Virus record (IMG/VR): IMGVR_UViG_3300042691_013029
Location: 1-37,291 of that record
Strand: one strand, 5' to 3'
Length of the DNA stretch: 37,291 nt
From: a virus
A model generated the notes under the pieces. It did not search any database and was not told the DNA's origin. It saw nothing but the letters and a program-made list of their open reading frames with translations. The stretch's first letter is position 1; each line of letters starts with the position of its first letter. The translations under genes were made by a program, and so were the position numbers. Shown piece by piece: positions 1-37,291 of the stretch.

Positions 1-297
1 AGACCAAGAGCTGGTACCATGAGTTCAGCGGCAAGGTGGCCGACCTCGGCATCACCGCCCGCAACTTCATTGAGTCGCTGGCCGGTCCCGACATCGTGGC
101 TATCCTTGAGCTGAAGGCTGGCGTGTTCAAGATCATCGGCAAGGACGCTGGGGCTAAGCTGTTCAGCCACGTCGGCACATCCGACCAGGCTGAGGTGGGC
201 AACATGTTCAGCATCCGCGCCGAGAACATGAGCGAGCCGTGCCCCCACTTCTGGGACACCAACGAGAGCACTACCTTGGCCCTGCTTCAGTCTTACG
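1..297. repeat. Terminal direct repeat, left copy
   Basis: Bases 1-297 are identical to 36995-37291. The repeat begins and ends inside one continuous reading frame, so it is best read as the overlap of a circular or circularly permuted genome assembly and not as a packaged terminal repeat. Confidence 0.97.
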
Positions 298-311
298 AGA
301 GCACGACCTAA
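1..311 (+). CDS. Putative tail tube/major tail protein, C-terminal part
   Basis: This is the 3' part of the gene that starts at 36757. Reading across the joined ends gives one 182-aa protein ending in TAA at 309-311. The visible part contains the sequence VAILELKAGVFKIIGKDAGA and a serine/threonine-rich end. A small virion protein encoded directly after the capsid protein could be a tail tube subunit or a head decoration protein. The pattern of an acidic beta-strand followed by a G-x-F/Y-x-hydrophobic-x-G turn is one I associate with Bacteroidota phage tail tube proteins, but no signature motif settles it. There is no signal peptide or membrane segment. Confidence 0.6.
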   Translation, partial: TKSWYHEFSGKVADLGITARNFIESLAGPDIVAILELKAGVFKIIGKDAGAKLFSHVGTSDQAEVGNMFSIRAENMSEPCPHFWDTNESTTLALLQSYESTT

Positions 312-323
312 TACCTGACGACC

Positions 324-503
324 ATGTCTGAGAAGACCCACAAAGGATACAAGCTGGCTGGCAAGACCAAGCAGCTTGACGTGCCCACGCAATACGGCAC
401 CATCAAGGTGACCAACGAGATGCTGAAGGATGACAAGATGGTGGCGATGCTCCAGAAGTGCGCCCCCAAGGTGTTCATCAACGGCCTCATCGTACTGGCC
501 TAA
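324..503 (+). CDS. Small conserved-looking protein, 59 aa
   Basis: A 59-aa frame starts with ATG at 324, 12 nt after the tail-tube-like gene, and ends with TAA at 501-503. It is rich in lysine (for example THKGYKLAGKTKQ) and ends in a hydrophobic stretch, KVFINGLIVLA. Codon use matches its neighbours and it sits in a virion operon just before a terminator, so a structural or assembly role is likely. I do not recognise the family. No cysteine pair, HTH or membrane segment long enough to span is visible. Confidence 0.75.
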   Translation: MSEKTHKGYKLAGKTKQLDVPTQYGTIKVTNEMLKDDKMVAMLQKCAPKVFINGLIVLA

Positions 504-524
504 GTGGCAACAACTGACAAAGCT

Positions 525-553
525 GGGGCGGGTCTAACAGCCCGCCCCTTTTT
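525..553 (+). terminator. Rho-independent terminator
   Basis: An 8-bp perfect GC stem (GGGGCGGG at 525-532 with CCCGCCCC at 541-548) has an 8-nt loop and is followed by five T. It closes the capsid/tail-tube transcription unit just before the portal gene. The portal would then need read-through or its own promoter, and I see no TAnnTTTG between the terminator and the ATG at 560. Confidence 0.92.
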
Positions 554-559
554 GTAACC

Positions 560-1825
560 ATGAGCCTACCCAAGTTCTACGCCTACCTCAAGGAAGGCAC
601 CAGCGCACCGCTCGTGGAAGAGCGCTACACGGGCAATCCGTGGGTCTATTTCGGTGCCGACAATCTCTTCCTCGAGAACATGCGGACGCTGGCGGACAAC
701 TGCGTCCCCTTACAGCGCTGCATCGAGATGACGGCGATGTTCATCGCTGGGCGTGGCATCCGCTTCGTCGACGAGGAGGGCAACGAGGTGGAGGCGGCGC
801 AGCGCAAGTTCCAAGAGTGGATGCAGGACAGCACCGAGGAGGACTTCCTGCATGCGACGGCTTTGGACATCGCTCTGGCGAACACCAAGAGCTGGGTGGT
901 ACGCCGTGGCTTCGGTGGCGGCATTGTGCGCGTTGACCACCTTGACGTGTCACGCCTGCGCAGCGGCAAGCTGATGGAGGGCAAGGTGAGCAACTACTAC
1001 TGGTCGGCCAACTGGAAGGAGGTCGGCGCGCGTGGTGGTGCCGTGGTGCGGTACCGCCCCATCGAGCTGCCGGCCTTCAGGATGGATGAGCGCGTGCCCA
1101 GCGCGGTCATCTATAGCAAGACCTACAAGCAGAACCGGGACTACTACGGCGAGCCGTGGTGGCTGCCTGCGGTGCCTGACGCTGAGGTGTGGGCCAAGGT
1201 GCCCGTGTTCAACCGGACCCAGATTGATACCGGTTTTAAGCCAACGGTCCACCTGCATACCTATATCAGCGCGGACACCAAGGACCTCGAGCAATACGAC
1301 AAGGATATTGAGGATGCCTACACCGGTGCCAACGGCAGGGGCATCTTCCACACCTTCGGCACGCAGGACGAGAATGCGCCTCTGCTGAACGTGTTGGCGC
1401 GTGGTGACCATGCCGGGGAGCTGGACGCCATCAGAGAGGCTGCTGAGGCGGTCATCGTCCGTGGCTATGGCATCCCTGACCTGCTGTACCGGATGGACGT
1501 GGTGGGCGGTCTGACATCGGCAGGCAATGCCATGAAAGCCGCAGCCGACCAATTCATGGAGGGCTTCGTGAAGCCCAAGCAGCAGATGATCACTAAGGAC
1601 CTGGTGCGCCTTATGAACGCGGAGGGCATCCCGGTGTGGAATGCCGAGATCATACCGCTCCAGTTGTTCGATGACGACACCGAGAGCGAGAATATCCGCC
1701 TGCGCACCATGACCATCAACGAGCTGCGCGAGGATATGGAGCTGCCTGCCTTCGAGGATGGACGCGGCGACATCATCCCGGCACAGACGGCTGCTCTACC
1801 TGCACCTACTAACACCACTGCCTGA
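560..1825 (+). CDS. Portal protein
   Basis: A 421-aa protein of the length usual for tailed-phage portals, which form the dodecameric ring at the capsid vertex through which DNA enters and leaves. The N-terminal third has the portal-like run WVYFGADNLFLENMRTLADN followed by a helix-rich segment with an IAGRGI turn. The C-terminal part has GIPDLLYRMDVVGGLTSAGN, typical of the portal clip and stem region, and then a long helical tail (residues about 330-400). It starts 7 nt after the terminator and overlaps the next gene by one base (TGATG), and it is followed by head-completion genes, which fits a portal. No Shine-Dalgarno sequence is visible. Confidence 0.85.
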   Translation: MSLPKFYAYLKEGTSAPLVEERYTGNPWVYFGADNLFLENMRTLADNCVPLQRCIEMTAMFIAGRGIRFVDEEGNEVEAAQRKFQEWMQDSTEEDFLHATALDIALANTKSWVVRRGFGGGIVRVDHLDVSRLRSGKLMEGKVSNYYWSANWKEVGARGGAVVRYRPIELPAFRMDERVPSAVIYSKTYKQNRDYYGEPWWLPAVPDAEVWAKVPVFNRTQIDTGFKPTVHLHTYISADTKDLEQYDKDIEDAYTGANGRGIFHTFGTQDENAPLLNVLARGDHAGELDAIREAAEAVIVRGYGIPDLLYRMDVVGGLTSAGNAMKAAADQFMEGFVKPKQQMITKDLVRLMNAEGIPVWNAEIIPLQLFDDDTESENIRLRTMTINELREDMELPAFEDGRGDIIPAQTAALPAPTNTTA

Positions 1826-2424
1826 TGGCCTGCTGTGAGACACAGATCATAAGCCTCGCCACGGTGCGCAGCATCTGCGGGCTTTCCAAGACGGTCGACG
1901 ACCGCAAGCTCGCACCCTTCATGAAGCTGGCGCAGGAGGAGCTGGAGAAGGTGCTGGGCCGCACGCTCTACGATGAGCTGGACACTGCCATCCAAGCGGA
2001 CCCCACGCTGGCGACCGAGGCCGACCTGCTGTCGCTCCTGACCTACGTTAAGGGACCGCTGGCATGGCGCACGATGCAGCACAGCCTCCCCCGCATGTAT
2101 GCAGAGCCGACGGCTAATGGCGTGCATAGCGTCAACGGCGGTGACTACCAAAGCGTGGATGCCAAGACCTTGAGCATGCAGGTGACGCAGGCCCGCAGCG
2201 CAGCCGATGCAGGATATGAGCGGCTGCTGAAGTTCTTGGACGAGAACGTGACCACCTATCCAAGCTACAACGACAACGTGGAGCTGGAGGAGCGGGTCAA
2301 CAAGATGTACCCTGGTGGCGTCATCACCCGTAAGTCGCGGTGGCAGTACCCCTATGGCATCCGCACACCGGACCAGACCAACCGCAACGTGAACCAATAC
2401 GGCGAGTGCTGCGATGGTAATTGA
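1825..2424 (+). CDS. Head-tail adaptor / head completion protein (DUF6712-like)
   Basis: A 199-aa, mostly helical protein directly downstream of the portal, sharing one base with it (TGATG). The segment from about residue 20 to 90 (KLAPFMKLAQEELEKVLGRT, LYDELDTAIQ, LLSLLTYVKGPLAWRTM) resembles the DUF6712 family found at this position in Bacteroidota phages. That family is believed to fill the role of gp6-type adaptors between the portal and the tail. The C-terminus is rich in tyrosine and asparagine and ends ECCDGN. The family assignment comes from recognition of pattern and context only. Confidence 0.65.
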   Translation: MACCETQIISLATVRSICGLSKTVDDRKLAPFMKLAQEELEKVLGRTLYDELDTAIQADPTLATEADLLSLLTYVKGPLAWRTMQHSLPRMYAEPTANGVHSVNGGDYQSVDAKTLSMQVTQARSAADAGYERLLKFLDENVTTYPSYNDNVELEERVNKMYPGGVITRKSRWQYPYGIRTPDQTNRNVNQYGECCDGN

Positions 2425-2893
2425 GCGCGGCAGCAGCAACACGCTGGCGGTGATGGCGCGTGAGACGCTGTCGCCGTCCTACTGGCTCCTGCACTTCAAC
2501 GACCCGGAGCGCAACGGCAATGCCTACTGCGTGGTGCAGGCAGGCAATGCCACCGGTGCGATGGTAACGCTCACCTTTGAGGAGGTGGCGAGCGGTGCTG
2601 TAGCTGCCGATGGCGAGGTGACCCTGTCGCCTGCTGGTAACTGGACGGTCACGGTCTATGAGCAGACCAGCCCGACCAATATCGACACGGACCTCGCTGA
2701 CCGACTGGTGCGCGAGATGGCTGTATTCGTGGAGCAAGGCACGGCACCGGATAGCGGCTGGACTGATGAGTGCCCGACCAGCGGCACGACCTGCGACTAC
2801 GACATCACCGTGAATGTCAACGGCTCATTCGTCCAGACCATCAATGACGTGGACCCGTGCGTGGACAACACGCTCAACATAACTATCGCCTAA
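2414..2893 (+). CDS. Putative minor structural protein
   Basis: A 159-aa protein overlapping the upstream adaptor gene by 11 nt and the downstream gene by 3 nt (TAATG). It appears to be a beta-sandwich. The middle has alternating strands ending in NWTVTVYEQTSPTNID, followed by a helix (ADRLVREMAVFVEQG) and a C-terminal region with cysteines and the strands YDITVNVNGSFVQTIN. Similar small beta-rich proteins with a VYEQ-x-S-x-TN turn occur next to head-completion genes in Bacteroidota phages. A neck or fibre-adaptor role is inferred from position. I cannot name the family. Confidence 0.6.
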   Translation: MVIERGSSNTLAVMARETLSPSYWLLHFNDPERNGNAYCVVQAGNATGAMVTLTFEEVASGAVAADGEVTLSPAGNWTVTVYEQTSPTNIDTDLADRLVREMAVFVEQGTAPDSGWTDECPTSGTTCDYDITVNVNGSFVQTINDVDPCVDNTLNITIA

Positions 2894-4494
2894 TGGCAAC
2901 GCTGACCGTCAATACCACGCTGGCCGATGGGGCCGTCCCCAACGCCAAGCTGTCGGACATGGCACAAGGCACGGTCAAGGGCCGTGCAGCAGGTGCTGGA
3001 ACTGGAGACCCGCAAGACCTGACGCCGGACCAGGCAAGCACCATCCTCGATGGTGCCACCGACCCGTTCGTGCGCACCAGCGCAGCAGCGACAGGAGACG
3101 TGGTAGGTCCAGCATCCGCCACCGATGAGGCCATCGCTCGCTTCAACCTTACCACGGGAAAGCTGATACAGAACAGCCCGGTTCTGCTTGACGACAACGG
3201 GAAGCTGGGTCAGGTTGATGCCATCGACCTTGATACCACGCCGACCAGTGCAGCAGCCGCAGGGCGCATCCGATGGAATAGTACCGAGGGCGCACCGGAG
3301 GCAGGTCTCGATGGCGGCAATGTCACCGCGCTGCTCGGCACCGACCTTCATGTGCTCATCTATAACAACACGGGCAGCACCATTCCAAAGGGCAAGGTGG
3401 TGCGCGTCAATGGCTCCAGCGGCACCAGGCTTACTATCGCGCTGGCGCAGGGCAATGGTGACCTCAACAGTGCAGACACCATTGGATTGACGGCTGAGGC
3501 CATCGGTATCAACTCAAGCGGCTACGTCATCACGCGCGGCATCATCCGCGCGTTGAACACCAACGCCTTCAATGAGGGCGACACGCTCTATGTGTCACCG
3601 ACCACGGCTGGCGAGATAGTCAACGTCAAGCCGAGCGCACCGAACCATCTGGTGCGCGTGGGCTATGTCGTCAAGAAGGCTGGCATCAATGACGGCATCA
3701 TCTATGTGGACCCGCTCAACGGCTTCGAGTTAGAAGAGCTGCATGATGTCCGCATCACTACGCCTGCGACTAATACGGTGGGGCTGTTCTGGAATGCGAC
3801 CGACAGCGTTTGGGAGAACTTTACCCCAGCCAACGCGCGGACGGCGATGGGCCTTGGGACGGCTGCAACGCAGGCATCCACGGCCTTCCAAAGTGCAGAC
3901 GCAACCCTCACGGCATTGGCGGGCCTTGACGCTACGGCGGGCCTTGTCGAGCAGACGGGGGCGGATACGTTCACCAAGCGGGCCATCGGAGTAGGTACGG
4001 GCGCGAGCATCCCCGCACGGTCGGATGCCGACGCCCGCTACATCACCCCGTTCGCCTATTCGCTGCTCCCCACTTGGACGGTCGGAACGCAGGCCACAAC
4101 CTCCATAACAATGGTCGATGTGACCAACACGGAATTGACGGTGCCGGGTGCGGGTATGTACGAGTTCGAGTACCGCATCACCTACAGCGCCAACGCTACT
4201 ACGACAGGCGCTGGCTTCACGGTGCGGAACACGGTGGGTGGAACGTTGGACTACGCCACCGTTGAGGTGGGTGTTGATACGCAGTCTGGTGATCGCTCAA
4301 CGTTTCGCGGTGGCTTCCAAACAGACATACCTGCTGCATCATCTCGCGGAACAACATCCAATTCTGGTGTTGTTCGAGGCCGCACTGTGTTCAACGCCGC
4401 ATCCGCTATCCGCCTGCAATTCCGTACCGAGATAGCCACCACCACGACCATCACCGTCACCGATGTGGTCGGGTTCATTCGCCGCGTAGCCTAA
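2893..4494 (+). CDS. Fibre / receptor-binding structural protein
   Basis: A 533-aa protein with three visible parts. The N-terminal part has low-complexity repeats rich in Ala, Gly, Thr and Asp. A middle region (about residues 315-370) has the tail-fibre motif ATLTALAGLDATAGLVEQTG followed by ADTFTKRAIGVG, which recurs in many phage fibre proteins. The C-terminal domain (about 390-533) is predicted to be all beta (ELTVPGAGMYEFEYRITYSA) and resembles C1q/TNF-like jelly-roll heads. The start ATG at 2893 overlaps the preceding TAA. It probably forms trimeric fibres or head fibres that contact the host surface. The attachment site is not known, but it is encoded just before the lysis genes. Confidence 0.75.
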   Translation: MATLTVNTTLADGAVPNAKLSDMAQGTVKGRAAGAGTGDPQDLTPDQASTILDGATDPFVRTSAAATGDVVGPASATDEAIARFNLTTGKLIQNSPVLLDDNGKLGQVDAIDLDTTPTSAAAAGRIRWNSTEGAPEAGLDGGNVTALLGTDLHVLIYNNTGSTIPKGKVVRVNGSSGTRLTIALAQGNGDLNSADTIGLTAEAIGINSSGYVITRGIIRALNTNAFNEGDTLYVSPTTAGEIVNVKPSAPNHLVRVGYVVKKAGINDGIIYVDPLNGFELEELHDVRITTPATNTVGLFWNATDSVWENFTPANARTAMGLGTAATQASTAFQSADATLTALAGLDATAGLVEQTGADTFTKRAIGVGTGASIPARSDADARYITPFAYSLLPTWTVGTQATTSITMVDVTNTELTVPGAGMYEFEYRITYSANATTTGAGFTVRNTVGGTLDYATVEVGVDTQSGDRSTFRGGFQTDIPAASSRGTTSNSGVVRGRTVFNAASAIRLQFRTEIATTTTITVTDVVGFIRRVA

Positions 4495-4931
4495 TGGACA
4501 CCACACGCATCAAGCACCTCGCCGCATCCATCGTGGACCCTTCAGGCGGCGCGTGGCTGCTACACATCATCAGCGTAGCCTGCGCCGCTGCCGCATCCTT
4601 CATCATTCCCGTCAAGCACTACCTGCTCCTCATCGGTGCGTTGGTCCTGTGCGATATGTACACGGGATGGCGGGCCTCAGGCAAGGTGTTCAACTCAAAG
4701 GGCATGGGAGGCACAATCGAGAAGGTGGTGCTGTACATGCTCGCCATTCTCATCTGCCGTGGCGTTGACCTCTCCTTCGGCTTGGGAGATACCTTGGGAG
4801 TGACCACCGTCACCGCTGGTGTCATCGTCAGCCGCGAGCTGCTCAGTAACCTTGAGAACATCGGCAAGGTCACAGGCCTCGACCTGGTATCTGAGGTCAA
4901 GGCATTCATCGGCAAACTCTTCAAGCGTTGA
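4494..4931 (+). CDS. Holin (phage holin 4 / TcdE-like superfamily)
   Basis: A 145-aa membrane protein that likely forms lesions in the inner membrane, releasing or activating the endolysin encoded next. It has three or four hydrophobic segments: about 18-36 (LLHIISVACAAAASFIIPV), 42-56 (LLLIGALVLCDMYTG), 78-92 (VVLYMLAILICRG) and 97-118. The D-MYTG-x-x-A segment, followed by F-x-S-K-G-M-x-G-T-x-x-K, is characteristic of the holin 4 family. A basic C-terminus ends GKLFKR. It overlaps the fibre gene stop (TAATG), and the amidase follows after 15 nt. Confidence 0.88.
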   Translation: MDTTRIKHLAASIVDPSGGAWLLHIISVACAAAASFIIPVKHYLLLIGALVLCDMYTGWRASGKVFNSKGMGGTIEKVVLYMLAILICRGVDLSFGLGDTLGVTTVTAGVIVSRELLSNLENIGKVTGLDLVSEVKAFIGKLFKR

Positions 4932-4946
4932 AGCTGGACCGGGGCC

Positions 4947-5351
4947 ATGCGGAATATCACCCATCTCGTTGTCCATTGCACCGCGACGCCACAGTCTGCG
5001 ACTGTCGCCAGCATCCAACGGTACTGGAGGCAGGTGATGGGATGGCGCAGCCCCGGCTACCACATCCTCGTCCTGCCCAACGGAACGGCGATGAGGCTGG
5101 CACCGGACGAGGCGACAACGAACGGCGTGAGGGGACATAACGCCACCAGCCTACACGTCAGCTACATCGGCGGTGTAGGCACCAACGGTCGCTCGCTCGA
5201 CAACCGCACACCTGAGCAGAAGGCCACGCTCTTGCGCGTCATCAACGAGTGGCGCGCCTTGTACCCCAACGCAACCGTCCAAGGGCATCGTGACTTCCCT
5301 GGCGTCACCAAGGCCTGTCCATCATTTGATGCCCGCACCGAGTATGCTTAG
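4947..5351 (+). CDS. N-acetylmuramoyl-L-alanine amidase (endolysin, Amidase_2)
   Basis: A 134-aa single-domain amidase that cleaves the bond between muramic acid and the stem peptide. Candidate zinc ligands are His10 (in HLVVHCTA), His114 (in GHRDFPG) and Cys124 (in KACPSFD). The segment WRSPGYHILVLPNGT is the usual substrate-groove strand, and the total length fits a T7-lysozyme-like catalytic domain without a wall-binding domain. There is no signal peptide, so export depends on the upstream holin. Its last codons overlap the start of the metallophosphoesterase gene at 5344. Confidence 0.93.
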   Translation: MRNITHLVVHCTATPQSATVASIQRYWRQVMGWRSPGYHILVLPNGTAMRLAPDEATTNGVRGHNATSLHVSYIGGVGTNGRSLDNRTPEQKATLLRVINEWRALYPNATVQGHRDFPGVTKACPSFDARTEYA

Positions 5352-6237
5352 AGAGGTCACCCGCACCAGCCACATCTACGAGATCACCAGCAAGCTGTCC
5401 AGTATTGAGCAGTGGGTGTTCCTTTGCCCCGACATCCATTGGGACAACCCACATTGCAAGCGCGACCTGCTCAAGCGGCATCTCGATGAGGCGGTCAAGA
5501 TGGGCGCCCGCATCGTCATGCCCGGCGACACGTTCTGTTTGATGCAAGGAGCCTATGACCCAAGGAAACAGAAGAGCGATATCCGCCCGGAGCACAACGT
5601 CAACCACTACCTTGATGCGGTGGTGGAGACGGCCGCTGAATGGTTCGCCCCTTACCAGCCATACATCGACATCGTGGGCCTCGGCAACCATGAGACGAGC
5701 ATCCTCAAGCGGATGGAGACGGACGTAGTTCAACGCTTTGTCAGCCTGCTCAACTCAAAGGCAAAGGGCGGACACAGGGTGATGGCCGGTGGTTATGGTG
5801 GGTGGTACACGCTGATGGGCAACATGACCGGCAGCCGCAAGAGCTATGTGATCAAGTACTACCACGGCAGCGGTGGTGGTGCTCCGGTCACCAAGGGCAC
5901 CATCCAGCACAACAGGGCAAGCACCCAGACGGAGGGTGCCGACGCCATCGTGATGGGCCACGTCCATAACGACTATGTGGTGACCTATACCAGGGAGATG
6001 CTGGACGCGCAGTACCAGCCGGTGACGCGGGACCTGCTCATGATCCGATGCTCGACCTACAAGGACGAGTATGCCGACGGCCACAGCGGCTGGCATGTCG
6101 AGCGTGGCGGAGGGCCGAGGCCGCTGGGTGGGCAGTTTTTGTGCGTGCGCTTCCACAAGGGCTGGTCGGGCAGCGCAGAGCGCAAGACCAAACCAAAGCC
6201 CTCGTCGGTCGTCGCCTTCAGCAGGCGGGCAATATGA
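5344..6237 (+). CDS. Calcineurin-like metallophosphoesterase
   Basis: A 297-aa protein with all metallophosphoesterase signatures in order: D30-x-H32 (CPDIHWDN), G61-D62, G-N115-H116-E117, YYHG and G-H206-V-H208-N. These residues bind two metals in phosphodiesterases and SbcD/Mre11-type nucleases. I chose ATG 5344 because it overlaps the amidase stop by 8 nt; a longer frame from 5290 would overlap the conserved end of the amidase. The target (DNA, RNA or a small phosphoester) cannot be read from sequence. The gene ends the rightward late operon and runs 20 bp into the end of the convergent gene on the other strand. Confidence 0.88.
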   Translation: MLREVTRTSHIYEITSKLSSIEQWVFLCPDIHWDNPHCKRDLLKRHLDEAVKMGARIVMPGDTFCLMQGAYDPRKQKSDIRPEHNVNHYLDAVVETAAEWFAPYQPYIDIVGLGNHETSILKRMETDVVQRFVSLLNSKAKGGHRVMAGGYGGWYTLMGNMTGSRKSYVIKYYHGSGGGAPVTKGTIQHNRASTQTEGADAIVMGHVHNDYVVTYTREMLDAQYQPVTRDLLMIRCSTYKDEYADGHSGWHVERGGGPRPLGGQFLCVRFHKGWSGSAERKTKPKPSSVVAFSRRAI

Positions 6238-6679
6238 CAACCACCAGCGCTGTCACGGCTGCGAAGATAACCACCTCAACGGCGTAGGCAATGCGCCCAG
6301 CGCGGTGGATGAACCCGACATTGCCGACCTCTATGTAATCGTCGCGCATCAACAAAACATCCAGCCAGTTTGGCCAACGCATGTACAACAGAGCGGCAAA
6401 CAGCCTATCATAAAGGCTGCTCCACGGCCCGATGTACCATACGCTCAGCCCACGCAGCCTATTGAGCCGGAACCGGAACACGGCGCTGAACAGGAAGGCC
6501 AGTCCGATGGCGAAGAACGGCACGCCGAAGAGCAGGCACGGCACCCCAACGGCGATAGCACGAAGCACCCACTGCAACTTGTGGCGGATGTACTTACCAT
6601 GGGCAATCTCTTTGGCATCGTCAGCAGCGCACCAAAGGGCGAAGGCGACCGTGAACACGGTGAGAATGATCAGTTCCAT
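6218..6679 (-). CDS. Membrane protein of unknown function
   Basis: A 153-aa protein, last in the leftward block. Hydrophobic segments lie at about residues 2-20, 38-70 (long enough for two passes: VGVPCLLFGVPFFAIGLAFL) and 130-152 (VEVVIFAAVTALVVVILPAC). Between them is a charged, aromatic loop with RWPNWLDVLLMRDDY. No catalytic motif is visible. As a small phage membrane protein near the lysis genes it could help lysis, block superinfection or act on the envelope, but none of these is shown. It ends in convergent overlap with the metallophosphoesterase gene. Confidence 0.75.
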   Translation of the reverse strand: MELIILTVFTVAFALWCAADDAKEIAHGKYIRHKLQWVLRAIAVGVPCLLFGVPFFAIGLAFLFSAVFRFRLNRLRGLSVWYIGPWSSLYDRLFAALLYMRWPNWLDVLLMRDDYIEVGNVGFIHRAGRIAYAVEVVIFAAVTALVVVILPAC

Positions 6680-6727
6680 TTGTTGTTGTTTGTTGGATGG
6701 CAGTTGCGTATATCACGTAGATGTTCG

Positions 6728-6931
6728 TCAGCTTACCCACCAAACGCGGCATTTCGCGCAGCAGTAGCTTTTGCCAACGTGCAGCGCACCCGGAATGTCG
6801 TCGGGTTGTGGGTCACTTATCAGGGTGGTACGCTCCCCGCGCCTACCGCACGAAGGGCAAGCCGAACGTACATCTACGGCTAAACGCAAGCTCCTCGCGC
6901 TCATGCCCCTGCTATGCCTGCGTTTAGCCAT
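6728..6931 (-). CDS. Small zinc-ribbon protein
   Basis: A 67-aa basic protein with two CxxC pairs: CPSCGRRGE near residue 28 and CCAKC near residue 58, separated by about 30 residues. This spacing suits a single zinc ribbon. The N-terminus is strongly basic (MAKRRHSRGM), which would suit nucleic-acid binding. The start is uncertain: ATGs at 6973, 6931 and 6904 are all in frame, and I chose 6931 because the upstream gene ends at 6998 and the residues before 6931 look like non-coding sequence. Function unknown. Confidence 0.55.
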   Translation of the reverse strand: MAKRRHSRGMSARSLRLAVDVRSACPSCGRRGERTTLISDPQPDDIPGALHVGKSYCCAKCRVWWVS

Positions 6932-6997
6932 GTCCGTTGTACGGCAGCGAATACCCCGACGCGCAGAACTCATCCACGCGCCGGGGTTCCGCAAGCC

Positions 6998-7210
6998 TCA
7001 CGCTTCGACGGCCTTGGGCTCCAACCAAGCGAGGCGTTCCGTCAGGCACTGCGAGTACGTCGCCATGGCCTGTGCTTGGATGTTCAGAAGCGTCATCTGC
7101 ACCGGCTCGATGCTTTGGAACGCTTCACTGTGCTGGAACGCCTCCAACTTGGCCCGACGCTCGTCGAGTTGTGCCTTCTCTTCCAGAAGGCGGTCTTTGA
7201 AAGTGCTCAT
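6998..7210 (-). CDS. Small helical protein, 70 aa
   Basis: A 70-aa, highly charged, apparently all-helical protein (STFKDRLLEEKAQLDERRAK at the N-terminus, ending LTERLAWLEPKAVEA). The heptad-like spacing suggests a short coiled coil. ATG 7210 is chosen over an upstream TTG because the longer form adds a proline- and cysteine-containing stretch with no helical character. It is the first gene after the hairpin at 7282-7316 in the leftward direction. No known family is recognised. Confidence 0.6.
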   Translation of the reverse strand: MSTFKDRLLEEKAQLDERRAKLEAFQHSEAFQSIEPVQMTLLNIQAQAMATYSQCLTERLAWLEPKAVEA

Positions 7211-7281
7211 CACTTCAGGGGTTTTACAAGGCCGCCCCAAGGCCGTTTGCTTTGAAAATCAGGACGCCGCCGTACAACTAC

Positions 7282-7316
7282 GCATTGCCGCCATTCAAAT
7301 GCAACGGCGGCAATGC
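7282..7316 (-). terminator. Hairpin, possible terminator of the spanin operon
   Basis: An 11-bp perfect inverted repeat (GCATTGCCGCC at 7282-7292 with GGCGGCAATGC at 7306-7316) has a 13-nt loop. It lies 11 nt beyond the stop of the leftward gene ending at 7328. No T-run follows directly on either strand, so it may be a terminator of the Bacteroidota type or an mRNA-protecting hairpin. The gene-free stretch 7211-7327 holds nothing else I recognise. Confidence 0.6.
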
Positions 7317-7327
7317 CTGTCCGTCGT

Positions 7328-7537
7328 TCAGCGCCATCGTCCGGTGTAGTTCATCCATGTTCCGAACCACAGCATGGCCGGTGCCATCAGGCCCAGCAAT
7401 GCCCACGCGCTCTCCTCAAAGGCCATCACAATAGAAGCAATGCCGAAGAGGTGAATGATGATGGCGGCAGGCCAAGGCGTCAGACCGAAGCCGGACCACC
7501 TGGTGATGTATTGAAGGAAGGTTTCGCGGTTGTTCAT
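7328..7537 (-). CDS. Small two-helix membrane protein (possible second holin or antiholin)
   Basis: A 69-aa protein with two hydrophobic segments, about residues 21-39 (PWPAAIIIHLFGIASIVMAF) and 44-62 (WALLGLMAPAMLWFGTWM), joined by a short acidic turn, with a basic end (YTGRWR). Its ATG overlaps the stop of the spanin-like gene by 4 nt (ATGA), which implies translational coupling. The pairing with a spanin suggests a lysis role such as a second holin or antiholin, but this rests on position and topology only. Confidence 0.65.
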   Translation of the reverse strand: MNNRETFLQYITRWSGFGLTPWPAAIIIHLFGIASIVMAFEESAWALLGLMAPAMLWFGTWMNYTGRWR

Positions 7538-7968
7538 GCGTGGTCGCGGTTAGGCGGGTAACGGTAGAGCAGGAACATCGCGAGGCACAGCACGGCCATG
7601 ACCATGGCGGCGGTGCGCCACCACCTGCTCACCTTGGTATTGGTCGGGCATGGCACCACGCGGTCCACGGTCACCGTGACGGTGTCGGCCTTGACGGTGC
7701 CGGTCACGTCCAGCACCACCTTGGCCGTGTCGCAAGGGCTGCCGGTGGGCACCCTCACTATCTGCACCGTCTGCCGGTCGTTAGTGATGGTGATGGTATC
7801 GTGCTGCGTCAGCGTGTCACGGACCATGACCGTATCGGCGGGCACCACCACGGTGATGGTGTCCGTCCGATGCAGCTCAGGATGGCGTGACAGCAGCCGT
7901 TGCAGGCGGCGCTCCGGTGAGCAGCCTACGAGCAGTACGGTCGCGAGGATGATGATGCGCGCTTGCAT
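7534..7968 (-). CDS. Candidate unimolecular spanin (lipoprotein with C-terminal membrane helix)
   Basis: A 144-aa protein starting with a type II signal sequence (MQARIIILATVLLVGC) whose lipobox LVGC puts the lipidated cysteine at residue 16. Next come a short basic helix (RRLQRLLSRHPEL) and a long Val/Thr/Asp-rich beta domain (about residues 37-108, for example DTITVVVPADTVMVRDTLTQ). A C-terminal membrane helix (AAMVMAVLCLAMFLLYRY, about 120-136) and a basic tail end the protein. A lipid anchor in the outer membrane plus an inner-membrane helix in one protein is the topology of u-spanins such as T1 gp11, which fuse the two membranes at lysis. ATG 7968 is chosen because it begins the signal sequence. 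Confidence 0.75.
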   Translation of the reverse strand: MQARIIILATVLLVGCSPERRLQRLLSRHPELHRTDTITVVVPADTVMVRDTLTQHDTITITNDRQTVQIVRVPTGSPCDTAKVVLDVTGTVKADTVTVTVDRVVPCPTNTKVSRWWRTAAMVMAVLCLAMFLLYRYPPNRDHA

Positions 7969-8105
7969 GCCTCTAAGGTACGGTTGATCTGTTCCTCTGT
8001 CCAACCACGCAGGCGGCGCAGCTCGACCCACGCGTTCAGGTACACCTCGTTATGGCTGGGTGTGACCTGGGGGCGGACGGTGGACTTGATGCGTGGAGTG
8101 CTCAT
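7926..8105 (-). CDS. Small basic protein, 59 aa
   Basis: A 59-aa frame starts with ATG at 8105, overlapping the stop of the upstream HTH gene as ATGA, and ends at TAG 7926-7928 inside the 5' end of the spanin-like gene. The body reads like a real small protein (NEVYLNAWVELRRLRGWTEE, then QINRTLEACKRA), whereas the last ten residues are Ser-rich. The coupling to the HTH gene supports expression. No family recognised. Confidence 0.5.
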   Translation of the reverse strand: MSTPRIKSTVRPQVTPSHNEVYLNAWVELRRLRGWTEEQINRTLEACKRASSSSRPYCS

Positions 8106-8284
8106 GACTGGATAGCTTTGAGCAGTTGCATGGCGGTGGAGTAATAGACATCGCCATCACCTTTGAGGAAGGTGTGGACGGTAGACTTAGGCGCACCGGA
8201 GCGGCGGACCAGCTCGCCGATGGACCATTTGCGGGCACGCAGCTCGGCCTTGATGGCCTTGCGGAGTTTGGGTGTGGTGTTCAT
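8102..8284 (-). CDS. Small HTH (Cro/XRE-like) DNA-binding protein
   Basis: A 60-aa protein that is nearly all one helix-turn-helix domain. The helices are KLRKAIKAELRARK, then SIGELVRRSG (first HTH helix), APKSTVHTFLKG (recognition helix), followed by VYYSTAMQLLKAIQS. This matches lambda-Cro/XRE-type regulators. It is the first gene of the leftward operon and lies beside a control region carrying paired GTGTACA sites and a promoter facing each way, so it is the natural candidate to bind there and set the balance of leftward and rightward transcription. The binding target is inferred. Confidence 0.8.
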   Translation of the reverse strand: MNTTPKLRKAIKAELRARKWSIGELVRRSGAPKSTVHTFLKGDGDVYYSTAMQLLKAIQS

Positions 8285-8290
8285 GACGGC

Positions 8291-8322
8291 AAACCTACGG
8301 CAGGCCGCACCGACCGTGCAAG
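8291..8322 (-). promoter_or_regulatory. Leftward Bacteroidota-type promoter, leaderless for the HTH gene
   Basis: On the minus strand TTG (8322-8320) is followed after 21 nt by TAGGTTTG (8298-8291), matching TAnnTTTG. The -7 box ends only 6 nt before the ATG of the HTH gene (8284), so the transcript would have almost no 5' leader. Confidence 0.7.
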
Positions 8323-8355
8323 CTATTTTCGTTCGTGGTCGAAAAATGTCACTTT

Positions 8356-8384
8356 GTGTACAGGAATGTGACGAGTGGTGTACA
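8356..8384. promoter_or_regulatory. Operator pair A (two GTGTACA sites)
   Basis: GTGTACA occurs at 8356-8362 and 8378-8384, 22 nt apart, containing the palindrome TGTACA. A third TACA-containing copy, CCGTACA at 8410-8416, overlaps the -7 box of the rightward promoter. The arrangement is repeated at 8698-8757. Confidence 0.7.
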
Positions 8385-8390
8385 TTGGTG

Positions 8391-8420
8391 TTGCACCGTG
8401 TCCGGTTCGCCGTACATTTG
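8391..8420 (+). promoter_or_regulatory. Rightward Bacteroidota-type promoter
   Basis: TTG at 8391-8393, a 19-nt spacer and TACATTTG at 8413-8420 match the -33/-7 consensus exactly. The gene starting at 8441 follows 20 nt later. Confidence 0.8.
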
Positions 8421-8440
8421 GGCCATCAACGAACAACGCC

Positions 8441-8686
8441 ATGTACGCCAGCATCAACATCAAGACAGGGGACATCGAACTCGCAGTCTGGAACAACCAC
8501 ACCGACGACGAGATGATTGTCACCACCGCCAACCTGCACGACATTACCAGCCAGCCGGTCGAGGATGGTAGCCCACGCCGCTGGTGCGAGATGCCTGAGG
8601 ACCTGATGCGTGAGCATGTGGAGACCGTGCTCGACTGCAAGGCATCCGACATGGGCTACACCCTCCGCGAGTTCTACTGGTTCTAA
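8441..8686 (+). CDS. Early protein of unknown function, 81 aa
   Basis: An 81-aa acidic protein and the first gene of the rightward early unit. ATG 8441 is chosen because the promoter at 8391-8420 would exclude the longer frame from 8375. The sequence begins with beta strands (MYASINIKTGDIELAVW), passes an acidic turn (NNHTDDEMIV) and ends in helices (MPEDLMREHVETVLD) with an aromatic C-terminus (YTLREFYWF). Small, promoter-proximal, acidic phage proteins are often host-takeover factors, but no such function can be read here. Confidence 0.75.
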   Translation: MYASINIKTGDIELAVWNNHTDDEMIVTTANLHDITSQPVEDGSPRRWCEMPEDLMREHVETVLDCKASDMGYTLREFYWF

Positions 8687-8697
8687 AGGCTCACTTA

Positions 8698-8725
8698 GTG
8701 TACATCGTTCTGCAACTGGTGTACA
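8698..8725. promoter_or_regulatory. Operator pair B (two GTGTACA sites)
   Basis: GTGTACA at 8698-8704 and 8719-8725 (21 nt apart), followed by CCGTACA at 8751-8757 exactly 32 nt after the second site, as in pair A. The repeated spacing across two promoters argues for a common DNA-binding protein. Confidence 0.7.
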
Positions 8726-8727
8726 TT

Positions 8728-8761
8728 TTGGAACCATAGTGTGCGATTCACCGTACATTTG
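8728..8761 (+). promoter_or_regulatory. Second rightward Bacteroidota-type promoter
   Basis: TACATTTG at 8754-8761 is preceded by TTG at 8728-8730, with a spacer of 23 nt, longer than the usual 19. The flanks CACCGTACATTTGG closely match those of the promoter at 8391-8420. The gene at 8787 follows. Confidence 0.65.
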
Positions 8762-8786
8762 GCAAACAAACAACGACGACACTACC

Positions 8787-9080
8787 ATGAATGCGAAATG
8801 GAAACGAAACGGAAGCAGTCTCGTGCTCAGTATCTGTGAGACAGATGTTCCGCTCAAAGTTGTTGGAGCTTGGAAGCGTTTGATGAAGGCTGACAATGAC
8901 CTGGCTTTTGTGATCAACGAACGCAAATGCGGCGCAGAATGGGCTGACATGAATGCCCTTGAAAAGGCGCGCATAGAGGCTGGCAACGCAGCCATCAACT
9001 GGCAGGCAGTATGCCGAGCAATGGGATGGAAATCACCTAACGGCAGAACCCTATCGGTACACCTTACACCATCACACTAA
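8787..9080 (+). CDS. Early protein of unknown function, 97 aa
   Basis: A 97-aa protein starting 25 nt after the second TGTACA-linked promoter; upstream in-frame ATGs lie before that promoter and are rejected. The N-terminal half is beta-rich (KWKRNGSSLVLSICETDVPL) and the rest helical (AEWADMNALEKARIEAGNAA), ending with AVCRAMGWKSPNGRTLSVHL. Codon use is visibly more AT-rich than the late genes. I do not recognise a family. Its shared control sites with the 8441 gene suggest both are expressed together, probably early. Confidence 0.7.
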   Translation: MNAKWKRNGSSLVLSICETDVPLKVVGAWKRLMKADNDLAFVINERKCGAEWADMNALEKARIEAGNAAINWQAVCRAMGWKSPNGRTLSVHLTPSH

Positions 9081-9081
9081 C

Positions 9082-9318
9082 ATGGAACGCTTCGATTACC
9101 TCTGGGACCGCTTCTGCAATAGCGTGAGCGATGCCCGAACGACAAACGACCGCAAGGCGATGCTGGCTCTGCGCCTCGCTGATGCCATCGACCGCCTCGA
9201 CATTCTTGCCCGCTCTGCACAGAGCTTCCGCAACGCAGGCTGCAGCATCCCTGAGCGGAACCGCCGCAACTACCGCCTGACCAAGATCCGCATCAACCTC
9301 CTCCTCGATAACATCTAA
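9082..9318 (+). CDS. Small helical protein, 78 aa
   Basis: A 78-aa protein that appears entirely helical and strongly charged (LWDRFCNSVSDARTTNDRKA, then ALRLADAIDRLDILAR). It starts one base after the stop of the previous gene, within the same early unit. No motif is recognised. Similar size, composition and position make it and the 9325 gene look like members of a row of small accessory proteins. Confidence 0.7.
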   Translation: MERFDYLWDRFCNSVSDARTTNDRKAMLALRLADAIDRLDILARSAQSFRNAGCSIPERNRRNYRLTKIRINLLLDNI

Positions 9319-9324
9319 CCAGCC

Positions 9325-9612
9325 ATGAGCATGACCAAGAACTCCCAAGCTTACCAGGACTACTTCGCAGAGCGCGACTATGACCTGGAGTACCGCGAGC
9401 ATGCCTACCTCGCCGAGCGCAACTACCTTGAGCACCTGCGCAGCAGGCTCATCGAGGACCTCAAGCTGTACGGCGACCACATGATGCAGAGCCTCACCAT
9501 CGGCGAGAGCGACCGCATCAGCACCAACAACTGGCGGGTGACCCGCATCAAACTGACCGAAACCGAGGCGAAGCTCGCGGCCCTCAACGGCGAGCGCAAA
9601 ATCAACAAGTAG
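9325..9612 (+). CDS. Small charged helical protein, 95 aa
   Basis: A 95-aa protein rich in Glu, Arg and Tyr (AERDYDLEYREHAYLAERNY), predicted helical, ending in EAKLAALNGERKINK and two stop codons (TAGTAG). Its last 51 coding nt plus the spacer and next ATG form the left copy of a 61-bp exact direct repeat whose right copy precedes the ssDNA-binding-protein gene. The 3' end of this gene was therefore duplicated. Function is unknown; a coiled-coil binding protein is possible. Confidence 0.72.
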   Translation: MSMTKNSQAYQDYFAERDYDLEYREHAYLAERNYLEHLRSRLIEDLKLYGDHMMQSLTIGESDRISTNNWRVTRIKLTETEAKLAALNGERKINK

Positions 9613-9622
9613 TAGACATGGA
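9562..9622 (+). repeat. 61-bp exact direct repeat, left copy
   Basis: Identical to 10050-10110, offset 488 bp. It covers the end of the 9325 gene, two stop codons, the spacer and the first five bases of the next gene. Confidence 0.97.
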
Positions 9623-9911
9623 CAAGAGCATTCTGACAATTGATGGCATCGAGTACGTCCGCAAAGATGCGCAGGCTATCGGTGATGTGCGTATCATCGT
9701 TGCCGACCGTGGATGGGTGTTCGTTGGCAACTGCCACGACAATGACGACGGTAGCGTGACAATCACCAACTGCCGCAACATCCGCTTGTGGGGGACTACA
9801 CAAGGACTTGGTGAGCTTGTGAATGGGCCGCTTCAAGACACCAAGCACGATGCTTATGGAACCGTTCGATGCACGCCAATCGTGACAATTGCAGTCAATA
9901 AAGGATGGTGA
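9618..9911 (+). CDS. Small conserved phage protein (DUF6948-like)
   Basis: A 97-aa beta-rich protein. The order of a GWVFVGNCHDNDDGSVTITN strand pair, an RNIRLWGTT turn, GLGELVNGP and a final GTVRCTPIVTIAV strand resembles the DUF6948 type of small phage protein, where a similar pattern of strands and W-x-G/S-x-x-x-L is seen. Function of that family is unknown. The gene lies wholly between the two copies of a 61-bp repeat and overlaps the next small gene by one base (TGATG), so it looks like part of an inserted or duplicated module. Confidence 0.65.
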   Translation: MDKSILTIDGIEYVRKDAQAIGDVRIIVADRGWVFVGNCHDNDDGSVTITNCRNIRLWGTTQGLGELVNGPLQDTKHDAYGTVRCTPIVTIAVNKGW

Positions 9912-10045
9912 TGGATAAATACATCCTTTTGCTCGGCAACGGCACCGGCGACGGCTACGCCTACGGCTACGGCGACGGCACCGGCTACGGCTACGGCTAC
10001 GGCTACGGCTACGGCAACGGCGACGGCACCGGCGACGGCTATTGA
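9911..10045 (+). CDS. Gly-X dipeptide-repeat peptide, 44 aa
   Basis: A 44-aa frame starting with ATG 9911 inside the stop of the previous gene (TGATG), giving translational coupling. It begins MDKYILLLG and then alternates glycine with Tyr, Asp, Asn, Thr or Ala for the remaining 36 residues, including five GY pairs in a row, and ends in TGA TAA. The codons are nearly all GGC plus TAC, GAC, AAC or ACC. The frame keeps a start, coupling and double stop. Such a peptide would be flexible and aromatic-rich, possibly prone to phase separation or beta assembly. This is inference, and no function is known to me. Confidence 0.55.
   Translation: MDKYILLLGNGTGDGYAYGYGDGTGYGYGYGYGYGNGDGTGDGY
9983..10012 (+). 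repeat. (GGCTAC)5 microsatellite
   Basis: Five perfect tandem GGCTAC units lie within a longer run of GGCNAC hexamers (about 9935-10039). The unit length is a multiple of three, so gain or loss keeps the Gly-X reading frame. Confidence 0.95.
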
Positions 10046-10049
10046 TAAC

Positions 10050-10110
10050 ACCGAGGCGAAGCTCGCGGCCCTCAACGGCGAGCGCAAAATCAACAAGTAG
10101 TAGACATGGA
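10050..10110 (+). repeat. 61-bp exact direct repeat, right copy
   Basis: Identical to 9562-9622. Here it carries a remnant of the 3' end of the 9325 gene (EAKLAALNGERKINK in frame with TAGTAG) and supplies the start region of the ssDNA-binding-protein gene. Confidence 0.97.
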
Positions 10111-10573
10111 GAACAAGAAGCAACTGGAGGAGATGACGCTCAAGAACGTGAGTGTCAAGTGGGCCAAGGTCCACGAGCCGGGCAAAGCCTACGAGGATAC
10201 CGCCCCCAAGGAATGGAGCATCAACTGCTACGTCAACGACGAGGACCGCGATGCTCTGATGGCACGCGGATGCAACCCGAAGGAGGACAAGGACGGCAAT
10301 GAGTTCTTCATCGCCAAGCGCAGCACGGTCACAAAGGCTGGTGCCCAGACGACGCCACCCATCGTGGTTGACGCCAAGAAAGCCGTCTTCACCGACGAGG
10401 TCGGCAACGGCAGCGTCTGCAACGTGGCCGTCACGCTCATCCCATGGACCAAGAACAAGCGCACCGGCGTGAAGCTGTACCTGCGCGGTGTGCAGGTGCT
10501 GACGCATGTGCCACACAACAAGGGCGGTGCCGACGTGTTCGACGCCGTGCCGATGGACGGTGACGTGTTCTAA
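10106..10573 (+). CDS. Single-stranded DNA-binding protein (gp2.5/DUF2815-like)
   Basis: A 155-aa protein with an OB-fold-like pattern: EWSINCYVNDEDRDAL, FFIAKRSTVTKAG, PPIVVDAKKAVFTDEVGNGS and VKLYLRGVQVLTHVPHN. This order of strands and the IGNGS-type turn are typical of the DUF2815/T7 gp2.5-like proteins. The C-terminus is acidic and ends in aromatic phenylalanine (DAVPMDGDVF), as in ssDNA-binding proteins whose tails recruit replication partners. It lies upstream of the primase-helicase. ATG 10106 is supplied by the right copy of the 61-bp repeat. Confidence 0.8.
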   Translation: MENKKQLEEMTLKNVSVKWAKVHEPGKAYEDTAPKEWSINCYVNDEDRDALMARGCNPKEDKDGNEFFIAKRSTVTKAGAQTTPPIVVDAKKAVFTDEVGNGSVCNVAVTLIPWTKNKRTGVKLYLRGVQVLTHVPHNKGGADVFDAVPMDGDVF

Positions 10574-10584
10574 CACCACAACAG

Positions 10585-10923
10585 ATGATTCGCCAAAGAA
10601 CATCACGCCGCAACGCTGCACAGCGTCACTACAAAGCCCTGCTTGACCTTGCCGCATCGCCTGGCATGTACAAGCAGTCCGAGTGGGTCGCCAAGCATTG
10701 CATCGGCAACCGGTCATGCACGAGCGCCATCCGTCTTGGTATCATTACCCGCAAGGATGGGAAGCTGTATTGCAATGACCGCGTCACGATGGCTACCGTG
10801 AAGACCATCATGGACAAGAACATCATGGACAAGAATGCCGAGTTGGCGCAAAGACAGGTGGTCAATGCACCATCAAAGCCAAACTACGGCATCATCCGCA
10901 GGTTCTTGCGATGGATGTGGTAA
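10585..10923 (+). CDS. Small basic protein, possible winged-helix
   Basis: A 112-aa basic protein. The N-terminal half (RRNAAQRHYKALLDLAASPG, then KQSEWVAKHCIGNRSCTSAI, RLGIITRKDGKLYCNDRV) has the helix-helix-helix-strand-strand order of a winged-helix DNA-binding fold. The middle repeats IMDKNIMDKN, and the C-terminus is basic and aromatic (RRFLRWMW). DNA binding is inferred from this pattern only. It begins 11 nt after the ssDNA-binding-protein gene. Confidence 0.65.
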   Translation: MIRQRTSRRNAAQRHYKALLDLAASPGMYKQSEWVAKHCIGNRSCTSAIRLGIITRKDGKLYCNDRVTMATVKTIMDKNIMDKNAELAQRQVVNAPSKPNYGIIRRFLRWMW

Positions 10924-11114
10924 CCGACGATATGGTGTGGGGCCTCATCAACAGGCTGCAAGGGGCGGAGGGGTCCAACCTCTCCCCCCGAGCAGTGGCC
11001 CGCATCCATGAGATCATCACCCAATGTCAAACCAATGGCTACCCAGACCGAGGCACGCAGACAGAGCAGGCACAGTGGCTGGCCGACAGAATGTTCCGCG
11101 ATGAAAATAAGTGA
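10911..11114 (+). CDS. Small protein, 67 aa
   Basis: A 67-aa protein overlapping its upstream neighbour by 13 nt and its downstream neighbour by 14 nt. It looks helical (DDMVWGLINRLQGAEG, then PRAVARIHEIITQCQTNGY) with a C-terminal TEQAQWLADRMFRDENK. No motif is recognised. The tight packing on both sides supports a real gene. Confidence 0.62.
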   Translation: MDVVTDDMVWGLINRLQGAEGSNLSPRAVARIHEIITQCQTNGYPDRGTQTEQAQWLADRMFRDENK

Positions 11115-11412
11115 GACCAAGCTGAGCAACCGGGCGAAGAACGCCCTGCTGGATGCAGGCATCGAGAAGCTGGACGACCTGCCCAGCTACGACGAGCTGA
11201 AGCAGATACGCAACCTGGGCAAGATGTCGCTCTACCAAATTGAGGAACTCAAGAAGGAGATGGAGGTCATCCCTGACAAGGTAGACCTGCGTGACTACTT
11301 CGCAGGACTTGCCATGCAGGCCCTGATAGCTGACGGCATGGATGGCTATGGCAACGTGGCGGAGCATGCCTATGCACATGCCGATGCCATGCTCAACGAA
11401 CGCAACCGATGA
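11101..11412 (+). CDS. RNA polymerase alpha-CTD-like protein with a phage C-terminal domain
   Basis: A 103-aa protein. Residues about 5-50 (KLSNRAKNALLDAGIEKLDD, LPSYDELKQIRNLGKMSLYQ, IEELKKEM) follow the C-terminal domain of bacterial RpoA closely: L-S-x-R-A-x-N-x-L, then I-x-x-L-x-D-L, then L-x-x-I-R-N-L-G-x-x-S-L-x-x-I. In RpoA this fold binds UP elements and activators. The C-terminal part (DLRDYFAGLAMQALIADGMD, ending AYAHADAMLNERN) matches a separate short domain common in phage hypothetical proteins. ATG 11101 removes a non-alpha-CTD-like upstream extension. It could redirect the host polymerase; this is inference. Confidence 0.72.
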   Translation: MKISETKLSNRAKNALLDAGIEKLDDLPSYDELKQIRNLGKMSLYQIEELKKEMEVIPDKVDLRDYFAGLAMQALIADGMDGYGNVAEHAYAHADAMLNERNR

Positions 11413-11636
11413 AGAAGAAGGAACTCTTCGACCACCGTGAGCACCGCTGCTGGATAACTGGCGGAGGCCGCTCCTACAAACCTGAGACACTCTATGGCAA
11501 GCATATTGACCGTCAAAAGCAAGTGGCTGGACAAGCCGTGGGAACCGGAACCAGGAAGCAGGCAGGGACCAGCGGCAAGCTACCTGCACGACGGGCAGGT
11601 CAAGCACCTAAGCTGGGCCGAGCTTCAGGCCGGTGA
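11409..11636 (+). CDS. Possible small overlapping ORF
   Basis: A 75-aa frame whose ATG overlaps the alpha-CTD-like gene stop (ATGA). The first 37 residues look protein-like (MKKKELFDHREHRCWITGGG), whereas the rest is a shadow of the better-supported gene at 11494. It may be a short gene eroded by, or read in competition with, that gene. Without it, 11413-11493 would be empty, which is unusual for this tightly packed unit. Confidence 0.35.
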   Translation: MKKKELFDHREHRCWITGGGRSYKPETLYGKHIDRQKQVAGQAVGTGTRKQAGTSGKLPARRAGQAPKLGRASGR

Positions 11637-11922
11637 GCGCATCGGCAGCGAGAGCTACCTCGACTATGCGTTCGGGGCACAGCCGCCATCATCTGGGCGA
11701 GGCGGCTGGGAGCTGTTCGAGGACCGCCCTGGTATCACCGAGGAGGACCGACCGGATGACGACCTGATGGCTAACGGCACACATCGTTGGACCCTTCAAG
11801 ACACCGCCACGCTGATACGCCTTGCCAAGCTACAGGTGGACTGGATGACCATCGCCCTCATCGTCAAGCGGACACCATCCGCTTGCAGGGTTCGATGGCA
11901 TAAGCTATCTTTGGGCGCCTGA
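11494..11922 (+). CDS. Myb/SANT-like DNA-binding protein candidate
   Basis: A 142-aa protein. The first half is acidic and Pro/Gly-rich without a motif. The C-terminal third (HRWTLQDTATLIRLAKLQVD, then WMTIALIVKRTPSACRVRWH) has the Myb/SANT pattern of three helices with spaced tryptophans, in which the last helix, S-A-C-R-x-R-W-x-K-L, is the recognition helix. DNA binding, and so a regulatory role, is likely but unproven. The promoter of the downstream structured RNA lies inside the 3' end of this gene. Confidence 0.65.
   Translation: MASILTVKSKWLDKPWEPEPGSRQGPAASYLHDGQVKHLSWAELQAGERIGSESYLDYAFGAQPPSSGRGGWELFEDRPGITEEDRPDDDLMANGTHRWTLQDTATLIRLAKLQVDWMTIALIVKRTPSACRVRWHKLSLGA
11884..11913 (+). 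promoter_or_regulatory. Bacteroidota-type promoter of the structured RNA
   Basis: TTG at 11884-11886, a 19-nt spacer and TATCTTTG at 11906-11913 match the -33/-7 consensus exactly. It lies inside the 3' end of the 11494 gene, and transcription would begin just before the first hairpin at 11918. Confidence 0.8.
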
Positions 11923-12026
11923 CCATTCAGGCCACGGGTCGCAGCCGTGATGGACAGACAACCACATAGGCCCCAAAGGGAACGCTCCGCTGCGACCGGA
12001 GCAAGTACCTGCGGGGCCTTTCTTTT
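11918..12026 (+). ncRNA. Candidate structured RNA with complementary (kissing) loops
   Basis: About 109 nt lie between a consensus promoter and a terminator, with no reading frame. Hairpin 0 is CCTGA/TCAGG (11918-11931). Hairpin 1 is CACGG (11933-11937), loop GTCGCAG (11938-11944), CCGTG (11945-11949). Hairpin 2 is GCTCCG (11984-11989), loop CTGCGAC (11990-11996), CGGAGC (11997-12002). The two 7-nt loops are perfectly complementary, extending to 9 nt if the closing pairs open. An outer stem AGGCCCC/GGGGCCT (11968-11974 with 12013-12019) closes hairpin 2 and is followed by a U-rich tract. It may be a free small RNA or a switch in the leader of the 12030 gene, whose ATG follows 3 nt after the tract. 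Confidence 0.72.
11968..12026 (+). terminator. Terminator formed by the outer stem of the structured RNA
   Basis: A 7-bp stem (11968-11974 with 12013-12019) is followed by TTTCTTTT through 12026. The stem encloses hairpin 2, so formation of other long-range pairings could alter termination. Confidence 0.7.
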
Positions 12027-12029
12027 GCG

Positions 12030-12698
12030 ATGAAGGATAAACTACTTGAGATGCTTGGCGGCATGACATCCGTGAGCATCAAGCCTGGGGAGGTGTGGTA
12101 TGACTACCTGCACCAGATGGTGCTGAGGCATCCGGACGCAGCGGATAAGATTGGAGCAGGGGTAGCGGCATTCATCGTGCGTCGCAAGACGAGGATGGGC
12201 AACACCTACCCCGAGCTGTTCGCGGATCGCATCGACGGCACGACCATAGATGTGTCGTGGCGCAAGTGCGAGAAGGGCAAGGACCATAGCACAGGTCAAC
12301 TATTTACTATGGCAATGCGCCAAGCCATCGCGCCTCAGATAGCTGCCTTCCGCAGCACGGTCAGCGTGAGCGACTCATGTGGCTTCTGTGGCACAGCCGT
12401 TGGCGTCATGATGCACATTGACCATGCACGTCCGTTTGCCGACCTGCTCCGCACATTCATGCAGGGCAGGTCGATGCCCGACCCTCGCAACATCGATGAG
12501 ACCTTCATCGCTGAATGGCAAGCCTTCCACCTTGAACATGCTACCTTGAGGCCGTCGCATCCCGCTTGCAACCTCAATCCCACTTCCGTCGCCCCTTCTT
12601 CTATATATATAGAAAAGGGGACTTTTGAGGGAAAAACGAAAAGGGCCAAAAAAGCCACCGCGAAGTGGGATAGCGGGATGCCCTCTGAAAATCAATAA
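12030..12698 (+). CDS. DCL-family (DUF3223) protein with C-terminal HNH-like zinc motif
   Basis: A 222-aa protein. Residues about 18-85 match the DCL/DUF3223 pattern: LHQMVLRHPDAADKIGAGVA, then an R-x-DG-T-x-x-D-x-S-W-x-K-C segment. Residues about 115-185 hold a split zinc/HNH-like site: SCGFCG, then HIDHARPF, then FHLEHATLRPSHPACN. Bacterial DCL-family proteins often carry such an HNH-like tail, but the nuclease activity is not established. The C-terminal 40 residues are Lys-rich and are encoded by AT-rich DNA holding a palindrome and iteron-like repeats. It starts right after the structured RNA. Confidence 0.72.
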   Translation: MKDKLLEMLGGMTSVSIKPGEVWYDYLHQMVLRHPDAADKIGAGVAAFIVRRKTRMGNTYPELFADRIDGTTIDVSWRKCEKGKDHSTGQLFTMAMRQAIAPQIAAFRSTVSVSDSCGFCGTAVGVMMHIDHARPFADLLRTFMQGRSMPDPRNIDETFIAEWQAFHLEHATLRPSHPACNLNPTSVAPSSIYIEKGTFEGKTKRAKKATAKWDSGMPSENQ

Positions 12699-12740
12699 GT
12701 TAAACCATCCCACTTGCATCCCGCTTTTCAGAAGTGGGAT
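12559..12740. repeat. Iteron-like cluster of ATCCC(A/G)CTT
   Basis: Seven copies of a 9-mer lie in 182 bp. Forward copies are at 12559, 12577, 12707 and 12718; reverse copies (AAGTGGGAT type) are at 12663, 12671 (one mismatch) and 12732. They surround an AT-rich palindrome and lie just before the primase-helicase gene. This is the typical make-up of a replication origin or an autoregulated operator. Confidence 0.65.
12592..12620. repeat. AT-rich palindrome, candidate unwinding element
   Basis: TTCTATATATATAGAA (12599-12614) is a perfect 16-bp palindrome, flanked by CCCCTT (12592-12597) and AAGGGG (12615-12620) that extend it with one bulged base. It lies inside the coding region of the DCL-like gene, between the iteron-like sites. 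Confidence 0.8.
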
Positions 12741-12755
12741 GCCAAAACAGACAAC

Positions 12756-15158
12756 ATGGAAGAGTTCAGCGTCTATCGCAACATCAAAGAGGTCGACCAG
12801 AGCCACACCAGAACGGTGCCTTGGGTGGTCGAACGCATAAAGCGGGGTGCCAATGCCGAGCTGGTGGAACGCATCCGACAGGAGAAAGACAAGTCCAAGC
12901 GCAACAACCTCAAGCGGGGCCTCCTGTCCATCTGCTGGTCCGGCACCTTCAAGAAGCGCCAGGATAACCTGCTCATCAAGCACAGCGGTCTGGTCGGCGT
13001 GGACTTCGACCACGTCCCCAACCTTGAGGAGGTCCGCGACCGCCTCAAGGCAGACCCATACGTCCACGTCCTATTCACCTCCCCGAGCGGTGATGGCCTC
13101 AAGGCCGTGGTCCGCATCCCGCCGGATGCCAAGACGCACAAAGGGTCGTTCGATGCGCTCATGGAACACTTCGGCATCGAGCAGTTCGACCCCAAGAACT
13201 ACAACCTGAGCCGCGTCTGCTACGAGTCCTTCGACCCCGACATCTACTACAATGCCGACAGCGCCATCTTCGAGGTCATCGTGGAGGACCGGCACTATGA
13301 CGTGGTATATGAGATGCCCGACGTGCGCATCTCCAACGAGGAGGTCATCATCGAGAAGCTGCTCAAGTGGCACCAGCGCAAGTACCCGCTGGTCGAAGGG
13401 CAGCTCAACAATAACAGCTACATCCTGCTCAGGGCGTTCAACCGCTTCGGCATCAGCAGGCTACGGGCGGAGCAGTATATCGTCGGCACCCTCGGCAACC
13501 ATTGCAATGCCGACGACTTGCGTCAGCTGGTCGCCAACGCCTATAAGCACACCGATGAGCATGGCACCAAAGCGTTCGAGGATAAGGCGACCATAGACTA
13601 CATCAAGAGCCGCTCGCTTTTCGGTGATGCTCCTGCCAAGATCAGTCAGGAACTTGCGACCCAGATACCTGACAAGCAGGAGCGTGAGGCGGTCATCACC
13701 AAGATCGTCGGCAAGGTGGACGGGTCGCAGTTCTGGTCCAAGACCAACAAGGGCGTGGTCATCATCCACGACCATCGCTTCCAAGCCTTCCTCGAGGATA
13801 ACGGCTTCCGCAAGCTATACCCCGAAGGGTCCACCAACTTCATCTTCGTCAAGGTGGTGAGCAACCTGGTCTACAACACCAGCGAGAAGGTCATCAAGGA
13901 CTTCACGCTCAACTACATCAAGAAGGAGGTCGGTGATATGGCCGTCTATGACAAGCTCGCTGGTACCACCAAGCTATTCAACGCGGAGTATCTCTCCATG
14001 CTGGAGCCTATCAGCCTATCCTTTGCCGAGGACACCAGAGCGTTCTGCAACCTCTACTATCGTAATTTCTGCGTGCAGGTGTACCGCGACAAGTTGGAGG
14101 CGGTGGACTATGCCAACCTCGGCGGATACATCTGGGCGGATCAGGTCATCGATAGAGACTACCACGAAGGGGCCACACCATTCGGAGAGTTCCAGCGGTT
14201 CGTCAACTTCGTGGCAGGACCCAATGTGGCAGGCGTGGAGGACCGCTACAACGCCCATTGCACCACGCTGGGGTACCTATTGCACGGCTTCAAGGACCTA
14301 TCCAACAATAGGGCGGTCATCTATAATGACAGCACTATCGATGAGAACCCCAACGGTGGCAGCGGCAAGGGCATCATGATGCAGGCGCTGCGCAGCATCA
14401 AGCGGGTGGTGGAGCTGGACGGCAAGACCTTCTCCTTCGACAAGGGCTTCCCCTACCAGACCGTCGGTGCCGACACCCAGGTGCTGGTGTTCGATGATGT
14501 CCAGCGCTACTTTGCCTTCGAGCGGCTGTTCTCCATCATCACCGAGGGCATCACCCTTGAGAAGAAGAACAAGGATGCCGTCAAAATCCCGGTGTGGAAG
14601 TCGCCCAAGATCGTGATCACCACGAACTACACCATACAAGGCGATGGTGGAAGCCATGAGCGTCGGCGCTGGGAGGTGGAGATGTCCGACTATTTTGGTG
14701 TCCATCACACCCCTGCGGAGGAGTTCGGGCATCAGCTGTTCCATGACTGGGATGAGGAAGAGTGGAGCCGCTTCGACGCCTTCATCGTTGGCTGCATCCA
14801 GATGTACCTCAAGGAAGGTCTGACCACCGCCAGATGGAAGAACCTCCACAACCGCAAGCTGGCTGGCAAGACCGATGCCGACTTCTATGAATGGGCCTCG
14901 GAGGACAAGCTGCCGGTCAATGTGCGCATCTACAAGGGGCGCAAGATGGAGGAGTTCACGGAGGAGTACAAGGACTATGGACCGCGTGGTAAGAAGACCC
15001 TGACAGATAAGCGCTGGAAGAAGTGGCTTGACGCCTATGGTGCTCACCACAAGTATGAGGTGGACCACGGGCAGGACAGCATAGGCCGCTACGTTGTATT
15101 CAAGACGTCAGCTACCGCAGAAGTCGCTACACCAGTAACCGAAGAAGCACCATTCTGA
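12756..15158 (+). CDS. Primase-helicase (VirE-N/BT4734-like plus DUF5906-type SF3 ATPase)
   Basis: An 800-aa protein. The N-terminus (MEEFSVYRNIKEVDQSHTRT through about residue 130, including LVGVDFDHVPNLEEVRDRL and FTSPSGDGLKAVVRIP) matches the VirE-N/BT4734-like domain of Bacteroidota primases. The C-terminal half is a P-loop helicase: Walker A NPNGGSGKGI near residue 535, Walker B VLVFDDVQ near 580, sensor ITTNYTIQ near 622 and an SHERRRWEVE segment with likely arginine fingers near 635. Together these would prime and unwind phage DNA. ATG 12756 is chosen because the domain begins there and the iteron-like repeats lie just upstream. Confidence 0.88.
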   Translation: MEEFSVYRNIKEVDQSHTRTVPWVVERIKRGANAELVERIRQEKDKSKRNNLKRGLLSICWSGTFKKRQDNLLIKHSGLVGVDFDHVPNLEEVRDRLKADPYVHVLFTSPSGDGLKAVVRIPPDAKTHKGSFDALMEHFGIEQFDPKNYNLSRVCYESFDPDIYYNADSAIFEVIVEDRHYDVVYEMPDVRISNEEVIIEKLLKWHQRKYPLVEGQLNNNSYILLRAFNRFGISRLRAEQYIVGTLGNHCNADDLRQLVANAYKHTDEHGTKAFEDKATIDYIKSRSLFGDAPAKISQELATQIPDKQEREAVITKIVGKVDGSQFWSKTNKGVVIIHDHRFQAFLEDNGFRKLYPEGSTNFIFVKVVSNLVYNTSEKVIKDFTLNYIKKEVGDMAVYDKLAGTTKLFNAEYLSMLEPISLSFAEDTRAFCNLYYRNFCVQVYRDKLEAVDYANLGGYIWADQVIDRDYHEGATPFGEFQRFVNFVAGPNVAGVEDRYNAHCTTLGYLLHGFKDLSNNRAVIYNDSTIDENPNGGSGKGIMMQALRSIKRVVELDGKTFSFDKGFPYQTVGADTQVLVFDDVQRYFAFERLFSIITEGITLEKKNKDAVKIPVWKSPKIVITTNYTIQGDGGSHERRRWEVEMSDYFGVHHTPAEEFGHQLFHDWDEEEWSRFDAFIVGCIQMYLKEGLTTARWKNLHNRKLAGKTDADFYEWASEDKLPVNVRIYKGRKMEEFTEEYKDYGPRGKKTLTDKRWKKWLDAYGAHHKYEVDHGQDSIGRYVVFKTSATAEVATPVTEEAPF

Positions 15159-15412
15159 TGACATACATGAACCACCTAAGCACAAACCTCAAAAAATTGC
15201 GCACGCATCACGGCCTATCGCAGGAGCAGGCTGCCGAGGCGCTGGGCATCAAACGGTCGCGCTATTCCGGATGGGAAGGCAATATGTCTGAGCCAAACAT
15301 TGATATGCTGCTCGCGCTGTCCAAGCTTTACCGCATGTCCATCGACCGCATAATCAAGGCCGACCTGGCTTCGCTCACCAAGGAGGACATCACCAAGCTG
15401 ATGAAGCCATGA
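15158..15412 (+). CDS. XRE-family HTH regulator
   Basis: An 84-aa protein with a classic XRE/Cro domain: LSTNLKKLRTHHGLSQEQAA, EALGIKRSRYSGWEGNMSEP and NIDMLLALSKLYRMSIDRII. The C-terminal part (ASLTKEDITKLMKP) could aid dimer formation. ATG 15158 overlaps the primase stop (TGATG); ATG 15167 is an alternative start. As part of the replication operon it may regulate replication or early genes. With no integrase in the genome, a lysogeny repressor is less likely than a Cro-like switch, though this is inferred. Confidence 0.85.
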   Translation: MTYMNHLSTNLKKLRTHHGLSQEQAAEALGIKRSRYSGWEGNMSEPNIDMLLALSKLYRMSIDRIIKADLASLTKEDITKLMKP

Positions 15413-15648
15413 GAGCGCATAAGTGGATGATGCAAGGGCCTTCCAATATCGTGGCCCTTGCCGACTGCTGCTCGCTGTGCGGCCTGCGATCATTCGTGAT
15501 GTATGACAAGGCACGCAGCCGCAAGCTGGTGAAGAGGTATGGCGTCGCCTATTGGCGTATGCCGGGCATGAAGTACACCAGCGACACGAGGTTCTTTCCA
15601 GAAGAATGCTCAGGACACAAAAAGCAACTCAATCTGTTCGCATGGTAA
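15409..15648 (+). CDS. Small cysteine-containing protein, 79 aa
   Basis: A 79-aa basic protein whose ATG overlaps the XRE stop (ATGA). It contains ALADCCSLCGLRSFVMYDKA near the N-terminus, and a single later CSGHKK. The Cys-x-x-Cys followed at distance by Cys and His could form a small zinc site. It ends FAW. Function unknown; the following helicase remnant starts within its last codons. Confidence 0.6.
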   Translation: MRAHKWMMQGPSNIVALADCCSLCGLRSFVMYDKARSRKLVKRYGVAYWRMPGMKYTSDTRFFPEECSGHKKQLNLFAW

Positions 15649-15752
15649 CCCTACGCCCATACCAGACCGACGCGGCCAAGCGCCTTGCCATCATCCTGCT
15701 TGCGCATCGCGTTGCCTACCTGCGCGGCGAGGTGCGCTTGGTTTATCAATGA
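15642..15752 (+). pseudogene. Truncated 5' end of the SNF2-like helicase gene
   Basis: A 36-codon frame starting with ATG 15642. Residues 1-32 (MVTLRPYQTDAAKRLAIILL, then AHRVAYLRGEVR) align with residues 1-33 of the intact helicase encoded from 16393 (SVTLRPYQQKAADNLVSIL, then KTHHVAYLAGMVR) at roughly 60% identity. The similarity stops at 15737, exactly where the next residues should be the P-loop VGKT. The remnant therefore looks like the resident helicase start that was cut off when the endonuclease segment was inserted. Its codons are GC-rich like the rest of the helicase, whereas the replacement is AT-rich. Confidence 0.85.
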
Positions 15753-15768
15753 AAGTTTCGTATGTTTG
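15738..15768 (+). promoter_or_regulatory. Bacteroidota-type promoter at the insertion junction
   Basis: TTG at 15738-15740, a 20-nt spacer and TATGTTTG at 15761-15768. It starts at the first base after the helicase remnant loses homology, so it seems to have come with the inserted DNA and could drive the endonuclease and helicase genes. Confidence 0.7.
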
Positions 15769-15798
15769 CAATGCGAGCCTGACAACTCGTTAAACAGG

Positions 15799-15927
15799 AT
15801 GGCCAAGTACACACCGAAGAACCCGGCAGGAAGCAGAGCGCCCATTGTAGGGCTACCTGTGCCTTCTGTTCGCTCTCCACGCCGTCAACGTGGCCTGCCG
15901 GACCTTTCGCAATGTGGAAGAAAATAG
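15799..15927 (+). CDS. Small basic ORF, possibly truncated
   Basis: A 42-aa frame 30 nt after the junction promoter. It is basic and Pro-rich (MAKYTPKNPAGSRAPIVGLP, then VPSVRSPRRQRGLPDL) and its last codons overlap the start of the HNH gene. DNA up to about 15911 is GC-rich, then becomes AT-rich, so this may be the 5' fragment of a gene cut by the endonuclease segment. I do not recognise the intact gene. Confidence 0.45.
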   Translation: MAKYTPKNPAGSRAPIVGLPVPSVRSPRRQRGLPDLSQCGRK

Positions 15928-16433
15928 AAGGCTGGTCGAACTACGAAGTAAGTGATTGTGGCATGGTTCGTCGTATTGCTTGCACAATACGATATCCGCA
16001 AGGTTTTGATTGTTTCTACAAGGAGCGACTGATAAAGCCAGAGAAAACAAGGTCTGGTTATTTGCGTGTGACATTGAGCGAGTTCAATAAGCAAAAGAGA
16101 TACATGGTTCACCGATTAGTGGCATTGCATTTTTTGAAGAATCCGAGCAGAAAGCCACATGTGAACCATATTGATGGGAATCCTTCAAATAACAATGCGT
16201 CAAACCTTGAATGGTGTACGCCATCAGAGAACGAATTGCACAGCTATAATGTGCTTGGAAAATTGAATCCCATTAGAAAACTGACTGACGAACAGGCTGC
16301 TGAAATAAGAGCAAAAAGGGGCGTTATCTCTTCTCGCCTTCTTGCGCATATGTACGGCGTAAATAAAAAAACAGTGTTAAACATTTGGAACAATGTCTGT
16401 TACATTAAGGCCGTACCAACAAAAGGCTGCTGA
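15912..16433 (+). CDS. HNH homing endonuclease (NUMOD4 plus HNH)
   Basis: A 173-aa free-standing endonuclease. Residues 2-21 (WKKIEGWSNYEVSDCGMVRR) form a NUMOD4 DNA-binding motif. The HNH core runs through MVHRLVALHFLKNP, PHVNHIDGNPSNNNASNLEW and CTPSEN, with the NHIDGN and SNLEWC elements complete. A C-terminal helix-turn-helix-like segment (LTDEQAAEIRAKRG, then SRLLAHMYGVNKKTVLNIW) resembles NUMOD1/IENR1-type repeats. The gene is clearly more AT-rich than its neighbours, a sign of transfer. Its last 41 nt overlap, in another frame, the new 5' end of the helicase it interrupts. It probably cleaves uninvaded helicase genes to spread. Confidence 0.92.
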   Translation: MWKKIEGWSNYEVSDCGMVRRIACTIRYPQGFDCFYKERLIKPEKTRSGYLRVTLSEFNKQKRYMVHRLVALHFLKNPSRKPHVNHIDGNPSNNNASNLEWCTPSENELHSYNVLGKLNPIRKLTDEQAAEIRAKRGVISSRLLAHMYGVNKKTVLNIWNNVCYIKAVPTKGC

Positions 16434-17640
16434 TAATTTGGTTAGCATCTTAAAAACTCATCATGTTGCCTACTTGGCAGGCATGGTCCGCGTAGGCAAG
16501 ACGCTGACCGCGTTCGAGACCGCCCGCCACATCGGTGCCACCAAGGTGCTGGTGGTGACCAAGAAGAAGGCCATCGCATCCATCCAGCGTGATGCCTCGG
16601 CCATCGGCGTGAAGGCCACCGTGACCAACTACGAGCAACTGCCAAAGCTGAAGGGCACCAGCTGGGACCTGCTCATCGTGGACGAGGCCCACGGCGTAGG
16701 TGCATACCCAAAGCCCTCCAAGCGGTTCAAGGACCTCAAGCAGCTCACCTATCGCTACCTGCTGCTGATGAGCGGCACGCCATCGCCGGAGAGTTACAGC
16801 CAGCTCTACCACCAGTTCGCCCTTGCGCGGATGCCGTGGGGGCAGTATAGCAACTTCTACCGCTGGGCCGAGAAGTACGTCAACGTGAAGGACAAGCGTG
16901 TCGGCACCGGCACGGTGGTCAAGGACTACAGCGATGCCCGCGAGGCCATCATCATGCGCGACATCAGCACGCTCACGGTCAACATCACACAGGAGCAGGC
17001 AGGGTTCACCACCGTCATCGAGGAGCAGGTCCACAAGGTGGAGATGCTACCACGGACCTACCGGCTGGCACGGCGCATCATGCGTGACGGCGTGGTGGGA
17101 AAACCGGGGCGCAGGGTAGTGCTGGCGGACACCGCGGTCAAGCAGCTCAGCAAGCTGCACCAGATCTACAGCGGTACCGTCATCACAGAGCACCATGGAG
17201 CCATCATCTTCGACCGGAGCAAGGCGCTGTACTGCCGGGACACATTCAAGGGCAAGACGGCTATCCTATACAAGTTCCAAGCCGAGGGGGATATGCTGAA
17301 AGAGGTGTATGATGGCCGGTGGACGGACAGCCCGGAGGAGTTCAACGCCACGGACAAGGTCTACATCGGGCAGGTGCAGAGCAGCCGCGAAGGGGTCAAC
17401 CTGTCCAGCGCAGACGACTTAGTGTTCTTCAGCATCGACCATTCCGCGCTCAGCTATTTGCAGGGAAGGGACCGTGCGTCGTACCTTGGTCGAGACCGGG
17501 CCAACAGGGTCCATTGGATATTCGCTGCCCGGTCGCTGGAGCCTGTCATCTACAAGACCGTTCGCAACAAGGAGGACTACACCACCGCGCACTATCGGCG
17601 CGACAAAAACCAAGAACAAAATGTGGTATCATTTGATTGA
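16393..17640 (+). CDS. SNF2-like superfamily 2 helicase/ATPase
   Basis: A 415-aa two-RecA-domain ATPase. Visible motifs are the Q-like LRPYQ (residues 5-9), Walker A MVRVGKT (31-37), motif II VDEAH (96-100), motif III LLLMSGTPSPES, and motif VI QGRDRASYLGRDRANRV. The second domain has the GQVQSSREGVNLSSADDLVF strand-turn used for DNA coupling in SNF2 proteins. It may remodel DNA-protein complexes or help recombination or replication. The first 33 codons are AT-rich and the remainder GC-rich; the change at about 16490 coincides with the end of the homology to the upstream remnant, marking a recombination join. Confidence 0.87.
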   Translation: MSVTLRPYQQKAADNLVSILKTHHVAYLAGMVRVGKTLTAFETARHIGATKVLVVTKKKAIASIQRDASAIGVKATVTNYEQLPKLKGTSWDLLIVDEAHGVGAYPKPSKRFKDLKQLTYRYLLLMSGTPSPESYSQLYHQFALARMPWGQYSNFYRWAEKYVNVKDKRVGTGTVVKDYSDAREAIIMRDISTLTVNITQEQAGFTTVIEEQVHKVEMLPRTYRLARRIMRDGVVGKPGRRVVLADTAVKQLSKLHQIYSGTVITEHHGAIIFDRSKALYCRDTFKGKTAILYKFQAEGDMLKEVYDGRWTDSPEEFNATDKVYIGQVQSSREGVNLSSADDLVFFSIDHSALSYLQGRDRASYLGRDRANRVHWIFAARSLEPVIYKTVRNKEDYTTAHYRRDKNQEQNVVSFD

Positions 17641-18040
17641 AGTTCTCGACAGCATCAAGCCCATTGCAGGGGCTGAAAAGATGAAGGATAAGAACCGCAT
17701 TGCTGTGCTGGTGTCTTCATGTCTGCACTATCATCTAAAGGCTCACAACGTAAGCCTATCAGTCAAGCCCAAGTACAGGCGAACCCGTGGCGGCATTTAC
17801 AACGTTGAGAAGTTTGACAAAGAACTTGGGATGCAAAGGGGGTTCGTTCTTGACAGCGGAGACATGCAAGCATTGGTGAGCAAAGCTGCCATTGCTATGG
17901 GCATTAAAGATACCTATGCATGTGCTTACCAATTCACCGATGTGATGCAGCGGCAGTTCAAGTATGATTGCTTTGATGGTGGTGACATCGGGGACATCTT
18001 TGAGAAAATTTGCGATGGAATTGAGATTGTCGAGGCATGA
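17621..18040 (+). CDS. Protein of unknown function, 139 aa
   Basis: A 139-aa protein overlapping the helicase end by 20 nt and the nuclease gene by 4 nt. ATG 17621 is chosen because upstream sequence is helicase shadow. It starts with a helix (WYHLIEVLDSIKPIAGAEKM), and has a basic middle (KPKYRRTRGGIYNVEKFDKE) and an acidic C-terminal region (YDCFDGGDIGDIFEKICDGI). Base composition is more AT-rich than the neighbours, so it may be a later arrival. Four scattered cysteines do not form an obvious site. Confidence 0.65.
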   Translation: MWYHLIEVLDSIKPIAGAEKMKDKNRIAVLVSSCLHYHLKAHNVSLSVKPKYRRTRGGIYNVEKFDKELGMQRGFVLDSGDMQALVSKAAIAMGIKDTYACAYQFTDVMQRQFKYDCFDGGDIGDIFEKICDGIEIVEA

Positions 18041-18273
18041 CCGAAGCACAATTTCAAGCGACCCTCATCAAGCGCTATGAGGCAGAAGGGTGGTATGTCA
18101 CCAAGCTCATCCAATGCAACAAGACCGGCATGCCCGACCTCATCCTGACCAAGCCAAACGAGGTCCGCTGGGTGGAGGTCAAGGCCGACAAGGGTCGCCT
18201 GTCTCCTGTCCAAGAGTACCGCCACGCCGAGCTGCGTGCCCGTGGCTTCATTGTCGAAGTAGTGCGGCCATGA
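18037..18273 (+). CDS. VRR-NUC domain nuclease
   Basis: A 78-aa minimal VRR-NUC protein. The signature GMPDLILTKPNEVRWVEVKA followed by KGRLSPVQEYRHAEL supplies the PD-(D/E)xK-type catalytic residues Asp and Glu-x-Lys. Stand-alone phage VRR-NUC proteins are thought to act as Holliday-junction or structure-specific nucleases, usually beside helicases, as here. It overlaps both neighbours by 4 nt (ATGA), so it is part of the same translationally coupled operon. Confidence 0.9.
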   Translation: MTEAQFQATLIKRYEAEGWYVTKLIQCNKTGMPDLILTKPNEVRWVEVKADKGRLSPVQEYRHAELRARGFIVEVVRP

Positions 18274-18827
18274 ACCTACACCTCATCCAGCCGCAGCAGC
18301 TCTACGGCCCTGAAGAGAGGCAGGCCGAGCTGCGCTACTGCTGGGAGGCCAACGCAGCCATCTTCGACGAGGTGACCGCCATCGATGGCCGTCCGACCTT
18401 CGAGCAGATGTTCACGCTGTGCCTGCCCGGCTACGTCAACGTCATCGCCAACAGCGACATCTACTTCGACCACACCCTGACCGAGCAGGCTCACAAGCTG
18501 CATGCCGACGAGGTCTGGGCGCTGTCCCGATGGGACGACAAGGGCGGAGCCAACCTGTGGCCGTACCACCGTGGAGACAGCCAAGACGCGTGGATCATCA
18601 GAGCAGGACCGTGGTCCGTGGATGCTCCGTACCCGATGGGCGTACCAGGCTGCGACAATGCCATTGCCCACACGCTGCGAGTGATGGGCCTGACGGTCAC
18701 CAACCCGTGCTCCAAGGTGAGGGCCATCCACCTGCACAACACCGGCTACCGCACCTATGGCGATGGGCGCGGCAAGCCTAAGCCTTACAGCATCCCGCCG
18801 CCATACGCAATGGTCCATCCGTCATGA
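18270..18827 (+). CDS. Glycosyltransferase-like protein of a sugar-modification cassette
   Basis: A 185-aa protein. The pattern YVNVIANSDIYFDHTL, then VWALSRWDDKGG, DSQDAWIIRAGPW and YPMGVPGCDNAIAHTLRVMG, ending in IHLHNTGYRTYG, belongs to a family I know as small domains found alone or fused to glycosyltransferases in viruses and bacteria. The Asp-rich ANSDIYFD and the GCDN motif suggest a nucleotide-sugar or metal site. It starts the cassette of sugar genes and overlaps the nuclease gene upstream by 4 nt. Substrate unknown. Confidence 0.65.
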   Translation: MNLHLIQPQQLYGPEERQAELRYCWEANAAIFDEVTAIDGRPTFEQMFTLCLPGYVNVIANSDIYFDHTLTEQAHKLHADEVWALSRWDDKGGANLWPYHRGDSQDAWIIRAGPWSVDAPYPMGVPGCDNAIAHTLRVMGLTVTNPCSKVRAIHLHNTGYRTYGDGRGKPKPYSIPPPYAMVHPS

Positions 18828-19675
18828 GACTCCTTCACCTCGCAATGGGCATGCCTGAGTTCGACAGGGCATGCACCGACCTCGGACACCATGTGGACCG
18901 CATCGATTGGGGCCGCTACTCTTATGCCGAGCGGCAACTGCTCCTGCTGGAGACCTGCACCCACGATGTGCTGTTCATGCAGCTCCAGAACCCCGATGTG
19001 GTGTCCAAGACGGTCCTCAAGGCCATCCGGGACCGTGGCACGATGGTCATCAACTGGACCGGTGATGTCCGCGACCCAATCCCGCAGCATTACATCGACC
19101 TCGCACCGCATGTAGATATCACGGCCTTCACCAACTTGCCCGACGTTATCGCCATGCAGGACCTTGGCTACGATGCGCGGTTCCTCCAGATAGGTTACGA
19201 CCCGGACATCTATAACACCGATGGCCGCATGACCAACAAGCGGCTGGTGGTGTTCATCGGCAATGACTACCGCAATCGGTTCCCGCTGAGCGAGGCCCGC
19301 CGTGAGAAAGTGATGGCGCTGCACCGCGCCTTCCCCTCTGAGTTCGCTGCCTACGGCAAGGGCTTCGGCAAGATGCTGCTGCAAGGCAAGGATGCCACAG
19401 TCTACAAGGAGGCCCTCATTGCCATCAACCTGGACCACTTCCACCGCACAGGGTTCCACAGCGACCGATACCTGCGCAGCATGGCCTGCGGTGCCTACAC
19501 CATCGATGGCACAGCGCTCAGCGCCGATGGGCTGGTGGCTATCGTCCGCGATGCGCTGGCTAATCCAAGGGAGACAGAGCGGCTGGGTATGTTGCAAGCA
19601 GAAGAGACCTATGAGCTGGACCGCTGGCACAACCGTATCAAGACCATTGAGCAATGGCGAGCATCCTTGTCCTGA
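18824..19675 (+). CDS. Glycosyltransferase, GT-B (CgeB/GT1-like)
   Basis: A 283-aa protein. The N-terminal half is Rossmann-like (HDVLFMQLQNPDVVSKTVLK, TMVINWTGDVRD, DITAFTNLPDVIAMQDLGYD). The C-terminal half includes VVFIGNDYRNRFPLSEARRE and the donor-binding element DHFHRTGFHSDRYLRSMACG, which matches the GT1-type C-terminal domain of CgeB-like enzymes. It likely transfers a sugar from a nucleotide donor. It overlaps both neighbours, so it is co-translated with the other sugar genes. Confidence 0.82.
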   Translation: MRLLHLAMGMPEFDRACTDLGHHVDRIDWGRYSYAERQLLLLETCTHDVLFMQLQNPDVVSKTVLKAIRDRGTMVINWTGDVRDPIPQHYIDLAPHVDITAFTNLPDVIAMQDLGYDARFLQIGYDPDIYNTDGRMTNKRLVVFIGNDYRNRFPLSEARREKVMALHRAFPSEFAAYGKGFGKMLLQGKDATVYKEALIAINLDHFHRTGFHSDRYLRSMACGAYTIDGTALSADGLVAIVRDALANPRETERLGMLQAEETYELDRWHNRIKTIEQWRASLS

Positions 19676-20295
19676 CCGGCTACACCGATAACATGGCCGA
19701 GGTGGGCGACCGCTGCGCTGCCAGCCAGCGCGCCTATGCCGAGCGCCGTGGCTATAAGCATGAGACGGTGCGCACCTACCATGACCGGACGCATCCCAGC
19801 CATCAGAAGCTGGAGTTCATCACCGAGCGCATGGGCTCCTACGATGGCATCATGTGGATGGATGCCGACAGCTATGTCACCGGAGACATGGACCTTGAGC
19901 CGCTCCGCTACGGCCAGCATGTGATGGACATCAGTATCGACTGGTGCGCACCGATGCCGGACGACCTGACCACCACCTACGTCAGCGCCGGTAATTTCAT
20001 CGTGTGGAACAAGCCCAGCACCGTCTTCTTCCTCGACATATGGCGCAGTCACTCCGAGCGGTTCGCTGTCCGGCAGGCTTGCTGCTGGGAGCAGGATGGT
20101 CTGCGCTCTGCCATGAACGCCATCCCCACCTTCAACGCGCGTGTCCGCCGCCATCCGCGCCGGACGTTCAACGCCGTCCACCACACCTGCGTCAACCGCA
20201 ACTTCCCCGACAGCGCACCGATGCCATGGCAGCCCGGTGATTTCATCCTCCACCTCACCAACGTGGACAGGGTGGCAATCCTCAATAGCCTATGA
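19654..20295 (+). CDS. Glycosyltransferase, GT-A (GT34/GMA12-like)
   Basis: A 213-aa single-domain protein. It has an N-terminal ILVLTGYTDNM strand, an aromatic acceptor region (YKHETVRTYHDRTHPSHQKL), the metal-binding DxD motif in IMWMDADSYVTGDM, and VSAGNFIVWNKPSTVFFLDI with CCWEQDGLRS, which follow the galactosyltransferase GMA12/MNN10 (GT34) order. The C-terminal PWQPGDFILHLTNVD is the usual HxxG-like end of the fold. It overlaps the upstream gene by 22 nt. Sugar and acceptor are unknown. Confidence 0.82.
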   Translation: MASILVLTGYTDNMAEVGDRCAASQRAYAERRGYKHETVRTYHDRTHPSHQKLEFITERMGSYDGIMWMDADSYVTGDMDLEPLRYGQHVMDISIDWCAPMPDDLTTTYVSAGNFIVWNKPSTVFFLDIWRSHSERFAVRQACCWEQDGLRSAMNAIPTFNARVRRHPRRTFNAVHHTCVNRNFPDSAPMPWQPGDFILHLTNVDRVAILNSL

Positions 20296-20894
20296 AAACC
20301 CTGTCCAATATCATTGACCTGACCCCGTTCGTCCCATCATGGCACGAACATGGATCCTGCATGGACCGCCGCCATATCCTGTGGCTCCAGTACCTGCTGA
20401 TGCGCACCGGCGTCCAGCGAACCCTTGAGATAGGCGTCCACACCGGTGCGTCATCCTCCGCCTTCATCGCAGCCAAGGTGCCAGACGCTCACTTCGCCGA
20501 CATCACCCGCACCATGGAGGCCGTCCGCGTCATTGGCGACCGCGGCACCTTCCATCAGCGGAAGGGAGTTGAAGTGCTCATTGATGAGCAACCATTTGAC
20601 CTGGTGCTCGTCGATGGTGCCCACGACGTTGATAGCGTGAGCGAGGAGATAGCCGCCCTGCGCATCAATGAGCCGCGCATCATCGTGGCCCATGACGTGG
20701 GCAGCAGCGCCGCAGGGTATGCCCATTGTGAGGGCGCTCGACTGCTGTGGGACCATCTGGTGGAGGATGGCTGGCTCGTCACCGTGGACCATTCCGACAG
20801 GCCCGCAGAGGCCACCAAGCGCGGTATGCTCGTCGCCACCCGCGACCCTGACCTGCATCAGATAGCCAAAGAGACATGGCTCATGACCACCTGA
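20292..20894 (+). CDS. Class I SAM-dependent methyltransferase (Methyltransf_24-like)
   Basis: A 200-aa protein with the Rossmann methyltransferase motifs: LEIGVHTGASSSAFIA (motif I, SAM binding), FDLVLVDGAHDVDSVSEEIA (motif IV) and IIVAHDVGSSAAG (motif V). The VDGAHD and HDV elements are typical of methyltransferases in sugar and lipopolysaccharide gene clusters, so methylation of a transferred sugar is a fair inference. It overlaps the glycosyltransferase upstream by 4 nt (ATGA) and the end of the convergent GT2 gene by 37 nt. Confidence 0.85.
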   Translation: MKTLSNIIDLTPFVPSWHEHGSCMDRRHILWLQYLLMRTGVQRTLEIGVHTGASSSAFIAAKVPDAHFADITRTMEAVRVIGDRGTFHQRKGVEVLIDEQPFDLVLVDGAHDVDSVSEEIAALRINEPRIIVAHDVGSSAAGYAHCEGARLLWDHLVEDGWLVTVDHSDRPAEATKRGMLVATRDPDLHQIAKETWLMTT

Positions 20895-21523
20895 GCATCC
20901 ACGCTGCTGGCCCGATGGCTCACGATGTCATAGCCCCACAGGTTCGTCCCAGTCTTGATGTCAGTCAGGCACACGCTGCCGTCCGCCACGTTGATGGGGA
21001 CCGCCTCGAAGCCTGCCCCCCGGATGGTGCAGTGGCTATCCTGGTCCAGGCCCTTGAGGCGCGTCGGTGTCCACAGCCGAGGCACAGCACCCAGCACCGC
21101 CCTGCTGACCACACGCCCCGCGCCATACAGCAGCGTGTCGCCACGGTCCCACCGCATCATGCAGGACCTGCGCGTGGCCGTGTCGTAGAAGCCGCACGAG
21201 CCGGGGAAGATGTAGTCCGCCTCGCTATTGATGACCGCCGTCAGGTAGGCCGGGTTGATGAAGTCGTCGCTCGGCAGTATCATCACCGCGTCAGGGTCCA
21301 TCGCCCGCGCCAGCGCCATCGCCGCATTGTGCTTGGCACCCAACGGCCTGTTCTCGGTCCTGACATAAGTCAGCCCATACTCTTGTGCCAATTCCTCCCC
21401 CTCGTCATCACTCACCGCCACCACCACCGGCATCAGCGGCAAGGTGTGCTCAAGCCACCGCCGTGTTAATTCAGGGCGCATGTGGAAACAAGTGGAGGCC
21501 ACTATATATTTGCTTCGGATCAT
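20858..21523 (-). CDS. Glycosyltransferase family 2
   Basis: A 221-aa GT-A protein on the opposite strand from the rest of the cassette. The order is IVASTCFHMRPELTRRWLEH, then YVRTENRPLGAKHNAAMALA (nucleotide-sugar ribose site), then VMILPSDDFINPAYL (the metal-binding DxD-type motif), then YGAGRVVSRAVLGAVPRLW. This is the usual GT2 order. ATG 21523 is chosen because an upstream TTG/ATG would overlap the divergent gene at 21533. A CATCTTTG element, one base pair off TAnnTTTG, lies just upstream on this strand. The convergent 3' end overlaps the methyltransferase gene. Confidence 0.82.
   Translation of the reverse strand: MIRSKYIVASTCFHMRPELTRRWLEHTLPLMPVVVAVSDDEGEELAQEYGLTYVRTENRPLGAKHNAAMALARAMDPDAVMILPSDDFINPAYLTAVINSEADYIFPGSCGFYDTATRRSCMMRWDRGDTLLYGAGRVVSRAVLGAVPRLWTPTRLKGLDQDSHCTIRGAGFEAVPINVADGSVCLTDIKTGTNLWGYDIVSHRASSVDAQVVMSHVSLAI
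21505..21512 (+). promoter_or_regulatory. -7 box (TATATTTG) for the 21533 gene
   Basis: TATATTTG matches TAnnTTTG and lies 20 nt before ATG 21533, inside the 5' end of the divergent GT2 gene. I see no clear TTG at the -33 position, so an activator may be needed. Confidence 0.5.
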
Positions 21524-21532
21524 ACTGCAAAG

Positions 21533-21916
21533 ATGAACCATAAACAACTGGCACAGGCTATCCTATCAGAGATAGACTATAGCCCTTCCCATGTCCATTG
21601 GGGTGAGCATCGACATGCTGCCTTTGACCTGGCGCGTGCCATCCAAGGCTACCGACCCAAGGCAGCCAACTGCCTGTCGTGCCACCTGAAGGTGGTCAAC
21701 ATCCTGCGCGATGCTGTCGGCATGCCTCCCATCGGTGCAGAGGCAACAGAGACCAAGCGGTCCCAGCGCCTCGCCATCTGTCGTGGCACCGCAGAGGACG
21801 GCAGCGATGCCTGTGAGCACATCGCATGGCCCGGCCTCAACTGCAAGGTCTGCGGCTGCTTCGTAGACCTAAAGGCAGCCTTCAAACGTCAACGCTGCCC
21901 TGTGGGCAAATGGTAA
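21533..21916 (+). CDS. Zinc-binding phage protein, 127 aa
   Basis: A 127-aa protein. The N-terminal helices (KQLAQAILSEIDYSPSHVHW) are followed by a cysteine-rich C-terminus: NCLSC, then AICRGTAEDGSDACEH, then NCKVCGCFVDLKAAFKRQRC ending PVGKW. The C-x-x-C-G-C ... C-P-x-x-K-W ending is common among tailed-phage proteins of unknown function and is expected to hold one zinc. ATG 21533 is used because the promoter element lies upstream of it. It opens the operon that leads to the terminase genes. Confidence 0.75.
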   Translation: MNHKQLAQAILSEIDYSPSHVHWGEHRHAAFDLARAIQGYRPKAANCLSCHLKVVNILRDAVGMPPIGAEATETKRSQRLAICRGTAEDGSDACEHIAWPGLNCKVCGCFVDLKAAFKRQRCPVGKW

Positions 21917-21917
21917 C

Positions 21918-22142
21918 ATGAGAGCACGCATGACCCTCTCCGACGGCAAGACACCCGGTGCCATGCGCCAAGGTGCCATCCTCATCAATGCCCTCCTCGC
22001 ACGCGGCTGCCGCATCGTCGATGACCCGCTCAACGACATCCCATCCGACTATCGTAAGTTCGTCCTGCAAATGGATGAAGATGCCTCCCCAAGGCTCGAA
22101 GAGAAACCCAAGCGCGGCCGACCTCGCAAGACGCCTGTATAA
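21918..22142 (+). CDS. Small protein with AT-hook-like tail
   Basis: A 74-aa basic protein, one base after the previous stop. The first half is compact (GKTPGAMRQGAILINALLAR, with GCRIVDDPLNDIP). The C-terminus, KPKRGRPRKTPV, contains the RGRP core of an AT-hook that binds the minor groove of AT-rich DNA. A DNA-binding accessory role near the terminase is possible. No family name is known to me. Confidence 0.7.
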   Translation: MRARMTLSDGKTPGAMRQGAILINALLARGCRIVDDPLNDIPSDYRKFVLQMDEDASPRLEEKPKRGRPRKTPV

Positions 22143-22143
22143 C

Positions 22144-22365
22144 ATGCCACGCTTTGCCGACATCCTACAAGAGGCCGAGGCCATCGCTGTCGAGTACCAG
22201 GAGTATGAGGTGGCCGATGCCATCGTTGCCGAGGAACCTCGACGCTATGGTATCGTCCGCAAGCTGGGCCACGAGCGTGAGGCCATCTACGACAACTTCC
22301 TCCGGGCAGCCTACTACCGGCTGCTTGCCAAAGAGATTAAGAAAGATGCCCGCACAGCGCTGTAA
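22144..22365 (+). CDS. Small helical protein, 73 aa
   Basis: A 73-aa acidic helical protein (MPRFADILQEAEAIAVEYQE, later RKLGHEREAIYDNFLRAAYY) that starts one base after the preceding stop and overlaps the next gene by 20 nt. ATG 22144 is chosen because upstream in-frame sequence is a shadow of the AT-hook gene. Function unknown. Confidence 0.65.
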   Translation: MPRFADILQEAEAIAVEYQEYEVADAIVAEEPRRYGIVRKLGHEREAIYDNFLRAAYYRLLAKEIKKDARTAL

Positions 22366-22792
22366 CAATGGCAAGTGGAAGTGGGGGCCACGCGGCTCCT
22401 GCGTCTTCGATACCAAGGAAGAGGCAGAGCGCGCTGGCCGTGCCATCGAGCGTGAGCGCCATCGTGCTGAGGTGGAGAGTTACAAGCCAACCGATGCCAT
22501 GGTCAAAGAGGCCGAGCGCGGGCTGGCATGGCGGCGCGAGTACGGTCGCGGTGGTACCGAGATAGGCCTCGCAAGGGCAAGGGACATCAGCAACCGCAAG
22601 GGCCTGCCCATCGATACCGTCAAGCGCATGAAAGCCTACTTCGACCGGCACGAGGTGGACAAGCAAGGCAAGGGCTGGTCACCCGGCGAGGATGGCTACC
22701 CCAGCAATGGGCGCATCGCATGGGCGCTGTGGGGAGGTGACCCCGGATGGACATGGGCACGAAACATCATCGAGCGACATGAAAAGCGGTGA
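22346..22792 (+). CDS. Conserved phage protein with the RGGTxxGxARARD motif
   Basis: A 148-aa protein. After a short basic start (CNNGKWKWGPRGSC), residues about 48-148 carry a pattern seen in many phages: PTDAMVKEAERGLAWRREYG, RGGTEIGLARARDISN, TVKRMKAYFDRHEVD, GYPSNGRIAWALWGGDPGW. The function of this domain is not established; it occurs alone and fused to capsid-region proteins. Its place just before the small terminase suggests a packaging or assembly role. It overlaps both neighbours. Confidence 0.72.
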   Translation: MPAQRCNNGKWKWGPRGSCVFDTKEEAERAGRAIERERHRAEVESYKPTDAMVKEAERGLAWRREYGRGGTEIGLARARDISNRKGLPIDTVKRMKAYFDRHEVDKQGKGWSPGEDGYPSNGRIAWALWGGDPGWTWARNIIERHEKR

Positions 22793-22997
22793 CCCCGTCA
22801 AGGTGAGCTACAAGGGAGGCGGGCACCGCATCGGCGTGGTCCGCTCCAATTGCGTCAACATCGATGGCAACTGGCTCATCGAATTCGTTGATGGCCTTGA
22901 GTGGGTGCCAGCCGGATGGATACAACTCCATCGGTATCAGACGGTTACGGAGCGCGTCTTAGAGGAACAGAAGAAGCAACAAGGTCTAACTGACTGA
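22779..22997 (+). CDS. Small SH3-like protein, 72 aa
   Basis: A 72-aa protein with a short beta-barrel pattern: DPVKVSYKGGGHRIGVVRSN, then DGNWLIEFVDGLEWVPAGWI, and a charged helical tail (ERVLEEQKKQQ). The strand arrangement resembles small SH3/KOW-type folds. ATG 22779 overlaps the previous gene by 14 nt. Function unknown; the small terminase follows. Confidence 0.65.
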   Translation: MKSGDPVKVSYKGGGHRIGVVRSNCVNIDGNWLIEFVDGLEWVPAGWIQLHRYQTVTERVLEEQKKQQGLTD

Positions 22998-23002
22998 TAA
23001 TC

Positions 23003-23296
23003 ATGGCAGACCGAAAAGAACGGACAGCATCGGGACGCTTTGGACCCGGCAATGCAGGCAGGCCAGCAGGCACACCCAACAAGTCCACCATGGCCGCGAA
23101 GACCGCCTTCCAGATGGCGTTCGATAAGCTCGGTGGATGGGAGCGCCTCGCCGAGTGGGCAGGCTCCGACAACGACAACCTGCGCGAGTTCTACAAGTTG
23201 TACTCGAAGCTCATCCCGCAGGATGTCACCAGCGGTGGCGACAAGCTCCCCGCCGTGACCATCAACGTGCCACCCATCCCCGATGGCAAAGATTGA
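23003..23296 (+). CDS. Terminase small subunit candidate
   Basis: A 97-aa protein. The N-terminus has the GNAGRPAGTPNKSTMAAKTA signature (GN-x-GRP-x-G-x-PN-K) frequent in small terminases and DUF5681-like proteins, followed by a helical HTH-size region (AFQMAFDKLGGWERLAEWAG) and a Pro-rich end (INVPPIPDGKD). It would recognise phage DNA and pass it to the large subunit. A methyltransferase gene sits between it and the large terminase, overlapping by 14 nt. Confidence 0.7.
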   Translation: MADRKERTASGRFGPGNAGRPAGTPNKSTMAAKTAFQMAFDKLGGWERLAEWAGSDNDNLREFYKLYSKLIPQDVTSGGDKLPAVTINVPPIPDGKD

Positions 23297-23948
23297 GCTT
23301 CTGCATATCGACTGCATGGAGTTCATGCGCGGCCTACCTGACAAGGCGTTCGATTTTGCTATTGTGGACCCCGAGTTCGGCATTGGCATAGGACGAAGCC
23401 CGCGCCTTGTGACTGACAAGGGGATGAAGCCTAAGGCATGGGATGACAAGCCAATCGACGCCAGCTACTTTGACGAGTTGTTCAGGGTATCAACGCACCA
23501 AATTATTTGGGGCGCGAACTACTACGCTCTGCCACCAACGAAGCACTGCATCATTTGGGACAAGGAACAACCGGAGGCACTGAGCTTCGGTATGTTCGAC
23601 TTTGCGTGGACATCCTTTGATGGGTCGAACAAGATTTTCAGGCAGTCTGTCCGCATCGAGGGCAATACGTTCCACCCCACCCAGAAGCCCGTAGCCCTAT
23701 ACCGCTGGCTCCTGAAGAACTACGCCAAGCCGGGGCAGCGGATACTCGACACTCACTTGGGAAGCGGCTCCATCGCCATCGCCTGTGACATCGAAGGGTT
23801 CGACCTCGTGGGCTGCGAAATAGACGCGGACTACATCGCCGGAGCACGAAAACGCCTTGCTGACCACCAAGCTCAGCCGCGCCTCTTTGATGCTCCCGTG
23901 ATAACAGAGACGCAGTTATCCTTTCACGATGGCGGACCTCAGCCCTAA
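23283..23948 (+). CDS. DNA adenine/cytosine-N4 methyltransferase, orphan
   Basis: A 221-aa beta-type DNA amino-methyltransferase. Motif IV appears as D29-P-E-F32 (usual form (D/N/S)PP(Y/F)), the target region carries FHPTQKPVALYRWLLKNYAK, and motif I, DTHLGSGSIAIACDIEGFDL, follows, giving the beta order. The aromatic F32 could still stack on the flipped base. No restriction enzyme is encoded beside it, so it probably protects phage DNA or marks packaging DNA. It overlaps the terminase genes on both sides. Confidence 0.88.
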   Translation: MAKIELLHIDCMEFMRGLPDKAFDFAIVDPEFGIGIGRSPRLVTDKGMKPKAWDDKPIDASYFDELFRVSTHQIIWGANYYALPPTKHCIIWDKEQPEALSFGMFDFAWTSFDGSNKIFRQSVRIEGNTFHPTQKPVALYRWLLKNYAKPGQRILDTHLGSGSIAIACDIEGFDLVGCEIDADYIAGARKRLADHQAQPRLFDAPVITETQLSFHDGGPQP

Positions 23949-25290
23949 GCAAGGTCTGGCATGGCGATACCTTGACGACAGCACGCACAGCGAGGTGCTG
24001 TATGGTGGAGCCGCAGGCGGCGGAAAGTCGTGGCTCGGTGCCTTGTGGCTCTTCACTAATGCCCTCCGCTACCAAGGCTCACGCTGGCTGATGGGTCGGG
24101 CAGTAGCCAAGACGCTGAAGGAGACGACCCTCAACTCCTTCTTCGATGTCTGCTCCCAGCATGGATACCGTGCTGGTGCCCACTACACCTACAATGCACA
24201 GACCGGTCAGATAACCATCGGGGCCTCCACTATCATCCTCAAGGACCTCTTCGCCTACCCATCGGACCCGAACTTCGACGACCTCGGCTCCCTTGAGATC
24301 ACCGGGGCCTTCATCGATGAGGCCAACCAGGTGACCGCCAAGGCCAAGGCCATCGTGGGCAGCCGCATACGCTACAAGCTGGACGAGTTCGGCCTCACCC
24401 CAAAGCTGCTGCTCACCTGCAACCCGGCCCGCAACTGGGTCTATACCGACTTCTACGACCCATACCGCAAAGGTGTTCTCGCGCCACATAGAGCGTTCGT
24501 TCCGGCCTTAGTGACGGACAATAGCCACATTAGCTCGCACTACATCGACAACCTGCGCAGGCTGACAGGCCCCGACCGTGAGCGCCTGCTCCTGGGCAAC
24601 TGGGACTACGACCACGACCCTGCCGCGCTGATGGCACCCGACGCCATCATGGACATCTTCACAGCCGACCATGTGGAGGCTGGCAAGATGGCTATCACCG
24701 CAGACATTGCACGCTATGGCAGCGACCGCACGGTTATCATGCTGTGGTCGGGCCTGCGGGTGGTACACGTCACGGTGATGGACCGCAACGCCATCACGGA
24801 GGCCGCTGCGGCCATCAGGCAGCTGGCGGAGCAGGAGGGCGTGCCACGGTCACGCATCGTGGTGGACGACGACGGCATCGGTGGCGGCGTGGTGGACCTG
24901 CTGCCGGGCTGCGTGGCGTTCAAGGGCGGTGGCAAGGTGATGGGCAATGGTGAGTACCAGAACCTCAAGGCCCAGTGCAGCTACGAGCTGGCGGCGCACG
25001 TCAACGATGGGCTGGTGGCATGGGAGCCGGAGGCGTACCACGAGGAGGTCAGCACGGAGCTGCGGTGGGTCAAGCGCGACAAGGTGGACAGCGATGGCAA
25101 GCTGCGCATCTTGGGCAAGGAGAAGGTCAAGGAGGGGCTGGGGCGGTCTCCGGACTTCGCCGATGCGATGATGATGCGGATGGTGCTGGAACTGCGCGGT
25201 GATGTGGTTGGGTCTGACTACCTTCGCAGCAAGGGCAGAGCGCATCGGCGCGGCGCCTTCGTTGACAACCTACGCAAGACTATCAGATGA
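23929..25290 (+). CDS. Terminase large subunit
   Basis: A 453-aa packaging motor. The ATPase has Walker A GGAAGGGKS (residues 26-34), Walker B AFIDEA (127-132) and the coupling motif LLTCNPARNW. The nuclease has acidic residues in ITADIARYGSDRT (Asp259), VVDDDGIGGGVVDLL and the C-terminal SPDFADAMMM. This is the RNase H-like order of large terminases. It pumps DNA into the prohead through the portal and cuts genome units. It overlaps the methyltransferase by 20 nt and the next small gene by 4 nt. Confidence 0.95.
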   Translation: MADLSPKQGLAWRYLDDSTHSEVLYGGAAGGGKSWLGALWLFTNALRYQGSRWLMGRAVAKTLKETTLNSFFDVCSQHGYRAGAHYTYNAQTGQITIGASTIILKDLFAYPSDPNFDDLGSLEITGAFIDEANQVTAKAKAIVGSRIRYKLDEFGLTPKLLLTCNPARNWVYTDFYDPYRKGVLAPHRAFVPALVTDNSHISSHYIDNLRRLTGPDRERLLLGNWDYDHDPAALMAPDAIMDIFTADHVEAGKMAITADIARYGSDRTVIMLWSGLRVVHVTVMDRNAITEAAAAIRQLAEQEGVPRSRIVVDDDGIGGGVVDLLPGCVAFKGGGKVMGNGEYQNLKAQCSYELAAHVNDGLVAWEPEAYHEEVSTELRWVKRDKVDSDGKLRILGKEKVKEGLGRSPDFADAMMMRMVLELRGDVVGSDYLRSKGRAHRRGAFVDNLRKTIR

Positions 25291-25439
25291 GCGGCCCCGA
25301 GTTGATACGGCGGTACATCCTTGCCATGAAGGGCGTGGACATCGGCGGCATCGCAGAACCAGTAACAACACTTCAGTGGGCACTATACTACCAAGCGCTC
25401 GCCATCGCTACCGATTGGTGGCAAAGCAATAACCAATGA
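25287..25439 (+). CDS. Small protein between terminase and tail chaperone, 50 aa
   Basis: A 50-aa frame fixed on both sides by ATGA overlaps, with the terminase stop (25287-25290) and the chaperone start (25436-25439). The sequence is helical and ends with aromatic residues (TTLQWALYYQALAIATDWWQ). The double coupling is good evidence that it is translated. Function unknown. Confidence 0.75.
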   Translation: MSGPELIRRYILAMKGVDIGGIAEPVTTLQWALYYQALAIATDWWQSNNQ

Positions 25440-26134
25440 GCAAGGTCATCACCCTCCACGAGCCGGACGGCTCCAGCCACGACTACCGCATCCTCCCCTT
25501 TGAGGACCTGACCATAGCCGACTGGTATGCCATCACCAACCCGCCCATCGATGCGGGCACCTCCGAGAGTGAGGCGACCTACGAGCTCATCCGGCGCTGG
25601 GTGCGCATCCCTAAGACGAAGCTGCGGCGGATGAAGCCAGCCGACGTGGAGGCGCTGGTGACGGCGCTGGGCACCATGCTTGGACAGGCCACCAAGGCGC
25701 GGATGGATGCGTTCACTCCGGAGCCGACCTTCGAGTGGGGAGGAACGACTTACGTCGTCCCCCAGAACATAGAGGCCGACACCACCTTCGGCCAGTGGGC
25801 GGACATCAACGCCAGGCTGGAGACGCTGACCACCGACGTGGACATGCTGCCGGTCATCCTCGCCATCCTCCTGGTGGAGCAGGGAAAGGAGTATGATGGC
25901 ACAGACCTCGAGGCCCGCATCAGCGCCATGCGGAACATGCCGGTGGAGTATTCGATGAAGCTGTCCGCTTTTTTTTTAAGCAGCGGGACGCGATTGCAAA
26001 GCGTCATGAACCAGTATTTGAGCCGGAGGCTGATGTCCGCGCTGCATCTGCTTCAGCAGGAAGCGAGCGTGTTGAGCGACGCTACGGGTGGTTTGCCACC
26101 ATCTACCGACTCGCCCAGCTCAAGCCCATCCTGA
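25436..26134 (+). CDS. Tail assembly chaperone, short (unshifted) form
   Basis: A 232-aa protein. The body (HDYRILPFEDLTIADWYAIT, then FGQWADINARLETLTTDVDM, LPVILAILLVEQGKEYDGTD and NMPVEYSMKLSAFF) has the pattern of Bacteroidota phage tail assembly chaperones. At 25972-25978 it crosses the heptamer T-TTT-TTA in frame. Unshifted reading continues for 51 more residues and ends in a Ser/Pro-rich tail (STDSPSSSPS). In long-tailed phages such a G protein and its frameshifted GT form coat the tape measure during tail assembly. Here the tape measure is more than 5 kb downstream. Confidence 0.75.
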   Translation: MSKVITLHEPDGSSHDYRILPFEDLTIADWYAITNPPIDAGTSESEATYELIRRWVRIPKTKLRRMKPADVEALVTALGTMLGQATKARMDAFTPEPTFEWGGTTYVVPQNIEADTTFGQWADINARLETLTTDVDMLPVILAILLVEQGKEYDGTDLEARISAMRNMPVEYSMKLSAFFLSSGTRLQSVMNQYLSRRLMSALHLLQQEASVLSDATGGLPPSTDSPSSSPS

Positions 26135-26289
26135 TAGCCCTGTTCGGGGACAAGGGCGAGGTGGTCCGGTACACGACCGCCGAGTGCCTGACCGTGCTCA
26201 GCTATGAGCGGGACAGCGACGTGCTGCAGGGACGCATCCAGCAGCGGTACCAGCGGATGAAGGAGAACGAGAAGCGGCGAAAGCGCTGA
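25436..26289 (+). CDS. Tail assembly chaperone, frameshifted (GT-like) form
   Basis: A -1 shift at 25972-25978 joins the chaperone body to a second frame that stays open to TGA 26287-26289. It gives about 284 residues with a new end: KQRDAIAKRHEPVFEPEADV, YGWFATIYRLAQLKPILIAL, then QGRIQQRYQRMKENEKRRKR. The second frame has no ATG of its own before about 26257 and its codon use is like that of neighbouring genes, so a shift (or a base error in the T-run) is needed to express it. Coordinates include the slip and are not a simple frame. Confidence 0.65.
25972..25978 (+). other. Slippery heptamer T-TTT-TTA
   Basis: The nine-T run (25969-25977) followed by AAG contains T TTT TTA in the zero frame, the same X-XXY-YYZ form as the retroviral gag-pol site. 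It lies where the two chaperone frames meet. Confidence 0.75.
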
Positions 26290-26559
26290 TACTCAGGGAC
26301 ATTACACTTCGACTTTTTGGGTGTTCAATGTGTAATCCTCCTAAGCCTCAGGGAGTTAGGCCACATTTTGCGCCAATATTACACTTTACACTTCCGCTCT
26401 TATACCCTTTATATATACAGAGGCGAAACCATTGGCCGTGCGTGAAAAAATAGGGGGGGGGAAGTGTAAAGTGTAATGTCCTTGATACTCAGGGAGTTAG
26501 CCACTACACTTCCATTACACTTCACTTTGCAAGTGTAGTGACCGATATTTATGGCCTCT
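26290..26559. repeat. Repeat-rich intergenic region with ATTACACTT motifs and inverted repeats
   Basis: This gene-free stretch holds no reading frame I can support. It contains about nine copies of a 9-mer close to (A/T)TTACACTT in both orientations, e.g. 26301, 26378, 26385, 26461(-), 26469(-), 26514, 26531(-). There is an 18-bp perfect inverted repeat (ATTACACTTTACACTTCC 26378-26395 with 26460-26477), a 10-bp inverted repeat (26502-26511 with 26531-26540), and a 13-bp direct repeat CTCAGGGAGTTAG (26347-26359, 26488-26500). GATACTCAGGGA is repeated at 26288 and 26484. An AT-rich TTATATATAC and a run of nine G (26453-26461) lie between the arms. Confidence 0.8.
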
Positions 26560-26594
26560 TGGCCTAAAGGTTAGGCCACGGCGCCATATCTTTG
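26560..26594 (+). promoter_or_regulatory. Candidate late promoter of the tail operon
   Basis: A perfect 8-bp inverted repeat, TGGCCTAA-AGG-TTAGGCCA (26560-26578), is followed by a -7 box TATCTTTG (26587-26594), 18 nt before ATG 26613. There is no good TTG at -33; the palindrome occupies that place. Almost the same 18-mer lies at 34556-34573 before the protease-capsid operon. Confidence 0.7.
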
Positions 26595-26612
26595 CACCTA
26601 CCTTCGCCCGAT

Positions 26613-27095
26613 ATGGTGGGCGTTGACATCATCCGTGAGCTGTTCAAGGGTGTGGTGACAAGCCATATCGTAGGGGTATCGTGGCTCAGTGACTGGACAT
26701 CAGCATTGGATGCTGACCATGACTTGAGTTACCCTGCCTGTATATGGAAGCCCCCTACAACAGGAGTGGTAATCGAAGGGAATATATCCTTCGATACCTT
26801 CGGCGTGGACGTCATCTTCGTTGATGACACCGACAGCGACCGCACAGCAGACCAGCGCGATGATGCATACGAGCGGATGGAGAGCATCGCCCGCCAGTGC
26901 TTCTACCGCTTCAGGCAGCTCTATGTCCTCGACAACGCCGTCTACCAGGGCGTGACCATTGACCTCGGCGTGGAGACCAGCCCCAGCCTAAGCGCCATCT
27001 GGGACGAGCCTGGGCGCATGACGACCGGTGCGCGCATGACCGTGACCTTCCGTAACCGCATACCAGCACCCTGCCCCGATGGCTACTTCAGTTGA
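26613..27095 (+). CDS. Tail completion / tail terminator-like protein
   Basis: A 160-aa protein and first gene of the tail operon. ATG 26613 is chosen because the alternative TTG at 26592 lies in the promoter. The N-terminus (VDIIRELFKGVVTSHIVGVS) is followed by strands (GVVIEGNISFDTFGVDVIFV), an acidic helix (DQRDDAYERMESIARQCFYR) and further strands to a Pro-rich end. An alpha-beta protein of this size before a gp10-like gene fits a tail completion or terminator protein. No motif proves it. Confidence 0.55.
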   Translation: MVGVDIIRELFKGVVTSHIVGVSWLSDWTSALDADHDLSYPACIWKPPTTGVVIEGNISFDTFGVDVIFVDDTDSDRTADQRDDAYERMESIARQCFYRFRQLYVLDNAVYQGVTIDLGVETSPSLSAIWDEPGRMTTGARMTVTFRNRIPAPCPDGYFS

Positions 27096-27570
27096 CCAGA
27101 CCGGTGCCAAGGTTCTCTTGGAGCAGGCGATGGTCCAGCTCCAGGAGGCCATCAAGCAGGGCATGACCGAGCGCGGCAAGGTTGCCACCGGCGCCACGAT
27201 GAACAGCATCACGCACGAGGTGGTAAGCTACGGCGATGTGCAGGGTGGAACCTTCGGCATTGTTGGTCGCATGGCGGCCAACGAGAACTGGAAGTGGGTC
27301 GGTAACGGACGTGGCCCCGGAAAGCCTCCGCCCATCGCCACTATCGAGCGGTGGCTGGACGCCAAGGGGCTGACGCTGAACGCATGGGCCATCGCTAATA
27401 GGATGGCGAAGGAAGGGAGCCGTGACTACCGCCTCAAGCGCACCAACGTCTTCGAGGATGAGATCACGGGCTGGCAGACAGAGAACGACAACCTGGTCAA
27501 TGCTGCTAACACCTTGGCCGAGGCGATGGCTGAGGTGGTGGTGGTTGACCTTCAAACCGGATTGAGATGA
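27079..27570 (+). CDS. HK97 gp10-like neck/tail protein
   Basis: A 163-aa protein. The N-terminal helix (AKVLLEQAMVQLQEAIKQGM) and the KVATGATMNSITHEVV strand are followed by the WKWVGNGRGPGKPPPIATIE loop and helix. This closely recalls HK97 gp10-family proteins, in which a K-x-x-TG-x-L-x-x-SI pattern leads into strands and a P-x-x-W segment. Such proteins take part in joining head and tail. It overlaps both neighbours by a few bases. Confidence 0.65.
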   Translation: MATSVDQTGAKVLLEQAMVQLQEAIKQGMTERGKVATGATMNSITHEVVSYGDVQGGTFGIVGRMAANENWKWVGNGRGPGKPPPIATIERWLDAKGLTLNAWAIANRMAKEGSRDYRLKRTNVFEDEITGWQTENDNLVNAANTLAEAMAEVVVVDLQTGLR

Positions 27571-28037
27571 GTACAATGACAATCACCATCACGGTGACGG
27601 GCCGCATCGGCGGTAATAATATCACATGGAGCCGCACTGCCAGCGTGGAGGGCCTGCTGGGGGCTGTGCATCGTGTGGGTGAAGGAGTTGTTGAACAACA
27701 ACAAATTCACGCAATGGCGTCTGAGGCGTCTGGCACAGGTGTTGGATTATATAGCACTGGAGCGGCGGTATGCTGTGTTGTGCAAAACGGTGAAGGGACC
27801 ACGACATCGCTGGATATATATGACACGGCCAACAATAGCTATAAGGGGCCTTTGCTTCCTGAAGGCATGCCGTTCATCGTCTACAATGGTGCGGGGGCTG
27901 GCGGCTTCAATGGTGGTATTAACCGAAGTGCCACGTCAACGGATACGCCAACAATTGATATTGACTACATCTTGGTGCAAAGCATCAGTGGTCATGCCCC
28001 TTGGAGTAGCCTAACAGGACTTAAACTCATCAGCTAA
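27567..28037 (+). CDS. Beta-rich tail-region protein A
   Basis: A 156-aa protein of alternating short strands (TMTITITVTGRIGGNNITWS, then GTTTSLDIYDTANNSYKGPL, GMPFIVYNGAGAGGFNGGIN). The N-terminus and general layout are like those of the following gene, so the two may be diverged paralogues. DNA from here to about 28430 is more AT-rich than the flanking structural genes. A surface-exposed tail or tip decoration is inferred from composition and position. Not a family I recognise. Confidence 0.6.
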   Translation: MSTMTITITVTGRIGGNNITWSRTASVEGLLGAVHRVGEGVVEQQQIHAMASEASGTGVGLYSTGAAVCCVVQNGEGTTTSLDIYDTANNSYKGPLLPEGMPFIVYNGAGAGGFNGGINRSATSTDTPTIDIDYILVQSISGHAPWSSLTGLKLIS

Positions 28038-28426
28038 TGGCGACAGCAACATTGACCTTCAGCGCTTCAATGGAGTCTGATGGTGAAACTAAAACAATCG
28101 GGAGTACGGCATCATTCACCGTTAGCTCCATCCAAACTGGAAAGCAGACCATAGGCAATACCTATGAGGTTTTGGCGACGCGCGTTCCTGCAAACACCAC
28201 AATCATCATTTACAACCCATCTACTGTGGATGTGGCTGTGCGTTTGTCATTGGACTTCTATAACACCACCGAATACATCATTTACAATGTTATTGCGGGT
28301 GGATTGTTTGTTGTCCCGCGTCAGCATATCACTGACATTGGCCCATTCGTTGCGACAAATATCACAGATTTACGCGCTCGCACCAGTAGCGGCACTGCCG
28401 ATATCGAATATTGCATCCTGACCTGA
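28037..28426 (+). CDS. Beta-rich tail-region protein B
   Basis: A 129-aa all-beta protein (ATATLTFSASMESDGETKTI, then ATRVPANTTIIIYNPSTVDV, YIIYNVIAGGLFVVPRQHIT). It overlaps the upstream gene by one base and the next gene by one base. AT-rich codons match protein A. The PANTTIIIYNPSTVDVAVRL element resembles a jelly-roll or immunoglobulin-like decoration fold. Placement before two large tail proteins suggests a tail-tip accessory; the function remains open. Confidence 0.6.
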   Translation: MATATLTFSASMESDGETKTIGSTASFTVSSIQTGKQTIGNTYEVLATRVPANTTIIIYNPSTVDVAVRLSLDFYNTTEYIIYNVIAGGLFVVPRQHITDIGPFVATNITDLRARTSSGTADIEYCILT

Positions 28427-29955
28427 TGGCACTATTCCTCTGGCAGCAAGCAAGGCCGTTCGCACCGGTCTACCGCCCGGTGGTCTGGTCGTGGGTGTCC
28501 GACAATTACCCCGTGGTGGGTGGTCAGTTCAATGATGCCATCCTTGGCATCCGACAGCCCACCACGGACGAACTGGATACCTACCAGGGGCTGAGTGCCG
28601 ACGATGTGCTGCTTGAGCATTCACCGCTTGGCATCACCTACTACAACGGGAGCCTGTTCAAGTTCAGCGGGACGACCAACTACAATGGGACGTGGCGCGT
28701 GGTGCGCATCTTGTCCAGCCAACTGATGGTCATCAACGCGCCTTTCAAAGGCGCGGAGGGCGGCGGCAACCTTGAACTGACGTATGGGAACTATACCATG
28801 TTCGCCGAGGTCAGCACCACCAATGGGACCAGCACCACCTATGCCATCAAGCCGGTGTTCAACCCTACGCTGGGACGTTGGGAGATGACCGTGGACATCC
28901 GTGACTTCCTTGCCCGGTCCTTCAAGGACATCAAGGAACTCATCAATACCAGCGACAACCTCATCACCAACGCTGATGGCTACATCAGCATGGGCTACAA
29001 CATCTCGGTCACCGAGGGCTGGGACGTGGTGGACCCTCTGGGCAACATCACCTTCGAGCGCACCAAGGGCGACCGCGGTCAGACGTTCAAAGGCATGCAG
29101 TGCGTCAACGCCGTGCAGCCCTACCATCAGGTGGAGCGCGATGGCAGCATCACGCTCGACTGGCAGGAGGGCATGGAGGGATATGTACGGCAGGGTATTC
29201 TGGGTGAGGAGGATAAGCCGTTCCTGACCTACCTGCCACGGGACGGCAAGGTCACCGTTCGCGATGGCGATGCCTTCTACCTCGCATGGCTGTATGATGG
29301 CGGGCCTAAGGTGATGGCGGCTAACGTGACGTTCCTCAATGCTGCGGGGTCGCCCATCGCTGGGACGCTGACGCTGCACGGCAATCCCGGTGGCGACAGC
29401 ATCGCCTACAAGTCCAACATCCTCAACGTAGGGCCATCGGCGTTCACGATGCCAGCCGGTACGGCCAAGTACTTGGTGACCCTGTTCGTCAACCCAAACA
29501 ACGGGCCGAGGCAGATTAGTGAGTCGTTCTACTTCACGGTAGCGCCCTGCAAGGGCATCAACAAGCGGTGGTACTACCTCAACAAGCTGGGGGGCGTGGA
29601 CGCCTTCACCTTCGAGGACCAGGAGACGCGGCAGATGTCGGTGCGCCGTGAGGTCATCAGCAAGCCGACCATGCCCACCGCGTTCAACAACAACGAGTGG
29701 CAGACGCGGGTGTGGCGGGTGGAGCCGCAGCGCAAGTACACCATCACCAGCGGCTACCTCCAGCCGGTGATGCTGCGCCGCATTGCGGAGGACATGTTCG
29801 AGAGTCCCAACATCTTCACGGAGATCAGGCCCGGATGGTGGACGAACATCATCCCCATCACCTCGGACGTGGCAGGCGACAGCGACAGCAGCCGCATGGA
29901 GCGGTTCGTGATCCAATACCAGCTCGGCGTTGACAATCAGACCCAGCGCACATGA
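28426..29955 (+). CDS. Large tail-associated structural protein, 509 aa
   Basis: A 509-aa beta-rich protein. It begins ALFLWQQARPFAPVYRPVVW and has strands throughout, with a GTWRVVRILSSQLMVINAPF segment near residue 85 and a C-terminal region rich in Arg and Trp (EWQTRVWRVEPQRKYTITSG). No enzymatic motif is visible. ATG 28426 overlaps the preceding stop (TGATG), and a 4-nt overlap links it to the next gene. Proteins of this size next to a baseplate-like gene are usually distal-tail or tip components; this is inference from synteny. Confidence 0.6.
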   Translation: MALFLWQQARPFAPVYRPVVWSWVSDNYPVVGGQFNDAILGIRQPTTDELDTYQGLSADDVLLEHSPLGITYYNGSLFKFSGTTNYNGTWRVVRILSSQLMVINAPFKGAEGGGNLELTYGNYTMFAEVSTTNGTSTTYAIKPVFNPTLGRWEMTVDIRDFLARSFKDIKELINTSDNLITNADGYISMGYNISVTEGWDVVDPLGNITFERTKGDRGQTFKGMQCVNAVQPYHQVERDGSITLDWQEGMEGYVRQGILGEEDKPFLTYLPRDGKVTVRDGDAFYLAWLYDGGPKVMAANVTFLNAAGSPIAGTLTLHGNPGGDSIAYKSNILNVGPSAFTMPAGTAKYLVTLFVNPNNGPRQISESFYFTVAPCKGINKRWYYLNKLGGVDAFTFEDQETRQMSVRREVISKPTMPTAFNNNEWQTRVWRVEPQRKYTITSGYLQPVMLRRIAEDMFESPNIFTEIRPGWWTNIIPITSDVAGDSDSSRMERFVIQYQLGVDNQTQRT

Positions 29956-31913
29956 GGACCGTCATCAATGGCACCGAGCTATACCTTGCACCCGACGACC
30001 TACCTGAGTTCAGCTACTCACTCACTGAGCTGACGGACTACAGCAAGGTCAAGGGGGCTACGTCCACGTCATTCGAGCTGCCTGCCACCAATGGCACCAG
30101 GGTGGCCCTCGGTGGCCCATCGATGCAGGAGGAGGTGGAGACATCGGTGCCCATCCGCATCGGCAACGAGGGGCAGATCCTCTTTGAGGGAACATGTAGG
30201 CCGGTGGAATGGAACGACGACACCATCACCATTGAGGCGTATGGCGACAACGCTACATGGATAGCTGAGGCCAAGAACACCAAGGCAAATACCTTGGACC
30301 TCGGCACCAGCGGCCAGGTGGAGAACATCATGCAGGAAGATAGCTGGGTCAATGAGGACCGGGCCGACGTGTACCCGCTCATCGACTACGGCAGGTTCTA
30401 CAACTTCACCGCCTCGACCAACGTCATCGAGCAATACTTATACCCTGCCGTCAGGGTGTGGAAGGTATTGCAGGCATTCTTCCAAGGGCAGGGCTACACG
30501 GTCAAAGCGCAGGGTGGGTTCACGCGCCTCTTCAAGAAGCTCATCATCCCATACAACGGTGGGCCTGTCAACTTCCGTGGAGAGTTCTACGAGCCGCAGA
30601 GTTTCAGGCTGCTAGCATCGGTGGCCGCTGATGCTTCGAGCGGCCTCCCATTCACGCTTGCCATTGGCGACCCTGCTGGCATAGCCCAGAACACCGGCAC
30701 ATACTATGACAACTATGTGCCGGTCAATGATGCGCGGTACCGGTTCCGCTTCGATGGCGGCTTCACCGTGACGCGCAACGGCACGGCGGCACAGGTATCA
30801 CCTACCACGCAGTTGGCATTCCGGATGCAACGGTACAATGCTCCGCTGCTGCCGTGGACCACCATCGCCACGCGGACCTTTCCGCTGGTGTGGAATGGCA
30901 GCGCCGTCACCACGCAGAGCTTTCCCATCGCCGAGGACCTCTTTGAGGTTGCGCTCGAGGAAGGCGAGAGATACCGCATCGTGGCGTACACCATCGCCGA
31001 CTTCGGACCTGCCGACACGGTCCTGCTCAACCAAGGGAGCCGCATGGACGGCCAGTTGGTAGGCTGGAACGGGTGGCAGGACCTGGTTGACTTCGACATC
31101 GCTGCCACCATCGACAAGGGGCTGTCGGTGGCTGACATTATCAGCACGCTGGTCAACGTCTTCCGCCTTGTTGTGCGCACAGACCAAGCGACCAACGAGG
31201 TGGTCTTCCAACATCTGGACGACTATCTGCGCGACATCGACAGCGGCATCGACTGGAGGGACAGGCTGAGTCACAACGAGCCGCCAACGAAAGTCGCAGC
31301 GGACCTCCCATCGCGTTACATTTTCAGGTGGGCCGATGATACTTCAGACAAACAGATCAGAGAGCATGACGAGTTCTATGGGCGTGCGCTTGGTGAGGGA
31401 GTGTACGAGATGGGCGGTATAGGAGAGGAGATAGAGGTGACATTGAAGTTCGCGCCAACCAATACGAAGGGCCGCTTTGATGACCTCATGATACCGGCAA
31501 TCGAGAAAGACGACGACGGCTCGCAGGGTGTTGACCATCTGAACATCAAGCCGCGCATGCTGGTGTTTGCTGGACTGACGCCTGGGAACTGGACCTTTGA
31601 TGGTGTGGGACGGACCAGCTACCCGCGTGCCTACTTTCAGGGCAATGGTGTACCGGATCAGTCCCTTGACTTCGGCAGCGACTGGAGGCAGGGCACGTTG
31701 GATGCGTTCTGGCGCAACAGCCTTGAGCGCAGCAAGCTACCAAGTCTGCGCGGGGAGTTCAGGGTGTACGACGACGAGTTCATGGGCTTCGACTTCGCGC
31801 GGCCACGGCTGGTGAACGACGGCCACGGCGACGTGTGGATGTACGTCCAAACGGTGAAGGGCAAGAAGTTCGGCGATGATGACCTGGTGGAGTGTGAGCT
31901 AATACCTGTCTGA
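29952..31913 (+). CDS. Baseplate / distal tail-like protein, 653 aa
   Basis: A 653-aa protein. The N-terminus ([20 protein letters not shown], then [20 protein letters not shown]) shows the 'S-T-x-F-x-L-P-x-T-x-x-N' strand common in Bacteroidota phage tail proteins that begin the baseplate. A middle helical part ([20 protein letters not shown]) and a C-terminal beta domain with aromatic residues follow. I see no hydrolase motif. It is encoded between the 509-aa protein and the tape measure, so it likely sits at the distal tail. Confidence 0.65.
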
Positions 31914-31915
31914 CG

Positions 31916-34303
31916 ATGGCACAGAAGGAGATTGTGATGAACATCAAGCTGGATGCCGGAGAGGCTATCCAGCAACTCAAGGAGCTTGCCGTCAATACCG
32001 GCGAGCTGAAGGACAGGAAGAAGCTGCTCAACGACGAGATCAAGGCAGAGGAGAAAGCCTTGAAGGAGTTGGCGAAGCTACAGGCGCAGGGCATCAACGT
32101 TGACAAGCAGCTCGTTGCACAGGAGGAGAAGCTGGCCCGCGTCCGGAAGCAGAACAGGGAAGAGATAGCCCTGCTCGACACCGCGCTCCGTGGCAACAGC
32201 GGCCGGATGCGGGAGCTGACCAACGACGTCAGCAAGCTCACGGACGAGGGCCTGCGGTTCCGGGACAAGATGGCCGACGCCTTCAGCGAGGCTGCGGAGA
32301 CGGCTATCAAGCCGCTGCGCGTTCAGATACGCGAGGCGCGGCTGGAGGCACAAAAGGCGTTCGATACATTCGGTGCAGGCAGCGAGGAGTTCAGGAAGGC
32401 GGCTGAGGCTGTTGACGACCTTGACGACAAGCAGAAGGCCCTCAACGCTCGCATTGGGGCCATCGATGCGGAGGGCAAGGTCGAGACCTTTGGCAAGGCG
32501 CTGCAAGGGGTGGCTGGTGCGTTCAGCGTGGCACAGGGTGCAGCGGCTCTCTTTGGCGGCGAGAACCAGGCAGTGGAGCAGGCCCTGCTCAAGGTGCAGG
32601 CTGCTATGGCTATCCAGCAGGGCATCAGCGGTCTGGTAGAAGGAGCCAAGGCTGCAAAGGCGCTGGCGATGTCGGTTGGCCTTGTTGGTCCTGCGGCGCA
32701 GGCTGGCAGCGTTGGTATCAATGGCCTGAAGGCGGCGCTAATCACGAGCGGTATCGGTGCGGCTGTGGTCCTCATCGGCACGCTGGCCTCGTCCATGCTT
32801 GACCTTGCGGAGAACACCGAGAAGGCCAAGGTAGCTGAGGAAGGCAGGCAGAAGGCAGCGGCTAAGACTGCTGACCTGAAGTTGGCCGAGATATCGCTGG
32901 ACGAGGAACTGGCTGTGCTGGCTGGCACGCGAACCCAGTTGGAGGTTGACAAGGCAAGGGCACAGCGTGAGAGCGTCAAGAGTATTGAGGAAGAGGCCAA
33001 GGCGCTCAAAGAAGCCAAGCAGCAGTATGCCGAGAATGAGGCGGAAATCAAGAAACTTGAGGCTACTGGCAACCGCTACAATAATGCTCAGATCCTGTTC
33101 CTCAAAGAGCAGAACGCTGACCTTGATAAGACCATCAAGGCGAACCGCGCGGTCATTGTTCAGGCTGACGAGAACCTTCAGAAGACGCTACAACTCCTTG
33201 ATGCGAGGGATGCGCAGGCCAAGGCATCCGAGGCCGAGGCCGCTGCCGGGCAGAAGACGCTCGACACGGACACCAAGCGCATCGACGCGACCGAGCAACT
33301 GACGCAGGCGCAGGAGGAATACAACGCCAAGCTGGAGCGCGAGGCACAGCTGCGCAACATTGAACTGCTCAACGAGAACCTGCGCCGTGAGGAGGAACTC
33401 ATCAATGCATTCACGGACAGCAAGCTCACCACGTTGCAGCGTGAGGAGAACGCCATCCGTGACAAGTACTTCGCCGATATTGAGAATGCCAGTCTTAGCG
33501 CGGAGGCGAGGACTGCGGCGGAGAAGCTGATGCAGGCTGAGCTGGATGCCCTCCGCAAGAAGTATGCTCAGGTCCAAACGTCCGACGATGAGAAGCGGCT
33601 GGAGGAATACACCGCGTTCCTTGAGGCGCAGAAGACTGCGGAGCAGGGACTGGCACAGGCACGCATCGATGCAGCAACGGCTGTGGTGTCTGCCTTGCAG
33701 GGGCTTGCTGCTGAGGGGTCAAACCTTGGCAAGGCCTTGTTCGCCCTCGAAAAGGCAGTAGCCATCGGCAATGTCATCATCCAATTGCAGCGTCAGATAG
33801 CCGCCATCAACACGGCCACGGAGATTGCCAAGGTGTCTGCTGCCACACTTGGACCAGCAGCACCAGCAGCCATCGTCGCTGTCGAGGCAAAGCGCATTGC
33901 TGACCTTGCACGAGCCAAGGTGCAGGCGGCCACCTCCATCGCCGTCATTGGTGCGCAGGCCATCAAGGGCTTCAGCGAGGGTGGTTACACCGGCCCCGGC
34001 GGCAAGTACGAGCCTGCCGGTGTCGTCCACCGTGGCGAGTATGTGCTGCCCCAAGAGGTCGTTCGTGCCATTGGTGTGGACCGCCTCGACATCCTGCGCG
34101 ACATGTACACCAGCGCGGCACCAGGTCGTGGCCGCTATGCCACCGGTGGACTGGTGCAGGCCACTCTCGACAGCAGTAGTATCTTGGCAGCTAACAACGC
34201 CGCTGCCATGTCCACGATGAACCTGCAACCGGTCCTGCCCATTGAGAGCCTACGGTCGGTGCAGAACCGTGTGGCGGTGCGCGAAGCACGAGCAACCCTA
34301 TGA
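31916..34303 (+). CDS. Tape measure protein
   Basis: A 795-aa protein with long coiled coils (residues about 10-190, e.g. [20 protein letters not shown]) and again about 330-610. Hydrophobic segments lie near 200-300 ([20 protein letters not shown]). The C-terminus has the [24 protein letters not shown] element typical of tape measures. At about 0.15 nm per residue it would set a tail near 120 nm, in keeping with a siphovirus. It starts 2 nt after the baseplate-like gene. Confidence 0.92.
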
Positions 34304-34563
34304 GCAAGGTCCGCGACGAACTCATCAGCATCCTCAAAGACAAGCACGGTGACAGCCCCATCGTGGAGCATGTCATCGACAGCCTCTACGCCTGCGGGGC
34401 CTTGGATGATGGCCTGATGCGTCGGGCCGTGGTGTATGAGTTGTTCTACGACCGGCTGGCGAACAGCGCCACCAGCACGCGGCAGGTGGAGTTCGACTTG
34501 GCCTTTGAGTATGACATGACCCGCTCGACGGTCCAGTACATAATTAGGCGCTCGGTGGCCTAA
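34300..34563 (+). CDS. Small HTH-like protein after the tape measure
   Basis: An 87-aa protein whose ATG overlaps the tape measure stop (ATGA). Helices ([20 protein letters not shown], then [20 protein letters not shown]) lead to [20 protein letters not shown], in which a turn and helix like an HTH recognition element ([14 protein letters not shown]) end the protein. It could bind DNA and control the next operon, whose candidate late-promoter element overlaps its stop codon. This is inference. Confidence 0.7.
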
Positions 34564-34587
34564 AGGTTCGGCCCCTTTGCCTATTTG
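34556..34587 (+). promoter_or_regulatory. Candidate late promoter of the protease-capsid operon
   Basis: TGGCCTAAAGGTTCGGCC (34556-34573) differs at one base from the element at 26560-26577 and lies 52 nt before ATG 34608 (53 nt in the other case). A weak -7-like CCTATTTG follows at 34580-34587. Confidence 0.6.
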
Positions 34588-34607
34588 TCCGCTGGACCTT
34601 TGTGTCT

Positions 34608-35687
34608 ATGCGGCCATCCAACATTAGGTGTCAGCAGTCTGAGCAGGGCGTAGAGCTTGCCATCCTTGGCGAGATCACCAGCTACACGGCGGCGGACATT
34701 ATCGCCGCTCTCAACTTCTTCCGGGACCGTCCTGCCACCATCACCATGATGAGCGGCGGCGGTGACGCATTTGCCTCGCTTGGCATCTACGACTTCATCA
34801 AGGGCCGGGACGTAACGGTGCGCATCTATGGCATCGCAGCCAGTGGTGCGGCCATCGTGGCGGCAGGTGCCAAGAACACCGAGATGGCGGCAGGTGCCTT
34901 CCTCATGATCCACAACGCTTACAGCGTGGTGGATGGCGAGGGCGATGACGTGCTTGCCTCCATCAACGAGCGGCAGGTGGACATCTTCTCGGCCCGCACC
35001 GGCATGAGGAAGGACAAGGTCAAGAAGATGCTGGAGGATGAGACATTCCTCTCGGCACAGGAAGCAAAGGACATGGGCTTCGCCGATGTGGTCTTCGACC
35101 CCATGAAGATGGCGGCAAGCCTCAACACCATGAAGACGATGGAAGAAGTAATGCAGACCGCCACCGAGCAGGTGGTGGAGACGACCATCACCGAGCAGGT
35201 GGTGGAGACGCCGACCACCGACCCCGGTGATGAGCAGCCGGAGGAGGTCATTGAGGTGGAGGTTCCGCTGAGCGTGACCGAGGCCGTACAGGCTGCGGTG
35301 CGCGGGCACATCAAGGCTAAGGTGAGCGTGGCTGCCAAGTACGGCGAGATCGTGGCGAGCCTGACCCAAGAGGTGAAGGCCCTGCGTGCCCAACTGGATG
35401 AGGCCAACGCTGCCGTGGAAGCCGCAGAGGCTAAGGCCACCGAGGCTGGTGCCGACGCTGCCAAGGTCGCTGAGGCAGAGGCCAAGGCCGCAGAGGCTGT
35501 GCAGCAGGTGGAGGCCCTCAAGGCCACGCCGCTTGAGCAGCCGGTGGTCAGCGATGCACAGCCCACCGCTGTGGTGCCTGGTGCTCCTGTCAAGCAGACC
35601 AACAACCCGGCCACCGCTCACGCTGAGCGCATGGCTCGGACACTCGAAAAACTCGACCGAAAGTTCGGTCTTAAACCCAATAACTGA
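34608..35687 (+). CDS. Prohead protease (ClpP-like) fused to scaffold
   Basis: A 359-aa protein. The N-terminal domain (about residues 1-185) is ClpP-like: TITMMSGGGDAFASLGIYDF, the nucleophile Ser79 in GIAASGAA, and His102 in FLMIHNAY, followed by the usual TGMRKDKVKKMLEDETFLSA helix. The C-terminal part (about 186-359) is Glu/Ala/Val-rich with coiled-coil character and Thr-rich repeats (EQVVETTITEQVVETPTT), as in scaffold domains. It would build the prohead and then cleave itself and capsid tails. ATG 34608 is chosen over GTG 34602 because it begins after the promoter element. Confidence 0.85.
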   Translation: MRPSNIRCQQSEQGVELAILGEITSYTAADIIAALNFFRDRPATITMMSGGGDAFASLGIYDFIKGRDVTVRIYGIAASGAAIVAAGAKNTEMAAGAFLMIHNAYSVVDGEGDDVLASINERQVDIFSARTGMRKDKVKKMLEDETFLSAQEAKDMGFADVVFDPMKMAASLNTMKTMEEVMQTATEQVVETTITEQVVETPTTDPGDEQPEEVIEVEVPLSVTEAVQAAVRGHIKAKVSVAAKYGEIVASLTQEVKALRAQLDEANAAVEAAEAKATEAGADAAKVAEAEAKAAEAVQQVEALKATPLEQPVVSDAQPTAVVPGAPVKQTNNPATAHAERMARTLEKLDRKFGLKPNN

Positions 35688-35689
35688 CA

Positions 35690-36691
35690 ATGGCACTGGT
35701 TTACTCCGGGTTGACCCAATGGGTTGACGAGTCCCGGCTCGATTTCTACCTTGACGCTGTGGCGTCGAACGACGTGCTGCCCTTCGTGCGGCAGTATGGT
35801 CAAGTGATCACTGGTGTGAAGGCCGACAGCATCAAGCTGCCCCGCCTGAGCAGCAGCATTACCATCGCCGATGGAGCAAGCTGCTTCACCGACATCGATG
35901 GCAACAACGACAGCACCATCTCGCAGGCCACCATCACCCTGAGCAAGGGCCTGGTGCGTGACCAGATCTGCGTGCATGGTCTGGAGGACTACTACACCGC
36001 TCAGGGCCTCAACGCAGGTCAGCACTACACCGGCCTCGGTGCCTTTGAGGCTGGCATCCTTCAGAGCGTGGCCGGTGAGGTGGGGAAGGCTATCGGCTCC
36101 GCCATGTGGACCGGCAGCGCCAACTTCATCTCGAGCGGCTGGACCGACCTGCTGTACGCTGCCAACCTTGGTACCGGCACGGGTGGTAGCATCCTCGGCA
36201 CCAGCACGCCCACGAGCGGTGGTAGCGCTGGCACGGACGCTGCCGGTGTGTTCAACATCTGCACGAGCCTGCTGAACGCTGCCATGGCCGATGTGGACTT
36301 CGCCAGCGAGGTCATCAGCGGTCAGGCCGTTATCGTGATGAGCCCGCAGGAGTTCCTGCTGCTCCAGCAGAACTACACCAAGCTGTACGGTGGCAACACG
36401 CTGGTGCCTGCCCTCGACACGCTCAACGGTGGCACCTTCGCCACCATCCAGTTCCCCGGCACCCGTGTGAACGTGGTGACGCAGAACTTCCTGACCGGCA
36501 CCGGCACCATCATCCTGAGCCGTCGCGGTAACTTCGTGACCGCCCTCGATCTGGAGAGTGACTTCACGAACATCTTGATGGGCCTCGACCAGTACCAGGA
36601 GAACATCTGGTGGAAGTTCCGCTTCAAGGCTGGCGTGGGCTTCCGCGACCTGTCTGGCAACTCCATCAAGTACTGGGGTCCTGCTTCCTAA
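35690..36691 (+). CDS. Major capsid protein
   Basis: A 333-aa protein starting 2 nt after the protease-scaffold gene. It has LTQWVDESRLDFYLDAVASN at the start, a central helix-rich part with EAGILQSVAGEVGKAIGSAM, a Gly/Ser/Thr-rich loop (TGGSILGTSTPTSGGSAGTD) and a C-terminal beta domain ending in FRDLSGNSIKYWGPAS. Size and gene order protease-scaffold-capsid fit an HK97-fold major capsid protein. The absence of an N-terminal delta-domain is consistent with a separate scaffold. Confidence 0.82.
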   Translation: MALVYSGLTQWVDESRLDFYLDAVASNDVLPFVRQYGQVITGVKADSIKLPRLSSSITIADGASCFTDIDGNNDSTISQATITLSKGLVRDQICVHGLEDYYTAQGLNAGQHYTGLGAFEAGILQSVAGEVGKAIGSAMWTGSANFISSGWTDLLYAANLGTGTGGSILGTSTPTSGGSAGTDAAGVFNICTSLLNAAMADVDFASEVISGQAVIVMSPQEFLLLQQNYTKLYGGNTLVPALDTLNGGTFATIQFPGTRVNVVTQNFLTGTGTIILSRRGNFVTALDLESDFTNILMGLDQYQENIWWKFRFKAGVGFRDLSGNSIKYWGPAS

Positions 36692-36706
36692 CTAACCATG
36701 GGTGAG

Positions 36707-36736
36707 ACCAGCGCAGCCCCGTAAGGCTGCGCTGGT
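36707..36736 (+). terminator. Strong hairpin after the capsid gene
   Basis: A 12-bp perfect stem (ACCAGCGCAGCC 36707-36718 with GGCTGCGCTGGT 36725-36736) has a 6-nt loop CCGTAA. No T-run follows, so it may limit, rather than end, transcription into the next gene, or protect capsid mRNA from decay. Confidence 0.65.
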
Positions 36737-36756
36737 GAACCCGAACACCACAACGA

Positions 36757-37291
36757 ATGAGCGCATGTTCACTTCTTACCGGTGGGTTCCTCGCAGGAGA
36801 GAACAACTGCAACCAGGTTGCAGCCGGTGTCTATCACAACCGCATCTGGCTGGCTAACCTTGAAGAGATCCTCGCATGGGGTTCTTCGGCTACGCCCAAT
36901 CAGTATGACGCTCTGACGTTCGGTGCTGGCGATGGCCTCTTCGCCCTGAAGCTGGACAAGGATAGCGTCATTTGGCGTGAGGAGTATGACCCCGAGACCA
37001 AGAGCTGGTACCATGAGTTCAGCGGCAAGGTGGCCGACCTCGGCATCACCGCCCGCAACTTCATTGAGTCGCTGGCCGGTCCCGACATCGTGGCTATCCT
37101 TGAGCTGAAGGCTGGCGTGTTCAAGATCATCGGCAAGGACGCTGGGGCTAAGCTGTTCAGCCACGTCGGCACATCCGACCAGGCTGAGGTGGGCAACATG
37201 TTCAGCATCCGCGCCGAGAACATGAGCGAGCCGTGCCCCCACTTCTGGGACACCAACGAGAGCACTACCTTGGCCCTGCTTCAGTCTTACG
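36757..37291 (+). CDS. Putative tail tube/major tail protein, N-terminal part
   Basis: The gene begins with ATG 36757 and runs off the window end; it continues at base 298 of the window because the ends overlap, giving 182 residues in all. The start is MSACSLLTGGFLAGENNCNQ, followed by VAAGVYHNRIWLANLEEILA, a pattern I associate with small beta-rich tail tube proteins of Bacteroidota phages. It follows the capsid gene after a hairpin. A head decoration protein cannot be excluded. Confidence 0.6.
   Translation, partial: MSACSLLTGGFLAGENNCNQVAAGVYHNRIWLANLEEILAWGSSATPNQYDALTFGAGDGLFALKLDKDSVIWREEYDPETKSWYHEFSGKVADLGITARNFIESLAGPDIVAILELKAGVFKIIGKDAGAKLFSHVGTSDQAEVGNMFSIRAENMSEPCPHFWDTNESTTLALLQSY
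36995..37291. repeat. Terminal direct repeat, right copy
   Basis: Identical to bases 1-297; lies inside the tail-tube-like gene. Confidence 0.97.

Follow-up and report, generated by a model that had tools for sequence, protein, structure and literature searches.

In ColE1, fully complementary loops of 7 nt pair between the sense and antisense RNAs of the RNA I/RNA II system, and in the repZ leader of ColIb-P9 and other IncI-type plasmids a loop-mediated pseudoknot lies before the replication genes, under antisense control and with a leader frame. T4-type phages carry PeSL cassettes, which are mobile and consist of a promoter and a simple stem-loop. In Bacteroidetes, translation is initiated without Shine-Dalgarno sequences and promoters are of an own type. 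The put RNA of phage HK022 is a short, two-arm nascent antitermination RNA of early phage transcripts, with two sites per phage, that acts in cis whatever follows (PMC9378689), and some of the conserved kissing loops of the ROOL and GOLLD phage RNAs are intermolecular (PMC12286853).

The DNA analysed here (the window) is the whole stretch of 37,291 nt of the virus record IMGVR_UViG_3300042691_013029. It has an exact 297-bp direct repeat at its ends (1-297 and 36995-37291), so that the record probably represents a complete phage genome, and its primase and terminase have relatives in Bacteroidetes phages. Comparison of the sequences points to a new, well-supported and apparently undescribed RNA family in this and other phages, characterized by a covarying loop-loop contact.

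Anatomy of the element

Positions 11917-12026 of the + strand hold a promoter-proximal RNA of about 110 nt with two hairpins, the 7-nt loops of which are exactly complementary. A sequence-only reading had placed a structured RNA with two perfect-stem hairpins and exactly reverse-complementary loops at this site, and direct reading of the sequence agrees with it, coordinates included. The features are the following:

11883-11913, + strand: promoter, with TTG at 11883-11885 and a Bacteroidetes-type -7 element TATCTTTG at 11906-11913 (TAnnTTTG type)
11917-11932, + strand: hairpin hp0, stem GCCTGA/TCAGGC, loop CCAT; directly abuts hp1, near the expected transcript start
11933-11949, + strand: hairpin hp1, stem CACGG/CCGTG, loop GTCGCAG (11938-11944); compensatory changes in the stem
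11950-11968, + strand: AUG (11950-11952) straight after hp1, and A/C-rich linker, 19 nt
11969-11974 with 12013-12018, + strand: outer stem P1, GGCCCC/GGGGCC, enclosing hp2; 100% paired, both sides vary
between P1 and P2, + strand: 3x3 internal loop AAA/TGC, as read from the sequence
11978-11979 with 12008-12009, + strand: P2, a 2-bp helix with a GC-to-CG change in the second L076 copy
11980-11982 with 12004-12007, + strand: bulged-G-like loop GAA/AGTA (GAA/AGUA in RNA), as read from the sequence
11984-12002, + strand: hairpin hp2, stem GCTCCG/CGGAGC, loop CTGCGAC (11990-11996); compensatory changes
11938-11944 with 11990-11996, + strand: kissing helix of 7 bp between loops that are exact reverse complements; covariation
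12019-12026, + strand: U-rich tract TTTCTTTT, a T-rich outlier preceding the start codon
12030-12698, + strand: DUF3223 (DCL-like) gene, 222 aa (Pfam DUF3223, E=1.8e-8; HNH-like motifs by eye)

A strict descriptor, which asked for two perfect stems (5 bp or longer) inside 75 nt whose 7-nt loops are exact complements, matched only this element in the 37-kb window and nothing in 60 dinucleotide-preserving shuffles. The fold energy of 11918-12029 is by itself moderately low (z -1.9), so that homologs were needed. Hairpin hp0 is predicted between promoter and hp1 in eight of nine folded class I copies (see below), often with GNRA- or UUCG-type loops, and is absent in L002. The arrangement of GAA opposite AGTA, a sequence suggestive of bulged-G (sarcin-ricin/loop E) motifs, occurs in 12/12 class I copies, AGTA itself being part of the search patterns, and was not seen in the class II copies. 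The segment AAAGGGAA at 11975-11982 could also pair with TTTCTTTT at 12019-12026; this alternative fold is preferred by the minimum free energy in L005 and is unsupported in some copies.

Homologs and covariation of the loops

By pattern scans and covariance models we found 12 distinct sequences of what we call class I, namely that of the window and 11 more in 11 other phage contigs (alignment A3), and, led by a weak match of model R2, a divergent class II in three contigs (G009, G007 and L091; positions L121 1983-2112, L122 8567-8449 and L091 2690-2551, the latter two on the minus strand). Class II has loops GGCCAG/CTGGCC and internal loops different from those of class I, in the same self-kissing layout; the 15 copies compared below are both classes together. 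The L002 copy was reached via the neighbouring primase and has changed yet complementary loops (GTGCAG/CTGCAC), and core patterns found L003/L004 (identical element), L005, L007/L011, L043, L047, L049, L059, L076 and L091. Covariance model R1, built from nine sequences, recovered a held-out second L076 copy at 59.6 bits (E=2.3e-14); this copy had escaped every pattern and again has new loops (GTGCCG/CGGCAC). Because a pattern match had to contain all or part of the core AAAGGGAA/AGTACCTGC/GGGGC, the way of searching accounts for some of the core's apparent invariance. No pattern included the loops, hp1, the hp2 stem, the promoter, the AUG or the downstream spacing, so the conservation and covariation of these do not stem from the search.

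Many further pattern matches were chance matches in coding sequence, as were the four matches L012-L015 of a genome-contig scan; L006 was a chance match, L074 (from R1 on the Bacteroidota genomes) a tRNA-plus-terminator false match, and weak opposite-strand matches at the element were its own mirror and were dropped. BLAST against phages (including cultured ones) and plasmids returned no real relative, the DUF3223 protein as bait gave none, the exact hp1 pattern had no matches, and no copy was present in the primase-bearing loci L101-L120 of Bacteroidota genomes or in the phages MW202828 and 11b. Neither R1 on 396 Bacteroidota genomes nor R2 on 395 genomes from a single class gave a copy, which is weak evidence of absence, as filtering in both scans was strict and few candidates were scored in each genome. 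In line with the sequence-only reading, which knew of no described phage RNA of this form, comparison of the window with Rfam 15 yielded no family, for 11850-12100 not even at E<=5, and five homologous loci gave only a spurious miRNA match far below the gathering threshold.

In each of the eight distinct loop pairs of class I, 6-7 nt are perfectly complementary, with duplex energies between -7.8 and -11.1 kcal/mol. Random re-pairing of the loop states would give about one complementary pair, and loops of different states match over 5 nt at most; class II adds a ninth pair. For the 26-pair structure including the kissing helix, 94.2% of the aligned cells are standard pairs (78.1% in shuffles), both partners have changed in 16 of the 26 pairs (7.4 in shuffles) and the covariation score is 0.431 (0.130 in shuffles), and none of 500 shuffles reached the observed value for any of the three; slid controls were 33-46% paired. 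Alignment A3 was fitted to the hp1/P1/P2/hp2 structure and can favour those pairs; the kissing helix is outside the model. In an unsupervised helix scan of an alignment in which two rows (L011 and the second L076 copy) were corrected by hand with knowledge of the kiss, the loop-loop helix ranked first, 100% paired; in the uncorrected alignment it is 87.3% paired. Compensatory changes are also found in the stems of hp1 and hp2 and in P1 and P2. Other conserved helices showed little covariation, so that no clear switch was seen. On this comparative evidence, no helix of the element has better covariation support than the loop-loop one, and the loops really pair: as in a kissing-loop RNA, two complementary hairpin loops are kept so by compensatory change. 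The sequence-only reading, which had proposed the kiss and had itself named a lack of covariation in homologous phages as one of two findings that would refute it, is clearly borne out on this point.

The kiss is probably intramolecular, judging from the lengths of the parts. Arms of 21-23 nt go with linkers of 18-21 nt in class I and arms of 26-28 nt with linkers of 24 nt in class II, and the loops of the two L076 copies do not fully match each other; both facts favour pairing within one molecule, which covariation itself cannot separate from pairing between copies. Pairing between two RNA molecules, in a dimer or a ring as in phi29 pRNA or the ROOL/GOLLD assemblies (PMC12286853), would suit the full complementarity of loops of 6-7 nt and their duplex energies, and has these precedents, but is unlikely in view of the same two facts and of a site beside an operon start, where a leader is more to be expected than a free and abundant RNA.

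Operon starts and possible modes of action

A promoter of the form TAnn(T/C)TT(G/A/T) is present 14-36 nt 5' of hp1 in all 15 copies, as had been proposed for the window; the TAnnTTTG consensus has been discussed for F. johnsoniae (PMC6847099). The start codon (ATG) of the next gene follows P1 by 10-17 nt in 15/15 copies (about 11 nt in the window), and a pyrimidine-rich tract lies between the P1-hp2 arm and this ATG. The linker behind hp1 is A/C-rich in all 15 copies as well.

The elements precede early, often DNA-copying, genes in several Bacteroidetes-type phages. In the window and L002 these are a DUF3223/HNH-like gene and then a primase, at the first L076 copy a small cysteine-rich frame and then a primase, at L004 an unannotated 257-aa protein, at L043 and L049 DUF6291, at L005, L047 and L059 a small protein followed by an initiator-like-looking protein with at most weak HTH matches, at L011 a DEAD/SNF2-type helicase and at the second L076 copy an unannotated 235-aa protein. 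The near-identical class II RNAs also precede different genes (PAPS-reductase-like in G009, with a weak Pfam match of E 0.037, and helicase-like, by eye, in G007). The upstream genes vary between phages as well; a Myb-like gene is found there in the window, L043 and L049 and, by eye, in L076. As the neighbouring genes vary, what the element goes with is its promoter and the start of an operon, not any one protein, and the special link to the DCL-like gene that had been suggested from the window is unsupported. We also observed, just upstream of the element in the window, a match to the C-terminal domain of the RNA polymerase alpha subunit (11101-11412, in ORF 11008-11412; Pfam E 1.3e-9), which makes the small protein of this ORF a candidate phage transcription factor; a tRNA gene (L004 7225-7298, CAT anticodon by eye) that ends just 5' of the leader promoter; and a NUMOD4-HNH homing-type endonuclease gene (window 15912-16433) that overlaps the start of the helicase gene.

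The upstream promoter, the constant distance range to the start codon and the varying genes behind make a cis-acting leader the most likely explanation, and the presence of two elements at separate genes in four contigs (the remaining contigs, some of them fragments, have one) is as expected for cis elements. We thus regard the element as probably a cis-acting structured 5' leader of the phage early/replication operon, the proposed fold of which would set operon expression. Host RNA polymerase would start at the TAnnTTTG promoter; the nascent RNA would fold hp0 and hp1 first and the P1-hp2 arm next, and the loops of hp1 and hp2 would then kiss within the same molecule to give a compact knot, whose 3' end would lie about 11 nt from the operon's first start codon. 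The fold would set the expression level at the junction of P1, U-tract and start codon, by read-through or at translation start, possibly via a factor recognizing the internal loops, which are conserved. If the leader does act in cis, the step might be attenuation or read-through, for which we have a tentative preference, or translation gating, which seems somewhat less probable; action on RNA polymerase would be rather unlikely, and mRNA protection unlikelier still.

The U-tract of the window has a T content of 0.64, against a mean of 0.20 at 25 other starts in the window, and as a T-rich outlier fits a terminator-like role, yet the tract is missing from some copies: P1 is followed by TTTCTTTT in the window, TTTTTTT in L004, CCCCCTTTTT in L091 and TTTTGCGTAG in L047/L059, and the tract is weak or absent in L047, L059, L091 and class II. 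Simple attenuation is thus not general. P1 and hp2 followed by TTTCTTTT are only terminator-like and form no simple terminator hairpin, and a scan for intrinsic terminators on the + strand did not call them. The small RNA of about 109 nt ended by a terminator that the sequence-only reading proposed hence holds up as a structured RNA, and not as a separate RNA with a real terminator, given the nearby start codon and the unconserved tract. A stand-alone small RNA that ends at the U-tract and acts in trans on targets in the phage or its host, with read-through from upstream serving the downstream gene, could account for the own promoter, the compact fold, the U-rich tract of most copies and the unpaired A/C-rich linker. 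It is nevertheless improbable, as the start codon in all 15 copies leaves no room for another promoter, the tract is poor in the copies named, the linker varies in sequence, and the loops pair mutually and drift, and hence are not conserved antisense seeds. That the element is a guide-type RNA serving the adjacent HNH/DUF3223 protein, or part of a coding frame, is very improbable and largely refuted by the homologs: it adjoins a DUF3223/HNH-like gene in the window and L002, but the remaining class I copies have other genes next, and no reading frame is conserved.

Two cis versions name the regulated step. In the one, the fold is a translational gate like the IncI-type rep pseudoknot leaders, in which an AUG after hp1 opens a leader frame that the kissing fold couples to the first gene. 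Such an AUG lies 0-1 nt 3' of hp1 in 15/15 copies, though the neighbouring letters vary, and in 8/15 its frame ends no more than 11 nt from the second start (with an ATGA overlap of leader frame and gene start in the window and L002), while in 3/15 it enters the gene in frame. However, the frame differs among homologs, stopping after five codons in L003/L004 and in mid-arm in G009b/G007b; another frame is open nearly as often (11 versus 12 of 15 copies); a test for a protein-coding leader found no conserved reading frame or peptide, three different frames crossing the same core; and the AUG abuts the stem and is not preceded at -3 by the A that acts positively in F. johnsoniae (PMC6847099). 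We therefore consider this gate rather doubtful. The conservation of the AUG is puzzling: Bacteroidetes are reported to have fewer AUGs around starts than expected (PMC6847099), and the frame that it opens is nothing special. In the other version, the nascent RNA would modify RNA polymerase for read-through, like put of HK022. The promoter-proximal position independent of the gene behind, the one or two elements per phage at separate early genes and the two-arm fold (compare PMC9378689) are consistent with this, but there is no evident homology to put in sequence or structure, and the put paper mentions no pseudoknot (PMC9378689); we hold this version to be quite unlikely. More broadly, and speculatively, the cis leader may belong to a class of nascent phage RNAs that form a self-kissing knot at the starts of early transcripts and directly modify the Bacteroidetes transcription or translation machinery, as an exchangeable cassette before early genes with an own loop pair in each copy.

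Comparison with known systems

Our searches turned up no earlier description of such structured leader RNAs in phages of Bacteroidetes. In hosts that initiate translation without Shine-Dalgarno sequences and have their own promoter type, a leader that is kept while the genes change offers a handle on early-gene control, and the nine self-matching loop pairs are a natural kissing-loop set for RNA engineering.

Like ColE1 RNA I/RNA II, the leader has fully complementary loops of 7 nt, but both are in one transcript. An antisense Bacteroidetes-type promoter (CAAAnnTA) was found in 0/15 copies between hp1 and 150 nt past P1, other promoter types being outside the scan; antisense control was set aside, and control like that of ColE1 is unsupported. 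With the ColIb-P9/IncI-type repZ leader it shares a loop-mediated pseudoknot at replication genes and a possible leader frame; it differs in that no antisense promoter was found, the frame is not conserved and some of the genes behind it have no known role in replication. The lysine riboswitch is a leader RNA that likewise has a loop-loop kiss, together with a loop-E type turn to which the GAA/AGUA loop may correspond, whereas here there is no Rfam match at E<=5, no five-way junction and no association with amino-acid genes. ROOL and GOLLD are also phage-encoded structured RNAs with covarying kissing loops (PMC12286853), and the L004 copy follows a tRNA gene, but they are several hundred nucleotides long, free and oligomeric (PMC12286853), and the leader matches no Rfam model. 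Like put of HK022, the leader is a short, two-arm RNA that is independent of the gene behind; it would lie in early phage transcripts, being promoter-proximal in 15/15 copies, and four contigs have two elements. There is no sequence match, host group and RNA polymerase differ, and the arms of the leader are joined by a covarying kissing helix. Finally, PeSL cassettes also place a promoter and an RNA structure before changing phage genes, but where theirs is a simple stem-loop, the leader has a long conserved fold that includes tertiary pairing.
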